This document shows, piece after piece, positions 1-64,000 of a DNA stretch of 64,000 nucleotides; the first letter of the stretch is position 1; every line of letters starts with the position of its first letter. Under the pieces are notes generated by a model. That model saw nothing but the letters and a program-made list of their open reading frames with translations. It did not search any database and had not been told where the DNA came from. This stretch comes from Actinomycetospora endophytica (lineage in GTDB: Bacteria > Actinomycetota > Actinomycetes > Mycobacteriales > Pseudonocardiaceae), in contig NZ_JAJNDB010000001.1 in the NCBI RefSeq assembly GCF_021026375.1, positions 744,001-808,000 of the forward strand, given 5' to 3'. The position numbers were made by a program, and so were the translations under genes.

Positions 1-1
1 C

Positions 2-805
2 AAGGACCTCACGAACACACTCTCGGACGCCGTCACGATCGTCACCGGCGGCGGGGCAGCACCGTCCGGCCCCGGCGTGGTGGGCACGACCGGGACGCTG
101 CTGAACGACACCGGCTCCACCGTCGGCGCGCTGGCGCCGCCGGTCGCGAAGCCGGTCCAGACCGTCACCAGCACCGCCGCGGAGTTCCTCGCCCGCACCT
201 CGCAGTCCGTCACCACGCCCGTCACCGGGGTGGTGACCGACCTCGGGAAGGCGACCGCCGGCGTCCCCGCCGTCGGCCCGACGCTCGAGAAGACGACCGG
301 GACCGTCAGCGGCCTCGTCGGCACCGTCGTCGACGGTGCGGAGTCGGCGGGCACCGGCTCGACGGGGTCCGGTTCGACGGGCTCGGGGTCGGGTTCGAGA
401 TCGGCGAAGGCCGCCACGAAGTCCACGTCCTCGAAGGCGTCGACGGGGAGCACGGTCGACTCGACCGTGACGAAGACGGCCGGGACCGTCAGCGGCCTCG
501 TGGACACCGTCGTGAAGGGCACCGGCGCGAGCAGCTCCTCCTCGAAGTCGTCGGGGTCCTCGGACTCCTCCGGTTCCTCGGCCAGCACGCCGAACGACTC
601 CGGCTCGCAGAAGTCCTCCTCCGACGCCTCCGGGTCGTCGAAGGACTCGTCCTCCTCGTCGGACTCCTCGAAGAGCTCCTCGGACGGCGACTCGAGCGGC
701 TCCGGCTCCTCGAGCGGTTCCGACTCGGGCTCGTCGAAGGGCTCCGGTGACCTCGTGGGCGCCGTGTCCAGCACGGCCTCCGGCCTGCTCGGTGGCGGGA
801 ACTGA
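2..805 (+). CDS. C-terminal part of a Ser/Gly-rich low-complexity protein (5' end outside window)
   Basis: The reading frame is open from the first bases of the window, so this is the 3' part of a longer gene; a GTG at 77 is only an internal candidate. The visible part contains two copies of a module ending GTVSGLVxTVV (around 299-335 and 479-517), then a long tail of Ser, Gly, Asp and Lys (about 525-755) and a short hydrophobic end (LVGAVSSTASGLLGG). I do not recognise a family. The composition suggests an exported or cell-wall-associated protein, but no signal peptide can be checked because the N-terminus is missing. Codon use is strongly G/C-ending like its neighbours, which supports it as a real gene. 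The 122 bases before the next gene hold nothing obvious. Confidence 0.6.
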   Translation, partial: KDLTNTLSDAVTIVTGGGAAPSGPGVVGTTGTLLNDTGSTVGALAPPVAKPVQTVTSTAAEFLARTSQSVTTPVTGVVTDLGKATAGVPAVGPTLEKTTGTVSGLVGTVVDGAESAGTGSTGSGSTGSGSGSRSAKAATKSTSSKASTGSTVDSTVTKTAGTVSGLVDTVVKGTGASSSSSKSSGSSDSSGSSASTPNDSGSQKSSSDASGSSKDSSSSSDSSKSSSDGDSSGSGSSSGSDSGSSKGSGDLVGAVSSTASGLLGGGN

Positions 806-927
806 GACCCGCCGCCGCCCCCGCCGGGACACAGTTCACCCGACCGTGGGATCCCGCCCGTCGTGACCTCTACCCTGATGCCTCGACGGGGCCCGCAGGG
901 GCCGGGGGCTCGGGCGGAGGGAGGGCG

Positions 928-2511
928 GTGACACCTCGTCGCGTCGTCGCCGGGCGGTATCGCCTCGAGGAGCGGATCGGCTCGGGCGCGATGGGGGTGG
1001 TCTGGCGCGGGACCGACGAGCGGCTCGGCCGCGTGGTCGCCGTCAAGCAGGTCTTCCTGAACCAGGGCCTCGACCAGAGCGAGGCCGACGAGGTCCGCCA
1101 GCGCACCCTGCGCGAGGGCCGGATCGCGGCCCGGCTGCAGCACCCCCACGCCATCTCCGTGTTCGACGCCTCCATCGAGGGCGACGAGCCGTGGCTCGTC
1201 ATGGAGTACCTCCCCTCGCGGAGCCTGGCGGCGATGCTCGGCGAGCAGGGCCCGCTCGACCCGCGGCTGGTCGCCCGGATAGGACGCCAGGTCGCCGACG
1301 CCCTCGACGCCGCCCACCAGGCCGGCATCGTGCACCGCGACGTGAAGCCCGGGAACGTCCTCATCGGGGCCGACGGCACCGTCAAGATCACCGACTTCGG
1401 GATCTCGCGGGCCACCGGGGACCTCACGCTGACCCGCACCGGCATGCTCGCCGGAACGCCCGCCTACCTCGCCCCGGAGGTCGCACGCGGCGACGACTCG
1501 ACGTTCGCCTCCGACGTGTTCTCGCTGGGCGCGACGCTGTACGCGGCCGTCGAGGGCGTCCCGCCCTTCGGCTCGGACGACAACGCGCTGGCCCTGCTCC
1601 ACAACGTGGCCGCCGGAGCGGTGAACCCGCCGGTGCAGGCCGGGCCGCTGACGGCGCTGCTCATGCGGCTGCTGCGCGCCGATCCGGGCGAGCGCCCGAC
1701 CCCGGCCGAGGCCCGCCGCGAGCTGGGCCGCATCGCGCACTCGGCCGGCACCGCGTCGACCGCCGGGTGGGCCCGGGCGGACCTCGACGAGGCCGACGCG
1801 CGCATCCCCGACTCCCGGCGCTCCGCCGAGTCGGACTCCGTCGTCCCGGGCGGCCGGGGGCGCTCCTCCGGCCCGCCGCCCGCCACGTGGCGTGGCAGCC
1901 CCTTCGACGTCGAGCCCGCCCCCGCCGACGCGCCCGGCCCGGGCACCCCGCCGCGGACGCCGCCGCCGCAGGCCAACGGCTCGTCGGGCCCCCGCCCGGT
2001 GCGCGCCGAGCCCCCGGTCGCCGCCCCGAGGGCCGGCCGGCGACGCCCGACCACCATCGTCGTCGTGGCCGTCCTCGCCCTGGCGCTGCTGGCCGGCATC
2101 CTCGCTGCCGTCCTGTTCGCCTCGCCGTCGAGCACGCAGGACTCGTCCTCGTCCGGCGCCACCGTCGGCTCCGCGCCGACGACCACGCAGGCCGCGGATC
2201 CGAAGGCGGCCATGGTGGCCGCGGTGCGCGACTACTACGGGATCGTCGCCGGCAACCCCGCCGCCGGCTGGGCCCGGCTCGGACCGGACCAGCAGGTCTC
2301 GTCGGGCGGGTACGCGGCCTACTCCGGGTTCTGGACGACGATCGACTCGGTGCAGGTCGCGCAGGCCACCGCGGTCGACGAGTCGACGGTCCGGGCGACG
2401 CTGGTGTTCAACCCGCACGGCCGCGCCGCGGTCCGCGAGACCCACCAGCTCGGGATGACGCAGGGCAGCAACGGGGCGTGGCTCATCGACTCCGACAAGC
2501 CGGTCTCGTAG
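928..2511 (+). CDS. Transmembrane Ser/Thr protein kinase (PknB/PASTA-less type)
   Basis: A receptor-type Hanks kinase of 527 aa. Residues 10-270 are the kinase domain: the glycine loop GSGAMG at 18-23, the ATP-binding lysine in VAVKQV near 38, the catalytic loop HRDVKPGN starting at His136, and the metal-binding DFG at 156-158. A Pro/Ser/Arg-rich juxtamembrane region follows, then one transmembrane helix at about 375-397 (IVVVAVLALALLAGI), and an outer domain of about 130 residues without PASTA repeats that looks like the small NTF2-like sensor ends of some actinobacterial kinases. The GTG start at 928 follows a good GGAGG about 8 bases upstream. It probably phosphorylates proteins on Ser/Thr in response to an envelope signal; the ligand cannot be told. 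It ends inside a long palindrome shared with the convergent gene. Confidence 0.9.
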   Translation: MTPRRVVAGRYRLEERIGSGAMGVVWRGTDERLGRVVAVKQVFLNQGLDQSEADEVRQRTLREGRIAARLQHPHAISVFDASIEGDEPWLVMEYLPSRSLAAMLGEQGPLDPRLVARIGRQVADALDAAHQAGIVHRDVKPGNVLIGADGTVKITDFGISRATGDLTLTRTGMLAGTPAYLAPEVARGDDSTFASDVFSLGATLYAAVEGVPPFGSDDNALALLHNVAAGAVNPPVQAGPLTALLMRLLRADPGERPTPAEARRELGRIAHSAGTASTAGWARADLDEADARIPDSRRSAESDSVVPGGRGRSSGPPPATWRGSPFDVEPAPADAPGPGTPPRTPPPQANGSSGPRPVRAEPPVAAPRAGRRRPTTIVVVAVLALALLAGILAAVLFASPSSTQDSSSSGATVGSAPTTTQAADPKAAMVAAVRDYYGIVAGNPAAGWARLGPDQQVSSGGYAAYSGFWTTIDSVQVAQATAVDESTVRATLVFNPHGRAAVRETHQLGMTQGSNGAWLIDSDKPVS

Positions 2512-2583
2512 GTGCGCTCCGCGCTCGTGAGCACAAATTGATGCCAGAGCGTCAATTTGTGCTCACAGGCGCGGAGCGCACCT
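2510..2583. terminator. Palindrome A: 32-bp-arm inverted repeat between convergent genes
   Basis: Arms 2510-2541 and 2552-2583 are complementary except for two adjacent positions, with a 10-base loop. The core is AT-rich (GTGAGCACAAATTG) and the outer part is GC-rich (GGTGCGCTCCGCGC). The palindrome contains the stop codons of both convergent genes (kinase stop 2509-2511, regulator stop 2582-2584), so it most simply acts as a bidirectional terminator. There is no U-run. Its outer stem resembles that of the palindrome at 20651-20721. Confidence 0.75.
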
Positions 2584-3256
2584 ACACCAGTCGGCGGTCG
2601 GTGGCCCACCGCGAGAGCTCGTGCCGGTTCGAGGACTGCGTCTTGCGCAGCACGCTCGACACGTGCGTCTCGACCGTCTTGATCGAGATCACCAGCTCGG
2701 CGGCGATCTCCTTGTACGCGTAGCCGCGGGCGAGCAGCCGCAGGACGTCGCGCTCGCGCCGGGTCAGCTGGTCGACCTCGGGGTCCACCGGCGGCGCGGC
2801 CCCGGGCCGGTCGGCGAACGCGTCCAGGACGAAGCCCGCGAGCCGGGGGCTGAACACCGGGTCGCCGGCCCGGACCCGACGGACCGCGTCGGCGAGATCA
2901 CGCCCGGAGATGGTCTTGGTGACGTAGCCGCGGGCGCCGGCGCGGATGACCGAGATGACGTCCTCGGCGGCGTCGGACACCGACAGCGCGAGGAACACGA
3001 CGTCGGGGTGGTCGACCCGGGTCCGGGCCAGGACCGCCGCGCCGCCGCCCTCGGGCATGTGGACGTCGAGCAGCACGACGTCCGGGCGGTAGTGGCCGAT
3101 CCCCGCGACCGCCTCGCCCACCGACCCGGCCTCGCCGACCACGGTGACCCCGGACGCGGCCGGGCCCTCGAGTTCGGCCCGCACCCCGCGGCGGAACAGC
3201 GCGTGGTCGTCGACGATGAAGACGCGGGCGGGCTCGTCGTCGGTCGGCGTGCTCAT
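2582..3256 (-). CDS. NarL/LuxR-family response regulator (EsrR-like)
   Basis: A 224-aa response regulator. The receiver domain (about 10-130) keeps the acidic pair (VDDH, 16-17), the phosphoacceptor Asp64 in VVLLDVHMP, and the conserved lysine in GYVTK. The LuxR-type helix-turn-helix (about 162-208) begins LTRRERDVLRLLARG and contains the recognition helix sequence SIKTVETHVSSVLRK. The ATG overlaps the stop codon of the upstream kinase by four bases (ATGA), so the two proteins are translated together. With the kinase and the divergent PspC protein it forms a set resembling the EsrISR envelope-stress system of Corynebacterium glutamicum. Its targets probably include the divergent promoter region. 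Confidence 0.92.
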   Translation of the reverse strand: MSTPTDDEPARVFIVDDHALFRRGVRAELEGPAASGVTVVGEAGSVGEAVAGIGHYRPDVVLLDVHMPEGGGAAVLARTRVDHPDVVFLALSVSDAAEDVISVIRAGARGYVTKTISGRDLADAVRRVRAGDPVFSPRLAGFVLDAFADRPGAAPPVDPEVDQLTRRERDVLRLLARGYAYKEIAAELVISIKTVETHVSSVLRKTQSSNRHELSRWATDRRLV

Positions 3257-4596
3257 GCCACCTCACTCGTCGTCGTGCGGTCGGTGTTCTCGGGCGCGGG
3301 GGCGGCGCGGGGCAGGGTGAGCGCGACCTCGGTGCCGTCCCCGGGAGCAGTGCGCAGCCGCACGGTGCCGCCGTGGCGCTCGACGCGGGCGCGGATGGAG
3401 TCGGCGAGGCCGTGCCGGTCGGCGGGGACGTCCTCGGGGTCGAAGCCGCAGCCCCGGTCGCGGACGAAGACCGCGAGCGCGTCGCTGTCCTCCACCTCGG
3501 CGTACACGCTGATCTCGTCCACCCCGGCGTGCTTGGCGGCGTTGACCATCGCCTCGCGGGCGGCGGCGACGAGGGCCGCGGTCCGCGCGTCGTGCGCGGC
3601 GTCCCCGACGACGACGGGTGCCACCGTCACCGCGAACGCGTCCTCCACCTCGCCGGCCGCGGCGCGCAGGGCAGCGCCGAAGCAGCTGGTCTCGGGGGCG
3701 CCTTCGCCGGCGTCCTCCGGCCCCGCCGGGCGCTCGCGCTCGCCGTAGAGCCACTCCCGCAGCTCGCGCTCCTGCCGGCGGGCGAGGCGACGCACCTCGC
3801 GCACGGCCGGCGCGTCGTCGTCGCCGGTCTCGGTGTGGCGCTGGATGAGGGCGAGGGTCTGCAGGACCGAGTCGTGCAGGTGGGCGGCGATCTCGGCGCG
3901 CTCCTCGGAGCGGATGCGCTCGCGGCGCTCGGCGGTCAGCTCGCGGGCCAGCCGCATCCACCACGGGACGGTGAGCACGACGACCCCGACGAGCGTCGCC
4001 GTCGCCGCGAGCAGCCCGAACTGCACCGCGCCGACGTTCAGCCGCCCCACCAGGAACACCGTGATCCCGCCGGCGACGAGCACCGCCCCGAGGACCGCCC
4101 GCAGCACCCCGCCGCGCCCCGCGACGATCCGGGGCCGCCCGCGCCGCCCGGAGCGGCCGGCCGCCGCCGCGTCGCCGTCGGCCTCCCGCCACACCACCGC
4201 CGCCCCGACCAGCGCGATCCCGAGCGGGCCGAGGACCCACCCGGACACCTGGTCACCGACCGCCGAGAGCACCAGCGCGAGCGCCAGGCCGAGGGCGACG
4301 AGCCCGTAGCCGCGGATGCGGTCGCGGTCGTCGACCTCGCGCTCGGTGCCGGCCGGCTCCATCGCGCAGCACACCCAGAGCCCGCCGTAGGCGAGGACCC
4401 CGGCGCCGCCGAGGGCGCAGAGCAGCGTGAACACCACGCGCACGCGCAGCACCGGCACCCCGAGGTGGTCGGCCACCCCGCCCGCCACCCCCGCAACGAC
4501 GGCGCCGCGCCGGTGGCGCAGCACGCGGTGCGCCGGCTCCGGTGCCACCTCGGTGGCGGTGGAGCCCGCCTCGCGCGGCGACTCGGGCGTGGTCAC
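3253..4596 (-). CDS. PspC-domain sensor histidine kinase (EsrS-like)
   Basis: A membrane sensor of 447 aa. An N-terminal PspC domain (about 20-90; RRGAVVAGVAGGVADHLG) is followed by several hydrophobic segments up to about 205. The HisKA_3 dimerisation helix has the phosphorylated His241 in AAHLHDSVLQTL, and the ATPase domain shows the G1 box DRGCGFDP and a later GDGTEV glycine motif. The GTG start at 4596 begins VTTPESPREAG; the open frame continues upstream but only in low-quality sequence. It overlaps the response-regulator gene by four bases. The PspC domain probably senses membrane damage or interacts with the divergent PspC protein, as in the EsrISR family; the signal itself is unknown. 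Confidence 0.9.
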   Translation of the reverse strand: MTTPESPREAGSTATEVAPEPAHRVLRHRRGAVVAGVAGGVADHLGVPVLRVRVVFTLLCALGGAGVLAYGGLWVCCAMEPAGTEREVDDRDRIRGYGLVALGLALALVLSAVGDQVSGWVLGPLGIALVGAAVVWREADGDAAAAGRSGRRGRPRIVAGRGGVLRAVLGAVLVAGGITVFLVGRLNVGAVQFGLLAATATLVGVVVLTVPWWMRLARELTAERRERIRSEERAEIAAHLHDSVLQTLALIQRHTETGDDDAPAVREVRRLARRQERELREWLYGERERPAGPEDAGEGAPETSCFGAALRAAAGEVEDAFAVTVAPVVVGDAAHDARTAALVAAAREAMVNAAKHAGVDEISVYAEVEDSDALAVFVRDRGCGFDPEDVPADRHGLADSIRARVERHGGTVRLRTAPGDGTEVALTLPRAAPAPENTDRTTTSEVA

Positions 4597-4815
4597 GGAG
4601 CCATCGTCACACGAAGACACCCCGCGGGACCTCGGGATCAGGGCGGACACCGACCCCGGGAAAACCCGGGGTCCCCCGAGCCGAAGACCGGGGAGCACCC
4701 GGACGACCCGGGGGCCGCGGTGCACGACGCTCGGTGGCCGAGGGCGTCGTGCGGCGCCGGGGACGGACGGCGTCGTGGCAGACACGGACGCCGGTCGACG
4801 GAGAGGATGGCACCC

Positions 4816-6126
4816 ATGAGCGGGCCGGCCGGGACACAGCGCGGGGACCGCGCCAGGGCGGGGACCGACGTCGCGGGAGTCGCGCGCTCGGCGTGGGACA
4901 CCCGGCCGGCGCGCCGCGCGGAGGACACGAAGATCGCCGGGGTCGCGGGGGCGATCGCCCGGCGCTACGACCTGGACCCGACGCTCGTGCGCGTCGCGTT
5001 CGTGGTCTGGGCGATCGTGGGCGGCGGGCTGCTGCTCTACCTGCTCGGCTGGCTGGTGCTCCCGGCGGACCCGGCCGACCCGCCCCGGCGCGATCGGGTG
5101 GCCGGCGGGCGGGGCCCGCGCCGCGACCACCACGACGGCCGCCGTCCCTCCGGGCCGCCCGTGCTCGTGGTGCTCCTGACGGTGATCGTCGCGGCGGGGA
5201 CGCTGGCCCCCGCGTTCTCGGGGAGGGTCGTCACGCTCGTGGCCCTCGGCCTCGCGGGCCTCGCGCTCTACCTCGTGCACACCGCGCGGGCCGATCTCGG
5301 CGTCCCCGGCATCCCGGGCACGGCGGGTCCGGGCGCGACGCCGTGGTCGGCCCCCGAGGCCGAGCCCTGGGCCGCCCACGACGACGCGTCACTCGCGTGG
5401 GACCCGCTCGGCGCCGCCCCGCGCGGCTGGAGCCTGCCGGCCGAGCCGCCGGTCCACACCCCCGCCGGTGACCCGGTCCGCCGCCCCCGCTCGGTCCTCA
5501 CACCCGTCACTCTCGCGCTCGCCCTGGTCGCGGCCGGGCTGGCCGGGGCGGCCCTGCTCACCGGGCTGCCCGGGGTGACGCCGGTGTGGATCCCGGCGGC
5601 CGCGCTCGCCGTCGTCGGGCTGGGGCTGGTCGGCGGGTCGATCGCGGCGCGGCGGCCGCGGCGCGGGCTGGTGATCGCGGCGGTCCCGCTGATCCTCGCG
5701 ACCGTGTTCGGGTCGATCGCGGCCACCCAGCCGGCCTGGCAGGGACCGTGGAACGGCCCGGACGGGTCGGTGACCCGCGGGGCCGGCGACGTCTCCGAGG
5801 CCCCGACCTCGGCCGCCATGGTCTCGCCGGACTACCGGACCGGGCTCGGCGACGTCGACCTCGACCTCACCCGGCTCGCCGTCGCACCCGGCGGGGCCCC
5901 GATCCGCACGACGGTGGAGAGCGGCGCCGGGGACGTGACGGTGCGGGTGCCGGCGAACGCCGACGTCACCGTGACCTGCCAGCACGGCGTCGGGGACATG
6001 AACTGCCTCGGCTCGACGTCCGACGTGACGAACCGTGTCGACCTCGGCTCCGACGGCCCGGGCGGCCCCGTCATCGACCTGACCGCCCGCAGCGGCGCCG
6101 GCGACCTGGCGGTGACCCGTGGCTGA
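4816..6126 (+). CDS. PspC-domain membrane protein, probable envelope-stress inhibitor (EsrI-like)
   Basis: A protein of 436 aa diverging from the PspC kinase operon across a 219-base gap that must hold both promoters. Residues 30-90 form a PspC domain (VAGAIARRYDLDPTLVRVAF, then the helix LLLYLLGWLVLP). Four or five more hydrophobic helices follow. The last 100 residues are predicted beta-rich with repeats of a G-D-V/L pattern (GLGDVDLDL, GAGDVTVRV, GAGDLAV), like the C-terminal domain of LiaF/DUF4097 proteins. I chose ATG 4816 over the ATG at 4807, because the GGAGAGG ending at 4806 leaves no spacing for the latter. The family role is to restrain the sensor kinase; that is an inference here. 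Confidence 0.8.
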   Translation: MSGPAGTQRGDRARAGTDVAGVARSAWDTRPARRAEDTKIAGVAGAIARRYDLDPTLVRVAFVVWAIVGGGLLLYLLGWLVLPADPADPPRRDRVAGGRGPRRDHHDGRRPSGPPVLVVLLTVIVAAGTLAPAFSGRVVTLVALGLAGLALYLVHTARADLGVPGIPGTAGPGATPWSAPEAEPWAAHDDASLAWDPLGAAPRGWSLPAEPPVHTPAGDPVRRPRSVLTPVTLALALVAAGLAGAALLTGLPGVTPVWIPAAALAVVGLGLVGGSIAARRPRRGLVIAAVPLILATVFGSIAATQPAWQGPWNGPDGSVTRGAGDVSEAPTSAAMVSPDYRTGLGDVDLDLTRLAVAPGGAPIRTTVESGAGDVTVRVPANADVTVTCQHGVGDMNCLGSTSDVTNRVDLGSDGPGGPVIDLTARSGAGDLAVTRG

Positions 6127-6403
6127 GCCGACCGACCGGACCGGTCCCACCTCCTGGCACACCCCGGACTCGCCCTACACGGTGCACGCGGACGCCGCGC
6201 TGGCCACCACGGCGCCCCCGCCCGTCCGCCGGCGGTTCGACCCGCTCGCGCTGCTCGTCGGCCTGGTCTCGCTCACGGTGGCGATGCTCGCCGTCGTCGC
6301 CCCGGCCGTCCTGACCTCGGTGGACCCGCGGTGGGTGCTGGCGGGGGCGGCGGTCGTCATCGGGGGCGGGGTGCTCCTGGCGACGGTGCGGCGGCGCCGC
6401 TGA
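6119..6403 (+). CDS. Small membrane protein, translationally coupled to the PspC protein
   Basis: A 94-aa protein with a polar N-terminus of about 40 residues and two hydrophobic helices (LALLVGLVSLTVAMLAVVAP and VLAGAAVVIGGGVLLATV) ending in RRRR. The GTG start lies eight bases inside the upstream gene, so the two are almost certainly made together. Small two-helix proteins follow PspC genes in other actinobacteria; I know of no function. The basic tail predicts a cytoplasmic C-terminus. Confidence 0.7.
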   Translation: MAEPTDRTGPTSWHTPDSPYTVHADAALATTAPPPVRRRFDPLALLVGLVSLTVAMLAVVAPAVLTSVDPRWVLAGAAVVIGGGVLLATVRRRR

Positions 6404-6416
6404 CCCGCTCCCGTTC

Positions 6417-6544
6417 TGAGCGAAGGGCCCCTTCGGTCGACTAGATCGATCGAAGGGGCCCTTCGCTCATTCCGGGCTCGATCGCGCCGATTCCGGCCAA
6501 GGGTTCCCCCGCCCTTCTTGCCGACCGAGGGGGCCCTTCGCTCG
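6417..6544. repeat. Repeat C, copy 1: two-part palindromic element
   Basis: The first half is a perfect inverted repeat, arms 6417-6435 and 6451-6469 (TGAGCGAAGGGGCCC-type, 19 bp), with a 15-base loop. After about 30 bases a degenerate second palindrome follows (AAGGGTTCCCCC near 6499 and CGAGGGGGCCCTTCGCTC at 6526-6543). The same two-part layout with the same loop text (GGTCGA-TAGATCGA) recurs at 27243-27371. It sits 14 bases after a stop codon and could terminate transcription, but its length and repetition suggest a mobile or domesticated repeat. Confidence 0.75.
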
Positions 6545-6581
6545 AATCGGGGGAGACGTCCCGCGACGAGAGGCCGCCGCC

Positions 6582-8225
6582 GTGCAGATCGATCTCCACG
6601 TCCACGACGCGGACGTGCTCACCCTGGACGGTCCGGGCACCGGCTCCCGTGCCCGCGGCCTGGCGATCCACGACGGCCGGGTGCTCGCGCTGCTCGACGA
6701 CGGGTCGCTGCCCGCCGGGGTGACCGCGCGGCGCGCCGTCGGCTGCGGGGGCGCGGTCGTCGTGCCGGGCTTCGGCGACGCCCACAACCACATGGCCTGG
6801 TTCGGACAGACGCTCGCCGAGATCGACCTCTCCGATGCCCGGACCCTCGACGAGGTCTACGACGCGGTGGCGGCGCGGGCGGGCACGCTCCCGGAAGGTG
6901 CCTTCGTCGTCGGCGCCGGGTACGACGACGTCCGGCTCGGCGGCTCCCCGCACCACGCCGCGCTGGATCGCGCCGCGGGCGGGCGACCGGTCCGACTGCA
7001 GCACCGCTCGGGGCACGTCTGCGCCGGATCGACGGAGGCGCTGCGCCGGGCCGGGATCCTCGACGCGTCCGGCCGGCGGGGGCCGGTGGCCGTCCCGGAG
7101 GGCGGGAAGGTGGTGCTCGACGACGAGGGCGTCCCGACCGGCGTCGTCGAGGAGGCCGCGCAGCCGCTGCTGGCGGACCTGCTGCGCCCGTTCGCGGTGG
7201 ACGACGTGGCGGACGCCTTGGCCCGCGCCTCGGCCGTGTACGCGGCCCAGGGGCTCACGCACGTCACCGAGTGCGGCATCGCCGGCGGGTTCATCGGGCG
7301 CACGCCGCGCGAGCTGGCCGCGTACCAGGCGGCTCTCGAGCACGGCCGGTTGCTGCAGCGGGTCGTCGTCATGCCGGTGGATTCCGCGCTCCATGAGGTC
7401 CCCGGCGGCGACGGCGTGGGCCTCGACCTCGGGGTGCGCACCGGCTTCGGCGACGACGACCTCCGGCTGGGGCCCATGAAGATCTTCTTCGACGGGGCGC
7501 TGAGCTCCCGGACCGCGGCGATGACGGCGCCGTTCGTCGACCGCGACCACGCCGGCTACTTCCAGGACGACCCCGGGCACATGCACCGGATGGTCGTCGG
7601 GGCCCATCTCGCGGGCTGGACCGTCGCCGCGCACGCGATCGGCGACCGTGCGGTGGCCGCGGCCCTGGACGCGTTCGCCGACGCCCAGGCGCAGCTCCCC
7701 CGCCCGGAGGTCCGGCACCGGATCGAGCACGCCGCGGTGGTCTCCGACGCCGAGGTGCGGCGGTTCGCCGCGCTCGGGGTCACGCCCGTTCCGCAGGCCC
7801 GGTTCCTGCAGGAGATCGGCGAGTCGATGATCGCCGCGGTCGGGGACGGCCGTGCGGACCTGCTCTACCGGCACGCGTCGTTCGTGGCCGCCGGGCTGCG
7901 GGTGCCCGCGTCCACCGACCGGCCGTGCGTCGCCGACGGGCACCCGCTGCGCACGATGCAGGCGATGGTGCAGCGGCGGACGGCGTCGGGTCGGGTGCTC
8001 GGCCCCGAGGAGCGGGTGGACGCCGTGACCGCGCTGCGCGCGCTGACCGTCGACACCGCGTGGATCGCCGGCGACGAGGACCGCCGGGGCGCCCTGGCAC
8101 CGGGGATGCTGGCCGACCTCGTGGTGCTCGGCGACGACGTGACCCGGGTCGATCAGGACCGGATCGGCGACACCGAGGTGGTGGCGACGATGCGCGGCGG
8201 GGTGTGGACGCACGGGTTCGGCTGA
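6582..8225 (+). CDS. Metal-dependent amidohydrolase (YtcJ / amidohydrolase_3 family)
   Basis: A 547-aa enzyme of the urease superfamily. The metal-binding HxH lies in GDAHNHM (near residue 68), the other ligands in VAAHAIGDRAV and RIEHAAVV, and the final catalytic aspartate in ASTDRPC. The small N- and C-terminal strands form the composite beta-sandwich typical of the family (start IDLHVHDADVLTLDG; end GMLADLVVLGDDVTRVD). Length fits the YtcJ-like group, whose known members hydrolyse N-substituted amides or formamides; the substrate cannot be deduced. The start is GTG 6582 with a weak GAGAGG upstream. The next gene converges on it, with a stop-to-stop palindrome between them. Confidence 0.9.
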   Translation: MQIDLHVHDADVLTLDGPGTGSRARGLAIHDGRVLALLDDGSLPAGVTARRAVGCGGAVVVPGFGDAHNHMAWFGQTLAEIDLSDARTLDEVYDAVAARAGTLPEGAFVVGAGYDDVRLGGSPHHAALDRAAGGRPVRLQHRSGHVCAGSTEALRRAGILDASGRRGPVAVPEGGKVVLDDEGVPTGVVEEAAQPLLADLLRPFAVDDVADALARASAVYAAQGLTHVTECGIAGGFIGRTPRELAAYQAALEHGRLLQRVVVMPVDSALHEVPGGDGVGLDLGVRTGFGDDDLRLGPMKIFFDGALSSRTAAMTAPFVDRDHAGYFQDDPGHMHRMVVGAHLAGWTVAAHAIGDRAVAAALDAFADAQAQLPRPEVRHRIEHAAVVSDAEVRRFAALGVTPVPQARFLQEIGESMIAAVGDGRADLLYRHASFVAAGLRVPASTDRPCVADGHPLRTMQAMVQRRTASGRVLGPEERVDAVTALRALTVDTAWIAGDEDRRGALAPGMLADLVVLGDDVTRVDQDRIGDTEVVATMRGGVWTHGFG

Positions 8226-8280
8226 CGCCTCGTGCGTGTGTTTCCGTGCCCAGACACGGAAACGCACGCACGTGGCGTCA
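8223..8280. terminator. Palindrome B, copy 1: stop-to-stop inverted repeat between convergent genes
   Basis: Inner arms 8232-8248 (GTGCGTGTGTTTCCGTG) and 8255-8271 differ at one base and surround a six-base loop. Outer arms TGACGCC (8223-8229) and GGCGTCA (8274-8280) extend the palindrome exactly over the two stop codons of the convergent genes. It is probably a bidirectional terminator. The same inner sequence is found at 20666-20705, where the genes diverge. Confidence 0.75.
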
Positions 8281-9501
8281 GCCGACCGCGATCACCGGCA
8301 CCGGAGCGGGCACCGTCACCCCCGAGCGCCGCGCCGCGAGCCGCGAGAACCCCGGGATCGCCGTGAGCACCCGCAGCACCGTCGGCGGCCCGACCACCCC
8401 GGCGGCGTTGCGCTGCGCGGCCGCCTGCTCCGTCCGCACCTGGCGCCGCTGCTCGGCCTCCACCCCCGGCCGACGGACGCTCTCCAGCCGGCCCGCCGCC
8501 TCGTCCACCGCAGCAGCCGAGGACCCCGCCCGCAACGGCCCCACCAGCTGGTTCGCCAGCTCCGCCGCATCGGCGAGCGCCAGGTTGATCCCGTTGCCCC
8601 CGACCGGCGAGACCACGTGCGCCGCATCCCCGATCAGCACCAGCCCGGGACGCGTCCAGGAGTCCACCGTCATGATCCGCACCGGCAGCAGCGTCAGGTC
8701 GGTCACCGCCGACAGCGCCGCCCGCAGCCGCGGCGCCAGCCACGGCAGCACTGCCGCCACGGCGTCGACGAGCGGCCCGACCCCGGCCTCGCGCACCGAC
8801 GCGTACGACCCCGCTGGGATCGACCACCCCACCTGCCACTCACCCGCGCCCTGGTCGAGCAGCGCGATCGTCCCGCCCGGGCGCGCGAAGAGGTCGAGCC
8901 CGGAGTACGCCGGGTCGTCGTCGTGCCGCTCCACCGCGAACCACAGCAGGTCCAGGCTCGCCCCGAGCTCGGTCGCCTCGATCCCGGCCGCCGCCCGGAC
9001 CTTCGAGGACCGCCCGTCGGCCCCGACGACGAGGGCCGCGTCGAGCCGGTGCGTGGTCGCCTCGACGGTGTACTCGACACCGGTCACACGCCCGTCCGCG
9101 GCCGACAGGAACGACGAGAACCGCGCCCCCAGCCGCACCTGCGCCCCGTACGCCTCGGCCCGCGCCGCCAGCCACGGCAGGAACCGGGCCTGCGGGATGA
9201 GCGCGTAGAAGGGGAACCGCCTGCTCGCGCCGCGGTAGTCGACGAGCTCGTAGGTCTTCTCCGGGGTGTGCCAGCGGAACATGTCAGAACGCCGGTGCGG
9301 CACCTCGGCCAGCAGATCCCCGGCCAGCCCGAGGTCGTCGAGGTACTCGAGCACCCCGGGCGCGAGCGTGTCACCGCGGAAACGCCGGGCGAAGTCGTGC
9401 CGCGCCTCGAGCAGGGTCACCGCCACGCCGCCCCGCGCCAGCAGGTAGGTCAGCAGCACCCCGCCGGGTCCGCCACCGACCACGACCACACGCCCGTCCA
9501 C
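8278..9501 (-). CDS. FAD-dependent aromatic-ring-type monooxygenase (PHBH fold)
   Basis: A 407-aa single-component flavoprotein. The N-terminus has the FAD-binding GGGPGG of a Rossmann fold (VVVVGGGPGGVLLTYLLA); the DG motif is GADGRSSKVRAAAG near 175; the second FAD motif is IGDAAHVVSPVGGNGINLA near 293-311. Together these define the group A flavin monooxygenases that use NAD(P)H and oxygen to hydroxylate phenols or polyketides. The start is GTG (VDGRVVVV). No sugar, PKS or aromatic-degradation genes lie next to it, so the substrate is open; tetracycline-type inactivation or simple aromatic hydroxylation are both possible. The 26 bases to the next gene on the same strand suggest co-transcription with the HisG-like gene. 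Confidence 0.88.
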   Translation of the reverse strand: MDGRVVVVGGGPGGVLLTYLLARGGVAVTLLEARHDFARRFRGDTLAPGVLEYLDDLGLAGDLLAEVPHRRSDMFRWHTPEKTYELVDYRGASRRFPFYALIPQARFLPWLAARAEAYGAQVRLGARFSSFLSAADGRVTGVEYTVEATTHRLDAALVVGADGRSSKVRAAAGIEATELGASLDLLWFAVERHDDDPAYSGLDLFARPGGTIALLDQGAGEWQVGWSIPAGSYASVREAGVGPLVDAVAAVLPWLAPRLRAALSAVTDLTLLPVRIMTVDSWTRPGLVLIGDAAHVVSPVGGNGINLALADAAELANQLVGPLRAGSSAAAVDEAAGRLESVRRPGVEAEQRRQVRTEQAAAQRNAAGVVGPPTVLRVLTAIPGFSRLAARRSGVTVPAPVPVIAVG

Positions 9502-9527
9502 CCGGGCACGCTAACCCCGCGGAGCGT

Positions 9528-10505
9528 TCAGGACCGGGCCGCGTGCCGTCCTCGGACGTGGGTCGGGAGCGTGACCTCGGGCAGCCCGCGGGGGACGGGC
9601 AGGGCCTCCGGGTCCGCGGTGACCGCCCCGTCCTCGTCGTCGGGCCGCCCGCTGCGGTGGTCGCGCGGCACGAAGGTGATCAGCTCACGGCACCCGACGT
9701 CGAGCAGCTCCTCGACGAGCGCCTCGGTGCGGTCGCGCCCGACGAGCACGCGCACCGTGCTCCACCCGGGGGAGAGCGCACTGATCTCGGCCGAGCGGGT
9801 GGCCCCGACCAGCTCGGTGGTGTGCTCGACGAGCGGGGTCGGGCAGTCGTACTGCAGCAGCTCCGTCCCGCCCGCCGTGCCCGCGGCCCGCAACCGCGCG
9901 AGGAGCTGCTGCTTGACCCGCAGCGTCGGCTGGTCGTCGGGGGAGTTCCCCTCGACGACGACGAGGTGCCCGCTCCGGATCCCCGCGAGGCGGCGCATGG
10001 CGGGCAGCAGCGGGGTCATCTCGCCCCGGGGGTCGGTGACGGCGGCGACGGCGTCGGCGATGCCGAGGGCGACCGCGTGCTCCGCCGGATCGAGGGGGAT
10101 GACCCGCTGGGCGGCGATCGCGGAGGTCGCGAGGTGGCGGCGGACGAGGTTGGGCAGCGGGGTCGCGACCCGGGCGCCGTTGAGGTCCCCCTCGGTGGCG
10201 AACCGGGCGTCGGAGGTGAACAGCGCCAGCTCGTGGCGTCCGACGTCGAGGTGGAGCGCCACCGGGACGGCCATCGACGCCTCGTCCACGGTGAGCGACC
10301 CGACCAGGGCGAGGTGCAGCTCGCCCTCGGCGGCGTAGATCGGGATGTCGCGTTCGGGCAGCGCGAAGACCTTCACGGGGGGAGCGACCAGGCCCGGCGC
10401 GGCGAGCTCGCCCGCGGGCGAGGTGCCGTAGCCGGTGGTGTCCAGCAATGTCCGGGCCGCGGCCGCGACCACTCCGCGTTCGGGAACAGCGATCCGCAGC
10501 GTCAC
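9528..10505 (-). CDS. Divergent ATP phosphoribosyltransferase (HisG) homologue
   Basis: A 325-aa protein that aligns by pattern to long-form HisG. The start VTLRIAVPERG matches the family's LRVAVPNKG strand; ERDIPIYAAEGELHLALVG matches the RPKDIAIYVGSGELDLGI region; and the last 75 residues (SAEISALSPGWSTVRVLVG, then LLDVGCRELITFVPR) match the ACT-like histidine-binding domain. The family's PRPP-binding signature, normally ending G-x-T-L, here reads ADAVAAVTDPRGEM (about 147-160), so the phosphate loop is altered. No hisE or other his gene is nearby. GTG 10505 gives the normal N-terminus. It is either a diverged paralogue with a new role or an atypical HisG. Confidence 0.65.
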   Translation of the reverse strand: MTLRIAVPERGVVAAAARTLLDTTGYGTSPAGELAAPGLVAPPVKVFALPERDIPIYAAEGELHLALVGSLTVDEASMAVPVALHLDVGRHELALFTSDARFATEGDLNGARVATPLPNLVRRHLATSAIAAQRVIPLDPAEHAVALGIADAVAAVTDPRGEMTPLLPAMRRLAGIRSGHLVVVEGNSPDDQPTLRVKQQLLARLRAAGTAGGTELLQYDCPTPLVEHTTELVGATRSAEISALSPGWSTVRVLVGRDRTEALVEELLDVGCRELITFVPRDHRSGRPDDEDGAVTADPEALPVPRGLPEVTLPTHVRGRHAARS

Positions 10506-10599
10506 GGGCCACCTTCGGGGGTCAGCAGCATAGAAGCCGAGTTCGAAAGAGTATCCCCTCGTCCCCCGATCGGGCACCCGGGGTGGCGACGCTGCCCCC

Positions 10600-11721
10600 C
10601 TACAGTTTGCGCAACCGCAGCAGCGCGTCCGCGAGCACCTCGTCCCGCTTGCAGCAGGCGAACCGGACCTGGGTCTCGACACCCGTCGCGGACGCGTGGA
10701 AGACCTGGTTCGGCACCGCGGCGACGCCGACCCGGGCCGGCAGCGCGCGGCAGAACGCCAGCGAGTCGGTCTCCCCGAGCGGCGCGATGTCGGCGGTGAC
10801 GAAGTACGTCGCCTTCGAGTGGTAGACCTCCATGCCCAGCTCGCGCAGGCCGTCGGTGAGCAGGTCCCGCTTGACCTGCAGCTCCCGGCCCAGCGCCGCG
10901 AACCGCTCGTCGGGGAGCTCCAGGCCGACCGCCACCGCGTGCTGCAGCGGGGTGCCGGACGCGAACGAGAACCACTGCTTGACGCCGAGCACTCGCTCGA
11001 TCAGGTCGGCGGGCCCCGTCGCCCATCCGATCTTCCAGCCCGTGACCGAGAACGTCTTGCCCCCTGACGACACCGTGACCGTCCGCTCGGCCATCCCCGG
11101 CAGCGTCGCGATCGGGATGTGGCGCTCGTCGTCGAACAGCAGGTGCTCGTAGACCTCGTCGGTGATCACCTGCAGGTCGTGCTCGCGGGCGACCTCGGCC
11201 ACGGCCTCCAGCTCGGCCCGGGAGAGCACCGCCCCGGTCGGGTTGTGCGGCGAGTTCAGCAGGATGACCTTCGTCCGGTCGGTGACCGCCGCGCGGAGCA
11301 GGTCGGGGTCGACCCGGTAGTCCGGCGCCGAGATGCGCACCGGCACGAGGGAGGCCCCGACCAGCGAGCAGGTCGCCGCGTAGAGGTCGTAGAACGGCTC
11401 GAGCGCGATCACCTCGTCGCCCGCCCCGACGAGCGCCATCAGCGCCGACGAGAGCGCCTCCGACGCGCCCGCGCACACCACCACCTGCGACGCCGGGTCC
11501 AGCTCGATCCCGTAGAAGCGCCGCTGGTGATCGCAGATCGCCTCGCGCAGCGCGGGCACGCCGACGGCCGGCGGGTACTGGTTGAGCCCGCGGTGCATCG
11601 CGGCGACGGCGGCGTCGACGACCTCCCGCGGCCCGGGGGTGTCCGGGAAGCCCTGACCGAGGTTGATCGCGTCGTACTCGACCGCCAGGGCGGACATCTC
11701 GCTGAAGATCGTCGTCGCCAT
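10600..11721 (-). CDS. PLP-dependent class I/II aminotransferase
   Basis: A 373-aa fold-type I aminotransferase. The N-terminal INLGQGFPDTPGP and NQYPPAVGVPALR patterns, the substrate/cofactor segment LNSPHNPTGAVL, and the PLP lysine in SSGGKTFSVTGWKIGWATG place it with kynurenine/methionine-type aminotransferases and N-succinyldiaminopimelate aminotransferase (DapC/YbdL-like). The ATG at 11721 begins MATTIFSEMSALA, which is the usual start of this group. It lies 56 bases after the CYP102 stop on the same strand, so it may be read from the same promoter. Which amino acid it uses is not decidable from sequence. Confidence 0.9.
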   Translation of the reverse strand: MATTIFSEMSALAVEYDAINLGQGFPDTPGPREVVDAAVAAMHRGLNQYPPAVGVPALREAICDHQRRFYGIELDPASQVVVCAGASEALSSALMALVGAGDEVIALEPFYDLYAATCSLVGASLVPVRISAPDYRVDPDLLRAAVTDRTKVILLNSPHNPTGAVLSRAELEAVAEVAREHDLQVITDEVYEHLLFDDERHIPIATLPGMAERTVTVSSGGKTFSVTGWKIGWATGPADLIERVLGVKQWFSFASGTPLQHAVAVGLELPDERFAALGRELQVKRDLLTDGLRELGMEVYHSKATYFVTADIAPLGETDSLAFCRALPARVGVAAVPNQVFHASATGVETQVRFACCKRDEVLADALLRLRKL

Positions 11722-11777
11722 GGTGGTCCATCCTCGCCGGTGCGCCGACCGACCACCACCGCGACCTCCCGCTCGGT

Positions 11778-14700
11778 TCAGACGACAGCGGTCTCCCCCC
11801 AGATGTCCTCGAGGTAGCGCCCGCCCGACCGCAGACCCGCGAACCACGCCTCGGCATCGGCCTCGCTCGCGAGCGTCCGGGCCCGGAACACCGAGGCCAG
11901 CGCGGCGCGGACCCCGGGCGCCATGGTGGCGGCGTTCCCGCAGACGTAGACGACGGCGTCGTGCTGCAGCAGCTCCCAGACGGCGTCGGCCTCGGCCTCC
12001 AGCACGTGCTGCACGTAGCGGTTCGGGTAGCCCGGCACCCGCGAGCACGCGGTGAGCAGCCGGGCGACCCCCTCCTTCTCGTAGCCGGCGAGCTCGTCGG
12101 CGTAGAGCAGGTCGTCCTCCGGGTCCCGGCACCCGAGCACCAGCAGCGACTCCGCGATCGGCACCCCGCGCGCGACCAGCGCCTCGCGCTCCTGGCAGAA
12201 CCCCCGGAACGGCGCCATCCCGGTGCCCGCCCCCACCATGATCATGGGCCGGTGGGGGTTCTCCGGGGGCCGGAACGCGATCGTGGGCTCGCGGACCAGC
12301 GCGAACACCGTCCCGCCCTCGGGCACCGCGGCCAGGTGGGTCGAGCAGGTGCCGTGGTAGCGGCCCTCGCCGCGGCGGGCGGGCTCGTCGAGCACCCCGA
12401 CGGTCAGCGACGCGTCGGCCGACGCCGAGGGCGCCGACGAGATCGAGTAGTACCGCGGGCGCAGCGCGGGCAGCAGGTCGAGGAACTCGGCGAAGTCCAG
12501 CGTGGCGTCGGGATGGGCCTCGCAGAGCTCCAGGAACGTGCGCCGCGGCACGGCGATCCGCTCCCGGTAGCGGGCGCGGGCGTCGTCGTCGGTGCCCGCC
12601 AGCGCGGCCAGCTCGTCGCGGGCGGCACCGGCCGGCATCGACGCGGCGAGCGCGGTCAGCTGCGGGCGGGTCGCCACGTCCTGCAGCTCCACGCAGCCGC
12701 CCAGGATCGCGAGCAGCGGGTAGGGCTCGCCGGTGGGCAGGTGCGTGGGGGCGCCGCCGGTCGCACGGAGCGTCACGTACTGGCCCGCGTCGAGCCGGAA
12801 GCGCGCGATGACCCGGTTCAGCAGGGACACGTCGTTGCGCGGCAGCACGCCCAGGTGGTCGCCGGTCTGGTAGGTCGTCCCCGCGGGGAGCGCGATCTCC
12901 AGGTGGCGCACCGAACGTCCGCCCGGGGTCCCCGCCTTCGCGGTGAGCTCCCGGTTCGCGACGACGGTCGCGGGCACTGCCCGGAACGACCGCACGACGG
13001 GGCTGGCGGTGCGCATGTTCTGGACGGCCTCGATCGTGAGCCGGGGTCCGCCCGCACCGGCCGCGGCGTCCGCGGCGGACACCCCGCAGGCGGTACCCAG
13101 GTCGTCCCAGAGCCCGTCGTACCAGGACTGGAACTGGGCGTCGAAGTCGCCGCGGGCGTCGCCCTCACCCCGCGGGTGCACGCGCGTGGCCCCCGCTTCC
13201 TCGAGCCGGGCGTCGAGCATCGTCGGGATCGCCTGGTAGGTCGACGCCCAGTCCCGGTTGCCGCATCCGAACACCGTGTAGCGGACCCCGGACGCGTCCG
13301 CCTTCGGCCCCCGGATCCAGTCGCAGAACGCCACCGCGTTGTCGGTCGGCATGCCGTTGTAGGAGGCGGACACGACGACGACGGCGCCCTCGGTGGGCAG
13401 GTCCGCGCGGGACGGGGACGCCTCGCCCATCCGCACCGACCCGACGCGGTCGTCGAGCGCGGCGACCGTCGTCGCCCAGCCGCGGTCGGTCCCGTCGCGC
13501 GCGATCCGGGTGGCGATGTCCTCGGCGGACCCGAGGTTCGACCCGAACAGCACGAGCAGCGGCGTCCCGTGCCGGTTCCCGACGACGGGGGTCGGTTCCG
13601 GTTGTGAGGAAGGGTTCATCCTGACGTCCTGTGTCAGCGACGGACCATCGCTGACGGCGGGCGAGGCGCTCCTCGTCCGCCCGGCCCGCTCCTTCACCTG
13701 GATCGTCAGGCCGTCCGGCTTGAGGGTCAGGCTCTCCTTGATCTTCAGCTGGTAGTTGGCGTGGTCGATCAGCTCGAAACGCTGCAGCACCATCGCCAGC
13801 ACCAGGATCGCCTCCTGCAGCGCGAACTGGCGCCCGATGCAGGCCCGGACCCCGGAACCGAAGGGCTTGTAGGCGTTGGCGGGTCGCCCCTCGCGGGCCT
13901 CGACCGCGAAGTGGTCGGGGTTGAACTCCCAGGCGTCGGCACCCCAGACGTCGGTGTTGCGGTGCAGCACGATCGAGGCCGCGACGATCGGGGTCCCGGC
14001 GCGGAACTCGTAGCCGCCGACCGTGGTGTCCTCGAGCGGCTGGCGGCTGAACGCCGGCGCGGTCGGCCACAGCCGCAGCGTCTCCTCGAGGATCTGCGTG
14101 GTGTAGGTCGGCTTCCCGATCTGCGCCGCCGTCGGCGCCACCCCCAGGTCGGTGCCCAGGACCTCGTCCACCTCGGCCTGCGCCCGCGCCACGACCTCGG
14201 GTGCCTTGAGCAGGTAGGAGATCGCGAACGAGAGCAGCCCGCTCGTCGTCTCGTGTCCGGCGACGAGGAAGGTGATGCACTGCGAGACGATGTTCTCGTC
14301 GGGCAGGACCTTCCCGTCCTTGTCCTTCCCGACGAGCATGTGGCCCAGCAGGTCCTCGCCGGGATCCCCCGAGGCGCGGCGCTCGTCCAGGATCATCTGG
14401 ACGGTGTCCTGCATGTAGCGCATGTCCGCCTCGAGCTTGCGCTGCGCGCGCCGACGGATCTTCACGACGGCGGGTGGGATGCGCTGTCGCGCCTGGCTCT
14501 CGCTCAGCCCGCCCATCATCGCGGCGACGAAGGGGTGCTGGGTGTCCCGGTAGAACGAGTTGAAGCGGTACCCGAACCCGCAGAGCGCGATCGTGTCGAG
14601 GGTCAGCCGGGTCATGTCGCCGGTGACGTCGACCGCCTCGCCCGGGTTCAGCCGCTCCCACTTGAGCAGCAGCTGGTCGGCGATGTCGACCATCAACGGC

Positions 14701-15074
14701 ACGTAGGCGCGGATCGACCGCTGCGAGAACGCGGGCAGCAGGATGTCGTGGGCGCTCTTCCACAGCGGGTCGTCGGAGTCGGCGGTGAACAGTCCCGCCG
14801 ACGCCTGGGTCTTGCGCAGCTCGCGCTGCCCCGCCCCGACGTACTTGACGAACCGGGTGTCGTCGCAGAGGTCGTCGATCATGTCGAGACCGAAGGCGAT
14901 GTAGCGGGGCCCGTCGGCGGCGTGCAGCACGAACATCGGGCCGTACTGCTTCGACAGCTCGAGCAGCCGCTGCATCATCCGGCCCGACGGCATGTCGAGC
15001 AGGTTCCCGATGACGGGGTACGGCTTGGGCCCGGGGATCGGACGAGCGCCCTCGGGACGGTCGGGGACGGTCAC
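11778..15074 (-). CDS. Self-sufficient cytochrome P450 / NADPH-P450 reductase fusion (CYP102 family)
   Basis: A 1,098-aa homologue of P450 BM3. The heme domain (1-470) has the oxygen-binding helix FLVAGHETTSG, the ExxR helix ILEETLRLWP, and the heme cysteine 412 in FGSGVRACIGRQ; the BM3 residue Phe87 is kept (GLFTAD), as are Arg/Tyr at the channel mouth (PRY). After a linker come an FMN flavodoxin domain (LLVLFGSNLGSAED), FAD/NADPH domains (RPRYYSISSAPS; MVGAGTGMAPFRGF) and a C-terminus ending ETAVV. Such enzymes hydroxylate fatty acids near the omega end without a partner. GTG 15074 overlaps the upstream membrane-protein stop by four bases. Unusually, the linker (about 473-490) is encoded by a 54-bp interspersed repeat. 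Confidence 0.95.
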   Translation of the reverse strand: MTVPDRPEGARPIPGPKPYPVIGNLLDMPSGRMMQRLLELSKQYGPMFVLHAADGPRYIAFGLDMIDDLCDDTRFVKYVGAGQRELRKTQASAGLFTADSDDPLWKSAHDILLPAFSQRSIRAYVPLMVDIADQLLLKWERLNPGEAVDVTGDMTRLTLDTIALCGFGYRFNSFYRDTQHPFVAAMMGGLSESQARQRIPPAVVKIRRRAQRKLEADMRYMQDTVQMILDERRASGDPGEDLLGHMLVGKDKDGKVLPDENIVSQCITFLVAGHETTSGLLSFAISYLLKAPEVVARAQAEVDEVLGTDLGVAPTAAQIGKPTYTTQILEETLRLWPTAPAFSRQPLEDTTVGGYEFRAGTPIVAASIVLHRNTDVWGADAWEFNPDHFAVEAREGRPANAYKPFGSGVRACIGRQFALQEAILVLAMVLQRFELIDHANYQLKIKESLTLKPDGLTIQVKERAGRTRSASPAVSDGPSLTQDVRMNPSSQPEPTPVVGNRHGTPLLVLFGSNLGSAEDIATRIARDGTDRGWATTVAALDDRVGSVRMGEASPSRADLPTEGAVVVVSASYNGMPTDNAVAFCDWIRGPKADASGVRYTVFGCGNRDWASTYQAIPTMLDARLEEAGATRVHPRGEGDARGDFDAQFQSWYDGLWDDLGTACGVSAADAAAGAGGPRLTIEAVQNMRTASPVVRSFRAVPATVVANRELTAKAGTPGGRSVRHLEIALPAGTTYQTGDHLGVLPRNDVSLLNRVIARFRLDAGQYVTLRATGGAPTHLPTGEPYPLLAILGGCVELQDVATRPQLTALAASMPAGAARDELAALAGTDDDARARYRERIAVPRRTFLELCEAHPDATLDFAEFLDLLPALRPRYYSISSAPSASADASLTVGVLDEPARRGEGRYHGTCSTHLAAVPEGGTVFALVREPTIAFRPPENPHRPMIMVGAGTGMAPFRGFCQEREALVARGVPIAESLLVLGCRDPEDDLLYADELAGYEKEGVARLLTACSRVPGYPNRYVQHVLEAEADAVWELLQHDAVVYVCGNAATMAPGVRAALASVFRARTLASEADAEAWFAGLRSGGRYLEDIWGETAVV
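13603..13656 (+). repeat. Repeat D, copy 1: 54-bp element inside the CYP102 coding sequence
   Basis: These 54 bases match the complement of 60792-60845 at 48 positions, with the first 26 identical (starting TGTGAGGAAGGGTTCATCC). It includes a hairpin with arms GTCAGCGA / TCGCTGAC. Read on the coding (minus) strand it gives residues [18 protein letters not shown], the linker between the P450 and flavodoxin domains. It is in frame and free of stops. Confidence 0.85.
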
Positions 15075-15769
15075 GACGGCTCCTTGGAGTGCTCGACGGC
15101 GGGAGTGGGGACCGGGCTCGCGGGCTCCGGGTCGGGGGTGTGGCGGAGCAGCAGGGCGACGCCGACGAGCAACACCCAGAGGGGCAGCACGAGCAGGGCG
15201 GCGGGGTTGTTGGTCACGCTGATCAGCAGGAACGCCCCGAGCAGCCACCCGACGACGGCCTCGGGCAGGCTCAGGACGCGGCCGTTGCGCAGCAGCGTCG
15301 TCGTCGTGAGGACGAACATCCCGGCGCCGCGGACGGCGAAGACGAACACCAGGCCGTAGCCCACGGCCGTCAGCGCGCGGGCGGTGTCCGGGTCGATGGA
15401 TCCGGGGCCGCCCCGGGCGACCGAGAACGCCACCGCGCCGATGGCGGCCGTCCCGGCGAACAGCATCGTCACGAAGACCGTGCCGGCCAGCAGGTTCAGC
15501 CCGTGGGCCATGCCCGACGGCCGCGGCGTGAGCGTGTCGAGCATCGAACGGAGAGCGACCATGTGCCAGAGGAACGCGATCCCGGCGAGCGGCACGAGGT
15601 AGAGCCCGATCGCGGTGAGCAGCGTGTCGCCGCCGTGGGCGTAGAAGGCGGTGAAGGTGCCGTCCGGGTCGTCGAGGTGCGGGGACCGGCGCAGCATCAC
15701 CAGCGCGGCGACGAAGAGGGCGACGAAGACGAACCCGGAGTACGCGGCGATCCGCGCCGGCCCCTTCAC
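15071..15769 (-). CDS. Six-helix membrane protein coupled to CYP102
   Basis: A 232-aa integral membrane protein of no family I recognise; it has some resemblance in layout to DUF4386 proteins. Six hydrophobic helices can be seen: around 6-26, 46-70, 85-110, 130-155, 165-183 and 187-208 (for example FVFVALFVAALVML, IGLYLVPLAGIAFLWHM, LLVLPLWVLLVGVALLL). The first outer loop carries HLDDPDGTFTAFYAHGGD. The GTG start overlaps the stop of the small upstream gene by four bases, and its own stop overlaps the CYP102 start by four bases, so the three are made as one unit. The tight coupling suggests that it supplies, senses or exports the CYP102 substrate or product; that is inference. Confidence 0.75.
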   Translation of the reverse strand: MKGPARIAAYSGFVFVALFVAALVMLRRSPHLDDPDGTFTAFYAHGGDTLLTAIGLYLVPLAGIAFLWHMVALRSMLDTLTPRPSGMAHGLNLLAGTVFVTMLFAGTAAIGAVAFSVARGGPGSIDPDTARALTAVGYGLVFVFAVRGAGMFVLTTTTLLRNGRVLSLPEAVVGWLLGAFLLISVTNNPAALLVLPLWVLLVGVALLLRHTPDPEPASPVPTPAVEHSKEPS

Positions 15770-15939
15770 CGCGGGCTCCCGGGGAGGTCCTGCCGGACCT
15801 GCGGCGAGGGCTGGAGGTCCTCGAGGACCCGCAGCAGTTCGAGCGTCCCGGAGAACGGATGCTCGCGCCCGGCCTCCGTGGCGGCCGTGCCCTCGAGGCG
15901 ACCGTCCCGGGACCGGACCAGATCGAGCATGACCCGCAT
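15766..15939 (-). CDS. Small 57-aa protein, first gene of the CYP102 operon
   Basis: A short protein, MRVMLDLVRSRDGRLEG followed by HPFSGTLELLRVLEDLQ, ending GSPR. The pattern of one beta hairpin (DGRLEGTA) and one amphipathic helix (LELLRVLEDL) looks like a small folded domain rather than random sequence. An in-frame GTG at 15951 is an alternative start. Its stop overlaps the next gene's GTG (GTGA). I recognise no characterised family; similar small proteins of unknown function occur in actinobacteria. Its position ahead of the membrane protein and CYP102, with two overlap junctions, is the main reason to call it. Confidence 0.6.
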   Translation of the reverse strand: MRVMLDLVRSRDGRLEGTAATEAGREHPFSGTLELLRVLEDLQPSPQVRQDLPGSPR

Positions 15940-15962
15940 GGCCGAGCCCACCTCTCCGCACC

Positions 15963-16118
15963 GTCACTCCTGTGACGTCGAGCGTGGGTGCGGGCCGGGT
16001 ACCGCGTCCCCGGTCGGCCCTTCCAGTCGGGCTTCCAGTCGACCGGCGGTGACCGGCGTGCTGCGCAGCGTCGGGGGCTCGGCGCTCGCGTCCCCCCTGC
16101 CCCTTTCCGTTGATCAAC
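15963..16118 (-). promoter_or_regulatory. Candidate operator/promoter region of the CYP102 operon
   Basis: The 260 bases between the LuxR regulator and the CYP102 operon (both minus strand) contain two short inverted repeats: GTCAC-TCCT-GTGAC at 15963-15976, 24 bases before the first start codon, and the perfect palindrome GTTGATCAAC at 16109-16118. Either could bind a dimeric regulator. No clear -35/-10 pair is visible. Confidence 0.3.
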
Positions 16119-16199
16119 AGCACACCAGGCAGCCGCGAGCGCTCCAGAACCTGCGCCCAGTGCCCCTCGTCGTCGGGACCGGCCGGGCCGCACCGGACG

Positions 16200-18995
16200 T
16201 CAGCGCGCGGGGACCGCCATCCGATCCCGCAGCTGCGCCCGGGAGGTGACGCCGAGCTTCGCGTAGACGTTCGACAGGTGGTACGCGACGGTGCGCGGCG
16301 ACACGAAGAGCTCCCGCGCGACCTCCCGGTTCGTCAGCCCCCGCACGACGAGCGCGACCACCGCATCCTCGTGCGGGGTCAGGCCGAGGGCGTCCTCCTC
16401 CGGCGACGGCGTGAGCCCCGCGGCGTGCAGCAGCTCCTCGCACGGCGCCAGGAACGGGATCGCGCCGAGCGCGGCCAGCCGGTCGCGGGCCGAGCGCAGC
16501 AGGTCGACCCCGGTGCGCCGCTCGCCCGCGGTCACGAGGTGGCGGCCGAGCTCGGTCTCGAGCCGCGCGAGTGCCAGCGGCGCGGCCACGGCCACCCGCC
16601 CGGCCTCGAAGGCCGCCCGCGCCCCGGCCGCGTCCCCCGCGGCCTCGGCGAGCAGCCCGCGCAGGCGGGCGGCGTCGATCGAGGCGTGGCCCGGCGGCCG
16701 GTCGGCGAGCCGCACGTCCAGCGCGCCGAGCGACTCGGAGGCCGCCGCGAACCGCGCCAGCCGCAGCAGCGCCTCGACGTGCAGCACCCGCGGGGCGAGG
16801 GCGCCGACCGCGTCGGCGATGGCGAGCACGTCGGGGTGCAGCACCGGCGCGAGCGCGCGCAGCATGCCCGCCGCGTCGTCGTCCACCAGCGCCGTCAGCG
16901 CACCGGCCGCCGCCGTCACGATCGTCGAGCCCCACCAGGCGGAGTCGGCGTCCGCGATGACGGTGAGGTGCGCGCGGGCCCGGTCCTGATGGCCGCGCAG
17001 CGCGTGCATCTGGGCGGCGTACCCGCGCACCATCAGCTCCGCGAACCCCCGGCCGGCGTCCCGCGCGGAGGCGACGGCGAGCTCGACCGCCTCGAGCCCG
17101 TCCACCTCACCCGTCCGGTCCCGGACCATCGCGAGGTAGCCGGCGGCGACCGTCGCGGTCCGCACGGGCTGCCCGGCCCGCGCCAGCCGCAGCGCCTCGC
17201 CGAGGCACCGGGCCGCCTCGCCGTCGTCGTCGGCCGCGGCGGCGAGCACCCCGCGCACGACGAGGGTGTCGGCGTGCAGCGGGGTACGTGCCTCCGGTGG
17301 CCCGCCGGCGAGCTCGAGCACGGCGCGGGCGTCGTCGCCGCGACCCAGCGCGACGAGCCCGAGGATCAGGGCGAAGCCCGCGGGCTGGCGCACCAGCGGT
17401 CCGTTGTCCGGGTCGGCGAAACAGGCGCCCGCGAGCTCGACCGCCTGCGCGGGCCGGCCGTCGAGCACCGCGAGCAGGGCGAGGTCGGCGGTGGCGATCG
17501 CGCGGGGTCCCGGGTCGTTGCCCTGCGCGGCGGCGTCGAGCAGCGGTCGGGCGAGGGCCGGGCGGCCACGCAGCAGGGCGAGCCGGCCGAGGAGACCGTC
17601 GCGGACCGGCCCGGGCCGCGCGGCCGTGAGCTCGTCCTCCAGCGCCCCGGCGCGACCCGTCTCCCCCGCGGCGAGCAGCACCTCGGCGGCCCGGAACACC
17701 AGGCGGTCGTGGTCGTCGAGATCGACCGCGACGCCGGCGGCGGCGCGCAGCAGGTCGGCGACGTCGAGGGCCGTGGCGCCGGCCGGGACGTCGACGGCGA
17801 GGCGTTCCAGGTCCCCGGCCAGCTCGGCGTCGGGTCCCACGGCCGCGGCGATCCGGTGGGTGAGGGCCGCCCGGCCGGTCGCCAGCGAGGCGGCTGCCCG
17901 GTGCAGCGCGCGGCGCCGCGCCGGCGACTGGTCCCCGTAGACGGCCGCGCGCAGCAGCGGGTGGACGAACCCGATGGCCCCGACCGGCCGGTTCCCCCGC
18001 TCGGCGAGCAGGCCGACCCGGACGCCCTCGTCGAGCGCCGCCACCGGGTCGTCCACCGGGTCCGCCCCGGCCGTCCCCGCGACGGCGGCCGCGTCGGCGA
18101 GCGAGCACGCCTCGCCGAGCACCGAGGCCGCCACGACGAGGGCCTGACCCGCGGCGCTCGCGCGGGAGAGCCGGACGAGCACGACGGCGGCGAGGGAGCG
18201 GGGCGCGGGCAGCACGTCGGTGGTCGTCGCCGCGAGCGCCTCGGGATCGAGCTCCTCCAGCAGCGTCCGGGCGTGCAGCGGATGGCCGTGGGTGCGGGCC
18301 CAGAGCCGACCGGCCGCGCCGGTCGAGCCCAGGGGACGCCCGAGCGCGGCGGCCAGTTCGGAGAGCTCGGCCGGGGCGAGACCCGTCAGCGGTAGCCGGC
18401 GCGCCCCGGGCGTCGCGTCGAGCAGGCGCACCCAGCGGGGGTCGACGGCGGGCTCGCCGTCGAGCAGTCCGGGGTCGGGGGTCCGGGCCCCGAGCAGCAC
18501 GACGACGTGGTCGTGGCGCAGCCGCCGCAGGACGAAGACCAGGGTGCGCACGGACAGGTCGTCGGCCCACTGGACGTCGTCGACGACGACCAGCAGCGGC
18601 TCGTCCCCGCCCACCGCGCCCAGGGCGGCGAGCAGCTCCGCGCCCACCACCATCGGGTCCGCGCCCGGCGCCCGGTCGGGTCCGGCGAGCGGGTGCTCCG
18701 CCAGCAGGTCGGCGGGCAGCGCGGCCGCGAGCTGGTCGACGATCCCGTAGGGCAGCGCCGCCTCGGCCTCGTCGCCGGTGGCGTTGATCAGGGTGGTGCC
18801 GTCCGCTCGCCCGATCGCGCTCGCGAGCAGCGCCGACTTGCCCATCCCCGCGGCACCGGCGATCCACACGATGCCCGGCTCACCCCGACGGGCGGCGGCG
18901 ACGGCCTCGTCGACGGCCTCCAGCTCGGCGCGCCGGCCGACGAACGGTCGCCGCGGTGGCGCTCCCTCGTGTCCGTCCACCCCGAAAGCGGACAA
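16200..18995 (-). CDS. Large ATP-binding LuxR-family regulator (LAL/MalT-like)
   Basis: A 931-aa regulator. An N-terminal AAA-type ATPase carries the Walker A loop GAAGMGKSA (near 47-55) and a Walker B-like strand LLVVVDDVQWADD. A long helical, TPR-like middle (about 350-850) is rich in Ala and Leu. The last 65 residues are a LuxR helix-turn-helix (LTPHEDAVVALVVRGLTNRE, then SPRTVAYHLSNVYAKLGV). The family couples ATP use to transcription activation, often for pathway genes next door; here the nearest target is the CYP102 operon, which starts 260 bases downstream. The start is taken as TTG 18995; a GTG at 18980 is an equally likely alternative. Confidence 0.88.
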   Translation of the reverse strand: MSAFGVDGHEGAPPRRPFVGRRAELEAVDEAVAAARRGEPGIVWIAGAAGMGKSALLASAIGRADGTTLINATGDEAEAALPYGIVDQLAAALPADLLAEHPLAGPDRAPGADPMVVGAELLAALGAVGGDEPLLVVVDDVQWADDLSVRTLVFVLRRLRHDHVVVLLGARTPDPGLLDGEPAVDPRWVRLLDATPGARRLPLTGLAPAELSELAAALGRPLGSTGAAGRLWARTHGHPLHARTLLEELDPEALAATTTDVLPAPRSLAAVVLVRLSRASAAGQALVVAASVLGEACSLADAAAVAGTAGADPVDDPVAALDEGVRVGLLAERGNRPVGAIGFVHPLLRAAVYGDQSPARRRALHRAAASLATGRAALTHRIAAAVGPDAELAGDLERLAVDVPAGATALDVADLLRAAAGVAVDLDDHDRLVFRAAEVLLAAGETGRAGALEDELTAARPGPVRDGLLGRLALLRGRPALARPLLDAAAQGNDPGPRAIATADLALLAVLDGRPAQAVELAGACFADPDNGPLVRQPAGFALILGLVALGRGDDARAVLELAGGPPEARTPLHADTLVVRGVLAAAADDDGEAARCLGEALRLARAGQPVRTATVAAGYLAMVRDRTGEVDGLEAVELAVASARDAGRGFAELMVRGYAAQMHALRGHQDRARAHLTVIADADSAWWGSTIVTAAAGALTALVDDDAAGMLRALAPVLHPDVLAIADAVGALAPRVLHVEALLRLARFAAASESLGALDVRLADRPPGHASIDAARLRGLLAEAAGDAAGARAAFEAGRVAVAAPLALARLETELGRHLVTAGERRTGVDLLRSARDRLAALGAIPFLAPCEELLHAAGLTPSPEEDALGLTPHEDAVVALVVRGLTNREVARELFVSPRTVAYHLSNVYAKLGVTSRAQLRDRMAVPAR

Positions 18996-19080
18996 CGTGC
19001 CCCGGGGGCGTGTCCAGCACCACCCCGATCGGTACCCGGTCGGTCACCCGCAGGTCAGAACGGATGCCCGCAACCGGACA

Positions 19081-20649
19081 TCACTCCCACTCGATGGTGC
19101 CCGGCGGCTTGCTGGTCACGTCGAGCACGACGCGGTTGATCTCGGCGCACTCGTTGGTGATCCGGGTGGAGATGCGCTCGAGGGTCTCGTACGGGACGCG
19201 GGTCCAGTCGGCGGTCATGGCGTCCTCGCTCGACACCGGCCGCAGCACCACCGGGTGGCCGTACGTGCGCCCGTCGCCCTGCACGCCGACCGAGCGCACG
19301 TCGGCGAGCAGCACCACCGGGCACTGCCAGATGGTGCGGTCCAGCCCGGCGGCCGAGAGCTCCTCGCGGGCGATGGCGTCGGCGCGACGCAGGGTCGCGA
19401 GCCGGTCCGCGTCGACCGCGCCGATGATGCGGATCGCGAGCCCCGGGCCCGGGAAGGGCTGCCGCGCGACGATCGTCTCGGGCAGGCCGAGCTCGGTCCC
19501 GACGGCGCGGACCTCGTCCTTGAACAGCGAGCGCAGCGGCTCGACCAGGGCGAACTGGAGGTCGTCGGGCAGCCCGCCGACGTTGTGGTGGGACTTGATG
19601 TTCGCCGCGCCGGAGCCGCCGCCGGACTCCACGACGTCGGGATAGAGCGTCCCCTGCACCAGGAAGTCGACCCCGGCGCCCTCGGCCAGATCGCGCGCCG
19701 CGCCCTCGAACGAGCGGATGAACTCCCGCCCGATGATCTTGCGCTTCTCCTCCGGGTCCACGACATCGGCCAGCTCGCGCAGGAAGACCTCCGCGGCGTC
19801 GACCGTCACGAGGTCGACCCCGGTGGCCGCGACGAAGTCCCGCTCCACCTGGCCGCGCTCCCCCTCGCGCAGCAGCCCGTGGTCGACGAACACACAGGTC
19901 AGCCGGTCCCCGATCGCCTGCTGGACGAGTGCCGCGGCGACGGCCGAGTCGACCCCGCCGGACAGCCCGCAGATCGCGCGGCCGGTGGGCCCGATCTGCG
20001 CGCGGATCGCGTCGACGGTCTCGGCGACGATGTTCGCGGGCGTCCAGTCGGCGGTGATGCCCGCGACGTCGCGCAGGAACCGCTCGAGCACCAGCTGGCC
20101 GTGCGGCGAGTGCCCGACCTCCGGGTGGTACTGCACCCCGGCCAGCCGCCGCTCGACGCACTCGAACGCGGCGACGGGGGCCCCGGGCGACGAGGCCGTC
20201 GTCGTGAACCCCTCCGGCGCGACCGTGACGCCGTCGCCGTGGCTCATCCACACCGGGTGTTCACCGGGCAGGTCGCCGTGCAGCCGGCCGGGGTCGGTGA
20301 CGTGCAGGTCGGTGCGGCCGTACTCGCGGTCGCCGGTGTGCGCGACGGTGCCGCCGAGCGCCGAGGCCATGAGCTGGAACCCGTAGCAGATGCCGAACAC
20401 CGGGACGCCGGCCTCGAACAGCGCGGGATCGATGCTCGGGGCGCCCTCGGCGTAGACGGACGCGGGGCCGCCGGAGAGCACGATCGCGGCCGGGTCGCGT
20501 CCGAGCATGTCGTCCACCGACATCGTGTGCGGCACGACCTCGGAGTACACGGCCGCCTCGCGGACCCGACGGGCGATGAGCTGGGCGTACTGGGCGCCGT
20601 AGTCGACGACGAGGACGGGGTGCTCGCCACTGCTGGTCACGGTCCCCAT
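19081..20649 (-). CDS. guaA: GMP synthase (glutamine-hydrolysing)
   Basis: GuaA converts XMP to GMP using glutamine and ATP. The glutamine amidotransferase domain has the nucleophile Cys88 in VFGICYGFQ and the His/Glu pair in [11 protein letters not shown]. The ATP pyrophosphatase P-loop is [14 protein letters not shown], and the C-terminal dimerisation domain ends [10 protein letters not shown], the normal GuaA terminus. Length (522 aa) is standard. The ATG at 20649 has no ribosome binding site and begins two bases from a long palindrome; an internal GTG at 20640 is the only other nearby start. guaB and guaB3 lie about 7 kb away, as in mycobacteria. Confidence 0.97.
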
Positions 20650-20650
20650 T

Positions 20651-20721
20651 TTGCGCTACGCGCACGTGCGTGTGTTTCCGTGCCCCAACACGGAAACACA
20701 CGCACATGCGCGGAGCGCGAA
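20651..20721. repeat. Palindrome B, copy 2: inverted repeat between divergent start codons
   Basis: Arms 20651-20682 and 20689-20721 pair with two mismatches and a bulge around the loop CCCCAA. The inner 17 bp (GTGCGTGTGTTTCCGTG) are identical to the element at 8232-8248, and the outer GCGCGGAGCGC matches palindrome A. It lies one base before the guaA ATG and three bases before the opposite gene's ATG, so it cannot be a simple terminator here. It is a possible operator or 5'-leader hairpin. Confidence 0.75.
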
Positions 20722-20723
20722 CG

Positions 20724-21404
20724 ATGAGTTCCGTACGCGGCGCGGGTCCCATGACCATGAGCACCGTGACCACCGGCATCTGGCCCGCGATCCGCGTCGA
20801 GCGCGCCTCCCTCGTCGCCGACCTGTCCGATCTGACTCCCGAGCAGTGGGCGACGCACTCGCTGTGCACCGACTGGACGATCGAGGAGACGGTCGCGCAC
20901 CTGTCCGCCGCCGCGAGCGTCGGACGCCTGCGCTGGTTCCGCTCGGCGATCGGGGCGCGGTTCGACTTCGCCCTGCACAACCGCCGCCGGCTCGACGAGC
21001 AGCTCGGGGCGACGCCGGCGGAGACCCTGGCGATCCTGCGTTCGAAGATCGACTCGACGGTGCGGCCGATGGGGGACGAACGCGCGTGGCTCGGCGAGGT
21101 CGTCGTGCACGGCGCGGACATCCGCCGCCCGCTGGGCCTTCCCCCGACGACGCCGCTGTCCGCCTCGACCGCCGTCGCCGAGTTCTACGCCTCCCGTGAC
21201 TTCGCGGTGCCGAGCCGCACGACGGCGGCCGGGCTGCGGCTGGTCGCCGACGACGGGCCCTTCACGGCGGGTTCCGACGACGACCCGCTCGTCACCGGCC
21301 CGACCCTCGCGCTGGTCCTGGCGATGGCCGGCCGGGCGGCGTTCTGCGACGAGCTCTCCGGGCCGGGAGTGGCGACGCTGCGGGACCGGTGCTCAGCCCA
21401 GTAG
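20724..21404 (+). CDS. Maleylpyruvate isomerase-fold protein (DinB/MDMPI, TIGR03083-like)
   Basis: A protein of about 226 aa with the four-helix DinB/MDMPI N-terminal pattern: an early helix with LSDLTPEQWATHSLCTDWTI, then the metal-type motif EETVAHLSAAASVG with its histidine, and later RAWLGEVVVHGADIRRPLG, which supplies another conserved His. The family includes mycothiol-dependent isomerases and transferases, and many members of unknown substrate. The start is uncertain: ATG 20724 lies at the palindrome edge with GGAG nine bases before it, while ATG 20751 and 20757 also fit. The gene overlaps ptsI tail to tail by 12 bases. Confidence 0.75.
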   Translation: MSSVRGAGPMTMSTVTTGIWPAIRVERASLVADLSDLTPEQWATHSLCTDWTIEETVAHLSAAASVGRLRWFRSAIGARFDFALHNRRRLDEQLGATPAETLAILRSKIDSTVRPMGDERAWLGEVVVHGADIRRPLGLPPTTPLSASTAVAEFYASRDFAVPSRTTAAGLRLVADDGPFTAGSDDDPLVTGPTLALVLAMAGRAAFCDELSGPGVATLRDRCSAQ

Positions 21405-23111
21405 GTCCCGCACCGCGGCCCGTGCCGACGCGACATCCCGCGACGACACCGCCGCCCGGGCCGCCCGCTGTGCCGTCGCCACATCCACCGACGCCACCCG
21501 CGCCGCCACCGCGGGCAGCGCCGAGGCGGCCGCCGACAACGACGTCACCCCGAGCCCGACGAGCACCACCGCCAGCGCCGGGTCCGCGGCCGCCTCGCCG
21601 CACACCCCGACCGGGGTCCCGGTGATCGCAGCCGCCCGGCACAGCTGGTCGAGCAGGCGGAGCACGGCGGGCTGCCACGGGTCGTTGAACCCCGCGAGCG
21701 GCCCGGACTGGCGGTCGGCGGCGAAGACGTACTGCGTGAGGTCGTTGGTGCCCACCGAGACGAAGTCGACCTCGGCCAGCAGCTCCGGGGCGTTCAGCAC
21801 CGCCGCGGGCACCTCGATCATGACCCCCACCTGCTCCGCGCCGGCCGCCCGCGCCCGGGCCACGAAGCGCGCGGCCTCGTCGGCCGTCGAGATCATCGGG
21901 GCCATCACCTTGAGCTCGACGCCCGCGTCCGCGGCGCCCCCGACGACGGCGGCGAGCTGCCGGTCGAGCACCCCGGCCCGGTCGGCGGACCCGATGGTCG
22001 AGCTCCGCTCCGCCGCGTCTCCGGCGGCCTCGTCGAACAGCCGCTGCCCGCGCACCCCGAGCGCGGGGTTCACCTCGGGCGCGACGGCGAGGAACGGCAC
22101 CGGCTTGTCGGCCCCGGCGTCGAGCGTCCGCACCGTGACCGGCGTCCCGCGCAGCGGCGCCATCGTGGCGGCGTAGCCGGCGCGCTGGTCGGCCTCGGTG
22201 GGCTCGGTCGCCGCGGACAGGAAGGTCAGCTCGGTCCGCAGCAGGCCGACGCCCTCGGCGCCCACCTCGGCGGCACGCCGGGCGTCCTTCGCGTCCGCGA
22301 TGTTGGCGACGATCGCGATGCGGCGCCCGTCGCGCGTCGTCACCGGGCCCTCGACGACGGACGGCCCGGCCGCCGCCGTGTCCGCGCCGACCGCGGTCCC
22401 GGCCGGCACCTCGACGACCTCGCCCGCGACCCCGTCGACCCGCACCAGGACCCCCTCGGCGAGGGTCTCGGCGCCGGGACACCCGACGACGGCGGGGACT
22501 CCCAGCGAGCGGGCGAGGATCGCGGTGTGGCTGGTCGGGCCGCCCTCGACGGTGACCAGCGCGAGGGCCTTCGTCGGGTCGAGCGTGGCGGTGTCGGCCG
22601 GGGCGAGATCACGGGCGACGAGGACCGACGGCCGGTCCAGCGCCGGGACGCCCGGAGCGGGCACGCCGAGCAGCTCGGCGACGATCCGGTCGCGGATGTC
22701 GGCGACATCGCCCGCGCGCTCGGCCAGGTAGCCCCCGGCCGCCTGCAGCGCGGCGACGAACCGAGCCGCCGACTCGTGCACCGCGCGCGGGGCGGGGGTG
22801 CCGTGGTCCCGCACGAGCTCCGCGGCGGACTCCAGCAGCGCCGGGTCCTCGGCCATCATCGCGGTCGCGTAGAGGACGTCGGAGACCTCCTTGGCCAGGC
22901 CCGGGGTGCCCGCGGTGTCCATCATCCGGGTCGACACGGCGGCGCCCGCCGGGGCGATGCGCGCCGCCTCGGTCTCCCGACGGTCCTCGGGGACCGACGG
23001 GCCCGCGGGCGGCTCTCCCAACGGCTCGGGCACCCGCACGACCGGCCCCACGGCCGCGCCGGCGCTCGCCGGGGTACCGGGCAGCACGACCCGCGTCTCG
23101 GTGCTCGTCAT
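21393..23111 (-). CDS. ptsI: PTS enzyme I (phosphoenolpyruvate-protein phosphotransferase)
   Basis: Enzyme I takes phosphate from PEP and passes it to HPr. The 572-aa protein has the phosphorylated His195 in GGPTSHTAILARSLG, the PEP-binding segment GVGLLRTELTFL and, near the end, the active-site signature DFVSVGTNDLTQYVFAADR. Other expected regions (VRTLDAGADKP; MIEVPAAVL) are in place. It faces away from the fruR-fruK-fruA-ptsH operon across 129 bases, so the general and fructose-specific PTS parts share a control region, probably under FruR. It is the only enzyme I candidate in the window. Confidence 0.95.
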   Translation of the reverse strand: MTSTETRVVLPGTPASAGAAVGPVVRVPEPLGEPPAGPSVPEDRRETEAARIAPAGAAVSTRMMDTAGTPGLAKEVSDVLYATAMMAEDPALLESAAELVRDHGTPAPRAVHESAARFVAALQAAGGYLAERAGDVADIRDRIVAELLGVPAPGVPALDRPSVLVARDLAPADTATLDPTKALALVTVEGGPTSHTAILARSLGVPAVVGCPGAETLAEGVLVRVDGVAGEVVEVPAGTAVGADTAAAGPSVVEGPVTTRDGRRIAIVANIADAKDARRAAEVGAEGVGLLRTELTFLSAATEPTEADQRAGYAATMAPLRGTPVTVRTLDAGADKPVPFLAVAPEVNPALGVRGQRLFDEAAGDAAERSSTIGSADRAGVLDRQLAAVVGGAADAGVELKVMAPMISTADEAARFVARARAAGAEQVGVMIEVPAAVLNAPELLAEVDFVSVGTNDLTQYVFAADRQSGPLAGFNDPWQPAVLRLLDQLCRAAAITGTPVGVCGEAAADPALAVVLVGLGVTSLSAAASALPAVAARVASVDVATAQRAARAAVSSRDVASARAAVRDLLG

Positions 23112-23164
23112 GGAACCGCTCCCGTCCTCCGGTGTCAGCGAGGAGAACGTACGACGGCAACCCG

Positions 23165-23193
23165 TTGACAGTCCACAGGTAATCCCACAAACT
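23165..23193 (+). promoter_or_regulatory. Candidate promoter of the fructose operon
   Basis: TTGACA at 23165-23170 matches the -35 consensus, and after 17 bases CAAACT (23188-23193) is a weak -10. It lies 48 bases before the fruR start, inside the ptsI-fruR divergent region. The AT-rich text just downstream (CACAAACTTCC, then AACAACAC) is unusual for this genome and is a likely place for FruR binding. Confidence 0.4.
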
Positions 23194-23240
23194 TCCAACC
23201 AGAACAACACAGGTCGAGCGCAGAACGGAGGTGATCGGGC

Positions 23241-24011
23241 ATGTACGCCGCAGAGCGCCACCAGGTCCTGGTCCGCCGGGCGCGGGAGCTCGGACGCCTG
23301 GAGGTCACGCAGGTCGCCGCCGAGCTCGGCGTCACCACCGAGACCATCCGGCGCGACCTCACCGCCCTCGAGCGCCAGGGCCTGCTGCACCGGGTGCACG
23401 GTGGCGCCATCGCGACCGACCGCCTCGAGATCGAGCCCGCCGTCGGCGTCCGCGAGATCACGCACCCGGACGAGAAGGACCGCATCGCCAAGGCTGCGGT
23501 GTCCGAGCTCGGCTCCGCCACGACGATCCTGCTCGACGCGGGCACGACGACGTCGCGGGTCGCGACGCTGCTGCCCGACGACGTCGAGCTCACCGTCGTC
23601 ACCAACTCGCTGCCGATCGCGACGGCGCTGCTCTCCCGTTCGCGGGTCACGGTGCACCTGATCGGCGGCCGGGTCCGCGGCGCGACGATGTCGGCGGTCG
23701 ACCGCTGGGCGCTGAAGACCCTCGAGAGCGTCAACTGCGACGTGGCGGTGCTGGGCACCAACGGCTTCTCCGTGGCGCGCGGGCTGACGACGCCGGACGT
23801 CGCCGAGTCCGCCGTCAAGGGCGCCATGGTCGCCGCCGCCGCGCGGCGCATCGTCGTCGCCGACTCCAGCAAGTACGGCACGGACGCGTTCTCCCGCTTC
23901 GCCACCCTCGCCGACGTCGAGACCCTCGTGACCGACGGCGCCCTGCTCGAGACGCACCCGGAGGCCGCGGACGAGCTGCGCGCCGCCGGACCGGAACTGG
24001 TGATCGCCTGA
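23241..24011 (+). CDS. fruR: DeoR-family transcriptional regulator of the fructose PTS
   Basis: A 256-aa DeoR regulator. The N-terminal winged helix-turn-helix is EVTQVAAELGVTTETIRRDL with the following LHRVHGGAI segment; the C-terminal sugar-phosphate sensor (DeoRC) shows STATTILLDAGTTTSRVA-like text (GSATTILLDAGTTTSR) and VVADSSKYG. Family members repress PTS operons and release DNA on binding fructose 1-phosphate. It is first in the operon and its stop shares a base with the fruK start (TGATG). The upstream GGAGG (seven bases before ATG) supports the start. Confidence 0.92.
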   Translation: MYAAERHQVLVRRARELGRLEVTQVAAELGVTTETIRRDLTALERQGLLHRVHGGAIATDRLEIEPAVGVREITHPDEKDRIAKAAVSELGSATTILLDAGTTTSRVATLLPDDVELTVVTNSLPIATALLSRSRVTVHLIGGRVRGATMSAVDRWALKTLESVNCDVAVLGTNGFSVARGLTTPDVAESAVKGAMVAAAARRIVVADSSKYGTDAFSRFATLADVETLVTDGALLETHPEAADELRAAGPELVIA

Positions 24012-24976
24012 TGAGCGGCATGATCGTCACGGTCACCCCGAACCCCAGCCTCGACCGCACCGTGGAGATCCCCGAGCTGGTCCCCGGCGCCGTCCTGCGG
24101 GCCACCGCGCACCGCGTGGACCCGGGCGGCAAGGGCGTCAACGTCTCGCGCGTCCTCGCCCGGTTCGGCCGCCCGACCCTGGCGATCATGCCCGGAGGCG
24201 CGGGCGAACTGGCCACCCTGCTCCGGCGCGCCGGGGTCCAGCCGGTGTCGACCCCGGCCGACGGCACCACCCGGGTCAACACCGCGCTCGTCGAGCCCGG
24301 CGGGGTCACGACGAAGGTCAACGAGCCCGGCGTGGCGCTGACCGCGGCGCAGGTCGACACCCTCGTCGACACCGTCCGGGTCCACGCCGCGCCGGCCGAC
24401 TGGGTCGTGACGGCGGGCAGCGTCCCGCTCGGCGCCCCCGCCGACCTGCACGGCCGCATCGTCACCGCCGCGCGGACCGCGGGCGCCCGGGTCGCGGTCG
24501 ACACGTCCGGGGACGCCCTGCGCGCCGCCGTCGCGGCCGGCCCGGACCTGGTCAAGCCGAACGTCGCCGAGCTCGCCGAGCTGGTCGGCCACCCGCTCCC
24601 CCGCCTCGCCGACGTCCTCGGCGCGGCCCGGGAGCTGGTCGCGGGCGGGATCGGCACCGTGCTGGTGAGCATGGGCGCGTCCGGCGCGCTCGTCGTGGAC
24701 GCCGACGACGCGTGGCACACCGGCAGCGCGACCGCACCGCCGGTCCGCAGCACCGTCGGCGCGGGCGACTCCGCCCTCGCCGGCTACCTGATCGCGATGA
24801 CCGAGGCCGGCGACGTCAAGCCGGCCGACGCCCTCGTCCACGCGGTGGCCTGCGGCGCCGCCGCCGTCGGCCTGCCCGGCACCGCGGTGCCCGGGCCCAC
24901 CGACGTCGACCCCACCCACGTCCGTCCGGCCTCCGCCCCGGACTCCACCCTCGACCTCACCGGAGAGGCAGCATGA
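24011..24976 (+). CDS. fruK: 1-phosphofructokinase
   Basis: FruK phosphorylates fructose 1-phosphate to the 1,6-bisphosphate after PTS uptake. The 321-aa protein has the PfkB-family features: TVTPNPSLDRTVEI at the N-terminus, the glycine motif VDPGGKGVNVSRVLARFG, and the C-terminal signature with catalytic Asp, VGAGDSALAGYLIA. It starts on the base where fruR stops and overlaps the IIA gene by four bases. Confidence 0.94.
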   Translation: MSGMIVTVTPNPSLDRTVEIPELVPGAVLRATAHRVDPGGKGVNVSRVLARFGRPTLAIMPGGAGELATLLRRAGVQPVSTPADGTTRVNTALVEPGGVTTKVNEPGVALTAAQVDTLVDTVRVHAAPADWVVTAGSVPLGAPADLHGRIVTAARTAGARVAVDTSGDALRAAVAAGPDLVKPNVAELAELVGHPLPRLADVLGAARELVAGGIGTVLVSMGASGALVVDADDAWHTGSATAPPVRSTVGAGDSALAGYLIAMTEAGDVKPADALVHAVACGAAAVGLPGTAVPGPTDVDPTHVRPASAPDSTLDLTGEAA

Positions 24977-25425
24977 GCGCACTGATCACGGAAGACCTCG
25001 TCGACCTGGAGCTGCCCGCCGGTGGCCGGCGCGAGGTCGTGCGATCACTCGCCGAGCGGCTGGTGCAGGCCGGGCGCGTCACCGACCTGGAGCAGTTCCT
25101 CGCCGACGTCGAGGCCCGCGAGGCGCAGATGCCGACGGGGCTCGACGGCGGCATCGGCATCCCGCACTGCCGCTCCGCCGCCGTCACCGAACCGACCCTG
25201 GGCTTCGGCCGCAGCAGCGGTGGCGTCGACTTCGGCGCGGACGACGGGAACCCGGCCGACCTGGTCTTCCTCATCGCGGCTCCGTCCGGCGGCGGCGACG
25301 ACCACATGACCGTGCTGGCCGCGCTCGCCCGCCGCCTGGTCCGGAAGTCCTTCACCGGCGAGCTCCGTTCCACGACCGACCCGGCCGCCGCCGCCGACTT
25401 CATCGCGAAGGAGGTCTCGGCATGA
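24973..25425 (+). CDS. PTS fructose-specific enzyme IIA
   Basis: A separate 150-aa IIA component of the fructose/mannitol type. The phosphorylated histidine is His65 in GGIGIPHCRS, which is the family signature. It receives phosphate from HPr and passes it to the IIB domain of the next gene. The gene overlaps both neighbours by four bases (ATGA), so fruK, IIA and IIBC are translated as a chain. In many bacteria this domain is fused to IIBC or to HPr; here it is free-standing. Confidence 0.93.
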   Translation: MSALITEDLVDLELPAGGRREVVRSLAERLVQAGRVTDLEQFLADVEAREAQMPTGLDGGIGIPHCRSAAVTEPTLGFGRSSGGVDFGADDGNPADLVFLIAAPSGGGDDHMTVLAALARRLVRKSFTGELRSTTDPAAAADFIAKEVSA

Positions 25426-26930
25426 GGATCGTCGCCGTGACCGCGTGCCCCACGGGCATCGCCCACACCTACATGGCCGCCGAGGCCCTCGAGGCCGCCG
25501 CCGAGGAGGCCGGGCACACCATCACCGTCGAGACCCAGGGCTCGGCCGGCTCGACCCCGCTGACCGCCGAACAGCTCGCCGAGGCCGACGTCGCGATCTT
25601 CGCGGCCGACGTCGAGGTCCGCGACAAGGAGCGGTTCGCCCACCTGCCGCAGGTCTCGGTCGGCGTCAAGAAGGCCATCAGCGGCGGGGACCTGCTCGTC
25701 GCGCAGGCCGAGGAGGCGGCGACGAACCACGTGCCCGCATCCGTCGATGCGCCGGCCGCGGTCCCGGCCGGGGCGAAGGCCCCCGCCGGCCCCGGTGCCG
25801 CGTCGAAGGTCCGCGCCTGGCTGATGACCGGCGTCAGCCACGTCATCCCGTTCGTCGCCGCGGGCGGGCTGCTCATGGCCATCGGCTTCGCGCTGGCCGG
25901 CTACCAGATCAACCTGCCCGACGACACGCCGCTCTACGAGACGCTGCTGTCCAACGGCTTCGACGCCGGCTCGGTCACCGCCTGGGGCGCCCTGGCGTTC
26001 GGCATCGGCTCGGCGGCGTTCAACTTCCTCGTCCCGGTGCTCGCCGGCTACATCGCCTACGCGATGGCGGACCGGCCGGCGCTGGTGCCCGGCTTCGTCG
26101 GCGGCGCGATCGCGGTGACCACGCACGCCGGGTTCCTCGGCGGCCTCGTCGCGGGCTTCGTCGCCGGCGGGCTGGTCATGTGGATCAAGACGTGGCGGGT
26201 GCCCCGGGCGCTCGCCGGGATCATGCCGGTGCTCGTCATCCCGCTGCTCTCGACGGCCGCCGTCGGGCTGCTGATGTACGTGATCGTCGGCCGGCCGATC
26301 GCCGCGATCACCGAGGGCCTGACGGGGTGGCTGAACGGCCTCTCCGGCACCAACGCCGTGCTCCTCGGCCTGCTGCTCGGCCTGATGATGTGCTTCGACA
26401 TGGGCGGCCCCGTGAACAAGGCGGCCTACACGTTCGCGGTCGCGGGCCTCTCGACCGGCTCGGGCGGCGCGCTGACGATCATGGCCGCCGTGATGGCCGC
26501 CGGCATGGTGCCGCCGCTGGCGATGGCGCTGGCCACCGTCGTGCGGAAGTCGCTGTTCTCCGAGGTCGAGCGGGAGAACGGCCGCGCCGCGTGGCTGCTC
26601 GGCGCGTCATTCATCTCCGAGGGCGCCATCCCGTTCGCCGCCGCCGACCCGATCCGCGTCATCCCCTCGATCATGGTCGGGGGCGCGGTCACCGGGGCGC
26701 TGTCGATGACCTTCGCCGCGACCCTGCGCGCCCCGCACGGCGGCATCTTCGTGGTGCCGCTGATGGGCGACCCGCTGGGCTTCCTGGTGGCGGTCGTCGC
26801 CGGGACGCTCGTGGCGACGGCGCTGGTCGTCGCGCTCAAGACCTTCGCCCGCCGTCGTCCGGCCGCTGCGGTCGACACGGGGGACACCACCACCTCGTCC
26901 GTCCGCGAGACCGCCGGAGCGACCGCATGA
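25422..26930 (+). CDS. fruA: PTS fructose-specific enzyme IIBC
   Basis: A 502-aa transporter. Residues 1-100 are the IIB domain, with the phosphorylated Cys9 in VTACPTGIAHTYMAAEAL. An Ala/Pro linker follows and then the IIC membrane domain (about 125-480) with roughly nine helices, including TGVSHVIPFVAAGGLL and the conserved loop FDMGGPVNKAAYTFA. It imports fructose and phosphorylates it to fructose 1-phosphate, feeding fruK. It overlaps IIA by four bases at its start. The Arg-rich end (FARRRPAAA) marks the cytoplasmic C-terminus. Confidence 0.95.
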   Translation: MRIVAVTACPTGIAHTYMAAEALEAAAEEAGHTITVETQGSAGSTPLTAEQLAEADVAIFAADVEVRDKERFAHLPQVSVGVKKAISGGDLLVAQAEEAATNHVPASVDAPAAVPAGAKAPAGPGAASKVRAWLMTGVSHVIPFVAAGGLLMAIGFALAGYQINLPDDTPLYETLLSNGFDAGSVTAWGALAFGIGSAAFNFLVPVLAGYIAYAMADRPALVPGFVGGAIAVTTHAGFLGGLVAGFVAGGLVMWIKTWRVPRALAGIMPVLVIPLLSTAAVGLLMYVIVGRPIAAITEGLTGWLNGLSGTNAVLLGLLLGLMMCFDMGGPVNKAAYTFAVAGLSTGSGGALTIMAAVMAAGMVPPLAMALATVVRKSLFSEVERENGRAAWLLGASFISEGAIPFAAADPIRVIPSIMVGGAVTGALSMTFAATLRAPHGGIFVVPLMGDPLGFLVAVVAGTLVATALVVALKTFARRRPAAAVDTGDTTTSSVRETAGATA

Positions 26931-26959
26931 GCACCACGCACAGCCCTCAGGAAGGCACC

Positions 26960-27232
26960 ATGATCGAGCGCACCGTCGTCGTCGCGACCCAGATCGGGCT
27001 GCACGCCCGGCCCGCCGCGGTGTTCTGCAAGGCCGCCGCGGCCCAGCCGGCCACCGTCACGCTGGCCACCGCGGAGGGCGACTCCGCCGACGCCCGCAGC
27101 ATGCTCTCGGTGCTCGGGCTCGGCGTGCGGGGCGGTCAGCAGGTCACGCTCTCCGCCGACCCGGAGGCCACCGGCGCCCAGGCCTCGGTCGACGCCCTGG
27201 CCGAGCTGCTGGCGTCCGATCTGGACGCCTAG
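26960..27232 (+). CDS. ptsH: PTS phosphocarrier protein HPr
   Basis: A 90-aa HPr. The phosphorylated His15 is in QIGLHARPAAVF, and the regulatory-site region DARSMLSVLGLGV has Ser47 at the position equivalent to Ser46 of Gram-positive HPr. I chose ATG 26960 because AGGAAGG lies five bases upstream and gives the usual HPr length; an ATG at 26927 overlapping the IIBC stop would add 11 residues. Finding HPr at the end of the fructose operon, with ptsI opposite, makes this locus self-sufficient for fructose uptake. Confidence 0.94.
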   Translation: MIERTVVVATQIGLHARPAAVFCKAAAAQPATVTLATAEGDSADARSMLSVLGLGVRGGQQVTLSADPEATGAQASVDALAELLASDLDA

Positions 27233-27242
27233 ACCCCGGTTC

Positions 27243-27371
27243 TGAGCGAGGGGCCCCTTCGGTCGAATAGATCGAGCGAAGGGGCCCTTCGCTCATGTCC
27301 GGGCCGGGCGGCGGCGTTCCGGCGAAGGGCGCCCCTGGCCCATCTACTCGAGCGAAGGTGCCCTTCGCTCA
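27243..27371. repeat. Repeat C, copy 2: two-part palindromic element
   Basis: Hairpin one has arms 27243-27261 and 27277-27295 (one mismatch) with a 15-base loop that nearly repeats the loop of copy 1 at 6436-6450. After 25 bases a weaker second palindrome spans 27321-27371 (GCGAAGGGCGCCCC and CGAAGGTGCCCTTCGCTCA). It lies between convergent ptsH and guaB3 and may end both transcripts. Confidence 0.75.
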
Positions 27372-27424
27372 GAACGGCGGCGGGGCGGCGGGGCGGCGGC
27401 CGGAACGACGGGAGGCCGGAATGG

Positions 27425-28555
27425 TCAGCGGCGGACCGACAGCCCGACCCGCTGGAACTCCTTGAGGTCGGAGTAGCCGGTCTTCGCCATCGCCCGGCGC
27501 AGCGCCCCGAACAGGTTCACGGTGCCGTCCGCGCGGGGCGCCGGGCCGCGCAGCACCGCCGCGAGGTCCGTCCCGTGCTGCGGAACCGGCACGACGGCGG
27601 AGCGGGGCAGGTTGGGGTGCGCGGCGGCGGAGGTCCAGTACCAGCCGCCGCCGGGGGCCTCGTCGGCGCCGGCGAGCTGCTCGCCGAGCATCACCGCGTC
27701 CGCGCCGCAGGCGATCGCCTTGGCCATGTCGCCCGAGGTCGCCATCCCGCCGTCGGCGATGACGTGGACGTAGCGCCCGCCGGTCTCGTCGAGGTAGTCC
27801 CGCCGGGCGGCCGCCGCGTCGACGAGCGCCGTCGCCATCGGCACCCCGATCCCCAGCACCGCGTCGGTGGAGGTCGAGGCCGCCTGCCCGTAGCCGACGA
27901 TCACCCCGGCCGCGCCCGTGCGCATGAGGTGCATGGCCGTGCGGTAGTCCCCGACCCCGCCCGCGACGACGGGGACGTCGAGCGACTCGATGAAGTCCTC
28001 GAGGTCGAGCGGCTCCTCGCCCTCGTCGTCGCCGACGTGCTCGGCCGAGATGATCGTCCCCTGCACGACGAGGATCTCGACGCCGGCCGACAGCAGCGTC
28101 GGGGTGAACTCCCGCGCGTGCTGCGGGCTGACCCGCGCCGCCAGCGTCACCCCCGCGCCGCGCACCCGCTCGAGCGCCTCGGTGAGCAGGTCGGTCCGGA
28201 CCGGGGAGGCGTGGAGGCGCTGCAGGTCGCCGAGCGCGCCCGCCGGGTCCTCCGCCGCCCGCTGGGCGACCTCGGCCAGGGCCTTCTCCGGCTCCGCGTG
28301 CCGCGCCCAGAGGCCCTCGGCGTTGAGCACGCCGAGACCCCCGAGCTCGCCCACCCGCACCGCCGTGGACGGCGAGACGACCGCGTCGGTCGGGTGGGTC
28401 AGCAGCGGCAGGTCGAAGCGGTAGGCGTCGAGCTGCCAGGCCGTCGAGACCGCCGACGACGACCGCGTGCGTCGCGACGGGACGATGTCGAGATCGTCGA
28501 AGGTGTAGCTGCGGTGGGCGCTGCGGCCCCGGCCGATCTCGACCTGCTCGCGCAT
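27425..28555 (-). CDS. guaB3: GuaB3-family IMP dehydrogenase-related protein
   Basis: A 376-aa IMPDH-fold barrel without CBS domains, orthologous in position and sequence to mycobacterial GuaB3 (Rv3410c). Typical segments are SYTFDDLDIVPSRRTR, VVAGGVGDYRTAMHLMRTG, GGRYVHVIADGGMATSGD and AIACGADAVMLG. The loop that carries the catalytic cysteine in true IMPDH (GSICTTR) here reads VGYGQAASTSTDAVLG, with no Cys; this is also seen in actinobacterial relatives, so the enzyme activity is doubtful. It lies 20 bases after guaB on the same strand, so the two are co-transcribed. The ATG at 28555 gives the family N-terminus MREQVEIG. Confidence 0.92.
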   Translation of the reverse strand: MREQVEIGRGRSAHRSYTFDDLDIVPSRRTRSSSAVSTAWQLDAYRFDLPLLTHPTDAVVSPSTAVRVGELGGLGVLNAEGLWARHAEPEKALAEVAQRAAEDPAGALGDLQRLHASPVRTDLLTEALERVRGAGVTLAARVSPQHAREFTPTLLSAGVEILVVQGTIISAEHVGDDEGEEPLDLEDFIESLDVPVVAGGVGDYRTAMHLMRTGAAGVIVGYGQAASTSTDAVLGIGVPMATALVDAAAARRDYLDETGGRYVHVIADGGMATSGDMAKAIACGADAVMLGEQLAGADEAPGGGWYWTSAAAHPNLPRSAVVPVPQHGTDLAAVLRGPAPRADGTVNLFGALRRAMAKTGYSDLKEFQRVGLSVRR

Positions 28556-28575
28556 GGTGCCCTTTCCGGCTCCGG

Positions 28576-30090
<1,515 letters not shown>

Positions 30091-30100
30091 CTAGCCGTGC

Positions 30101-30120
30101 CGACGGGGTGATCCCCGTCG
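30101..30120. promoter_or_regulatory. Perfect 8-bp-arm palindrome in the guaB upstream region
   Basis: CGACGGGG (30101-30108) and CCCCGTCG (30113-30120) surround the loop TGAT, 20 bases before the guaB start codon and within the divergent region. It could be a leader hairpin in the guaB mRNA or an operator. No known purine riboswitch shape is visible. Confidence 0.35.
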
Positions 30121-30207
30121 CAGCCGGACCGGCGGTGTCGATCTCCGCAAGTCGGAGTACTCGGGCACCCGCCGGGTCGGGGGTCCGCAACCGGTAGGTT
30201 CGGGGGC

Positions 30208-30594
30208 GTGCCGTACGAAGCCCTGCCGCCGGACCCGTTCGCGGGTGACCCGTCGGACCCCTCCCGGATGCTCGATGCGCTGCACGACGTCGCGGCACCG
30301 GAGGATCTGCCGCTCGACGACGAGGAGCGCGACGAGGTCGTCGCCGACCTCGGAGATCTCGCGGTGTTCCAGGCCCTGCTCGCCCCGCGGGGCATCCGGG
30401 GCGTCGTCGTGGACTGCGAGGACTGTGAGGAGCAGCACTTCCACGACTGGGACCTGCTCCGCGCGAGCCTGCAGCAGCTGCTCGAGGAGGGCCAGATGCG
30501 CCCGCACGAGCCCCCGTTCGACCCGGACCCGGCCTCCTACGTGACGTGGGAGTACTGCCGCGGCTTCGCGGACGCCACGCTCGCCGAGCAGTAA
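30208..30594 (+). CDS. DUF5319 family protein
   Basis: An acidic 128-aa protein conserved next to guaB/sigD in actinobacteria (the Rv3412 position in M. tuberculosis). It starts PYEALPPDPFAGDPSDPS and has a conserved cysteine/histidine cluster VVDCEDCEEQHFHDWDLLR, later WEYCRGFAD, that could bind a metal. No membrane segment is seen. Function is unknown. Its presence between guaB and the sigD/rsdA pair, in the same order as mycobacteria, supports the call. It converges on rsdA over a strong terminator. Confidence 0.88.
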   Translation: MPYEALPPDPFAGDPSDPSRMLDALHDVAAPEDLPLDDEERDEVVADLGDLAVFQALLAPRGIRGVVVDCEDCEEQHFHDWDLLRASLQQLLEEGQMRPHEPPFDPDPASYVTWEYCRGFADATLAEQ

Positions 30595-30612
30595 CCCCGC
30601 TCGGACAGCCCA

Positions 30613-30668
30613 CACGAACGACGACGGGCCCGGCTCCCCCGGAGGGGGAACCGGGCCCGTCGTTCGTG
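30613..30668. terminator. Bidirectional terminator between DUF5319 and rsdA
   Basis: A long inverted repeat: CACGAACGACGACGGGCC to GGCTCCCCC pairs with GGGGGAACC to GTCGTTCGTG, with one mismatch and a three-base bulge. It lies 18 bases after one stop codon and four before the other. Confidence 0.85.
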
Positions 30669-30672
30669 GTGC

Positions 30673-31575
30673 CTAGTTCGAGGGTGACGGCGGCGGCGGC
30701 ACCGTCGTCGTGGTGGTCGTCGACGCGTCCGGGGCGCTCTTCGGGCTCGGCCCGTCGGGCTCGGTGCCCTTCGTCGTCGTGTCGCCCGTCGTCGGGCTCG
30801 ACTTGTCGGAACTCGAGCCCGACTCGGCCGGCGCCTGCGGCTTCGGCTTCGACGGCCGGCCCGACTCGCCGCTGCCGCTCGACTGCGACGAGCTCTGGCT
30901 CCCGCTCGGGGTCGTCGAGGACGACGACGGGTCGGACGGGGCCTGCGGCTCGAGCGACTTGAGGGCCTCCTGGCGCCGCTGCTGCAGCGCGGGCTGGTCC
31001 TCGGGCTGGGCGGCCTGTATCTGGCCCGCCGCGCTCTGGAGCAGCGACTGCGCCTGCGCGGGGTTGCCGTCGCGGATGGCGGTGTTGGCCTGATCGATCG
31101 TCGTGCGGGCCTCCTGGGCCTTCGCGACGTTGTCCGCGTGCTCCGAGAAGAGCACCTTCGTCAGCCCGAACATCGCGTCGCCCGGCTGCGCGGAGTGCAC
31201 CGCCACCGTGAGGCCCGAGAGCGCCACGGCGATCGCGGCGGCGGCCACCGCGAACGGCATCCGCCTGCGGGCGCGACTGGCCCGGCGATCTCGCGCGGCG
31301 TGCCCGGCCTCGACCGCCTCGGACGCCTCGTCGAGGCCCACCAGCTCCGGCATGGGATCGGCCTCGATGTCGGCCTTCCACGCGGCGAGGATGGCGGCCA
31401 GGTGGTCGTCGTCCTGCCCCGGACGCCCGAAGACGTCTCCGCTCGCACCGACACCGCCGGAGACCGCCCCGCCGGCGATGGCATCGAGCAGGGCGTCGTC
31501 GGCGCGCACCGCGGCGAGGTCCACCGGGCCGTCGACGAGATCGTCACCAGCACCGAAAGCGCGGTGACCACCCAC
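30673..31575 (-). CDS. rsdA: Anti-sigma-D factor RsdA
   Basis: A 300-aa single-pass membrane anti-sigma factor. The N-terminal sigma-binding stretch reads DLAAVRADDALLDAIAGG, a basic patch RRASRARRR precedes the transmembrane helix (107-128), and the outer part has a helical region of about 60 residues followed by a Ser/Thr/Pro-rich tail ending SN. This matches RsdA of M. tuberculosis (Rv3413c), which holds SigD until it is proteolysed. The GTG start follows the sigD stop directly with no gap, which fixes a 1:1 translation arrangement. The outer tail is probably disordered or glycosylated. Confidence 0.88.
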   Translation of the reverse strand: MGGHRAFGAGDDLVDGPVDLAAVRADDALLDAIAGGAVSGGVGASGDVFGRPGQDDDHLAAILAAWKADIEADPMPELVGLDEASEAVEAGHAARDRRASRARRRMPFAVAAAAIAVALSGLTVAVHSAQPGDAMFGLTKVLFSEHADNVAKAQEARTTIDQANTAIRDGNPAQAQSLLQSAAGQIQAAQPEDQPALQQRRQEALKSLEPQAPSDPSSSSTTPSGSQSSSQSSGSGESGRPSKPKPQAPAESGSSSDKSSPTTGDTTTKGTEPDGPSPKSAPDASTTTTTTVPPPPSPSN

Positions 31576-32154
31576 CTAACTCACCTCTTCCGAGATCGCG
31601 GACACGGCGGTCCGCAGCTTCGACAGTGCGCGGTGCTGTGCCACCCGTACCGCTCCGGGTGTGGATTCGACCGCTTCCGCGGTCTCCTCCGCCGAGAGCC
31701 CAACGACGACACGCAGCACCAGGATTTCCCGCTGTTTGGGTGGCAGCGTGTCGAGCAGTTGACCCATCTGGACGGACAACGCACCGTTCATCGCGCGCTG
31801 CTCCGGCCCGTCGTGCGGGTCGAGCTCCTCGGGCAGCTCGGAGACGGGTTCGGAACGATTCCGCGCCACCGAGCGATGGGCGTCGACCACCTTGTGCGCC
31901 GCGATCCCGTAGACGAAGGCGAGGAACGGACGGCCCTGATCGCGGTAGCCGGGCAGTGCGGTCAGCACGGCGAGGCACACCTCCTGGGCCACGTCGTCGG
32001 CCGAGACCGACGACCGTTCCTGCCGGCCGATCCTCGCGCGGCAGTAGCGCACGACGAGCGGACGGATGATCGCGAGGACACGATTGAGAGACGAGCGGTC
32101 GCCGTCGTTGGCGGCGGCCACCAGCCTCTCGAGGTCGTTCCCTGACTCGGTCAT
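31576..32154 (-). CDS. sigD: ECF RNA polymerase sigma factor SigD
   Basis: A 192-aa ECF sigma factor. Region 2 includes RPLVVRYCRARIG, the core-binding SADDVAQEVCLAVLTALP and the -10 recognition helix near FVYGIAAHKVVDAHR. Region 4 is TLPPKQREILVLRVVVGLSA followed by the recognition helix STPGAVRVAQHRALSKLR. It pairs with rsdA immediately downstream and sits in the same place as Rv3414c. In mycobacteria SigD controls stationary-phase and chaperone/ribosomal genes; here groES/groEL and whiB are close by. ATG 32154 gives the usual short N-terminus. Confidence 0.92.
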   Translation of the reverse strand: MTESGNDLERLVAAANDGDRSSLNRVLAIIRPLVVRYCRARIGRQERSSVSADDVAQEVCLAVLTALPGYRDQGRPFLAFVYGIAAHKVVDAHRSVARNRSEPVSELPEELDPHDGPEQRAMNGALSVQMGQLLDTLPPKQREILVLRVVVGLSAEETAEAVESTPGAVRVAQHRALSKLRTAVSAISEEVS

Positions 32155-32501
32155 CGCTCCCCGTGGCCCCGGCGTTACGCGCGGAGGTGTGACGCGTAGG
32201 TCCACCTCTGGTCGTGGCGCCACCGCGGACGGTGGCCCGGAGGGGTCACCGTACCGCTCAGGCGGATGGCTCGCGCCCTGTCCGCCAGATGGGTTCGCTC
32301 GATCCGGCACACGCCAGCGGTCCGCGGCCCGGTGGACGGCACGCGGTGTTCCGATCGCCGGAGTGGGCAGATCGTCCGGGGGAGGGTTGTCCCCCGGACG
32401 GGCACGGGTGGGGTCGTGGACCCCGTACGGCGGGGTCGCCCCGGCGGTGGACGGCCGCGAGACGCGGAGCGGCTGCACACGCACCGGACGAGGCCGGGCG
32501 G
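32155..32501. other. Gene-free stretch upstream of sigD
   Basis: These 347 bases separate sigD from the response-regulator gene on the same strand. They contain one clear hairpin (32374-32399) and presumably the sigD promoter. Apart from these I see no repeat, ORF with coding bias or known RNA. Confidence 0.5.
32374..32399 (-). terminator. Terminator-like hairpin downstream of the atypical response regulator
   Basis: Perfect 10-bp arms GTCCGGGGGA (32374-32383) and TCCCCCGGAC (32390-32399) with a six-base loop, 103 bases after the regulator's stop. It has no U-run, as is common in actinobacteria. Confidence 0.6.
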
Positions 32502-33098
32502 TCAGGAGACCAGACCGCGGCGGAAGCCGTGAGCCACGGCCTGCGCCCGGTCGCGCACACCCAGCTTGCGGAACAGCCGCCGGGCGTGGGTCTTGACGGT
32601 GTCCTCCGACAGGTAGAGCTCCCGGCCGATCTGGCCGTTGCTCTTGCCCTGCGCCATGCCCCGGAGCACCTGCAGCTCACGCTCGGTGAGCTGGACACCC
32701 GAGTCGGAGGGCGTGCGCGGCGCGGGCACGGACGTGCTGGCGAGGGTGTGGGCGAGCGCGGCCACCAGCTCGGGCCGGGACGCGTCCCAGCGCAGGTAGC
32801 CCCGGGCCCCGCCGGCGATCGCGGCCGCGATGCTGCCGGAGTCGTCGGGCGCGCCGAAGACGATGACGTTGGCCTGCGGGTGCGCGGCGACGAGCCGGCG
32901 GGTCGCCTCGACCCCGGTCGGCACGGCGCGCTGGGTCCCCACGAGGACGACGTCGACGCTCTGGCGGGAGAAACGGGTGAGCAGTTCGTCGCCGTGGGCG
33001 ACGCAGTCGATGCGGTGGACTCCCGGGACGGCCGACATCACGCGGGTCAGTCCCTCACGCACACTGCGGCGGTCGTCGCAGATCAGGACCGTCGTCAC
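32502..33098 (-). CDS. Atypical LuxR-family response regulator lacking the phosphoacceptor
   Basis: A 198-aa protein with a receiver-like domain (1-120) and a LuxR helix-turn-helix (about 132-190; LTERELQVLRGMAQGKSNGQ, then SEDTVKTHARRLFRKLGV). The acidic pair is kept (CDD, 8-9), but the phosphorylation site reads VDVVLVGTQ with Gly54 in place of Asp, and the conserved lysine region is GYLRWD. It therefore cannot be switched by a normal kinase and resembles the atypical BldM/WhiI-type regulators of actinobacteria. GTG 33098 is chosen because GGGAGGAG precedes it by eight bases. It diverges from whiB across a long control region. Confidence 0.85.
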   Translation of the reverse strand: MTTVLICDDRRSVREGLTRVMSAVPGVHRIDCVAHGDELLTRFSRQSVDVVLVGTQRAVPTGVEATRRLVAAHPQANVIVFGAPDDSGSIAAAIAGGARGYLRWDASRPELVAALAHTLASTSVPAPRTPSDSGVQLTERELQVLRGMAQGKSNGQIGRELYLSEDTVKTHARRLFRKLGVRDRAQAVAHGFRRGLVS

Positions 33099-33712
33099 GG
33101 AAGCTCCTCCCTGCAGCGTTCCTGCAGACGGTTGGCGGGCACTACTGGACATCGGCGCGACTCCCGGAGACCTTGAGTCCGATCCGTGGTTTTCCCGTGC
33201 CGGATCCGCGACTCGCGCCATGCCTGCTCCCTCGTCCCGTGTCCCGGGGCGACCACCCGGCGGTCTCGCTGCGACGGTCACGACCGGTCCCCCTTCCTCG
33301 ACAACGGCTCCGGGGCCGACCGGTCACGCCCGACCCAACACCTGAGAACCCTTTTTCCGCCACCCACACGGAGCACCGGCCACGCAGTGCTTCGGGCATG
33401 ATCACGGATGGTGGTCGTTTCGGCAAGTCCCGTCACCGTCCGAAATCGGTGTTCCCCTGTGAGTACCGATGATGTCCCGCGTCCGGACGACCGACCGGTC
33501 AGCTCCCCCACCCAGGGGGACGGCTCACATCCATACGTCTTGTACCGCCGACCACGCCGGTCATAGGGTCGGCTCACGGTCGCCCTCCGCGCGGCCGCGG
33601 GCACGGACGGTGATTGACGCCGACGGGCCCGAGTACGTGGTGGGAATCGCGTCGGGGATCCACGATGGCGGTCCCCGCGGCCCACCACCGTCAGGACGAG
33701 GAGGTGGTCGAG
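33099..33712. other. Long divergent control region between the atypical regulator and whiB
   Basis: Gene-free stretch of 614 bases. The 8-bp palindrome GACCGGTC occurs three times (33282-33289, 33318-33325, 33493-33500), with GTCCGGAC at 33481-33488 and a small hairpin (TCCCCC/GGGGGA, 33504-33520). A promoter candidate for whiB is at 33540-33569. The repeated palindrome is a likely binding site for a dimeric regulator, possibly the divergent one. Confidence 0.55.
33540..33569 (+). promoter_or_regulatory. Candidate whiB promoter
   Basis: TTGTAC (33540-33545) and, 18 bases on, TAGGGT (33564-33569) fit the actinobacterial TTGNNN / TANNNT pattern. The predicted start would leave a leader of about 135 bases before the whiB ATG. 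Confidence 0.4.
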
Positions 33713-34006
33713 ATGGCCGACGTCCGTCGACTCCCCGGCCCCAACGCCGATGTCTGGGACTGGCAGCTCCACGCGGCGTGCCGCGGTATGGACAGCGCGT
33801 TCTTCTTCCACCCCGACGGCGAGCGGGGCCCGGCCCGGGCCAGCCGTGAGCGCCGAGCGAAGGCAGTCTGCGAGAGCTGCCCCGTCATGGAGCCGTGCCG
33901 CAGGCACGCTCTCGCGGCCGGCGAGCCCTACGGCATCTGGGGCGGGCTCTCGGAGTCGGAGCGCACCGGCTCCCGGTCCCGGCACCGCGGGATCGTCGTG
34001 GGCTGA
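33713..34006 (+). CDS. WhiB-family iron-sulfur transcription factor (WhiB3-like position)
   Basis: A 97-aa Wbl protein. The four cluster-binding cysteines are Cys23, Cys53, Cys56 and Cys62 (AACRGMD; CESCPVMEPC), followed by the GIWGG turn at 74-78 and a basic tail (RSRHRG). This is the standard WhiB layout: a 4Fe-4S domain that binds region 4 of the main sigma factor. ATG 33713 is preferred because GAGGAGGTGG lies just upstream; an ATG at 33665 would add 16 residues. Its position between sigD and groEL matches whiB3 (Rv3416) of M. tuberculosis, but the exact subgroup needs a tree. Confidence 0.92.
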   Translation: MADVRRLPGPNADVWDWQLHAACRGMDSAFFFHPDGERGPARASRERRAKAVCESCPVMEPCRRHALAAGEPYGIWGGLSESERTGSRSRHRGIVVG

Positions 34007-34026
34007 GGACCGCGACGACACAGCGA

Positions 34027-34058
34027 AAGGGCCCGGCCGGGGAACCGGCCGGGCCCTT
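34027..34058. terminator. Bidirectional terminator between whiB and groEL
   Basis: Perfect 14-bp arms, AAGGGCCCGGCCGG (34027-34040) and its complement (34045-34058), with the loop GGAA. It lies 20 bases from each of the two convergent stop codons. Confidence 0.9.
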
Positions 34059-34077
34059 CGTGTGCGTCGAGCAGGGA

Positions 34078-35709
34078 TCAGTGCCCGTGGCCGTGCCCGT
34101 GACCGTGGCCACCGGCAGCCGCGGCGGGCTCCTCCTCCTCGGGCTTGTCCACGACCGCGCTCTCGGTGGTGAGCACCATGCGCGCGATCGAGACCGCGTT
34201 CTCCAGCGCCGAGCGCGTGACCTTCACCGGGTCGATGATCCCGGCGGCCATGAGGTCGCCGTACTTCTCGCTCGCGGCGTCGTAGCCGACACCCCAGCCG
34301 CCGTCGGCGACCTTGGCGGCCACGACGGAGCCCTCGAGCCCGGCGTTCGTGGCGATGGCCTTGAGCGGCGCGGAGAGCGCCCGGCGGACCAGCGCGACGC
34401 CGGTGGCCTCGTCGCCGGTGCGGCCGAGGCCGTCGGCGAGCTCGGCCGAGGCGTGCAGCAGCGCCGCACCCCCGCCCGGCACGATGCCCTCCTCGACCGC
34501 GGCCCGGGTGGCGGCGACCGCGTCCTCGATGCGGTGCTTGCGCTCCTTGAGCTCGGTCTCGGTGGCCGCGCCGACCTGGACCACGGCGACGCCGCCGGAG
34601 AGCTTCGCGAGGCGCTCGGAGAGCTTCTCCTTGTCCCAGTCGGAGTCGGAGTCGGCGATCTCGCGGCGGATCTGGGTGACGCGGCCCTCGACGGCCGCCT
34701 TGTCCCCGCCGCCCTCGACCAGCGTGGTCGCGTCCTTGGTGACCACCGCGCGCCGGACGGTGCCCAGCACGTCGAGACCCGCCTCGGAGAGCTTGAGCCC
34801 GACCTCGGGGTTGATCACCGTGGCGCCGGTGGCCGCGGCGAGGTCGTCGAGGAACGCCTTGCGCCGGTCACCGAAGAACGGCGCCTTGACCGCGCAGATC
34901 TTCAGCGTCTTGCGGATGGCGTTGACGACGACCGTGGAGAGCGCCTCGCCCTCGAGGTCCTCGGCGATGACCAGCAGCGGCTTGCCGGACTCCACGACCT
35001 TCTCCAGCAGCGGCAGGAAGTCCTGGATCGAGCTGATCTTGTCGCGGTGCAGCAGGACGTGCGCGTCCTCGAGCACCGCCTCCATCGACTCGTTGTCGGT
35101 GGCGAAGTAGGGCGAGAGGTAGCCCTTGTCGAACTGGAGGCCCTCGGTGATCTCCAGCTCGGTGGCGAGCGTCGAGGACTCCTCGACGGTGATGACGCCG
35201 TCCTCGCCGACCTTCTCCATCGCCTCGCCGATGAGGTCGCCGATGGTCTGGTCCCGCGAGGCGACGGCGCCGACCGAGGCGATGCCCTTCTTGCCGTCGA
35301 CCGGGGTGGCGTGCTCGCGGAGCACCGCGGTGATCTTCTCGGCCGCGGCGGCCATGCCGGCGCCGAGGGCGGTCGGGTTCGCACCGGCGGCGAGGTTGCG
35401 CAGCCCCTCGGAGACGAGGGCCTGGGCGAGCACGGTCGCCGTCGTGGTGCCGTCACCGGCGACGTCGTTGGTCTTGGTGGCGGCGGTCTTCGCCAGCTGC
35501 ACGCCGAGGTTCTCGAAGGGGTCCTCGAGGTCGATCTCGCGGGCGATGGTGACGCCGTCGTTGGTGATCGTGGGACCACCGAAGCTCTTGCTGAGCACGA
35601 CGTGACGCCCGCGCGGGCCGAGGGTCACCTTGACCGCCGCGGCCAGCTGGTCCACCCCGCGCTCGAGCGCGCGGCGGGCCGTCTCGTCGAACGTGATCTG
35701 CTTGGGCAC
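34078..35709 (-). CDS. groEL: 60-kDa chaperonin GroEL with histidine-rich C-terminus (GroEL1 type)
   Basis: A 543-aa chaperonin. The ATP site motif [15 protein letters not shown] and the apical and equatorial patterns ([28 protein letters not shown]) are intact. The C-terminus ends [11 protein letters not shown] instead of the Gly-Met tail of GroEL2, which marks it as the GroEL1 paralogue found beside groES in actinobacteria; a second groEL is expected elsewhere in the genome. In mycobacteria GroEL1 assists cell-wall lipid enzymes and copper tolerance rather than bulk folding. It follows groES by 102 bases, with a strong hairpin between. Confidence 0.96.
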
Positions 35710-35743
35710 TGCCCGTCCTTTCGTGGGTGACGGCCTGCGGAAA

Positions 35744-35795
35744 CACCACCGCCCCGGTGTCCCCCGGCGATGCGGGGGTCACCGGGGCGGTGGGG
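35744..35795 (-). terminator. Strong hairpin between groES and groEL
   Basis: Arms 35744-35759 and 35780-35795 pair over 16 bp with one mismatch (CACCGCCCCGGTG core), and inside them CCCCCG pairs with CGGGGG. It lies 16 bases after the groES stop. It could be a partial terminator or a processing site that makes groES and groEL levels differ. Confidence 0.7.
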
Positions 35796-35811
35796 TGCTT
35801 CGAGCGGTCCG

Positions 35812-36108
35812 CTAGTTGACGACCGCCAGGACGTCACGCGACGACAGGACCAGGTAGTCCTCGCCGTTGTACTTGATCTCGGTGCCGCCGTACTTCGAGA
35901 AGATGACGACATCGCCGACGGAGACGTCGACGGGGATGCGGTTCCCCTTGTCGTCGACCCGGCCGGGGCCCACCGCGAGGACCTTGCCCTCCTGCGGCTT
36001 CTCCTTGGCGGTGTCGGGGATGACGATGCCGGACGCGGTCGTGGTCTCGGCCTCAGAGGCCTGCACCACGAGCTTGTCCTCGAGCGGCTTGATGTTCACG
36101 CTCGCCAC
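35812..36108 (-). CDS. groES: 10-kDa co-chaperonin GroES
   Basis: A 98-aa GroES. It begins [16 protein letters not shown], has the mobile loop around [12 protein letters not shown], and ends [10 protein letters not shown]; the beta-barrel segments KVLAVGPGR and [15 protein letters not shown] are normal. It caps the GroEL ring. GTG 36108 has GGAGG seven bases upstream. A CIRCE operator lies 105 bases before the start, so transcription is expected to be repressed by HrcA and induced by heat. Confidence 0.97.
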
Positions 36109-36212
36109 GGGATGACCTCCACGATCTGGGGTCCAGCTGGTTCTGGTTTGGATGACGGGCCCCGGAGCCGACCCGCCGTCGCGGGTGCCGAGCCGGCTCC
36201 GATGCCGTTCGA

Positions 36213-36239
36213 TTGGCACTCTAGCGCTGCGAGTGCCAA
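36213..36239 (-). promoter_or_regulatory. CIRCE operator (HrcA binding site) upstream of groES
   Basis: TTGGCACTC, nine bases, GAGTGCCAA: a perfect inverted repeat that matches the CIRCE consensus TTAGCACTC-N9-GAGTGCTAA at seven of nine positions per arm, with symmetrical changes. It also lies four bases from the rimI stop. Confidence 0.95.
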
Positions 36240-36243
36240 TCCA

Positions 36244-36744
36244 TCAACGACGGGGGCGTGCGGCGCGGCGCATGGTGTGCGCGTCCGCCCCGCTCGCGTA
36301 GTACCGCGGCCGGGTGCCCACCACCTCGAAGCCCTCGGAGCGGTAGAGCGCGAGCGCGGGCACGTTGTCGGTGCGCACCTCGAGGAAGGTGACCGCGCCG
36401 ATCGCGTCGGCCCGGTCGAGCAGGCCGAGCAACAGCCGGCGGCCGACCCCGTGGCCCTGCACCGACGGCTCGACCCCGATCGTGTGCACCTCGGCCTCCG
36501 CCGGCTCGCGGGAGAACGCCGGGGCGGGCAGCAGGGCGATCCCGGCGTACCCGACGAGGTCCTCGGCCCGGCGGGCGGCGAGGTACGGGTAGCCGGCGTG
36601 CAGCTCGGCGCGGAAGGCCGCGGCGTTCCACGGGTCGTCCCCGGGGAACAGCGCGGCCTCGAGACGGGCGCAGGCCAGGGCGTCGTCGAGTGTCAGGTCG
36701 TCGACGACGATGGCGTCGCCCGCCGCGTCGGGCCCGGACTCCAC
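36244..36744 (-). CDS. rimI: GNAT N-acetyltransferase RimI-like
   Basis: A 166-aa GNAT acetyltransferase. The acetyl-CoA pyrophosphate loop is VQGHGVGRRLLLGL, preceded by the strand AEVHTIGVEPS and followed by TFLEVRTDNVPALALYRSEGF, the RimI signature ending in YY. RimI acetylates the N-terminus of ribosomal protein bS18 and possibly other proteins. In mycobacteria and most actinobacteria rimI lies between tsaB and tsaD; here both are missing and the neighbours are groES and a hydrolase. The start is GTG 36744. Confidence 0.88.
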   Translation of the reverse strand: MESGPDAAGDAIVVDDLTLDDALACARLEAALFPGDDPWNAAAFRAELHAGYPYLAARRAEDLVGYAGIALLPAPAFSREPAEAEVHTIGVEPSVQGHGVGRRLLLGLLDRADAIGAVTFLEVRTDNVPALALYRSEGFEVVGTRPRYYASGADAHTMRRAARPRR

Positions 36745-36751
36745 GGGATCC

Positions 36752-37933
36752 TCAGGCGCGTCGCCGCGGCCGCCGCAGCCGCGGGCGCCGCGACGTCGAC
36801 CCGACGTCCTGGGGTCGCAGCCGGCGCAGCACCTGGCTGCGGTGGGTGCAGCGGCGCAGCAGCTCGAGCAGTGCCGCGTCGAACTCGGAGGGCTGCTCGA
36901 GCATCGCCATGTGCCCGGCGCCCTCCAGCCGAAGCAGCTCCGCGCGCGGCAGTTCCGCCGCGATCACCTCGGAGTGCGAGTACGGGATCATCACGTCCTT
37001 CGTGCCCGCCGCGACCAGCACCTCGCACTGCGAGAGGCCGCGCAGCGCGGCCTTCCGGTCGTGGGTGGAGAGGGTGTTCGCGAAGGACGTGATGGCGTCG
37101 AGCGGGGTCTCGGCGATCACCCGGGCCACGAGGTCGGCGATCGCGGGGTCGGTGTTGCGGTCCCCGAACGAGAAGCGCGCGATGGCCGCCCACATCGCGT
37201 TGCCGCCGAGCCGGCGGACGCGGTCCACGGTCTGCGGGCGCCAGTGCGCGAGCCGGCCGACGACGTTGACCGCCGGGTTGCGGTGGGAGAGCACGGCGCG
37301 CTGCAGGCCGACGGTGCCGACGTCGCCGGCCGAGGTGCTGACCAGCGCGACCCCGAGCACCCGGTCCCGGAACAGCGCCGGGTGCCGCTCGGCCAGGGCC
37401 ATGATCGTCATGCCGCCCATGGAGTGGCCGACGAGCACGAGCGGCCCGTCCGGGGCCACGGTCCGCACGACGGTGTCGAGGTCGGCGCCGAGCTGCGCGA
37501 TCGTGCACGACCGCGCCGGGCACTGGCCCGAGCGCCCGTGCCGGCGCTGGTCGTAGACGACGACCCGCACGGCCGGGTCGGTGAGCTCGGCGAGCATGCG
37601 GCGCTGGAAGTGCCAGCAGCGGCGGTCCTGGCAGAAGCCGTGCACGAGGACCACGGTGAGCTCGGGCTCCACGCCCGGGGTCACCGGTTCGATCTCCTCG
37701 ACGGCGAGCCGGGTGCCGTCGTCGGCCGCCACGGACGACTCGCGACCCCTCGGCAGCAGGCCCAGCTCGGAGGGGTGCGCGGCCTCGGACTCCTCCAGCT
37801 CGGCCCGGGTGCGCACCACCCGCGAGCGGGCCACGCCCGCCCCGACGGCGCCCGCCGCGGCGGCACCGCCGAGCACCGTGCCGGCGATGGCACCGATGAT
37901 GCCGCCGGTGTGCCGTCGTTCGTCGCCGCTCAT
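36752..37933 (-). CDS. Alpha/beta hydrolase with N-terminal membrane anchor
   Basis: A 393-aa hydrolase. Residues 8-40 form a glycine/alanine-rich hydrophobic segment (IIGAIAGTVLGGAAAAGAVG), probably a signal anchor. The catalytic triad is visible: nucleophile Ser171 in VLVGHSMGGMT, aspartate in VAAGTKDVMIPY, and histidine in LEGAGHMAMLEQP. The oxyanion region is VVLVHGFCQD. Similar proteins sit beside alr in other actinobacteria; the substrate is unknown, with lipids or esters of the envelope as plausible choices. A basic tail (RRPRLRRPRRR) ends the protein. ATG 37933 was chosen because the sequence upstream loses coding character. Confidence 0.85.
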   Translation of the reverse strand: MSGDERRHTGGIIGAIAGTVLGGAAAAGAVGAGVARSRVVRTRAELEESEAAHPSELGLLPRGRESSVAADDGTRLAVEEIEPVTPGVEPELTVVLVHGFCQDRRCWHFQRRMLAELTDPAVRVVVYDQRRHGRSGQCPARSCTIAQLGADLDTVVRTVAPDGPLVLVGHSMGGMTIMALAERHPALFRDRVLGVALVSTSAGDVGTVGLQRAVLSHRNPAVNVVGRLAHWRPQTVDRVRRLGGNAMWAAIARFSFGDRNTDPAIADLVARVIAETPLDAITSFANTLSTHDRKAALRGLSQCEVLVAAGTKDVMIPYSHSEVIAAELPRAELLRLEGAGHMAMLEQPSEFDAALLELLRRCTHRSQVLRRLRPQDVGSTSRRPRLRRPRRRA

Positions 37934-38016
37934 GCCCCGCTCGCGTCTCCGGACCCGCCCAGGAGCCCCGACTCCGCCGTCGCCATAGGTGGCCTTGTAC
38001 CACGTCCGCGCCGTGT

Positions 38017-39213
38017 TCACCCCGAGTGTTGCGTGCGTGACCCCTCGGGAACACCCCGTGTGACCCGTCGCAACCGGGGTCGGCCGCCGACCCCGGTGAC
38101 GATCTCGTAGTGGATGGTGCCCAGCAGATCGGCCCATTCGGCGGCCGTCGGGAGCCCGCCGTCGGCGGCATCGCGGCCGTCGCCCGGACCGAACAGCACG
38201 ACCTCGTCACCCTCGGCGACCCCGTGGGGCTCGTCGGCGGGCCCGAGGTCGACCACGACCTGGTCCATGCAGACCCGCCCGACGACGGGCCGGCGGATCC
38301 CGCCGATCGCGACGGCGAGGCGCCCGGTGGCCCCGAGCGACCGCGGCACCCCGTCGGCGTACCCGGCCGGGACGAGGGCGAGGGCCCGGCGCCCCGGCGT
38401 CGTCCAGGTGTGGCCGTAGGAGACGCCCTCCCCCGCGGCCACCGTCTTCACCAGCGCGACCCGGCTGCGCAGCGTCATCGCCGGGCGCAGGTCGTGCCCC
38501 GATCCGCCGTCGACCGGGTCGAGCCCGTATACGGCGACGCCGGGGCGGACGAGGTCGCGGTGCAGGTCGGGCCGGGTCAGCGTGGCCGCCGAGTTCGCCA
38601 GGTGGGTGAGCAGCGGCCGGCCGAGGCGGGCGGTGGTCGCGCGGTGGGCGTCGTCGAGGCGGGCGGCCTGACGGTCCAGCGTGGGGTGGGTCGGGGCGTC
38701 CGCGTGCGCGAGGTGGGACCACACCGCGACCGGCTCGACGACCCCCTCGTCGGCCAGGCCCGCGACCGCGTCGACCAGCGCGCCCCAGTCCTCCGGCGGG
38801 CAGCCGTTGCGGGAGAGCCCGGTGTCGATCTTCAGGTGGACGCGGGCGGGCCGGCCCGCGGACCGGGCGGCACCCGCCGCGGCGGCGAGGTCCCGCGGTG
38901 AGGCGATCCCCAGGTCGACCCCGGTGGCGACCGCCCCCGCCATGTCCTCGTCGGGGACGTGCAGCCAGGACAGCAGCGGGGCGGTGATCGCGGCGGCACG
39001 CAGCTCGGCGGCCTCCTCGAGGGTGCACACGCCGAGCCACGTGGCGCCCGCGTCGAGCGCCGCGCGGGCGACCTCGACGGCGCCGTGCCCGTAGCCGTCG
39101 GCCTTGACCACGACCATCGTCGACGCCCCCGAGCCCCCGGCGAGCCCGGCCAGCAGCGAGACGTTGTGCCGCACGGCGTCCAGGTCGACGACGACCTCGA
39201 TGCGGGCGCTCAT
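38017..39213 (-). CDS. alr: Alanine racemase
   Basis: Alr makes D-alanine for peptidoglycan. The 398-aa fold-type III PLP enzyme has the cofactor lysine Lys37 in VVVKADGYGHG, the Asp/Arg-type region LKIDTGLSRNG, and the C-terminal domain with the second catalytic tyrosine in VSYGHTWTT. The end VTGVGGRPRLRRVTRG is usual. Its ATG overlaps the stop of nnr by four bases, giving an nnr-alr unit; glmS lies just before nnr. All three serve cell-wall precursor or cofactor repair. Confidence 0.96.
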   Translation of the reverse strand: MSARIEVVVDLDAVRHNVSLLAGLAGGSGASTMVVVKADGYGHGAVEVARAALDAGATWLGVCTLEEAAELRAAAITAPLLSWLHVPDEDMAGAVATGVDLGIASPRDLAAAAGAARSAGRPARVHLKIDTGLSRNGCPPEDWGALVDAVAGLADEGVVEPVAVWSHLAHADAPTHPTLDRQAARLDDAHRATTARLGRPLLTHLANSAATLTRPDLHRDLVRPGVAVYGLDPVDGGSGHDLRPAMTLRSRVALVKTVAAGEGVSYGHTWTTPGRRALALVPAGYADGVPRSLGATGRLAVAIGGIRRPVVGRVCMDQVVVDLGPADEPHGVAEGDEVVLFGPGDGRDAADGGLPTAAEWADLLGTIHYEIVTGVGGRPRLRRVTRGVPEGSRTQHSG

Positions 39214-40733
39214 CGGCCCGCGCCCGTCGTGGTGAGGGCCGCCGCGCGCACCGTCCGGATCGCGTCGGGGATGCCCGCCTGGACGTGCGAGGCCGGCAAC
39301 GGGGCGCCGGGCGTGCCAGGAGTGCCTGCGCCGAGGTCGGCCGCCCGGGCGTGGACGAACGCCGCCGCGCCCGCCGCCCGGAACGGCTCGAGGCCCGCGG
39401 CGAGCAGAGCGCCCGCGATCCCGGACAGGACGTCGCCGGAACCCGCCGTGGCCAGCCAGGAGCTGCCCGCGGGATGGACCAGGACGCGGCCGTCCGGGGC
39501 GGCCACGACGGTCGCGTTGCCCTTGAGGAGCACGGTGACCCCGAGCGCGGCGGCGGCCCGGCGGGCGGCGTCGACGCGGTCGGGCGCGGGATCGGGCGGG
39601 TCGTCGAGGTCGGCGACGAGGCGCGCGAACTCACCGGCGTGCGGGGTGACCAGGGTCGGGACGCGGGCGGCCTGCGTGCGGAGATCGGCGTGCGCGCCGA
39701 GCAACGTGACCGCGTCGGCGTCGGCGAGGACCGGGACGCCCGCGTCGAGGACGTGGCGCAGCGTGGCGGCGCCGTCGTCGCCGGTACCCAGGCCGGGGCC
39801 GACCGCCCAGGCCTGCACCCGCCCGGCGTCGGCGACGTGGTCGGTGGCGACCACCTCGGGCCAGGCCGCGCGGACCTCGTCGGCGGCGCTGCCCGCGTAA
39901 CGGACCATGCCGCTCGTGGCCAGGCACGCCGCGCCGCTCGCGAGCACCGCGGCGCCCGGGTAGGTGGCGCTGCCGGCGGCGACGCCCACGACGCCCTGGG
40001 TGTACTTGTCGTCGCCCGGTCCCGGGACGGGCCACGCGGCGCCCACGTCGGCGGCCTCGAGGACGGTGATCGGGGGCTCGGACAGCTCGGGGCCGAGGCC
40101 GATGTCGACGAAGGACACCGGGCCGCAGCGGTCGCGGGCGAGCACGTGGACCGGCTTGCGGGCCCCGAAGGTCACGGTCTCCGCGGCGGTGACGGCGGCC
40201 GGGCCGTCGTCGGTCGCCTCCGGGACGGTGCCGGTCCGCGGGTCGACGCCGCTCGGGGTGTCGATCGCGAGGATCGGGACGCCGGCGGCCTCGGTCGCGC
40301 CGACCAGCCGGGGGGCCGGGGCCCGCAGGCCGCCACGGGCGGAGGTCCCGACGATCGCGTCGAGGACCAGGTGGGCCCGCTCGACCGCGGGCACGGCATC
40401 GTCGGGATCGGTGACGATGCGCGCGCTCCAGGAGCGCAGCGCCTCGAGGCCGGCCGGGTGGGCGCGGTCCGGGCTGAGCAGGACCGCGGTGACCCTGACC
40501 CCGCGCCGGGACAGGTACGCGCCGGCCCAGAGCCCGTCCCCGCCGTTGTTGCCCGCGCCGACGAGGACGACGACGCGGCGGCCGGTCACCCCGCCGGCCC
40601 GCTCGGTCAGCATCCGCATCGCGACCTGGGCGGCGCCGTACGCGGCACGGCGCATCAGCGCGCCCTCGGGCGTGCGGGCCAGCACCGGCTCCTCCGCCGT
40701 GCCGACCTGCTCGGGCGTCCAGACGCCGTACAC
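39210..40733 (-). CDS. nnr: Bifunctional NAD(P)HX epimerase / ADP-dependent dehydratase
   Basis: A 507-aa fusion that repairs hydrated NADH and NADPH. The N-terminal YjeF-type epimerase domain shows VVVLVGAGNNGGDGLWAGAY and AIDTPSGVDPRTG; the C-terminal ribokinase-like dehydratase shows KYTQGVVGVAAGSATYPGA, VTPHAGEFARL, LLKGNATVVAAPDG and the ATP/ADP motif TAGSGDVLSGI. GTG 40733 begins VYGVWTPEQV. It is nine bases from the glmS stop and overlaps alr by four bases, so glmS-nnr-alr are probably one transcript, as in other actinobacteria. Confidence 0.95.
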   Translation of the reverse strand: MYGVWTPEQVGTAEEPVLARTPEGALMRRAAYGAAQVAMRMLTERAGGVTGRRVVVLVGAGNNGGDGLWAGAYLSRRGVRVTAVLLSPDRAHPAGLEALRSWSARIVTDPDDAVPAVERAHLVLDAIVGTSARGGLRAPAPRLVGATEAAGVPILAIDTPSGVDPRTGTVPEATDDGPAAVTAAETVTFGARKPVHVLARDRCGPVSFVDIGLGPELSEPPITVLEAADVGAAWPVPGPGDDKYTQGVVGVAAGSATYPGAAVLASGAACLATSGMVRYAGSAADEVRAAWPEVVATDHVADAGRVQAWAVGPGLGTGDDGAATLRHVLDAGVPVLADADAVTLLGAHADLRTQAARVPTLVTPHAGEFARLVADLDDPPDPAPDRVDAARRAAAALGVTVLLKGNATVVAAPDGRVLVHPAGSSWLATAGSGDVLSGIAGALLAAGLEPFRAAGAAAFVHARAADLGAGTPGTPGAPLPASHVQAGIPDAIRTVRAAALTTTGAGR

Positions 40734-40741
40734 GGTGGCTC

Positions 40742-42622
40742 CTATTCGACGGTCACGGACTTCGCCAGGTTGCGCGGTTTGTCGACGTCGTAACCCCGGG
40801 CCCGCGCGACCTCGGCGGAGAACACCTGCAGCGGCACCGACGCGACCAGCGGCTGGATGAGCGTCGGCACGGCCGGCATCTCGATCAGCACGCTCGCGAA
40901 CGGGCGCACCGTCTCGTCCCCCGCCTCGGCGATGACGATCGTGCGCGCCCCGCGGGCCTGGATCTCGCGGATGTTCGAGAGCAGCTTCGCGTGCAGCGTC
41001 GCCCGGCCCCGCGGCGAGGGCATCACGACGACGACAGGCAGGTCCTGCTCGATCAGCGCGATCGGCCCGTGCTTGAGCTCGCCCGCCGCGAACCCCTCGG
41101 CGTGCATGTAGGCGAGCTCCTTGAGCTTGAGCGCGCCCTCGAGGGCCACCGGGTAGCCCACGTGGCGACCGAGGAAGAGCACCGCCTTCGACTCCGCGAG
41201 CTCGCGGGCCAGCTCCCGCGTCGGCTCGACGGCCGTCGCGAGGACCTCCTTCACCGCGTCCGCCGACGCGACGAGCTGGTGGTACTCGCGCTCGACCTCG
41301 TCGGCGTACTTCGTGCCGCGGTTCTGGGCGAGCGCGAGCCCGACGAGGTAGCAGGCGACGACCTGGCTCGTGAAGGTCTTGGTCGCGGCGACCCCGACCT
41401 CCGGGCCGGCGTGGGTGTAGAGCACCGCGTCGGACTCGCGCGGGATCTGGGCGCCGTTGGTGTTGCAGATCGCCAGCACCCGGGCCCGCTGCTCGCGGGC
41501 GTGGCGCACCGCCTCGAGGGTGTCGGCGGTCTCGCCGGACTGCGAGATCGCGACGACGAGGGTGGAGCGGTCGAGCACCGGGTCGCGGTAGCGGAACTCG
41601 CTGGCCACCTCGACCTCGACCGGGATGCGGCACCAGTGCTCGATCGCGTACTTCGCGAGCAGCCCGGCGTGGTACGCGGTGCCGCAGGCCACGACGAAGA
41701 CCTTGTCGATGTCGCGCAGCTCCTGGTCGGAGAGGCGCTGCTCGTCGAGCACGATCCGGCCGTCGACGAGGTGCCCGCGCAGGGTGTCCGCCAGCGCCGC
41801 GGGCTGCTCCTCGATCTCCTTCTGCATGAAGAAGTCGTGGCCGCCCTTCTCGGCGGCGGCGATGTCCCAGTCGACGTGGAAGGGCCGGGTGGGGGCGAGG
41901 TCGCCGTGGAAGTCGGTGACGACGGCGCCCTCGCGCGTCAGCGTGACGATCTGGTCCTGGCCCAGCTCGACCGCGTCGCGGGTGTGGTCGATGAACGCCG
42001 CGACGTCGGAGGCGACGAAGGTCTCGCCGTCGCCGATCCCCACCACGAGCGGCGACGACCGCCGCGCGGCGACGATCTCGTCGGGCCGGTCGGCGTGGGT
42101 GAACACGAGCGTGAACGCGCCCTCGAGACGGTTCACGACATGGCGGACCGCGGTCGTGAACCCGGCGGAGTCGTCGTCGGGGCCCAGCTCGTCGAGCGCG
42201 CGGGCCACCAGGTGGGCGGCGACCTCGGTGTCGGTGTCGCTCTCGAGCTCGACGCCGTCGGCCTCGAGCTCGGCGCGCAGGGCCGCGAAGTTCTCGATGA
42301 TCCCGTTGTGGATGACCGCGACCCGGCCGCTCGCGTCCCGGTGCGGGTGGGCGTTGCGGTCGGTCGGCGGGCCGTGCGTGGCCCAGCGGGTGTGGCCCAT
42401 CCCGGTACGGGCGGTGACGCCCTCGGGCTCGGGCTCGGCGTCCGTGACGCGCACCAGATTGTCGAGCGGTCCCGCCGCCCGGTGCACGTCGACGACGTCC
42501 GAGCCGGGGGTCACCGTCGCGATGCCCGCCGAGTCGTACCCCCGGTACTCGAGCCGCCGCAGACCGCCCAGCAGGACGTCGCGCGCCGGCCGCCAGCCCA
42601 CGTACCCCACGATGCCGCACAC
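40742..42622 (-). CDS. glmS: Glutamine-fructose-6-phosphate aminotransferase (isomerising)
   Basis: GlmS makes glucosamine 6-phosphate, the first step to UDP-GlcNAc. The 626-aa enzyme starts MCGIVGYVG, whose Cys becomes the N-terminal nucleophile, with the glutaminase signature LEYRGYDSAGIA and TRWATHGPP. Two SIS domains follow (VVACGTAYHAGLLAKY; ISQSGETADT; LGRHVGYPVALEGALKLKE), and it ends with the canonical PRNLAKSVTVE. No ribozyme is seen upstream. glmM lies 2 kb away on the same strand. Confidence 0.97.
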   Translation of the reverse strand: MCGIVGYVGWRPARDVLLGGLRRLEYRGYDSAGIATVTPGSDVVDVHRAAGPLDNLVRVTDAEPEPEGVTARTGMGHTRWATHGPPTDRNAHPHRDASGRVAVIHNGIIENFAALRAELEADGVELESDTDTEVAAHLVARALDELGPDDDSAGFTTAVRHVVNRLEGAFTLVFTHADRPDEIVAARRSSPLVVGIGDGETFVASDVAAFIDHTRDAVELGQDQIVTLTREGAVVTDFHGDLAPTRPFHVDWDIAAAEKGGHDFFMQKEIEEQPAALADTLRGHLVDGRIVLDEQRLSDQELRDIDKVFVVACGTAYHAGLLAKYAIEHWCRIPVEVEVASEFRYRDPVLDRSTLVVAISQSGETADTLEAVRHAREQRARVLAICNTNGAQIPRESDAVLYTHAGPEVGVAATKTFTSQVVACYLVGLALAQNRGTKYADEVEREYHQLVASADAVKEVLATAVEPTRELARELAESKAVLFLGRHVGYPVALEGALKLKELAYMHAEGFAAGELKHGPIALIEQDLPVVVVMPSPRGRATLHAKLLSNIREIQARGARTIVIAEAGDETVRPFASVLIEMPAVPTLIQPLVASVPLQVFSAEVARARGYDVDKPRNLAKSVTVE

Positions 42623-42738
42623 GGGCTCCGAGAATAGGCGGGGCGCGATCGGGGACCGGCGGCCCCGTGGGTGACACAGCCGTCAGCAGCGTGTTCCGGC
42701 AGGCCAGCCGGGGTGCCCATGCACTACGGTCCGGCGCC

Positions 42739-43614
42739 ATGGCCAGCGCGAAGCAGATCGTCTCCGAGCTCGGGCGCCCGGGGCCGTACCCGGTGCTGCG
42801 CGGTGAACTGGCGCTCGTCGGCCTGCCCGGCACGGTGTTCACCCCCACCTCCGGCGAGGGGCTGCCCGCGGTCGCGTTCGGGCACGACTGGCTGAACCCG
42901 GCGTCGCGCTACCTCGGCCTGCTCCGCCACCTGGCGTCGTGGGGGATCGTCGCCGCCGCCCCGGACACCGAGCGCGGCCCGTTCGCCTCGCACCGCCGGC
43001 TCGCCACCGATCTGCGGACCGCCCTCGACGTCTGCTCGTCGGTCCGCCTCGGCGGCACCGCGCGGGGCGCCGCCGTGAGCGTCGACCCCCGCCGGCTCGG
43101 ACTCGCCGGGCACGGCATGGGCGCCGGCGCGGCCGTGCTCGCGGCGAGCGTGACCGCCCACGACACCCGGGTGCAGGCCGTCGGCGACCCCTACTGGACC
43201 TCCGGCTCCGACCTCACCGTGGAGGCCGTCGCGACGATCGCGCTCTCCGAGTCGCGGCCGCCCGCCCAGGACGCCGCGCGGGCCGTGCACGTCCCCGGGA
43301 TGCACGTCGCGTTCGGCAAGGACCTCGTCGCGCCGCCGGCAGCGGGCGCGCAGCCCGTCGCCGCCGCGTGGGCGGGCCCGTCGGTGCTGCGGACGCTGAA
43401 GAAGGCGTCCCACCTGGGCATCGTCGAGGGGAAGCACTGGAGCGACCTCGTCCTCGACGGCAAGCCGGAGCCGGCGACCAACACGACGGTCCGCGCGCTG
43501 CTCACCGGCTTCCTGCTCCACCACCTGGCCGGCGAGAAGCGCTACGCCGACGTCGTCGACGGCTCGGTCAAGGGCACCGACGTCCGGGTCTACCGCGAGT
43601 CGTCCACGGTCTGA
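42739..43614 (+). CDS. Alpha/beta hydrolase-fold protein lacking the nucleophile serine
   Basis: A 291-aa protein of the dienelactone hydrolase/cutinase-like group (LPAVAFGHDWLNPASRYLG, then LASWGIVAAAPDTERGP). The nucleophile elbow, normally G-H-S-M-G, is LGLAGHGMGAGAA, with Gly126 in the serine position. A possible histidine region (KKASHLGIVEGKHW) remains. It may therefore be a binding or structural protein rather than an esterase. ATG 42739 gives the start MASAKQIVSELG. It diverges from glmS and overlaps the 3' end of the next, convergent gene by 25 bases. Related genes beside glmS occur in other actinobacteria. Confidence 0.8.
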   Translation: MASAKQIVSELGRPGPYPVLRGELALVGLPGTVFTPTSGEGLPAVAFGHDWLNPASRYLGLLRHLASWGIVAAAPDTERGPFASHRRLATDLRTALDVCSSVRLGGTARGAAVSVDPRRLGLAGHGMGAGAAVLAASVTAHDTRVQAVGDPYWTSGSDLTVEAVATIALSESRPPAQDAARAVHVPGMHVAFGKDLVAPPAAGAQPVAAAWAGPSVLRTLKKASHLGIVEGKHWSDLVLDGKPEPATNTTVRALLTGFLLHHLAGEKRYADVVDGSVKGTDVRVYRESSTV

Positions 43615-44483
43615 ACGATGCCGAGCCCGGGGCCGGGCGGGTCGTCGTCGGGATCGGGGTCGTCGTCCGGCACGTCCCCGGTCAGCGGGCCGAGCGCGGC
43701 GAGGATCTCCGGGAGCGCGAGCAGCTCCGGCGGCAGGGCGCCCGCGACGGGGTCGTCGACGGGCTCGTCGGCGCCGTCGTCCCCCGAGAGCCGGCGCAGT
43801 ACGCCGATCCGCTCGGCGAGATCCCGCCAGGTGGCGGCGATCGCCCGGTCGGTCCGGTCGGCGGCGCCGAGGTAGGTGTGCAGCCGGGCGTCGAGGTCGG
43901 CCGCCCAGGTGCGGGCGGCGGCCGTGTCGGTGCCCGCCGGCGGGACGGGGAGCTCAGCGGCGAGCTCCTCGGCCGCCTCGGCGCGGGCGGTGACGTCGTC
44001 CGCGACGGCGAGGCCCGCCCCCTCGACGGTCTCCGCGGTCTCCTCGAGCAGCGTCACGATCTCGTGGGCGGCGCGGCCGAGGGAGACCACGCGGTCGGCG
44101 ACCTCCTCGGCGGAGGGCCCCGACCAGCGCTCCCACAGCGTGCCCGCCTCCTCGGCCAGCGCGCGGTGGCGGGCGCGGACCCGCTCCGCCGCCGCGCGCA
44201 GGTCGTCGGCGCCCGCGGCGAGAGCCGCGAACCGCACCCCGGTCTGGGCGGTGTGACGGCGGCGCAGCCCCTCGGCGTCGACCGGCGGGGCCGGGAGGCC
44301 GGCCGGACCGGCGAGGGCGACGCGCGCGGGGAGCACCGCCACGACGGTCTCGACGGCGTCGTCCGCCGCCGCGAGCAGGGTGTCGGAGTCGGCGGCGCCG
44401 AGGTCGGCCAGTCGCCGGGCCGGGGGCACGGCGCGCAGCCCGGCCGCGCCGCCCCTCGAACGGTGCCCCGGACGCCGTGTCAC
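43590..44483 (-). CDS. Alanine-rich helical protein of unknown function (WSG motif)
   Basis: A protein of about 297 aa, mostly long amphipathic helices rich in Ala, Glu and Arg (for example ADDLRAAAERVRARHRALAE and AAARTWAADLDARLHTYLG). A turn LWERWSGPSAEEVADRV between two helices recalls the W-x-G turn of WXG100/ESX proteins, though it is much longer than those. The C-terminus is acidic and Pro-rich (DDDPDPDDDPPGPG). No membrane segment or catalytic motif is seen. GTG 44483 follows GGAGGGAGG by about a dozen bases; a GTG at 44522 is possible. It precedes nothing on its strand; glmM is 64 bases upstream. Confidence 0.6.
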   Translation of the reverse strand: MTRRPGHRSRGGAAGLRAVPPARRLADLGAADSDTLLAAADDAVETVVAVLPARVALAGPAGLPAPPVDAEGLRRRHTAQTGVRFAALAAGADDLRAAAERVRARHRALAEEAGTLWERWSGPSAEEVADRVVSLGRAAHEIVTLLEETAETVEGAGLAVADDVTARAEAAEELAAELPVPPAGTDTAAARTWAADLDARLHTYLGAADRTDRAIAATWRDLAERIGVLRRLSGDDGADEPVDDPVAGALPPELLALPEILAALGPLTGDVPDDDPDPDDDPPGPGLGIVQTVDDSR

Positions 44484-44547
44484 GCGGCTCAGCGTCCTCC
44501 CTCCGCACCCGCGGATCCACACCGGGCCACGAGCGGACCCGGCCCGG

Positions 44548-45899
44548 TCAGCGGATGGTCGCGACGAGCCCGGCGAGACGGTCGGCGACGTCGCGGGCGA
44601 CGTCCTCGGTCGGCGCCTCGACCATGACCCGCACCAACTGCTCGGTGCCCGAGGGGCGCAGCAGCACCCGTCCCCGGCCGGCCAGCGCCTCCTCCTCGGC
44701 CGCGACCGCCTCGGCCACCTCCGTGGAGGTACCGACCGCGGCCTTGTCGTGGACCGGCACGTTGACCAGGACCTGGGGCAGCCGCTGCACCACCCCGGCC
44801 AGCTCGGCCAGCGACCGTCCGTCGGCCGCCATCCGGGCCATGATCCGCAGGCCGGTGAGCAGGCCGTCGCCGGTGGTGGCGTGGGCGGGGAGGACGACGT
44901 GGCCGGACTGCTCGCCGCCGAGCGAGAACGCCCCGGCGCGCAGTTCCTCGAGCACGTAGCGGTCGCCGACGGCGGTGGTCCGGACGGTGATCCCGGCCTC
45001 CTGCATGGCGAGGTGCAGGCCGAGGTTGCTCATCACCGTGGTGACGAGGGTGTCCGCGGCGAGCTCGCCCGCCTCGCGCATCGCCGTCGCGAGGACGGCG
45101 AGGATCTGGTCGCCGTCGACGACGGTGCCGTCCGCGGCCACCGCGAGGCACCGGTCGGCGTCGCCGTCGTGGGCGATCCCGAGGTCCGCGCCGTGCGCGA
45201 CGACCGCCTTGCAGAGGCCGTCGAGGTGGGTGGAGCCGACACCCTCGTTGATGTTCCAGCCGTTCGGCTCGGCGGCCAGGGCGGTGACGCGGGCCCCGGC
45301 GCGCTCGTAGGCGCGGGGCGCGGCGAGCGACGCGGCGCCGTGCGCGCAGTCGACCACGACGTGCAGGCCGTCCAGCCGGTGCGGCGTGGCCTCGAGCAGG
45401 TGCTCGAGGTAGATCGCCAGCGCGTCCGGCACGTCGGTGACCCGGCCGATGTCGTGGCCGGTCGGTCGCTCGCCGGGCTGCGGGGGACGGGAGGCGTGCG
45501 CCTCGATCTCGTCCTCGACGGCGTCGGGGAGCTTGTGCCCACCGGCGGCGAACAGCTTGATGCCGTTGTCGGGCATCGCGTTGTGGGACGCCGAGATCAT
45601 GACGCCCAGGTCAGCCTCGAGAACCCCGGTGAGGAACGCGACGGCCGGGGTCGGCAGCACGCCGAGCCGCCGGACGTCCGCGCCCGCGGCCGACAGGCCG
45701 GCGCAGACGGCCGCCTCGAGCATCTCCCCGCTGGCGCGCGGGTCCCGCCCGACGAGGGCCAACGGCCGCGCCGACGCACCGCCGCCCGCGCGCTCGACGA
45801 GCACGCGGGCGGCGGCGGACGCGACCGTGAGCGCCAGCTCGGGCGACAGGTCGGCGTTCGCGAGGCCGCGGACGCCGTCGGTCCCGAACAGGCGCCCCA

Positions 45900-45900
<1 letters not shown>
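44548..45900 (-). CDS. glmM: Phosphoglucosamine mutase
   Basis: GlmM converts glucosamine 6-phosphate to the 1-phosphate. The 450-aa protein begins [15 protein letters not shown], has the phosphoserine loop [15 protein letters not shown], the metal loop [12 protein letters not shown], the sugar-binding GGEQSGHVV and the phosphate loop [12 protein letters not shown]. All catalytic elements are intact. Its ATG overlaps the rpsI stop by one base, so it is the last gene of the rplM-rpsI-glmM transcript, the same order as in M. tuberculosis. Confidence 0.97.
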
Positions 45901-46477
<577 letters not shown>

Positions 46478-46481
<4 letters not shown>

Positions 46482-46921
46482 TGGCTCACCTGTCGAATCT
46501 CGTACGGCACGGGCTTCTGGGCGGCGTGCGGGTGCTCGGGGCCGGCGTAGACCTTGAGCTTCGACGCCATGGCCCGTCCCAGCCGGTTGTGCGGGAGCAT
46601 GCCCTTCACGGCCTTCTCGACGAGACGGCTCGGGAAGCGGTCCAGCTCCTCACCCACCGAGCGGGCACGCAGGCCGCCCGGGAAACCGCTGTGGTGGTAG
46701 ACGAACCGGTCGTCACGCTTGTTGCCGGACAGGGCGACCTTCTCGGCGTTCACGATCACCACGAAGTCACCGCTGTCCATGTGCGGCGCGTACGAGGGCT
46801 TGTGCTTGCCCCGCAGCAGCTGCGCCGTCTGGCTCGCGAGTCGACCGAGGACGACGTCGGAGGCGTCGATGACGTGCCAGGCGCGGTCGATGTCGCCGGG
46901 CTTCGGACTGAACGTGCGCAC
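46478..46921 (-). CDS. rplM: 50S ribosomal protein L13
   Basis: A 147-aa uL13: [20 protein letters not shown] at the start, [20 protein letters not shown], then [21 protein letters not shown] and [17 protein letters not shown] near the end, all typical. Start is GTG with GAGG about seven bases before it. It is the first gene of the rplM-rpsI-glmM unit; the 180-base gap to esxT should hold its promoter, although no clear -35/-10 could be picked. Confidence 0.97.
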
Positions 46922-47101
46922 GGAGCTACCTCGTCACGGTCATACTGGTCTGCGGTACGTCACGGGGACACGGGCGCGGTGGACTGTCCCCAACGGTCGA
47001 GTTCCGCGCTGCATCTCCGTCGCGGCGTGCATTCACCGCGCAACGACTCTCCAGGTTACGCGGTGACCCGGGAGCACCCGGCACCCACCCCCGAGGCGTG
47101 C

Positions 47102-47389
47102 TCAGGCGTAGCGCATCGCATTCTGCGCCTCGGTGGCGCGGTAGAGCTGCTCGGCCTGCCCTAGCCGTCCGCCGATCTGGCTCAGTACCTGCGTCAGGTC
47201 GGCCATCGCGGTGTCGATCTCGTGCTGGCGGGCCTGGTACTGCTCCGCGGCCGCGCCGGTCCAGTCGGCCACGAGCGGTGCCAGCTGACGTTTCAGGTCG
47301 TCCAGCCGGCCCTGGATCTGGGTGGCGGTGGTGGTCACGCTCTGCTGGGCGGCGGTCAGCTCGCCGAAGGTCACGCGGATCTCGTCCAC
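47102..47389 (-). CDS. esxT: WXG100-family protein EsxT-like (ESX-4 substrate)
   Basis: A 95-aa ESAT-6-like protein: two helices joined by the turn VADWTGAAAEQY (the W-x-G motif), and a C-terminal secretion signal of the Y-x-x-x-D/E type, YRATE. Such proteins are secreted as heterodimers through type VII systems. It lies 40 bases after a second WXG100 gene and upstream of rplM, which is the esxU-esxT-rplM order of mycobacteria (Rv3445c-Rv3443c). GTG 47389 begins VDEIRVTFGEL. Confidence 0.9.
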   Translation of the reverse strand: MDEIRVTFGELTAAQQSVTTTATQIQGRLDDLKRQLAPLVADWTGAAAEQYQARQHEIDTAMADLTQVLSQIGGRLGQAEQLYRATEAQNAMRYA

Positions 47390-47429
47390 GGTGCGGGTCC
47401 TCTCGTGGGATGGGTGGCCAGGTCTCAGG

Positions 47430-47741
47430 TCAGGTCAGGGCCTGGCTGATCTGCGAGGTGGACGAGGCGATCTCGTCCTCGGCGGCGCGGTAGGTCACGC
47501 CCGAGGCCTGGACGGACTCGCCGATCGACTGCAGCGCGGCGTTGATGCGCCGGGCGTCGTCGTTCCACCGCGCCATCAGCTGGTGGAACGCGACCGAGGC
47601 GTCGCCGCGCCAGGTGCCCTCCAGCGGCGCCAGCTGGGCCCGCAGCTGCCCGAGCTGCGCCGTGATCTGGTCGCGGACCTCGAACACGTGCTGGCCCGCG
47701 GACTGCATGACCTGGGTCTGGGTCCCGAACTGTCCGGCCAC
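47430..47741 (-). CDS. esxU: WXG100-family protein EsxU-like (ESX-4 substrate)
   Basis: A 103-aa partner of the downstream WXG100 protein. It has the helix QITAQLGQLRAQLAP, the turn LEGTWRGDASVAFHQL (W-x-G) and the signal YRAAE. GTG 47741 is preferred because GAGGGGAG lies about eight bases upstream and it gives the family length; the frame stays open further upstream, but that part runs through the tandem repeats. It is expected to form the secreted dimer with EsxT and to be exported by the EccC/EccD/EccE machine encoded 3-10 kb away. Confidence 0.9.
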   Translation of the reverse strand: MAGQFGTQTQVMQSAGQHVFEVRDQITAQLGQLRAQLAPLEGTWRGDASVAFHQLMARWNDDARRINAALQSIGESVQASGVTYRAAEDEIASSTSQISQALT

Positions 47742-47866
47742 CGGCCGCTCCCCTCTTCGAACGCCGCGCCCGTCCGTCGCGGTTCGGTCGAACAGTGACA
47801 CCCGATCCGCGCGCGTGGTGGTCGTTTCGGTGAAGTCGCGCGGAGATCCCGCGGGTCGGTTTCGCC

Positions 47867-48124
47867 AGGGGCACATCACGCCGCGCCCGGTGCCGCCGAG
47901 CCTGCCCCAGGTGCTCCTGATCATGGAGCAGGCCGCCGCGGGCGCCACCCCCTGACGCCTCCTCGTCGAGGGGCACATCACGCAGCGCTGGGTGTCGGCG
48001 CGCCTGCCCCAGGTGCTCCTGATCATGGAGCCGGCCTCGCGACGACCCGGCCCCCGCGCCGAGGGGCACATCGCGCAGCGCGCCGTGCCGCCGAGCCTGC
48101 CCCAGGTGCTCCTGATCATGGAGC
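47867..48124. repeat. Three direct 63-bp repeats (T) between the ESX-4 genes and esxU
   Basis: Units at 47867-47929, 47969-48031 and 48062-48124 are each exactly 63 bp, separated by 39 and 30 unrelated bases. Conserved parts are AGGGGCACATC at the left and CCTGCCCCAGGTGCTCC, then TGATCATGGAGC at the right; the middle 25 bases vary. GGGGCA pairs with TGCCCC (outer stem), and GCTCC-TGATCAT-GGAGC forms a second stem-loop. They fill most of the 406-base gene-free gap 47742-48147. Confidence 0.92.
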
Positions 48125-48147
48125 AGGCCGCCCCGAGCCCGGCGAGC

Positions 48148-50304
48148 TCAGGGCGGGCTGCGCAGCGTCGACACCACGCGCGCACAGGCCGCGATCACCG
48201 TGTCGCGCCCGGGGTCGTCGTGCCGGCACCCGACCGAGAGCTGGGTCGCCCCGGCGAAGACGACGACCCACTCGACGGTCGTGCCCGGCGCGGCGACCTG
48301 GCGGTAGGTCGCCACCTGGCGCCCGCCGAAGGTGGTGTCCGGCTGCAGGTCGGACACCCCGCCACCGGCTGTGCGGGCGGCCTCGAACCCGGCGAGCAGC
48401 TGGGCCCGCGCACCGGCCGGGTCCGGGGAGGCGAGCGCGCTCTCCTGGACGGCGATCAGGTTGGGGCCCCGCGGCTGGTCGACCGGCCGGATGCGGCTGC
48501 GACGGGAGGCGGCGTCGGTGCCGTCGGGGACCCAGCCGGCCGGCAGTTCGTAGGCGTGCGAGAAGGCGGAGACCACCGTCGGCGGCGCCGCGGTCGCCGC
48601 CCCACCGCCCCCGCCACGCAGCCCGGCGACGACGAGCACCAGCACCACGACGGCCGCCGTCGCCGCGGCGACCACGGCGGCCCGGCGCCGCGGCGACCAG
48701 CGCGCGGCCCCACCGGGCGTCTCGGTCCGGACCAGCGCCCGCGAGGCCGGCACCAGCGGATGGGCGATGCGCCGGGTCGGCCCGTCGGGGTCCGAGGCCA
48801 CCGCGACCGGATGGACCCCGGGGCCCGGCGACCGGAGTGGAGGCACGGGGGCGGTCGGTCCGGTGGTGAGGGCGGGCGGGGTCGACGACGGTGGGCGCGG
48901 CACGGTCGACTCGGTGTCCCGGGTCGGGAAGGACCGCGCCTGCTCCGTGGACGGCGGCCGCGCACCCCGGAATGTCGTGGCGGGACCCGGCCGGGCGGGC
49001 GGCACGGGCCGCGGCCAGTCGGGCAGCAGCGGCAGTCCCCCGGTCCGCGGACCACCCGGTCCGGCAGCCGCGGCCCCGGCGGATGCCGGTCCGGCGATGC
49101 CCGGCCCCGGCGTCCCCGTCCCGAAGGCTCCCGCGCCGGACACGCCCGCCCCCACCACCCCCGTCGACGACACACCAGCCCCGGGCCACGCCGATCCCCC
49201 ACGTGCCGCCACGGCCGTGGACGGCCCCGCAACGCCGTTCGCACCCGCCCCGCCCGACCTCGACGCGACGGCCAGCAGCGCCCCGCGGGCGACCACCGTC
49301 CGCGGCTCCGGCGGCACCACCGGCGGGACCCCGAGCTCGCGGTGCACCAGCGTCCCCAGCAGCGGCGTGCGCGCGAGGCCGCCGACCAGCCGCAGCCCGG
49401 CGAGCGAGACCGCATCGACCCCGGCGTCGTCGAGGGTCGCGGCGAGCAGCGCGACGAGCGCCTCGCACGGCCCGCGCAGCAGGTCCTCGAGCTCGCCGCG
49501 CGAGCACCAGGCCGACGTCGCGCCGCCGGGCAGCGGGATCTCGGCCTGCTCGGCGTCGGAGAGCCGTTCGCGCGCGGCCCGCACGTCCTCGACGAGGACC
49601 TGCCGGTGGCGCCGGTCGGGCAGCGTCGCGCCGGCGACGACCTCGCGGACCCGGTCCGCGCCGGGCGCTCCCGCGGGCAGCGTCGCGAGGACCTCGCTGA
49701 GCAGCTGCTCGTCCGCGTCGTCCCCGCCGAAGTCGCCGGAATCCCGTGCCGCGAGCACCACCGATCCGGAGACCACCGCCGCCCGCGCGGTCCGGGTCCC
49801 GACGTCGAGCACCGCGACCGGACCGTCCGCCGCGCCGCCGGGGCGCATCCATGCAGCGTGGGCGGCGACCGCGAGCGGCTCGGGCAGCAGCACCAGCTCG
49901 GCCCCGAGCCCCGCGCCGGCCCGGCGCAGCACCTCGCGCCGGGACGTGCCCCACGACGCCGGGTGGGTCAGCACCAGCCGCGCGGGGCGAGCACCGCGCA
50001 GGGCGGGCGCCGCGCGGTCCACGGTGGCCGCGAGCACGGCGCCGAGCGCCTCCCCGACCCCGACGACGCGCGTGCCCAGCAGCAGCGAGCCCTCGGCGAC
50101 GTGCCGGCGCGGGGCGGGCTCGAGCCGGGACGGATCCGCGGCGGCCCGACGGCGGGCCTCCCGCCCAGTCAGCAGCGCCTCGCCGTCGTCGGGCGCGAGC
50201 ACCGCGGCGGACTCGAGCGCGAGCTCGGTGACCTCGCCGCCGTCGTCGACCGCGGCCGCGACGCCGTACTCACCGAGGTCGACCGCGACGGTCGGGCCGG
50301 TCAC
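48148..50304 (-). CDS. Type VII secretion-associated protein, Rv3446c family (Hsp70/actin-like fold)
   Basis: A 718-aa protein. Residues 1-330 resemble an actin/Hsp70 ATPase: TVAVDLGEYGVAAAV (phosphate 1), VAVLDVGTRTARAAVVSG (phosphate 2) and RLVGGLARTPLLGTLVHR (adenosine motif). A long Pro/Gly-rich stretch (about 330-540) leads to one transmembrane helix (541-561; VVVLVLVVAGL) and an outer domain of 155 residues (FSHAYELPAGWVP; VEWVVVFAGATQLSVGCRHD) characteristic of the Rv3446c family. It lies between esxU and eccC as in M. tuberculosis ESX-4. It overlaps eccC by four bases. It may act as an assembly or chaperone factor for secretion; not proven. Confidence 0.85.
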   Translation of the reverse strand: MTGPTVAVDLGEYGVAAAVDDGGEVTELALESAAVLAPDDGEALLTGREARRRAAADPSRLEPAPRRHVAEGSLLLGTRVVGVGEALGAVLAATVDRAAPALRGARPARLVLTHPASWGTSRREVLRRAGAGLGAELVLLPEPLAVAAHAAWMRPGGAADGPVAVLDVGTRTARAAVVSGSVVLAARDSGDFGGDDADEQLLSEVLATLPAGAPGADRVREVVAGATLPDRRHRQVLVEDVRAARERLSDAEQAEIPLPGGATSAWCSRGELEDLLRGPCEALVALLAATLDDAGVDAVSLAGLRLVGGLARTPLLGTLVHRELGVPPVVPPEPRTVVARGALLAVASRSGGAGANGVAGPSTAVAARGGSAWPGAGVSSTGVVGAGVSGAGAFGTGTPGPGIAGPASAGAAAAGPGGPRTGGLPLLPDWPRPVPPARPGPATTFRGARPPSTEQARSFPTRDTESTVPRPPSSTPPALTTGPTAPVPPLRSPGPGVHPVAVASDPDGPTRRIAHPLVPASRALVRTETPGGAARWSPRRRAAVVAAATAAVVVLVLVVAGLRGGGGGAATAAPPTVVSAFSHAYELPAGWVPDGTDAASRRSRIRPVDQPRGPNLIAVQESALASPDPAGARAQLLAGFEAARTAGGGVSDLQPDTTFGGRQVATYRQVAAPGTTVEWVVVFAGATQLSVGCRHDDPGRDTVIAACARVVSTLRSPP

Positions 50305-53300
50305 GAGGCACCGTCCGAGGGCTCACGAGCCCGGATCGGCGTCTCCGGATCCCGCCACGCCAGCTGCACGAGGGTCTCGCCGTGGCGGCGGGTGACCAGC
50401 ACCGCCCGGCCCGGCGGACGGGGGCCCGGGCGGGCCGTCCCGACCAGCGGCCCCTCCTCGCGACTGCCGTGGCCGACCAGGCCCGGCGTCGCGAGCTCCC
50501 GCAGCCGGGTGAGCAGCGGCTCGAACATCGCCCGCGCGGAGCCGCCCGCCCGGCGCGCGACCACGAGGTGCAGCCCGACGTCCTTGGCCTGGGCCAGCAG
50601 GTCGACCAGCGGGGCGAGCGGGTTGCCCGAGGGCGCGGCGACGAGGTCGTAGTCGTCGACGAGCAGGAACACCTCCGGCCCGGTCCACCACGAGCGGGCG
50701 CGCAGCTGCTCCGGGGTGACGTCGGGCCCGGGCAGGCGCCGCCGCAGCGAGGCCACCAGGTCGGTGACCGCCGCGGTCAGCGCCTCGGCGGAGGAGGTGT
50801 AGCTGATGAGGTGCTCGGAGTCGACGGCGCCGAGCAGCCCGCGCCGGTAGTCGACGATCATCAGCCGCGCCTGTTCCGGGGTGTGGCGCGTCACGATCTG
50901 GTGGGCGAGCAGGCGCAGCAGCGCGGTCTTGCCGGACTCGCCGTCGGCGTAGACGACGAGGTGCGGGTCGGCGGAGGTGTCGAGCAGGACCGGCGCGAGC
51001 CGGTCCTCGTCGACCCCGATCGGCAGGAGGTGACGCTCGCCGTCGTCGGGCCCGGGCAGCGTCCCCACCTCGACCCGCTCCGGCAGCAGCCGCACCGGCG
51101 GCACGGCCGCCCCGTCCCACGCTGCCGCCACCGCCGGAACGAGATCCGCCCCCGGCACCGCGACCAGCACGTGATGGCGGTCGGGGGACAGCCCGCGCCC
51201 CGGGTGGCCCGCCGGGACCGTGGCCGCCACCCGCCGGTCGACCTCGGACTCGCCCGGGTCGCCGAGGCGCAGCTCCACGCGGGTGCCGAGGAGGTCCTTG
51301 AGCGCCGGGCGCAGCTCGGCCCAGCGGCTCACCGCGATGGCGACGTGCACGCCGTAGGACAGGCCCGCCGTCGCGAGCGTGATGATCGTCGACTCCAGCG
51401 CCTCGTGGTCGGCGCGGAACGCGTGCCAGCCGTCGATGACGAGCACGACGTCGCCGAGGTGGTCGGACCCCGCGGGCAGCTCCCCCCGACGACGCCGCGC
51501 CCGCAGGTCGGCCGCGGAGGTGATGCCGTGCTCGCGGAACCAGCGCTCCCGCCCGGCCAGCAGCGCCGCGACCTCGGCGACCACCCGGCGCACCAGGTCG
51601 GTGTCGCCCCGCCCGGCGACGGTGCCCACGTGCGGCAGGGCCGCGAGCCCGCCGAGTGTCCCGCCGCCGAGGTCGACGACATGGAACGCGAGCTCGGCCG
51701 GGGTGTGGGTGAGCGCGGCCGCGGTGACGAGCGCCCGCAGCGTCGTCGACTTCCCCGACTGCGGGCCGCCGGCGACGACGACGTGCCCGGCCGCCCCGGA
51801 GAGGTCGGCCCAGAGCAGGTCCCGGCGCTGCTCGTAGGGCCGGTCGACGAGGCCGAGGGGCAGGTGCAGCGTGCCGTTGGTGGGGAAGCCGGGCGCGCTC
51901 CGACCGCGGTCGGGGGTCTCGATCAGCGGCGGGAGCAGCGCCTCGAGCGCGATCGGGCCCTCGAGCGGCGGCAGCCAGACCTCGTGGGCGGGCGGGCCGG
52001 CCTCGCGCAGCCGCTCGACGACCGCGTCGAGCACGCTCGGGACCCGGGGCTCGTCGTCGGGATCCACGACGACGTCCGCCCCGTCACCGGCCGCGGGCAG
52101 CGCGGGCGGCAGGTCGACCCAGCCGCCGTGGAACGGGCGCGGCGGACGGGTGGGACGGCGCGCGTCGAGCCCGGTCAGCGGCGGCGGGCGCAACGGCTCG
52201 CGGCGCCGGTGCGGGCCGGAGACGTAGCCCGCGGTGAACCGCACCATCGTCGAGGTGTCCGAGCGCAGGTAGCCGACGCCGGGCACCGACGGCAGCGACG
52301 CCGCGTCCGGCACCCCGAGCACCGCGCGGGAGTCCGCGGCGGAGAACGTCCGCAGCCCGATGCGGTACGACAGGTGCGAGTCCAGCCCGCGCAGCCGCCC
52401 CTCGTCGAGACGCTGCGAGGCGAGCAGCAGGTGGATCTGCAGCGAGCGTCCGAGCCGGCCGATCGCGGTGAACAGGTCGGCGAGGTCCGGCTTCTGGTGC
52501 AGCAGCTCGGAGAACTCGTCGACGACGACGAACAGCGCCGGCAGCGGCTCGAGGTCGGCCCCGCGCTCCCGGGCGCGCTCGTAGTCGGCGACGGATCCGA
52601 GGTTCCCGGCCGAGCGCAGCAGCTCCTGGCGACGGTTCATCTCGCCGGCGAGGGCGTCCTGCATGCGGTCGACGAGCCCGAGGTCGTCGGCGAGGTTGGT
52701 GATCACCGCGGCCACGTGCGGCGCCTCGGACAGCCCGGCGAAGGTGGCGCCGCCCTTGAAGTCGACCAGCACCAGGTTCAGCGCCGCCGACGAGTGCGTG
52801 GTGACGAGCCCGAGGACCAGTGTGCGCAGCAGCTCCGACTTGCCGGACCCGGTCGCGCCGACGCAGAGCCCGTGCGGGCCCATCCCCTCCTGCGCGGCCT
52901 CCTTGAGGTCGAGCTCGACCGGCTCGCCGTCCTCGCCGATCCCGAACGGCACCCGCAGCCGCTCGCGGGCCGCACGGGGCCGCCAGGCGGCGGCGACGTC
53001 GAAGGTGTCGGGGTCGCCGGGCACGCCGAGCAGCTCGAGCAGGCCCGGCGTCGACGGTCCGGCCTCGTCGCGCGCGGCGCCCGGCGTGCGACAGGGCGCG
53101 AGCCGGCGGGCCAGCGCCTCGGCCTCGGCCCCGGAGAGCCCGTCCGGCCGGCCGAACCACTCGACGCCGGCGGCGCCCGCGGCCCCGACCCGCACCTCCG
53201 GGTCGTCCTCCACGACGAGGCGCAGCCCGCGCCGTCCCACGAGGCTCTCCAGCGCCCCGTCGAGATCGATCAGCGTGACTCCGGCCAGCCCGTCCTCGAC

Positions 53301-54308
53301 GAGCGCGCGGTCGCCGTCGTCGCCTGCCGTCCCCTCGACGACCGCCTCGTCGAGCACGACGACGACGTGGGCCGCACCGGCGGGGACGCCGGCGCCGCGG
53401 GTGAACCGGGGGCGGTCGGCGAGCTCGGGAGCCAGCCAGGCCTGCACCGTCGCCAGCGAGGCGGCGATCATCCGCATCGGCCCGGCGCCGTCGGCGATGC
53501 GCGGGTGCGCGACGTGCGGCAGCCACTTGCACCACTCCCACGCCGAGCGCCCCTCACCGCTCGCCGCGACCGCGAGCAGCAGGTCGTCCGGGCCGTGGAA
53601 GGTGACCAGCTGGCCGACCAGCGCCCGGACCAGCGCGCGGCGGCGCTCCCGGTCCGCGCCGGTCACGCCGACGGCCGCGAAGGCCCGCAGCGACACCGCC
53701 GTCGGGAGGGCCTCGACGACGGAGTGGGTGCGGACGAAGCGGCGCAGCGCCACCGTCGTCACCGGCTCCAGGTCCTCGACCGGGCCGGTCTGCGGCGGGA
53801 CCAGCGCGGTCGCGAGCCGCTGCGCGCCACGGCCTACCCGCACGTGCGCGAAGTCCGGGTCGCCGGGGCGCCGCTCCCAGGTGCGCGCGCCGCGGGCCAG
53901 GGTCACCAGCGCGTCCGGGTCCGGGTGGGTCCACTCCAGGCTGGCCCGCTGCTCGCCGGCGACATCGCGGGCGCGGCGGCGGATCTGGGCGAGGTAGCGC
54001 AGGTAGTCGGCGCGCTCGGCGTCGGACTCGGCGCGCCGCTGCGCACCGCCGCGGGAGAAGCCCCCGGCGACCATGCCCAGCGTCGACAGCGCGATCATGC
54101 CCCCGAACAGCCACGACGTCGGGTTGTCGATCCCGATGACGACGACGAACCCGACGGACGCCAGCAGCATGACCAGCGGCAGCAGACGCTGCAGCACACC
54201 CGCCGGCGCGATGCGTGGCTCGGCGGGCGGGGCCTCGAGCGGGATCTCGCCCGCCGGCATCACCGGGGCGGGCGTGCGCGGCCCGCGGCGGACGACCTGC
54301 GTGCCCAC
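50301..54308 (-). CDS. eccC: Type VII secretion ATPase EccC (ESX-4)
   Basis: The 1,335-aa motor of the type VII system. Two N-terminal transmembrane helices (about 45-85) precede a degenerate DUF region and three FtsK/SpoIIIE ATPase domains whose Walker A loops are GATGSGKSELLR (about 480), GGPQSGKSTTLR (about 850) and ADGESGKTALLR (about 1120). The first Walker B is FVVVDEFSELL. EccC recognises WXG100 signals and drives export. GTG 54308 follows GGGAGGAGGGG, a strong ribosome site. All three ATPases are in one chain, as in ESX-2, -3 and -4. It diverges from eccD across 205 bases. Confidence 0.95.
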   Translation of the reverse strand: MGTQVVRRGPRTPAPVMPAGEIPLEAPPAEPRIAPAGVLQRLLPLVMLLASVGFVVVIGIDNPTSWLFGGMIALSTLGMVAGGFSRGGAQRRAESDAERADYLRYLAQIRRRARDVAGEQRASLEWTHPDPDALVTLARGARTWERRPGDPDFAHVRVGRGAQRLATALVPPQTGPVEDLEPVTTVALRRFVRTHSVVEALPTAVSLRAFAAVGVTGADRERRRALVRALVGQLVTFHGPDDLLLAVAASGEGRSAWEWCKWLPHVAHPRIADGAGPMRMIAASLATVQAWLAPELADRPRFTRGAGVPAGAAHVVVVLDEAVVEGTAGDDGDRALVEDGLAGVTLIDLDGALESLVGRRGLRLVVEDDPEVRVGAAGAAGVEWFGRPDGLSGAEAEALARRLAPCRTPGAARDEAGPSTPGLLELLGVPGDPDTFDVAAAWRPRAARERLRVPFGIGEDGEPVELDLKEAAQEGMGPHGLCVGATGSGKSELLRTLVLGLVTTHSSAALNLVLVDFKGGATFAGLSEAPHVAAVITNLADDLGLVDRMQDALAGEMNRRQELLRSAGNLGSVADYERARERGADLEPLPALFVVVDEFSELLHQKPDLADLFTAIGRLGRSLQIHLLLASQRLDEGRLRGLDSHLSYRIGLRTFSAADSRAVLGVPDAASLPSVPGVGYLRSDTSTMVRFTAGYVSGPHRRREPLRPPPLTGLDARRPTRPPRPFHGGWVDLPPALPAAGDGADVVVDPDDEPRVPSVLDAVVERLREAGPPAHEVWLPPLEGPIALEALLPPLIETPDRGRSAPGFPTNGTLHLPLGLVDRPYEQRRDLLWADLSGAAGHVVVAGGPQSGKSTTLRALVTAAALTHTPAELAFHVVDLGGGTLGGLAALPHVGTVAGRGDTDLVRRVVAEVAALLAGRERWFREHGITSAADLRARRRRGELPAGSDHLGDVVLVIDGWHAFRADHEALESTIITLATAGLSYGVHVAIAVSRWAELRPALKDLLGTRVELRLGDPGESEVDRRVAATVPAGHPGRGLSPDRHHVLVAVPGADLVPAVAAAWDGAAVPPVRLLPERVEVGTLPGPDDGERHLLPIGVDEDRLAPVLLDTSADPHLVVYADGESGKTALLRLLAHQIVTRHTPEQARLMIVDYRRGLLGAVDSEHLISYTSSAEALTAAVTDLVASLRRRLPGPDVTPEQLRARSWWTGPEVFLLVDDYDLVAAPSGNPLAPLVDLLAQAKDVGLHLVVARRAGGSARAMFEPLLTRLRELATPGLVGHGSREEGPLVGTARPGPRPPGRAVLVTRRHGETLVQLAWRDPETPIRAREPSDGAS

Positions 54309-54513
54309 GCCCCTCCTCCCGGCCGCTCGGGGGACCAGCCCATCATGCCCGGCGGGGCAGCGCACCGGATCTTCCTCGTTCGCCCTCTGCGTGGCGCCTC
54401 CGGAGGTCATACTAGGGAGCCGATCAGCCGATGGGGCACGATCGGCGCAGGTCGTCCGCGTTCCCGCCGGGCGGTCGGGGGCGAGGGAACGGATCTCCGG
54501 GGAGGGGGAGTCG

Positions 54514-56127
54514 ATGAGCACCGGCACCGGCCGGGGGCCTGCCCCGGTCGCGCTCGGGCGCCCGTCGGAGAGGCCGGGCCCGCCCGCCGGGCCCGCGCTC
54601 GTGCCCACCCCGGCCGCGCCCGACGACGCCGCCCCGGTCACCCGGATCTCGGTGCTGGCCCCCACCACGCGCGTCGACGTGGCGCTACCGGGGGACGTCC
54701 CGGTGGCCGACCTGCTCGGCGTCCTCGTCGAGATGACCGAGCGGGCCGCTCCGCCCGAGGGCCCGCCGCCGTGGCGCGGGGAGGCGGTCCGCAGCGCCGA
54801 CCGTCCTGCCGCCACCGGGTGGACGCTGGCCCCGCTCGGCGGAGCCCCGGTGGACCCGCGCCACACCCTCGACGGGCTCGGTGTCCTCGACGGCGACCAG
54901 CTCGTGCTCCGCCGTCGCGGCGAGGCGGCGCCCGCTCCGCTCTACGACGACGTCGTGGACGCGGTCGCCGAGTCCACCCCCGCGAGCTACCGGCCGTGGG
55001 ACGCGGGCTGGGCGCACGCGCTCGGCCTCGTCGGCGCGGCGACCGCGGGCACGCTCGCCCTCGGGGCGCTCCTCGCCGCCGGCCGGGGGCCCGGTACGGC
55101 GGGCGGCCTCGTCACCGCGGGTGCGGCCGCCGCGGTGGCGGTCCTCGCCGCGCTGCTCGGGGCCTCCTCGACGCGACTGTTCTCCCGTGCGGGGGCCGGG
55201 GCGGTGCTCGGGCTGCTCGCCACCGCCGCGGGCGCGGTGTGCGGTCTCGCGGCGGTGCCCGTCGAGGACGCGACCGCCGGGGCCCTGCTGGACGGCGCCG
55301 GCACCCCGCACCTGCTGCTCGCGTCGGCGCTCGCGCTGGTCACCGCGGGCGCGTCACTCCTGGGCACCGCGCGCACCGACCGGGTCGCGCTCGCCGTCCT
55401 CGTCGGGCTCACCACCGCCGCGGGGATCGCGACGGCCGTCGGGGCGGTCGCGACCGTCGTCGGCGCCCTGGCCGCGGCCCGCGGCACGGACGTCAGCGCG
55501 CCCGCGGTGGCGGCCGGCGCGGGCGCCGTCGCGCTGGTGGTGCTCTCCGCACTGCCCCGGCTCGGGATCGCGCTCGCCCGCCTGCCGCTGCCCCAGGTCC
55601 CCGCGTCCGCCGCGGAGCTCGCCCAGGACGCCGGCCCCGGGGATCCGGCGGCGCTGGACCGCCGCGCCGACCGCGCCCACGCCGTGCTCGCGGGGCTGGC
55701 GGGCGGCACCGTCGCCGCGCTCGCCGCGTCCGCCGCCGTCCTCGCCGCGGCGCCGGGCGAGGGCTGGCAGGGCACCGCGGGCTGGGTGCTGGCGGTGCTG
55801 CTCGTCGTCCTGCCCGCCCTGCGCTCGCGCAGCTACGCGAACGCGGTCCCCGCGGCGATCCTGCTGCTCGGGGCCGTCGTCGGCGGCGCGGCCGTCGGGG
55901 CCGGCGCGGTCGCCGCGGCGCCGCCCGGCATCGCCCGGGTCGGGCTCGCGCTGGCCGCGGTCGTCGCTGGCGGGCTCTGCGTGCTGCTCGGCTCCGCGCT
56001 CCCGGGGCGGCGGTCCTCCCCCGCGATGCGCCGGGCGGTGGACCTGCTCGAGGGCCTGGGGATCACCGCCGTCATCCCGCTCGCGCTCGCGGTGTGCGAC
56101 CTCTACACGGCGGTCCGGCTGCTGTGA
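54514..56127 (+). CDS. eccD: Type VII secretion membrane channel protein EccD (ESX-4)
   Basis: A 537-aa protein with a cytoplasmic ubiquitin-like domain (about 40-130; VTRISVLAPTTRVDVALPGD, then TLDGLGVLDGDQLVLRRRG) and about eleven transmembrane helices from residue 165 to the end (the last is GITAVIPLALAVCDLYTAV). EccD dimers line the secretion pore. ATG 54514 has GGAGGGGGAG upstream. It overlaps mycP by four bases. The Ala/Gly content of the helices is high even for this genome. Confidence 0.93.
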   Translation: MSTGTGRGPAPVALGRPSERPGPPAGPALVPTPAAPDDAAPVTRISVLAPTTRVDVALPGDVPVADLLGVLVEMTERAAPPEGPPPWRGEAVRSADRPAATGWTLAPLGGAPVDPRHTLDGLGVLDGDQLVLRRRGEAAPAPLYDDVVDAVAESTPASYRPWDAGWAHALGLVGAATAGTLALGALLAAGRGPGTAGGLVTAGAAAAVAVLAALLGASSTRLFSRAGAGAVLGLLATAAGAVCGLAAVPVEDATAGALLDGAGTPHLLLASALALVTAGASLLGTARTDRVALAVLVGLTTAAGIATAVGAVATVVGALAAARGTDVSAPAVAAGAGAVALVVLSALPRLGIALARLPLPQVPASAAELAQDAGPGDPAALDRRADRAHAVLAGLAGGTVAALAASAAVLAAAPGEGWQGTAGWVLAVLLVVLPALRSRSYANAVPAAILLLGAVVGGAAVGAGAVAAAPPGIARVGLALAAVVAGGLCVLLGSALPGRRSSPAMRRAVDLLEGLGITAVIPLALAVCDLYTAVRLL

Positions 56128-57413
56128 GGCGCGCTCTCGCCGCCGTGCCCGCCGCCGTGCTCACCGTCCTGCTCACCACGGCGGGCCCGGCGGCCGCCCA
56201 GGCCGTCGCGCCCCCGGTCCCTCCGGCGCCGGACGAGGCCGCGCTCGCCGCCCTGCCCGTCGGGCCCACCGCACTCCCGGGGCTGACCTCGCGCGGCCCC
56301 TGCCCGGCCGGGATCGCGCCGGACGGGTTCACCGCCCTGGTCCCCGACCCCGACGCCGTCCCGGGTGCCGACGCGCGCGGCGTCACGGTCGCGGTCGTCG
56401 ACTCCGGGGTCGCCGCGCACCCGCGCCTGGCCGGCGGCGTCGTCGACGGCGGCGACTTCGTCGCGGGTCGGTCGGCCATCGAGGACTGCGACGGCCACGG
56501 CACCGCGGTCGCGGGCGTGATCGCCGCCGCGCCGGGCCCCGACGACGGCGTGGGCGGCGTCGCGCCGGGCGCGCGGATCCTCGCGGTGCGCGCCGACAGC
56601 GCGTGGTCGGCGAGCGCTGGGTCGGCCGGGGCGGGCGACGAGGCCACCCTGGCCCGCGCGGTCCGGGCCGCCGCCCAGCGCCCCGGCGTCGGGGTGATCA
56701 CCCTCGCCGTCGCCGCGTGCCGTCCCGCCGCCTCGCTCGTCGGCGGTGCCGACCCGGCCCTCGGAGCGTTGCGGGCCGCGGTCCACGACGCCGCGGCCCG
56801 GGGCGTCGTCGTGGTCGCCGCCGCGGGGAACACCGGCCCGGCGTGCCCGGCCAACGATCCGGCGCAGACCTCGGAGCGGGTCACGACGGTGCCCTCCCCC
56901 GGCTGGTTCGGCGACGACGTCCTGACCGTGGGTGCCCTGGACGACTCCGGGCGCGCGGACCCGTCGTCGCTGGCCGGGCCGTGGGTGGACCTCGCCGCGC
57001 CCGGCGGCGTCCCGGCCGCCCTCGACGCGCGCTCGGCGGGGCTGACCGCCGACCTCACGCTGCCCGGCTCCGCCCCGGGCCCGGTGACCGGGACGAGCTT
57101 CGCGACCGCGCGGGTGGCCGGGGCCGCCGCCCTGCTGCGGGCCCGTTTCCCGACGATGCCGGCCGGCGAGGTCGTCGCACGGCTCGTCGGGACCGCCGCG
57201 CCGGTGGCGGGCGCGGTCCCGGGGCACGACCCGGTGGCCGGGGCGGGCGCGCTCGACGTACGCGCGGCGCTGGCCGGGTCCCGACCGCCCGCGCCGGCGC
57301 CGCCGTCCGCCCCGTCCGGGGCCGACACGCTGCCCTGGGTCGCCGTGGGCGCCGTCGTCGTGGTCCTCGTCGTCGCCGCGGTCACGCTCGTCCGGCGCCG
57401 GAGCGCGCGGTGA
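56124..57413 (+). CDS. mycP: Mycosin: membrane-anchored subtilisin-type protease of ESX-4
   Basis: A 429-aa protease. A signal peptide (VRRALAAVPAAVLTVLLTT, cleaved after AAA) leads to a subtilase domain with the triad Asp93 (VAVVDSGVA), His125 (DCDGHGTAVAG) and Ser325 (GTSFATARVAG), and the oxyanion Asn in VAAAGNTGPACP. A Pro-rich spacer and one C-terminal helix (WVAVGAVVVVLVVAAVTLV) with RRRSAR anchor it outside the membrane. Mycosins stabilise the type VII complex and cleave some substrates. It overlaps eccD and eccE by four bases each. Confidence 0.95.
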   Translation: MRRALAAVPAAVLTVLLTTAGPAAAQAVAPPVPPAPDEAALAALPVGPTALPGLTSRGPCPAGIAPDGFTALVPDPDAVPGADARGVTVAVVDSGVAAHPRLAGGVVDGGDFVAGRSAIEDCDGHGTAVAGVIAAAPGPDDGVGGVAPGARILAVRADSAWSASAGSAGAGDEATLARAVRAAAQRPGVGVITLAVAACRPAASLVGGADPALGALRAAVHDAAARGVVVVAAAGNTGPACPANDPAQTSERVTTVPSPGWFGDDVLTVGALDDSGRADPSSLAGPWVDLAAPGGVPAALDARSAGLTADLTLPGSAPGPVTGTSFATARVAGAAALLRARFPTMPAGEVVARLVGTAAPVAGAVPGHDPVAGAGALDVRAALAGSRPPAPAPPSAPSGADTLPWVAVGAVVVVLVVAAVTLVRRRSAR

Positions 57414-58624
57414 GTGCGCCGGAGCGGGCGGTCGTGCGCGCCTCGCCGGGAGACGGGGACGGCCGGCTCCCCGCCGCCGGGCCGGTCCGGATCGGCGGGC
57501 TCCTGGTGGTCGAGGTGGGGCTCGCGGTCGCGCTGGGTCTCCTGGCCCTCGGCGCGGGGCTCCCGGTGGCCGGGATCGTCCTGTCGGTCGCGCTGGTCGC
57601 GGGTCTGGTGCGGGTGCGCGGCGAGCTCGTCGGGGCCTGGGCGGTGCTGGCGCTGCGCCACCGGCTGCGGACCCGGGAGACATCGACCGACCCCGCCGCG
57701 GCGGACGCGGACGGCCTCGACCTCGGTCCGCTCGATCCGGCCGTCGGCGAGGTCACCGTGGTCGACGACCGCGACCACGACGGCCGGCCGGTGGCCGTCG
57801 CGGGTGCCGACGACGGCACGTGGTCGGCCGTCCTCGTCGTCGACCCCGATGAGCAGCCGCTCCTGATCGACGCGCCGTGGTCGGGCGGGTTCCCGCTGGC
57901 CGCGCTCGCGGGCACCCTGACCGACCGCGGGGTGGTCCTCGACGCTCTCACCGTCGTCCGCCACGTCCGTCCGGGCGGCGCCGACTCGCCCGCTCGGCAG
58001 GCCCACCGCCAGGTGCTCGGGCCGCTGGCCGACGCCGCGCACCGCAGTGCGTGGCTCGTCGTGCGGCTCGATCCCGACCGCTGCCCGGGCGCGGTCGCCG
58101 AGCGCGGCGGCGGGGTGCTGGGAGCCCGACGCGCGCTCGTCGGGGCCCTCGCCCGGATCGGTCGCGTCCTCGCCGAGGCCGACCTCCCGGTACGGCCGCT
58201 GGACCGCGACGGGCTGCGCGACGCCGTGGCGACCGCCGCGGCCGCGGACCTCGACCGCGCCCCGGGCGGAGTGACCGAGCGGTGGGACGCGGTCGTCGTC
58301 GGGGAGGTCGGGCACGCCACGTGGGCCGCGACCGACCTCGCCGTCGCCCCCGGCGCGCGCCTCGACCTCGACGACCTCGTCGCCCCCGACGCCGTCACGA
58401 CCCTCGCGCTGGCGCTGCTGCCCGACCAGGCGCTGCCCGACGGCGACGCGGCCGTGGGTGTGGCCGCGCGGGTGCGGGTCAGCGCCCGGACCCCCGAGGC
58501 GCTGATCGACGCGGGTGCCGCCGTCGTCGGGGCGGCCCGGGCGCGCGGGATGGTCCTCGAACCGCTGCACGGACGACAGGTGGCGGGCCTGCGCAGCACG
58601 CTGCCGCTCGGGGGCCTGACGTGA
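57410..58624 (+). CDS. eccE: Type VII secretion protein EccE
   Basis: A 404-aa protein with two N-terminal transmembrane helices (about 30-70; LLVVEVGLAVALGLLALGAG and VAGIVLSVALVAGLV) and a long outer/cytoplasmic domain with the EccE-type text TWSAVLVVDPDEQP and GRQVAGLRSTLPLGG. EccE sits at the edge of the type VII membrane complex. M. tuberculosis ESX-4 lacks eccE, so this locus is of the fuller ESX-4 type seen in other actinobacteria. GTG 57410 overlaps mycP. Confidence 0.85.
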   Translation: MSAPERAVVRASPGDGDGRLPAAGPVRIGGLLVVEVGLAVALGLLALGAGLPVAGIVLSVALVAGLVRVRGELVGAWAVLALRHRLRTRETSTDPAAADADGLDLGPLDPAVGEVTVVDDRDHDGRPVAVAGADDGTWSAVLVVDPDEQPLLIDAPWSGGFPLAALAGTLTDRGVVLDALTVVRHVRPGGADSPARQAHRQVLGPLADAAHRSAWLVVRLDPDRCPGAVAERGGGVLGARRALVGALARIGRVLAEADLPVRPLDRDGLRDAVATAAAADLDRAPGGVTERWDAVVVGEVGHATWAATDLAVAPGARLDLDDLVAPDAVTTLALALLPDQALPDGDAAVGVAARVRVSARTPEALIDAGAAVVGAARARGMVLEPLHGRQVAGLRSTLPLGGLT

Positions 58625-58655
58625 GCCGGGGCGCTGACGTGAATCGGGACCTGAC

Positions 58656-59399
58656 GTGACCGGGCGCCGCACGGCTCCCGGACCCGCCGGCACCGTCCGC
58701 CTCCGCGCGGGCGCTCTCGACGCGCTGTCCGCCCCGGTCGCGCCCGCCGGCATCGTGCTGGGCGCCGACGAGGACGGGGCGCCGGTGACGCTCGCGCTGC
58801 TGCGCCCGGTGCCCACGCGCGTCGTCGTGCTCGGGGCGTTGCACTTGGCGCGGCAGGTCGCGCTGCGCACCGTCGCCCAGGGCGCCCGCCTCTCGGTCAC
58901 GACGGGCCGGCGCGCCGCGTGGGAGCCGGTCGCGCGGGCCGCGGCCGACCCGGACCGGGTACGGATCGGGACCGACGAGGCACCACCCGAGGAGGCCCCA
59001 CCCGCTCGAACAACACCCGCCGAAGCCGCGCCCCGCGGCGCGGCACCCCGGCCCGGCGACACCGACGCCCTCCTCACCGTCCACGACCGCGGCGCCACGG
59101 CCGCGAGCCCCGCACCGCCCGCCGGGCCGTGGCGGGCGACGATGCTCGTGCTGCCCGCGCTGTCCCCGGCGGTCGCGGACGCCGCGGACGACGCCGACGT
59201 CGTGCTCCTCGGGCGCATGCCACCCCAGGAGGCCGACCTGGCTGCCCGGCTGTGGCGGCTCACCGAGCCGATGGCCGAGTCGCTCCGGACGCTGCCCGAC
59301 CACGGCGTCGTCGTGCTCGGGCGCAATCTCTGGCGGCGCCTCGACCTGGTCACCGCCGAGCGGGAAACGGCGCTGATCGGCCCCGTTCGGCGCAGCTGA
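58656..59399 (+). CDS. Uncharacterised protein of the ESX-4 locus
   Basis: A 247-aa soluble protein following eccE by 31 bases. It starts VTGRRTAPGPAGTVRLRAGA and has alternating beta/alpha text (TRVVVLGALHLARQVALRTV, later TMLVLPALSPAVADAADDAD and DHGVVVLGRNLWRRLDLV). The middle (about 110-145) is Pro/Ala-rich and probably flexible. It resembles a nucleotide-independent Rossmann-like or FHA-less EccE-neighbour protein seen in some actinobacterial ESX-4 loci, but I know no function. The upstream gap carries a three-fold repeat of CTGACGTGA with earlier GTG starts that stop at once, so GTG 58656 is the first usable start. Confidence 0.7.
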   Translation: MTGRRTAPGPAGTVRLRAGALDALSAPVAPAGIVLGADEDGAPVTLALLRPVPTRVVVLGALHLARQVALRTVAQGARLSVTTGRRAAWEPVARAAADPDRVRIGTDEAPPEEAPPARTTPAEAAPRGAAPRPGDTDALLTVHDRGATAASPAPPAGPWRATMLVLPALSPAVADAADDADVVLLGRMPPQEADLAARLWRLTEPMAESLRTLPDHGVVVLGRNLWRRLDLVTAERETALIGPVRRS

Positions 59400-59497
59400 G
59401 ATCCCGTCCTGTCCCCGTTGTCGCCCGCTCGTCCGCTTGCTCCCCACGGATGCCGGAGTAGGACGGGTTGACCGGACACGCGACGTCAGGGGGAGCC

Positions 59498-59959
59498 GTG
59501 ACGACCACCCGCATGCGCGCCGAGATCGACGGTGACTTCGTCGTCTTCCTCATCGGCGCCCGTTTCGACCTTCGCCACCCGATCCGGACCTTCAAGGACC
59601 TCGGCGGGCGCCGCGGCATGAAGTACATGCTCGACCACCTCGTGGCGCACCCCGAGAAGGGTCTGCTCGGCTACACCATGGGCTATCCGGTGATCGTGCA
59701 GTACTGGCGCTCGTTCGCCCACCTCGAGGCCTTCGCCCGCGACCGCGACGATCCGCACCTGGCCGCCTGGCAGAACTTCTACCACCGCCACGGGAAGACC
59801 GGCATCTGGCACGAGACCTACCTCGTCCCGGCGGGGCAGTACGAGGCCCTCTACGCGAACATGCCCGCGTTCGGTCTGGGCCGCGCCGGACGGCAGGTCC
59901 CGATGACGGGGGCCTCGCACGCCCGCGACCGCGTGACCGCGGCGGGCGGGAACCCCTGA
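59498..59959 (+). CDS. DUF4188 family protein (monooxygenase-like ABM fold)
   Basis: A 153-aa protein with the DUF4188 pattern: RMRAEIDGDFVVFLIGARFD at the start, GGRRGMKYMLDHLVAHPEKG, then a heme/antibiotic-monooxygenase-like core LGYTMGYPVIVQYWRSFAHL and HGKTGIWHETYLVPAGQYEALY. Members are small dimeric ferredoxin-like barrels; biochemical role is unknown. GTG 59498 has AGGGGGAG upstream. It converges on truA with only seven bases between the two stop codons and no hairpin there. Confidence 0.85.
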   Translation: MTTTRMRAEIDGDFVVFLIGARFDLRHPIRTFKDLGGRRGMKYMLDHLVAHPEKGLLGYTMGYPVIVQYWRSFAHLEAFARDRDDPHLAAWQNFYHRHGKTGIWHETYLVPAGQYEALYANMPAFGLGRAGRQVPMTGASHARDRVTAAGGNP

Positions 59960-59966
59960 TCGGGGC

Positions 59967-60782
59967 TCACGAGCCCAGCGTGCGCACCGCCCGCGTCGTC
60001 GCCGCCCGGGCCGCGAGCCCGTCGTCGTCGGGGTAGTCCACCCCGGTCAGCCGCAGCCCGTGCGCGGCCACGACGTGGATCTCGGACGACCGCTCCCGGC
60101 GCTCGAGCAGCCCGGCGGGCCACTCCACGCCGCGCCGGCCCTCCCCGACGGCGAGCAGCGCGCCGACCACCGAACGGACCATGGAGTGGCAGAAGGCGTC
60201 CGCGGACAGGCGGGCCTCGACGACGTCGCGCTCGTCGGGCACCTCCGCCCAGGACAGCCGCTGCAGCTCGCGGATCGTCGTCGCGCCCTCGCGGGGTCGG
60301 CAGAAGGCGGCGAAGTCGTGCTCGCCGAGCAGGCCGTCCGCGGCCGTCCGCATGGCCTCGACGTCGAGAGGGCGGGGCCAGCGCAGGGTGTCGCGGGCCC
60401 GCAGCGGTTCCGGGCCGGAGGGCGCGGTGCAGACGCGGTAGGCGTAGTGGCGACGGAAGGCGGAGAACCGGGCGTCGAAGCCCGGGGGTGCGGCGGTCAC
60501 GGCGTGGACGCGCACGTCGGGCGGCAGCATCCGGGCGAGCCGCCGGACGAGGCCGTCGGGCACCGCGCCACCGTCCAGCAGCGCGGTCCCGGTCGCGGGG
60601 ACGTCGACGTGGGCGACCTGCGCGTCGGCGTGGACGCCCGCGTCGGTGCGCCCGGCGACGGTGAGCGCCACCGGCCCGCGCGCGAGCGTCGAGAGCGTCT
60701 CCTCGAGCACCCCCTGCACCGTGCGCAGCTCCGGCTGGCGCGCCCAGCCGGCGAAGTCGGTGCCGTCGTAGGCGAGATCCAC
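59967..60782 (-). CDS. truA: tRNA pseudouridine(38-40) synthase
   Basis: TruA modifies the anticodon stem-loop. The 271-aa protein contains [20 protein letters not shown], the catalytic aspartate in [20 protein letters not shown] and HDFAAFCR, and the second-domain text [17 protein letters not shown]. The exact start is unclear: GTG 60782 is the closest usable codon, while the frame is open through the 54-bp repeat to a GTG at 60863, which would add 27 residues encoded by that repeat. Relatives begin MTRLRLD, and here the matching codon before TRLR is CTG. It follows rplQ, the normal actinobacterial order. Confidence 0.92.
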
Positions 60783-60791
60783 CCGCAGCCG

Positions 60792-60845
60792 CGTCAGCGA
60801 TGGTCCTCTGCTGACATCCGACGTCAGGATGAACCCTTCCTCACA
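60792..60845 (-). repeat. Repeat D, copy 2: 54-bp element before truA
   Basis: Matches the complement of 13603-13656 at 48 of 54 positions. It abuts the conserved start of truA and lies after the rplQ terminator, so it forms most of the truA leader. The small hairpin GTCAGC / GCTGAC is kept. Confidence 0.85.
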
Positions 60846-60866
60846 TCCGCGGTCCGCAGACACCGC

Positions 60867-60896
60867 GGGCCCGCCGTCGGTGTCGACGGCGGGCCC
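60867..60896 (-). terminator. Terminator after rplQ
   Basis: Perfect 12-bp arms GGGCCCGCCGTC (60867-60878) and GACGGCGGGCCC (60885-60896) with a six-base loop, 26 bases after the rplQ stop. It probably ends the rpsM-rpsK-rpsD-rpoA-rplQ transcript and separates truA. Confidence 0.85.
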
Positions 60897-60922
60897 GGGG
60901 TCGTGCTCGGGGGTCGGTCCGG

Positions 60923-61606
60923 TCAGGACTTCCCCTCGGTCTCGTCGCCGTCGGAGCCCTCGGTCTCGAGGCCGGCGTTCGCCGCGGCGTTGTCCGCCAT
61001 CGGCTCGGGCACCTCGTCCTCGGCACCGGAGTCCTCAGCACCGGAGTCCTCAGCGGCGGCCTCGGCCTCGGGGACCTCGGTGTCGGCGTCCGTCCCGACG
61101 GCGTCCTGCGCCTCGACGGCGTCGGAGGTGTCGTCATCGGACTCGGAGGCCGCGATCGTCGCCGCGGTGGCCGCCGCGCCGGTGGCCTGACCACCGACCT
61201 CACGACTCGCCGCGGAACGCGTGGCCGCCGACGCCTCGGTCGACGCGAGCCGCTCGTTGACCAGCTCGATGATCGCCATCGGGGCGTTGTCGCCCTTGCG
61301 CGGCAGCGTCTTCACGATGCGGGTGTAGCCGCCGGGACGGTCCGCGAAGAACGGGCCGATCTCGGCGATGAGGCGGTGCACCACGTCCTTGTCACGGATC
61401 TGCTGCGAGATCTCGCGACGGTTGTGCAGGTCGCCCTTCTTCGCCTTCGTGATGAGGCGCTCCGCGTACGGGCGCAGGCGCTCGGCCTTGGCCCGCGTGG
61501 TGTGGATCCGGCCGTGGGTGAACAGCGACGTGGCCAGGTTGGCCAGCATCAGCTTCTGGTGCGACGGGGATCCCCCGAGGCGCGGGCCCTTGGTGGGCGT
61601 GGGCAT
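60923..61606 (-). CDS. rplQ: 50S ribosomal protein L17 with long acidic C-terminal extension
   Basis: The first 120 residues are normal bL17 ([60 protein letters not shown]). A tail of roughly 105 residues follows, rich in Ala, Glu and Asp with the repeat [13 protein letters not shown]. Mycobacterial L17 has a shorter acidic tail. The gene is last in the rpoA operon. Confidence 0.96.
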
Positions 61607-61634
61607 GTCTCGCTCCTGGTCTCGTGACGCCTTT

Positions 61635-61665
61635 CCTCCCCGGTCCGCGGTGCGGGCCGGGGAGG
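61635..61665 (-). promoter_or_regulatory. Hairpin between rpoA and rplQ
   Basis: CCTCCCCGG (61635-61643) pairs perfectly with CCGGGGAGG (61657-61665) around a 13-base loop in the 84-base rpoA-rplQ gap. It may be an internal processing or attenuation site. Confidence 0.5.
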
Positions 61666-61690
61666 GGGCAGCACGTCAGAGTGGGTGGTC

Positions 61691-62755
61691 TTAGAGCTGT
61701 TCGGTCTCGGCGTAGTCCTGGCCGTCGTCCGTGCCGAACGAGCCGTAGCCGCCGCCGTCGTAGGAGTCGTAGCCCTCCGACGGGTAGTCGGCCGCGGCGG
61801 CGCTCGGGTCGAACCCGGGCGGGCTGTCCTTGAGGGCCAGCCCCAGGCCCGCCAGCTTCATCTTGACCTCGTCGATGGACTTCGCACCGAAGTTGCGGAT
61901 GTCCAGCAGGTCGGCCTCCGAGCGGCCGACGAGCTCGCCGACCGTGTGGATGCCCTCCCGCTTGAGGCAGTTGTAGGACCGGACCGTGAGGTCGAGGTCC
62001 TCGATGGGCATGGCGAACGCGGCGATCGAGTCGGCCTCGGCGGGCGAGGGCCCGATCTCGATGCCCTCCGCGTCGACGTTGAGCTCGCGGGCCAGACCGA
62101 ACAGCTCGACGAGCGTGCGGCCGGCGGACGCGATGGCGTCGCGCGGGGTGATCGACGGCTTGGTCTCGACGTCGAGGATCAGCTTGTCGAAGTCGGTGCG
62201 CTGCTCGACGCGGGTCGCCTCGACCTTGTAGCTGACCTTGAGCACCGGCGAGTAGATCGAGTCGACCGGGATGCGGCCGATCTCGGCGCCGGAGGCCTTG
62301 TTCTGGGCGGCGGGGACGTAGCCGCGGCCACGCTCGACGACCAGCTCGACCTCGAGGCGGCCCTGGTCGTTCAGGGTCGCGATGTGCAGGTCCGGGTTGT
62401 GCACGGTGACCCCGGCGGGCGGGACGATGTCCCCCGCCGTGACCGTGCCCGGGCCCTGCTTGCGCAGGTACATCGTCGCCGGCTCGTCCTCCTCGGAGCT
62501 CACGACGAGCTCCTTGAGGTTCAGGATGATGTCGGTGACGTCCTCCTTCACCCCCGGGACGGTGGTGAACTCGTGGAGGACCCCGTCCACCCGGATCGAG
62601 GTGACGGCCGCGCCCGGGATGGACGACAGCAGGGTCCGCCGCAGCGAGTTCCCGAGGGTGTAACCGAAGCCCGGCTCGAGCGGTTCGATGACGAATCGCG
62701 ACCGGGTGTCGTCGACCGGCTCCTCGGAGAGGGCCGGGCGCTGGGAGATCAGCAC
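61691..62755 (-). CDS. rpoA: DNA-directed RNA polymerase subunit alpha
   Basis: A 354-aa alpha subunit. The N-terminal assembly domain has [20 protein letters not shown] and [17 protein letters not shown]; the C-terminal domain has the DNA- and factor-binding text [20 protein letters not shown] and [20 protein letters not shown] Tyr/Gly/Asp-rich tail of about 40 residues ends the protein ([13 protein letters not shown]), as in other Pseudonocardiaceae-like sequences. It sits in the standard ribosomal operon. Confidence 0.98.
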
Positions 62756-62810
62756 TTCTGGTGTTCCTTCCGGTGCTCGGGCATCCGCTATTTGACGCCG
62801 AACGGTGGAA

Positions 62811-62838
62811 CCCGCCCCGGCGGGATCGCCGGGGCGGG
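62811..62838 (-). promoter_or_regulatory. Strong hairpin between rpsD and rpoA
   Basis: Perfect 12-bp arms CCCGCCCCGGCG (62811-62822) and its complement (62827-62838) with the loop GGAT, eight bases after the rpsD stop. It looks like a terminator, but rpoA and rplQ lie downstream, so it may act as an attenuator or RNA-stability element. Confidence 0.65.
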
Positions 62839-62846
62839 AGGTCGAG

Positions 62847-63452
62847 CTACTTGGAGTAGAACTCGACGATCAGCTGCTCCTGCACGGGCGTGTCGATCTG
62901 CGCGCGCTCGGGCAGCTGGTGGACGAAGATGCGCAGCGTCTCCGGGACGACCTGCAGCCAACCGGGCACCGGACGGTCCCCGAACGACTCCTTCGCGTCC
63001 ACGAAGGGCAGCATGTTCCGCGACTTGTCGCGGACGTCGATGATGTCGTACTGCGTCACCCGGTAGCTGGGGACGTCCACCTTCTCGCCGTTGACGAGGA
63101 AGTGGCCGTGCCCGACGAGCTGGCGGGCGGCACGCCGCGTGCGGGCGAGCCCGGCGCGGTAGACCACGGAGTCCAGACGCGACTCGAGCAGGCGCAGGAA
63201 CTCGTCGCCGGTCTTGCCCTCGCGACGGTTCGCCTCCTCGTAGTAGCGGCGGACCTGCTTCTCCTGCACGCCGTAGGTGAAGCGGACCTTCTGCTTCTCC
63301 TGCAGCTGGAGCAGGTACTCGGACTCCTTGATGCGGATCCGGCCGTGCTGCCCCGGCGGGTACGGACGGCGCTCGAAGGACTTGTCGCCGCCGACGAGGT
63401 CGACCTTGAGGCGACGCGACTTGCGCGTGATGGGTCCGGTGTAGCGAGCCAT
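62847..63452 (-). CDS. rpsD: 30S ribosomal protein S4
   Basis: A 201-aa uS4. It begins [19 protein letters not shown], has the [12 protein letters not shown] loop, the S4 RNA-binding domain ([20 protein letters not shown], then [17 protein letters not shown]) and ends LIVEFYSK. No zinc-binding cysteines are present, so it is the Cys-free form, which in some actinobacteria is paired with a second copy. S4 often represses its own operon. Confidence 0.97.
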
Positions 63453-63472
63453 CTCTCGTTCTCCTCTCGGCC

Positions 63473-63883
63473 CTAGACCCGGCGACGCTTCGGCGGGCGG
63501 CAGCCGTTGTGGGGCTGCGGGGTGACGTCGGAGATCGTCCCGACCTCGAGGCCGGCGGCCTGGAGCGAACGGATGGCCGTCTCGCGGCCCGAGCCCGGGC
63601 CCTTGACGAACACGTCGACCTTCTTCATGCCGTGCTCGGCCGCCTTGCGGGCCGCGTTCTCGGCGGCCATCTGGGCGGCGAACGGCGTCGACTTGCGCGA
63701 GCCCTTGAAGCCGACGTGGCCGGCGGAGGCCCAGCTGATCACCGCGCCCGCGGGGTCGGTGATCGAGACGATCGTGTTGTTGAACGTGCTCTTGATGTGC
63801 GCCTGGCCCTGGGAGATGTTCTTCTTCTCCCGGCGGCGCACCTTCTTCGCTCCGGCCGCGCCGGTGCGTGTCCTGGGTGGCAT
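63473..63883 (-). CDS. rpsK: 30S ribosomal protein S11
   Basis: A 136-aa uS11 with the family text [40 protein letters not shown] and the basic end [13 protein letters not shown]. It lies 20 bases upstream of rpsD and 32 after rpsM, in the normal operon order. Confidence 0.97.
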
Positions 63884-63915
63884 GCAAAAGCTCCTGGTGA
63901 GGTGATCGGGCCCCG

Positions 63916-64000
63916 CTACTTGCGGGCGGCCTTCTTCTTGCCGGCGACGGTCTTCTTCGGGCCCTTGCGCGAGCGGGCGTTGGTCTTCGTCCGCTGGCCG
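63916..64000 (-). CDS. rpsM: 30S ribosomal protein S13, C-terminal end (continues outside window)
   Basis: Only the last 28 codons are inside the window: [20 protein letters not shown] followed by KKKAARK and a TAG stop at 63916-63918. [14 protein letters not shown] is the hallmark tail of uS13. The rest lies beyond base 64000. Confidence 0.92.

Follow-up and report, generated by a model that had tools for sequence, protein, structure and literature searches.

REP-type repeats have been familiar for decades. Many are regarded as products of transposases, and why bacteria keep them is unsettled. The REP/BIME elements of E. coli bind gyrase and IHF, and Pol I has also been named among the proteins that bind them. 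REPINs carry two inverted conserved ends around a variable centre, and attC sites are built from outer inverted arms, unpaired 5-nt spacers, inner arms, and a variable end of varying length. REP units are palindromes of 20–40 bp (PMC3733652) that alternate in orientation within BIMEs, and protein binding has been reported for both REPs and BIMEs (PMC2817692). The GTAG and CGTC superfamilies of REPs are extragenic palindromes that follow coding regions and occupy codirectional and convergent gaps; CGTC REPs have stems of 8–9 bp, loops of 4–5 nt, and a CCA-like tail, with no dedicated transposase known, and heterodimers are preferred in most families of these superfamilies (PMC3733652). The five phyla given for CGTC repeats do not include Actinobacteria, a word absent from the main text of that paper (PMC3733652). 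REPINs have been treated as sequence populations within a genome (PMC3116915, PMC8049555).

The repeat family analyzed here is apparently undescribed: the accessible part of the open-licence literature yielded no report of repeats in Actinomycetospora, Pseudonocardia, or Pseudonocardiaceae, or of helically phased intergenic repeats, and an earlier report is possible. Its first members lie in the window, by which we mean the whole 64,000-nt stretch of DNA analyzed, taken from an Actinomycetospora genome designated G000. An earlier note on this DNA had described three 63-bp units (47867–47929, 47969–48031, and 48062–48124), separated by 39 and 30 bases, in the gap between an Rv3446c-like gene and esxU (a WXG100 gene), and these observations stand: the copies starting at 47867, 47969, and 48062 are real and in register, with start-to-start distances of 102 and 93 bp, and the two flanking genes are both on the minus strand. 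The repeat is genuine, but the 63-mer is not its unit, as elsewhere the likeness stops at GATCA. The unit of the family is instead a 52-bp interrupted palindrome, AGGRGCAC-N5-GCA-N20-TGC-N5-GTGCYCCT, or about 62 bp with its conserved flanks, which are often TGATC on one side and CGACG or CGTCG on the other. Similarly, the proposed GCTCC/GGAGC stem with a TGATCAT loop can form in this array, but it is a local feature, because the GGAGC following TGATCAT is common to the three neighbours and not to the family, the inverted ends of which are AGGRGCAC and GTGCYCCT. Among the 80 copies listed from G000, GCTCC-TGATCAT-GGAGC is complete in this array alone, the others continuing with GATCAACGG, GATCACC, and the like; one 51-bp copy outside that list, in locus L012, carries GCTCATGATCATGGAGC.

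Beyond the WXG100 gene downstream of the array, which by its position we take to be EsxU/EsxT-like (hereafter esxU), the array has a second WXG100 gene, rplM, and rpsI as neighbours. Positions 43590–56127 hold an ordinary cluster of two WXG100 genes, the Rv3446c-like gene, and EccC, adjoining rplM and rpsI; we presume that it is of the ESX-4 type and that the adjacent reading frame is phosphoglucosamine mutase-like. The repeat is not tied to ESX-4, and its family is genome-wide. Within the window, the core pattern (up to three mismatches) has four matches versus none in 100 shuffles, so chance is excluded. The fourth copy, which the earlier note overlooked, lies 31 kb from the array between two minus-strand genes (Table 1).

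Table 1. Repeat elements, example half-sites, and genes flanking the array, in window coordinates. The strand of element 4 comes from its GATC end alone, as the combined direction score gave no call.
Feature	Coordinates	Strand	Remarks
Element 1 with flanks	47862..47923 (core 47867–47918)	-	right end of GATC type; interior GCGCCCGGTGCCGCCGAGCC; paired half-site score 49.2 bits
Element 2 with flanks	47964..48025 (core 47969–48020)	-	0 mismatches to core pattern; 55.5 bits
Element 3 with flanks	48057..48118 (core 48062–48113)	-	0 mismatches to core pattern; 50.2 bits
Element 4 with flanks	16111..16172 (core 16116–16167)	+	TGATC flank left, CGTCG flank right; 51.6 bits
Half-site example (half without GATC)	47867..47882	+	AGGGGCAC-ATCAC-GCC
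Opposite half-site example (GATC half)	47903..47918	-	AGGAGCAC-CTGGG-GCA read inward, flank TGATC
WXG100 gene, downstream of array	47430..47741	-	TIGR03930
Type VII secretion-associated Rv3446c-like gene	48148..50304	-	TIGR03931; stop codon about 30 bp from array

The genome-wide count that the earlier note had proposed gave 127 places in G000 that match the core pattern with up to three mismatches (each counted on both strands, the pattern being palindromic), versus 3 for a reversed control. A DNA search of the same genome returned at least 25 matches at E 0.001 or better among the 40 of 336 candidates that were scored, and scoring of paired half-sites identified 14 copies in 464 kb (10 in a contiguous 400 kb and 4 in the window), which extrapolates to ~175 copies on the basis of the 400 kb or ~210 on that of the full 464 kb. 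Across 18 Actinomycetospora genomes, the matches at the same threshold numbered, besides the 127 of G000, 162 in G009, 139 in G010 (59% complete), 95 in G013, 75 in G005, 32 each in G008 and G017, 30 in G012, and 2–9 in the remaining ten; controls gave 1–7 per genome, and 7 of the 18 genomes were not above their own control. Two further patterns gave a like picture, though with just 0–6 matches in G012 and G017. Outside the genus, a permissive pattern matched in 13 Pseudonocardiaceae genomes out of 279, never more than once in any of them, and among 397 genomes of the order, two of them Actinomycetospora, exact matches were confined to G000 (25), G005 (44), and one outside-genus genome (1). 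Among named genomes, at least 98 stretches matched; of the 80 matches listed, 73 were in Actinomycetospora and the other 7, each single, were taken as chance.

The consensus itself differs between species. In G005 and in NBRC 106378 it is shifted, with G or T at positions 4 and 5 and a flank that is mostly CG before A, and the geometry is kept, a shift that a co-evolving binding protein would produce, as would species-specific spread. Because the consensus differs and seven genomes do not exceed their controls, a general essential function cannot be claimed. G006, G015, G003, and G011, which have few standard copies, contain a few longer, near-perfect palindromes that keep the frame, for example GAGCACGTGGTGCACC together with its complement (loci L088, L097, L085, and L093); these are perhaps a sister family with another consensus. 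In the window, three direct repeats of 17–18 bp around CTGACGTGA (58611–58664) resemble the inner half-site of G005-type elements without the paired geometry.

The anatomy of the elements is rigid in one respect and free in another. In four genomes, the centre separating the half-sites measures exactly 20 bp in 169 of 176 strong pairs lying within 60 bp (64/66 in G000, 36/40 in NBRC 106378, 37/37 in the MAG GZL_HY_2_bin.147, and 32/33 in TBRC 11914, where the three named genomes are represented by 67 of 80 listed loci). In 464 kb, 19 half-sites score 14–15 of 15 versus 2 in the reversed control; 14 of these are paired at the threshold used for pairing, 3 belong to elements with a lower-scoring partner half, and 2 are isolated, whereas at 13 of 15 the count (58) is no higher than in the control (63).

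Neighbouring copies are spaced with similar regularity. All 91 start-to-start distances below 120 bp, from five species, fall at 81–84, 91–95, 102–106, or 113–115 bp, and none at 85–90, 96–101, or 107–112 bp, these bins having been set after inspection of the data. The 66 cases from four genomes occupy 82–84, 91–95, 102–106, and 113–115 bp, and the 25 from G005 occupy 81–84 or 93 bp, so that peaks about one helical turn apart recur in species with differing consensus. For the 66 spacings, the vector strength is 0.91 at 10.3–10.4 bp, with a phase near zero, and 0.90 at 10.0, 0.87 at 11.0, and 0.71 at 9.0 bp; the helical period is only loosely fixed because spacings of 83 and 93 bp dominate, and the spacings are not independent because tandem copies often descend from each other. 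Longer gaps between copies measure 133–354 bp in G005 and 248–312 bp in three other genomes.

The elements are also polar. A GATC end is present on one side only in 43 of 58 copies from G000 (expected 28.7; none of 3000 shuffles as high), in 21 of 27 from the MAG (expected 13.1; 1 of 3000), and in 16 of 26 from TBRC 11914 (expected 11.3; 105 of 3000), and NBRC 106378 elements have no GATC ends. Among the 80 elements of these three species that have one GATC end, position 11 is G in the half with GATC and C in its partner in 37, the reverse in 9, and some other combination in 34. The two halves thus usually differ in type, and the site therefore has a direction. Adjacent copies (n = 91) mostly share it, with 62 in the same direction, 6 in opposite directions, and 23 not orientable.

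The fixed centre length, the phasing, the polarity, and the half-sites that stay intact beside a freely varying centre together favour a site read by protein on double-stranded DNA. We put at roughly 0.6 the probability that the elements are recognition sites for one putative oligomeric DNA-binding protein, a likely architectural role included; what is computed is anatomy, copy number, spacing, polarity, location, and the intactness of the half-sites, and from these the protein binding, its oligomeric state, and its role are putative readings. Of the possibilities raised by the earlier note, a protein-binding array gains indirect support from the fixed 20-bp centre, the phased spacing, the intact half-sites beside a free centre, and the small number of decayed copies.

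A structured RNA, acting as a bidirectional terminator, an mRNA stabiliser, or a leader of esxU, would also place inverted ends beside genes. The ends can form an 8-bp stem, and for elements 1 and 2 the best plus-strand fold includes it; moreover, copies cluster near gene 3′ ends as well as in convergent gaps. However, when halves were thinned for relatedness (58 of 71, 22 of 38, 27 of 43, and 26 of 36 kept in four species) and re-dealt 3000 times, fully paired 8-bp arms occurred no more often than expected (16 vs. 16.0, 2 vs. 2.7, 14 vs. 13.3, and 13 vs. 15.1), and pairs within the N5 spacers fell below expectation in all four species (98 vs. 119.2, 43 vs. 60.2, 37 vs. 52.1, and 41 vs. 53.8, with 20, 1, 14, and 65 of 3000 shuffles as low). 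In favour of RNA, pairing in the 20-bp centre is slightly high in G000 (230 vs. 210, a value reached in 118 of 3000 shuffles), although the other species are near expectation or below it, and in a harder-thinned G000 set pairing exceeds that of shuffles at positions 9 and 26 (56 and 19 of 2000) but not at most others. The folding energy of eight strands is ordinary (z-scores of -1.17 to +1.02), no T-run terminator-like site was found in 47380–48400, and Rfam gave no match at gathering in the window and one sub-threshold match (E 0.81). Nor is orientation relative to transcription fixed: in codirectional gaps, 16 elements run with transcription and 10 against it in G000, and 12 and 18 do so in G005. 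As for replication, contig C9 of G000 carries elements in both directions. Helical phasing, finally, would be unexpected for an RNA.

The arms thus gave no compensatory pairing in the covariation check that the earlier note had called for, and because the halves lack it a stem-loop RNA is not supported; we regard this explanation as quite improbable. Its particular form as a structured esxU leader is not supported either, given the below-chance spacer pairing, the ordinary folding energy, and the lack of the array at 11 of 14 orthologous loci. The earlier note had reasoned that an absence of covariation, together with confinement of the unit to this one place, would make both a structural RNA and a mobile element unlikely. 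Covariation is indeed absent, and confinement proved wrong, since the family is genome-wide. The same re-dealt-halves test also led us to drop the notion of G-U pairs retained in the spacer on one of the strands.

The layout of 8-bp arms, a 5 × 5 non-pairing spacer, a GCA stem, and a variable centre, with spacers that pair less than chance, also recalls recombination sites used as folded single strands, as in integron attC sites. Here, however, the outer stem is not kept paired (in NBRC 106378, positions 4 and 5 both pair in just 3 of 22 copies), the length of the centre is fixed, and neighbours lie ~30–60 bp apart, too tight for a gene cassette. The attC reading was dropped after the pairing test, in which the arms were at expectation, and we give it hardly any credence.

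The location of the copies relative to genes was determined with a home-made gene caller, the codon model of which was trained on 400 kb of G000, for the 71 G000 copies scoring 19–22 of 22 (9 weaker copies of the 80 were removed). Most copies are intergenic; they prefer the ends of genes and are rare in divergent gaps. Outside predicted genes lie 65 of the 71, distributed over convergent (25), codirectional (33), and divergent (7) gaps; the remaining 6 are inside genes. By comparison, of the 39728 intergenic bp in 400 kb, convergent gaps make up 4068 (10%), codirectional gaps 19976, and divergent gaps 15684 (39%). Counted by independent gap, the G000 copies fall in 19 convergent, 23 codirectional, and 5 divergent gaps, with 2 in genes, and among 81 copies of G005, at loci chosen from listed matches, 32 are convergent, 34 codirectional, 8 divergent, 4 in genes, and 3 unplaced. 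Two three-copy arrays of G000, at C11:2350-2587 (L041, L042) and C9:1285459-1285900 (L057), sit inside predicted reading frames, and the second has a counterpart in the same gap of the MAG locus L123. Unless these gene calls are mistaken, the repeats there are translated.

A conventional transcription regulator would likewise have palindromic, phased operators with intact half-sites. Against this explanation, only 7 of the 65 intergenic copies lie in divergent gaps, the 30 of 97 flanking proteins that were scanned are mixed and have no function in common, and relatives lacking the array still show, on inspection by eye, a recognisable block immediately upstream of esxU; we consider it very improbable. 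The persistence of that block without the array also means that the array is not needed at esxU. At L020:1541-1690, two elements are flanked by a MerR regulator and by a gene with a weak histone H1-like (HC2) match that falls short of the Pfam cut-off; these neighbours are a possible starting place for a hunt for the binding protein, a suggestion that rests on nothing else.

The main rival to a protein-binding site is a miniature mobile element of the MITE or REPIN type, the inverted ends of which would be the sites of a putative transposase that spread it. The family has inverted ends, about a hundred or more mostly intergenic copies in several species, a clade-restricted and patchy distribution (2–162 matches by species), and a species-specific consensus. 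Moreover, gaps filled in one species are empty in another (L122/L052, L155/L073, L173/L047, L181/L054, and others). At the esxU locus, G000 has three copies and G009 and G010 two each, so that the array is present in 3 of the 14 orthologous loci; the gaps of the other 11 are short and have none, as read by eye. The 14 do not include G006 and G015, where the locus gave no match, or G011 and G014, where it gave only short, doubtful ones.

Loci were compared between species after masking of the elements, each gap being anchored by alignment of its flanks (both of them wherever this could be done), and the picture is mixed. Between G000 and other species, 13 locus pairs share copies in the same gap, 6 do not, and 1 (L165/L082) is ambiguous, most of the compared G000 loci having been chosen because they carry copies. 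The 13 verified pairs represent 11 G000 loci, with 10 two-sided and 3 one-sided anchors; L160/L004 and L184/L027 involve wide gaps in G000, and L129/L071 was also compared. Of the 13 shared pairs, 12 are with the MAG or TBRC 11914 and 1 with NBRC 106378, which accounts for 5 of the 6 unshared. In L155/L073 and L181/L054 the copies are in different gaps, and L161/L030 was not recovered as adjacent. A less biased set, comprising the other-species loci that fall within the contiguous 400 kb or the window, has 4 of 9 loci shared (2 of 7 without the esxU-array locus), with 4 of 5 in the nearer species and 0 of 4 in NBRC 106378. Copies are thus often unshared with the more distant species checked, as a mobile origin would have it, and this limited sharing makes independent gain of copies a possibility. 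With a view to target-site duplications, two pairs of occupied and empty gaps were aligned (L122/L052 and L173/L047), and their flanks are too diverged to define element ends. Around a dCTP deaminase-like gene (L054:16773-17345), the element lies on opposite sides in G000 (L054, 16659) and NBRC 106378 (L181, 5552), a possible case of turnover or of a shift between neighbouring gaps.

Several observations nevertheless speak against a mobile element as the explanation. The RAYT transposase domain Y1_Tnp (PF01797) has matches in 0 of the 18 genus genomes, three of which are less than 90% complete, versus 5 of 14 named genomes serving as control. The centre varies between copies and the ends do not. 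In the best-matching copies of the 13 shared pairs, identity is 0.93 in the core, 0.54 in N5, and 0.48 in the centre, compared with 0.93, 0.44, and 0.45 at random loci treated alike, where the equality in the core arises by construction and 365 of 2000 draws reach 0.48 in the centre; compared all-by-all, centres are 0.39 identical at random loci and 0.42 identical at shared ones. The centre is therefore without detectable ortholog signal while the core is intact, which indicates either selection on the core at old sites or fast turnover of copies within gaps. Arrays also keep their phase, and hardly any decayed copies exist. The paired score, applied to 464 kb of G000, yields 14 copies at 41–60 bits and then nothing above 5.1 (reversed control maximum, 8.4). 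When half of the copies, drawn at random, served to train the score, 282 places in five species reach at least 30 bits and 4 lie between 10 and 30, with none above 10 in the reversed control; apart from the 464 kb, these loci were mostly picked for good copies. Neutral drift would leave a decayed tail, and the near-absence of decayed copies is set against it. The small mobile palindrome proposed in the earlier note is a possible origin of the family: no RAYT was found, but only 4 of 9 loci are shared between species in the less biased set; as an account of what the elements are, a mobile element seems to us unlikely, albeit a serious contender.

In the reading as recognition sites for a putative oligomeric protein, each element would consist of two inverted half-sites of about 20 bp, which in this species read inward as GAYS-AGGRGCAC-N5-GCA and would be held exactly 20 bp apart by a centre that the protein does not read. 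A GATC half with G at position 11 and another half with C would make the bound site directional, and copies would be strung mostly head-to-tail at about whole helical turns. Given such spacing, complexes bound at neighbouring copies would sit on one face of the helix, where they could touch each other. The architectural role is the weaker step of this reading: placement after genes and scarcity in divergent, promoter-containing gaps make an architectural job likely, and by analogy with REP/BIME elements, the complexes may serve as a boundary or roadblock between transcription units or as a nucleoid or supercoil anchor. More tentatively still, the elements may belong to a lineage-specific chromosome-organising system, in which a dedicated, putative oligomeric protein of Actinomycetospora would occupy ~130–210 polar, phased, post-gene composite sites, its stacked complexes would insulate transcription units or anchor the nucleoid, and site and protein would co-evolve between species.

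This family, with no RAYT found, few decayed copies, intact half-sites, and turn-spaced neighbours, makes binding to double-stranded DNA directly testable, and once the protein is identified, it should become clear whether a GC-rich actinobacterium can use repeats at gene ends as boundaries or anchors.

Among described systems, several resemble the family in part. In contrast to a CRISPR array, the 80 listed copies lie on 10 of the 17 contigs of G000, singly or in groups of two or three, and not in one array. Compensatory changes of the kind seen in riboswitches and other structured RNAs are absent, apart from the slight excess in the G000 centre, and the window has no Rfam match at gathering. 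Unlike MITEs, the copies are not alike over their full length (centre identity of 0.39 at random and 0.42 at shared loci). With attC sites the family has in common the layout of outer arms, 5-nt spacers, inner arms, and variable centre, but its arms do not covary, its length is fixed, and there is no room for a cassette between neighbours. Like REPINs, it has two inverted conserved ends and a variable centre; PF01797 is nevertheless found in 0 of the 18 genomes, the halves are not tagged hairpins, and decayed copies are almost absent.

The closest known kinds are the REP/BIME elements and the GTAG/CGTC superfamilies of REPs. The family and the CGTC REPs are both extragenic palindromes placed after genes, with a CGTC-like motif at one end and a preference for unlike ends, whereas the 8-bp arms here are 36 nt apart and no CCA tail is common to the listed copies. 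REP/BIME elements are likewise high-copy, extragenic, palindromic, and clustered with regular spacing (here 127 matches, control 3, with 65 of 71 outside genes). The unit here, however, is 52–62 bp, the half-site is itself non-palindromic, the centre is fixed at 20 bp but unconserved, and the arrays are mostly head-to-tail (62 same, 6 opposite, 23 not orientable, n = 91). Thus, the family works like REP/BIME elements in copy number, gene-end placement, and clustering, and it is structurally distinct from them in unit size, hairpin form, orientation, and RAYT.
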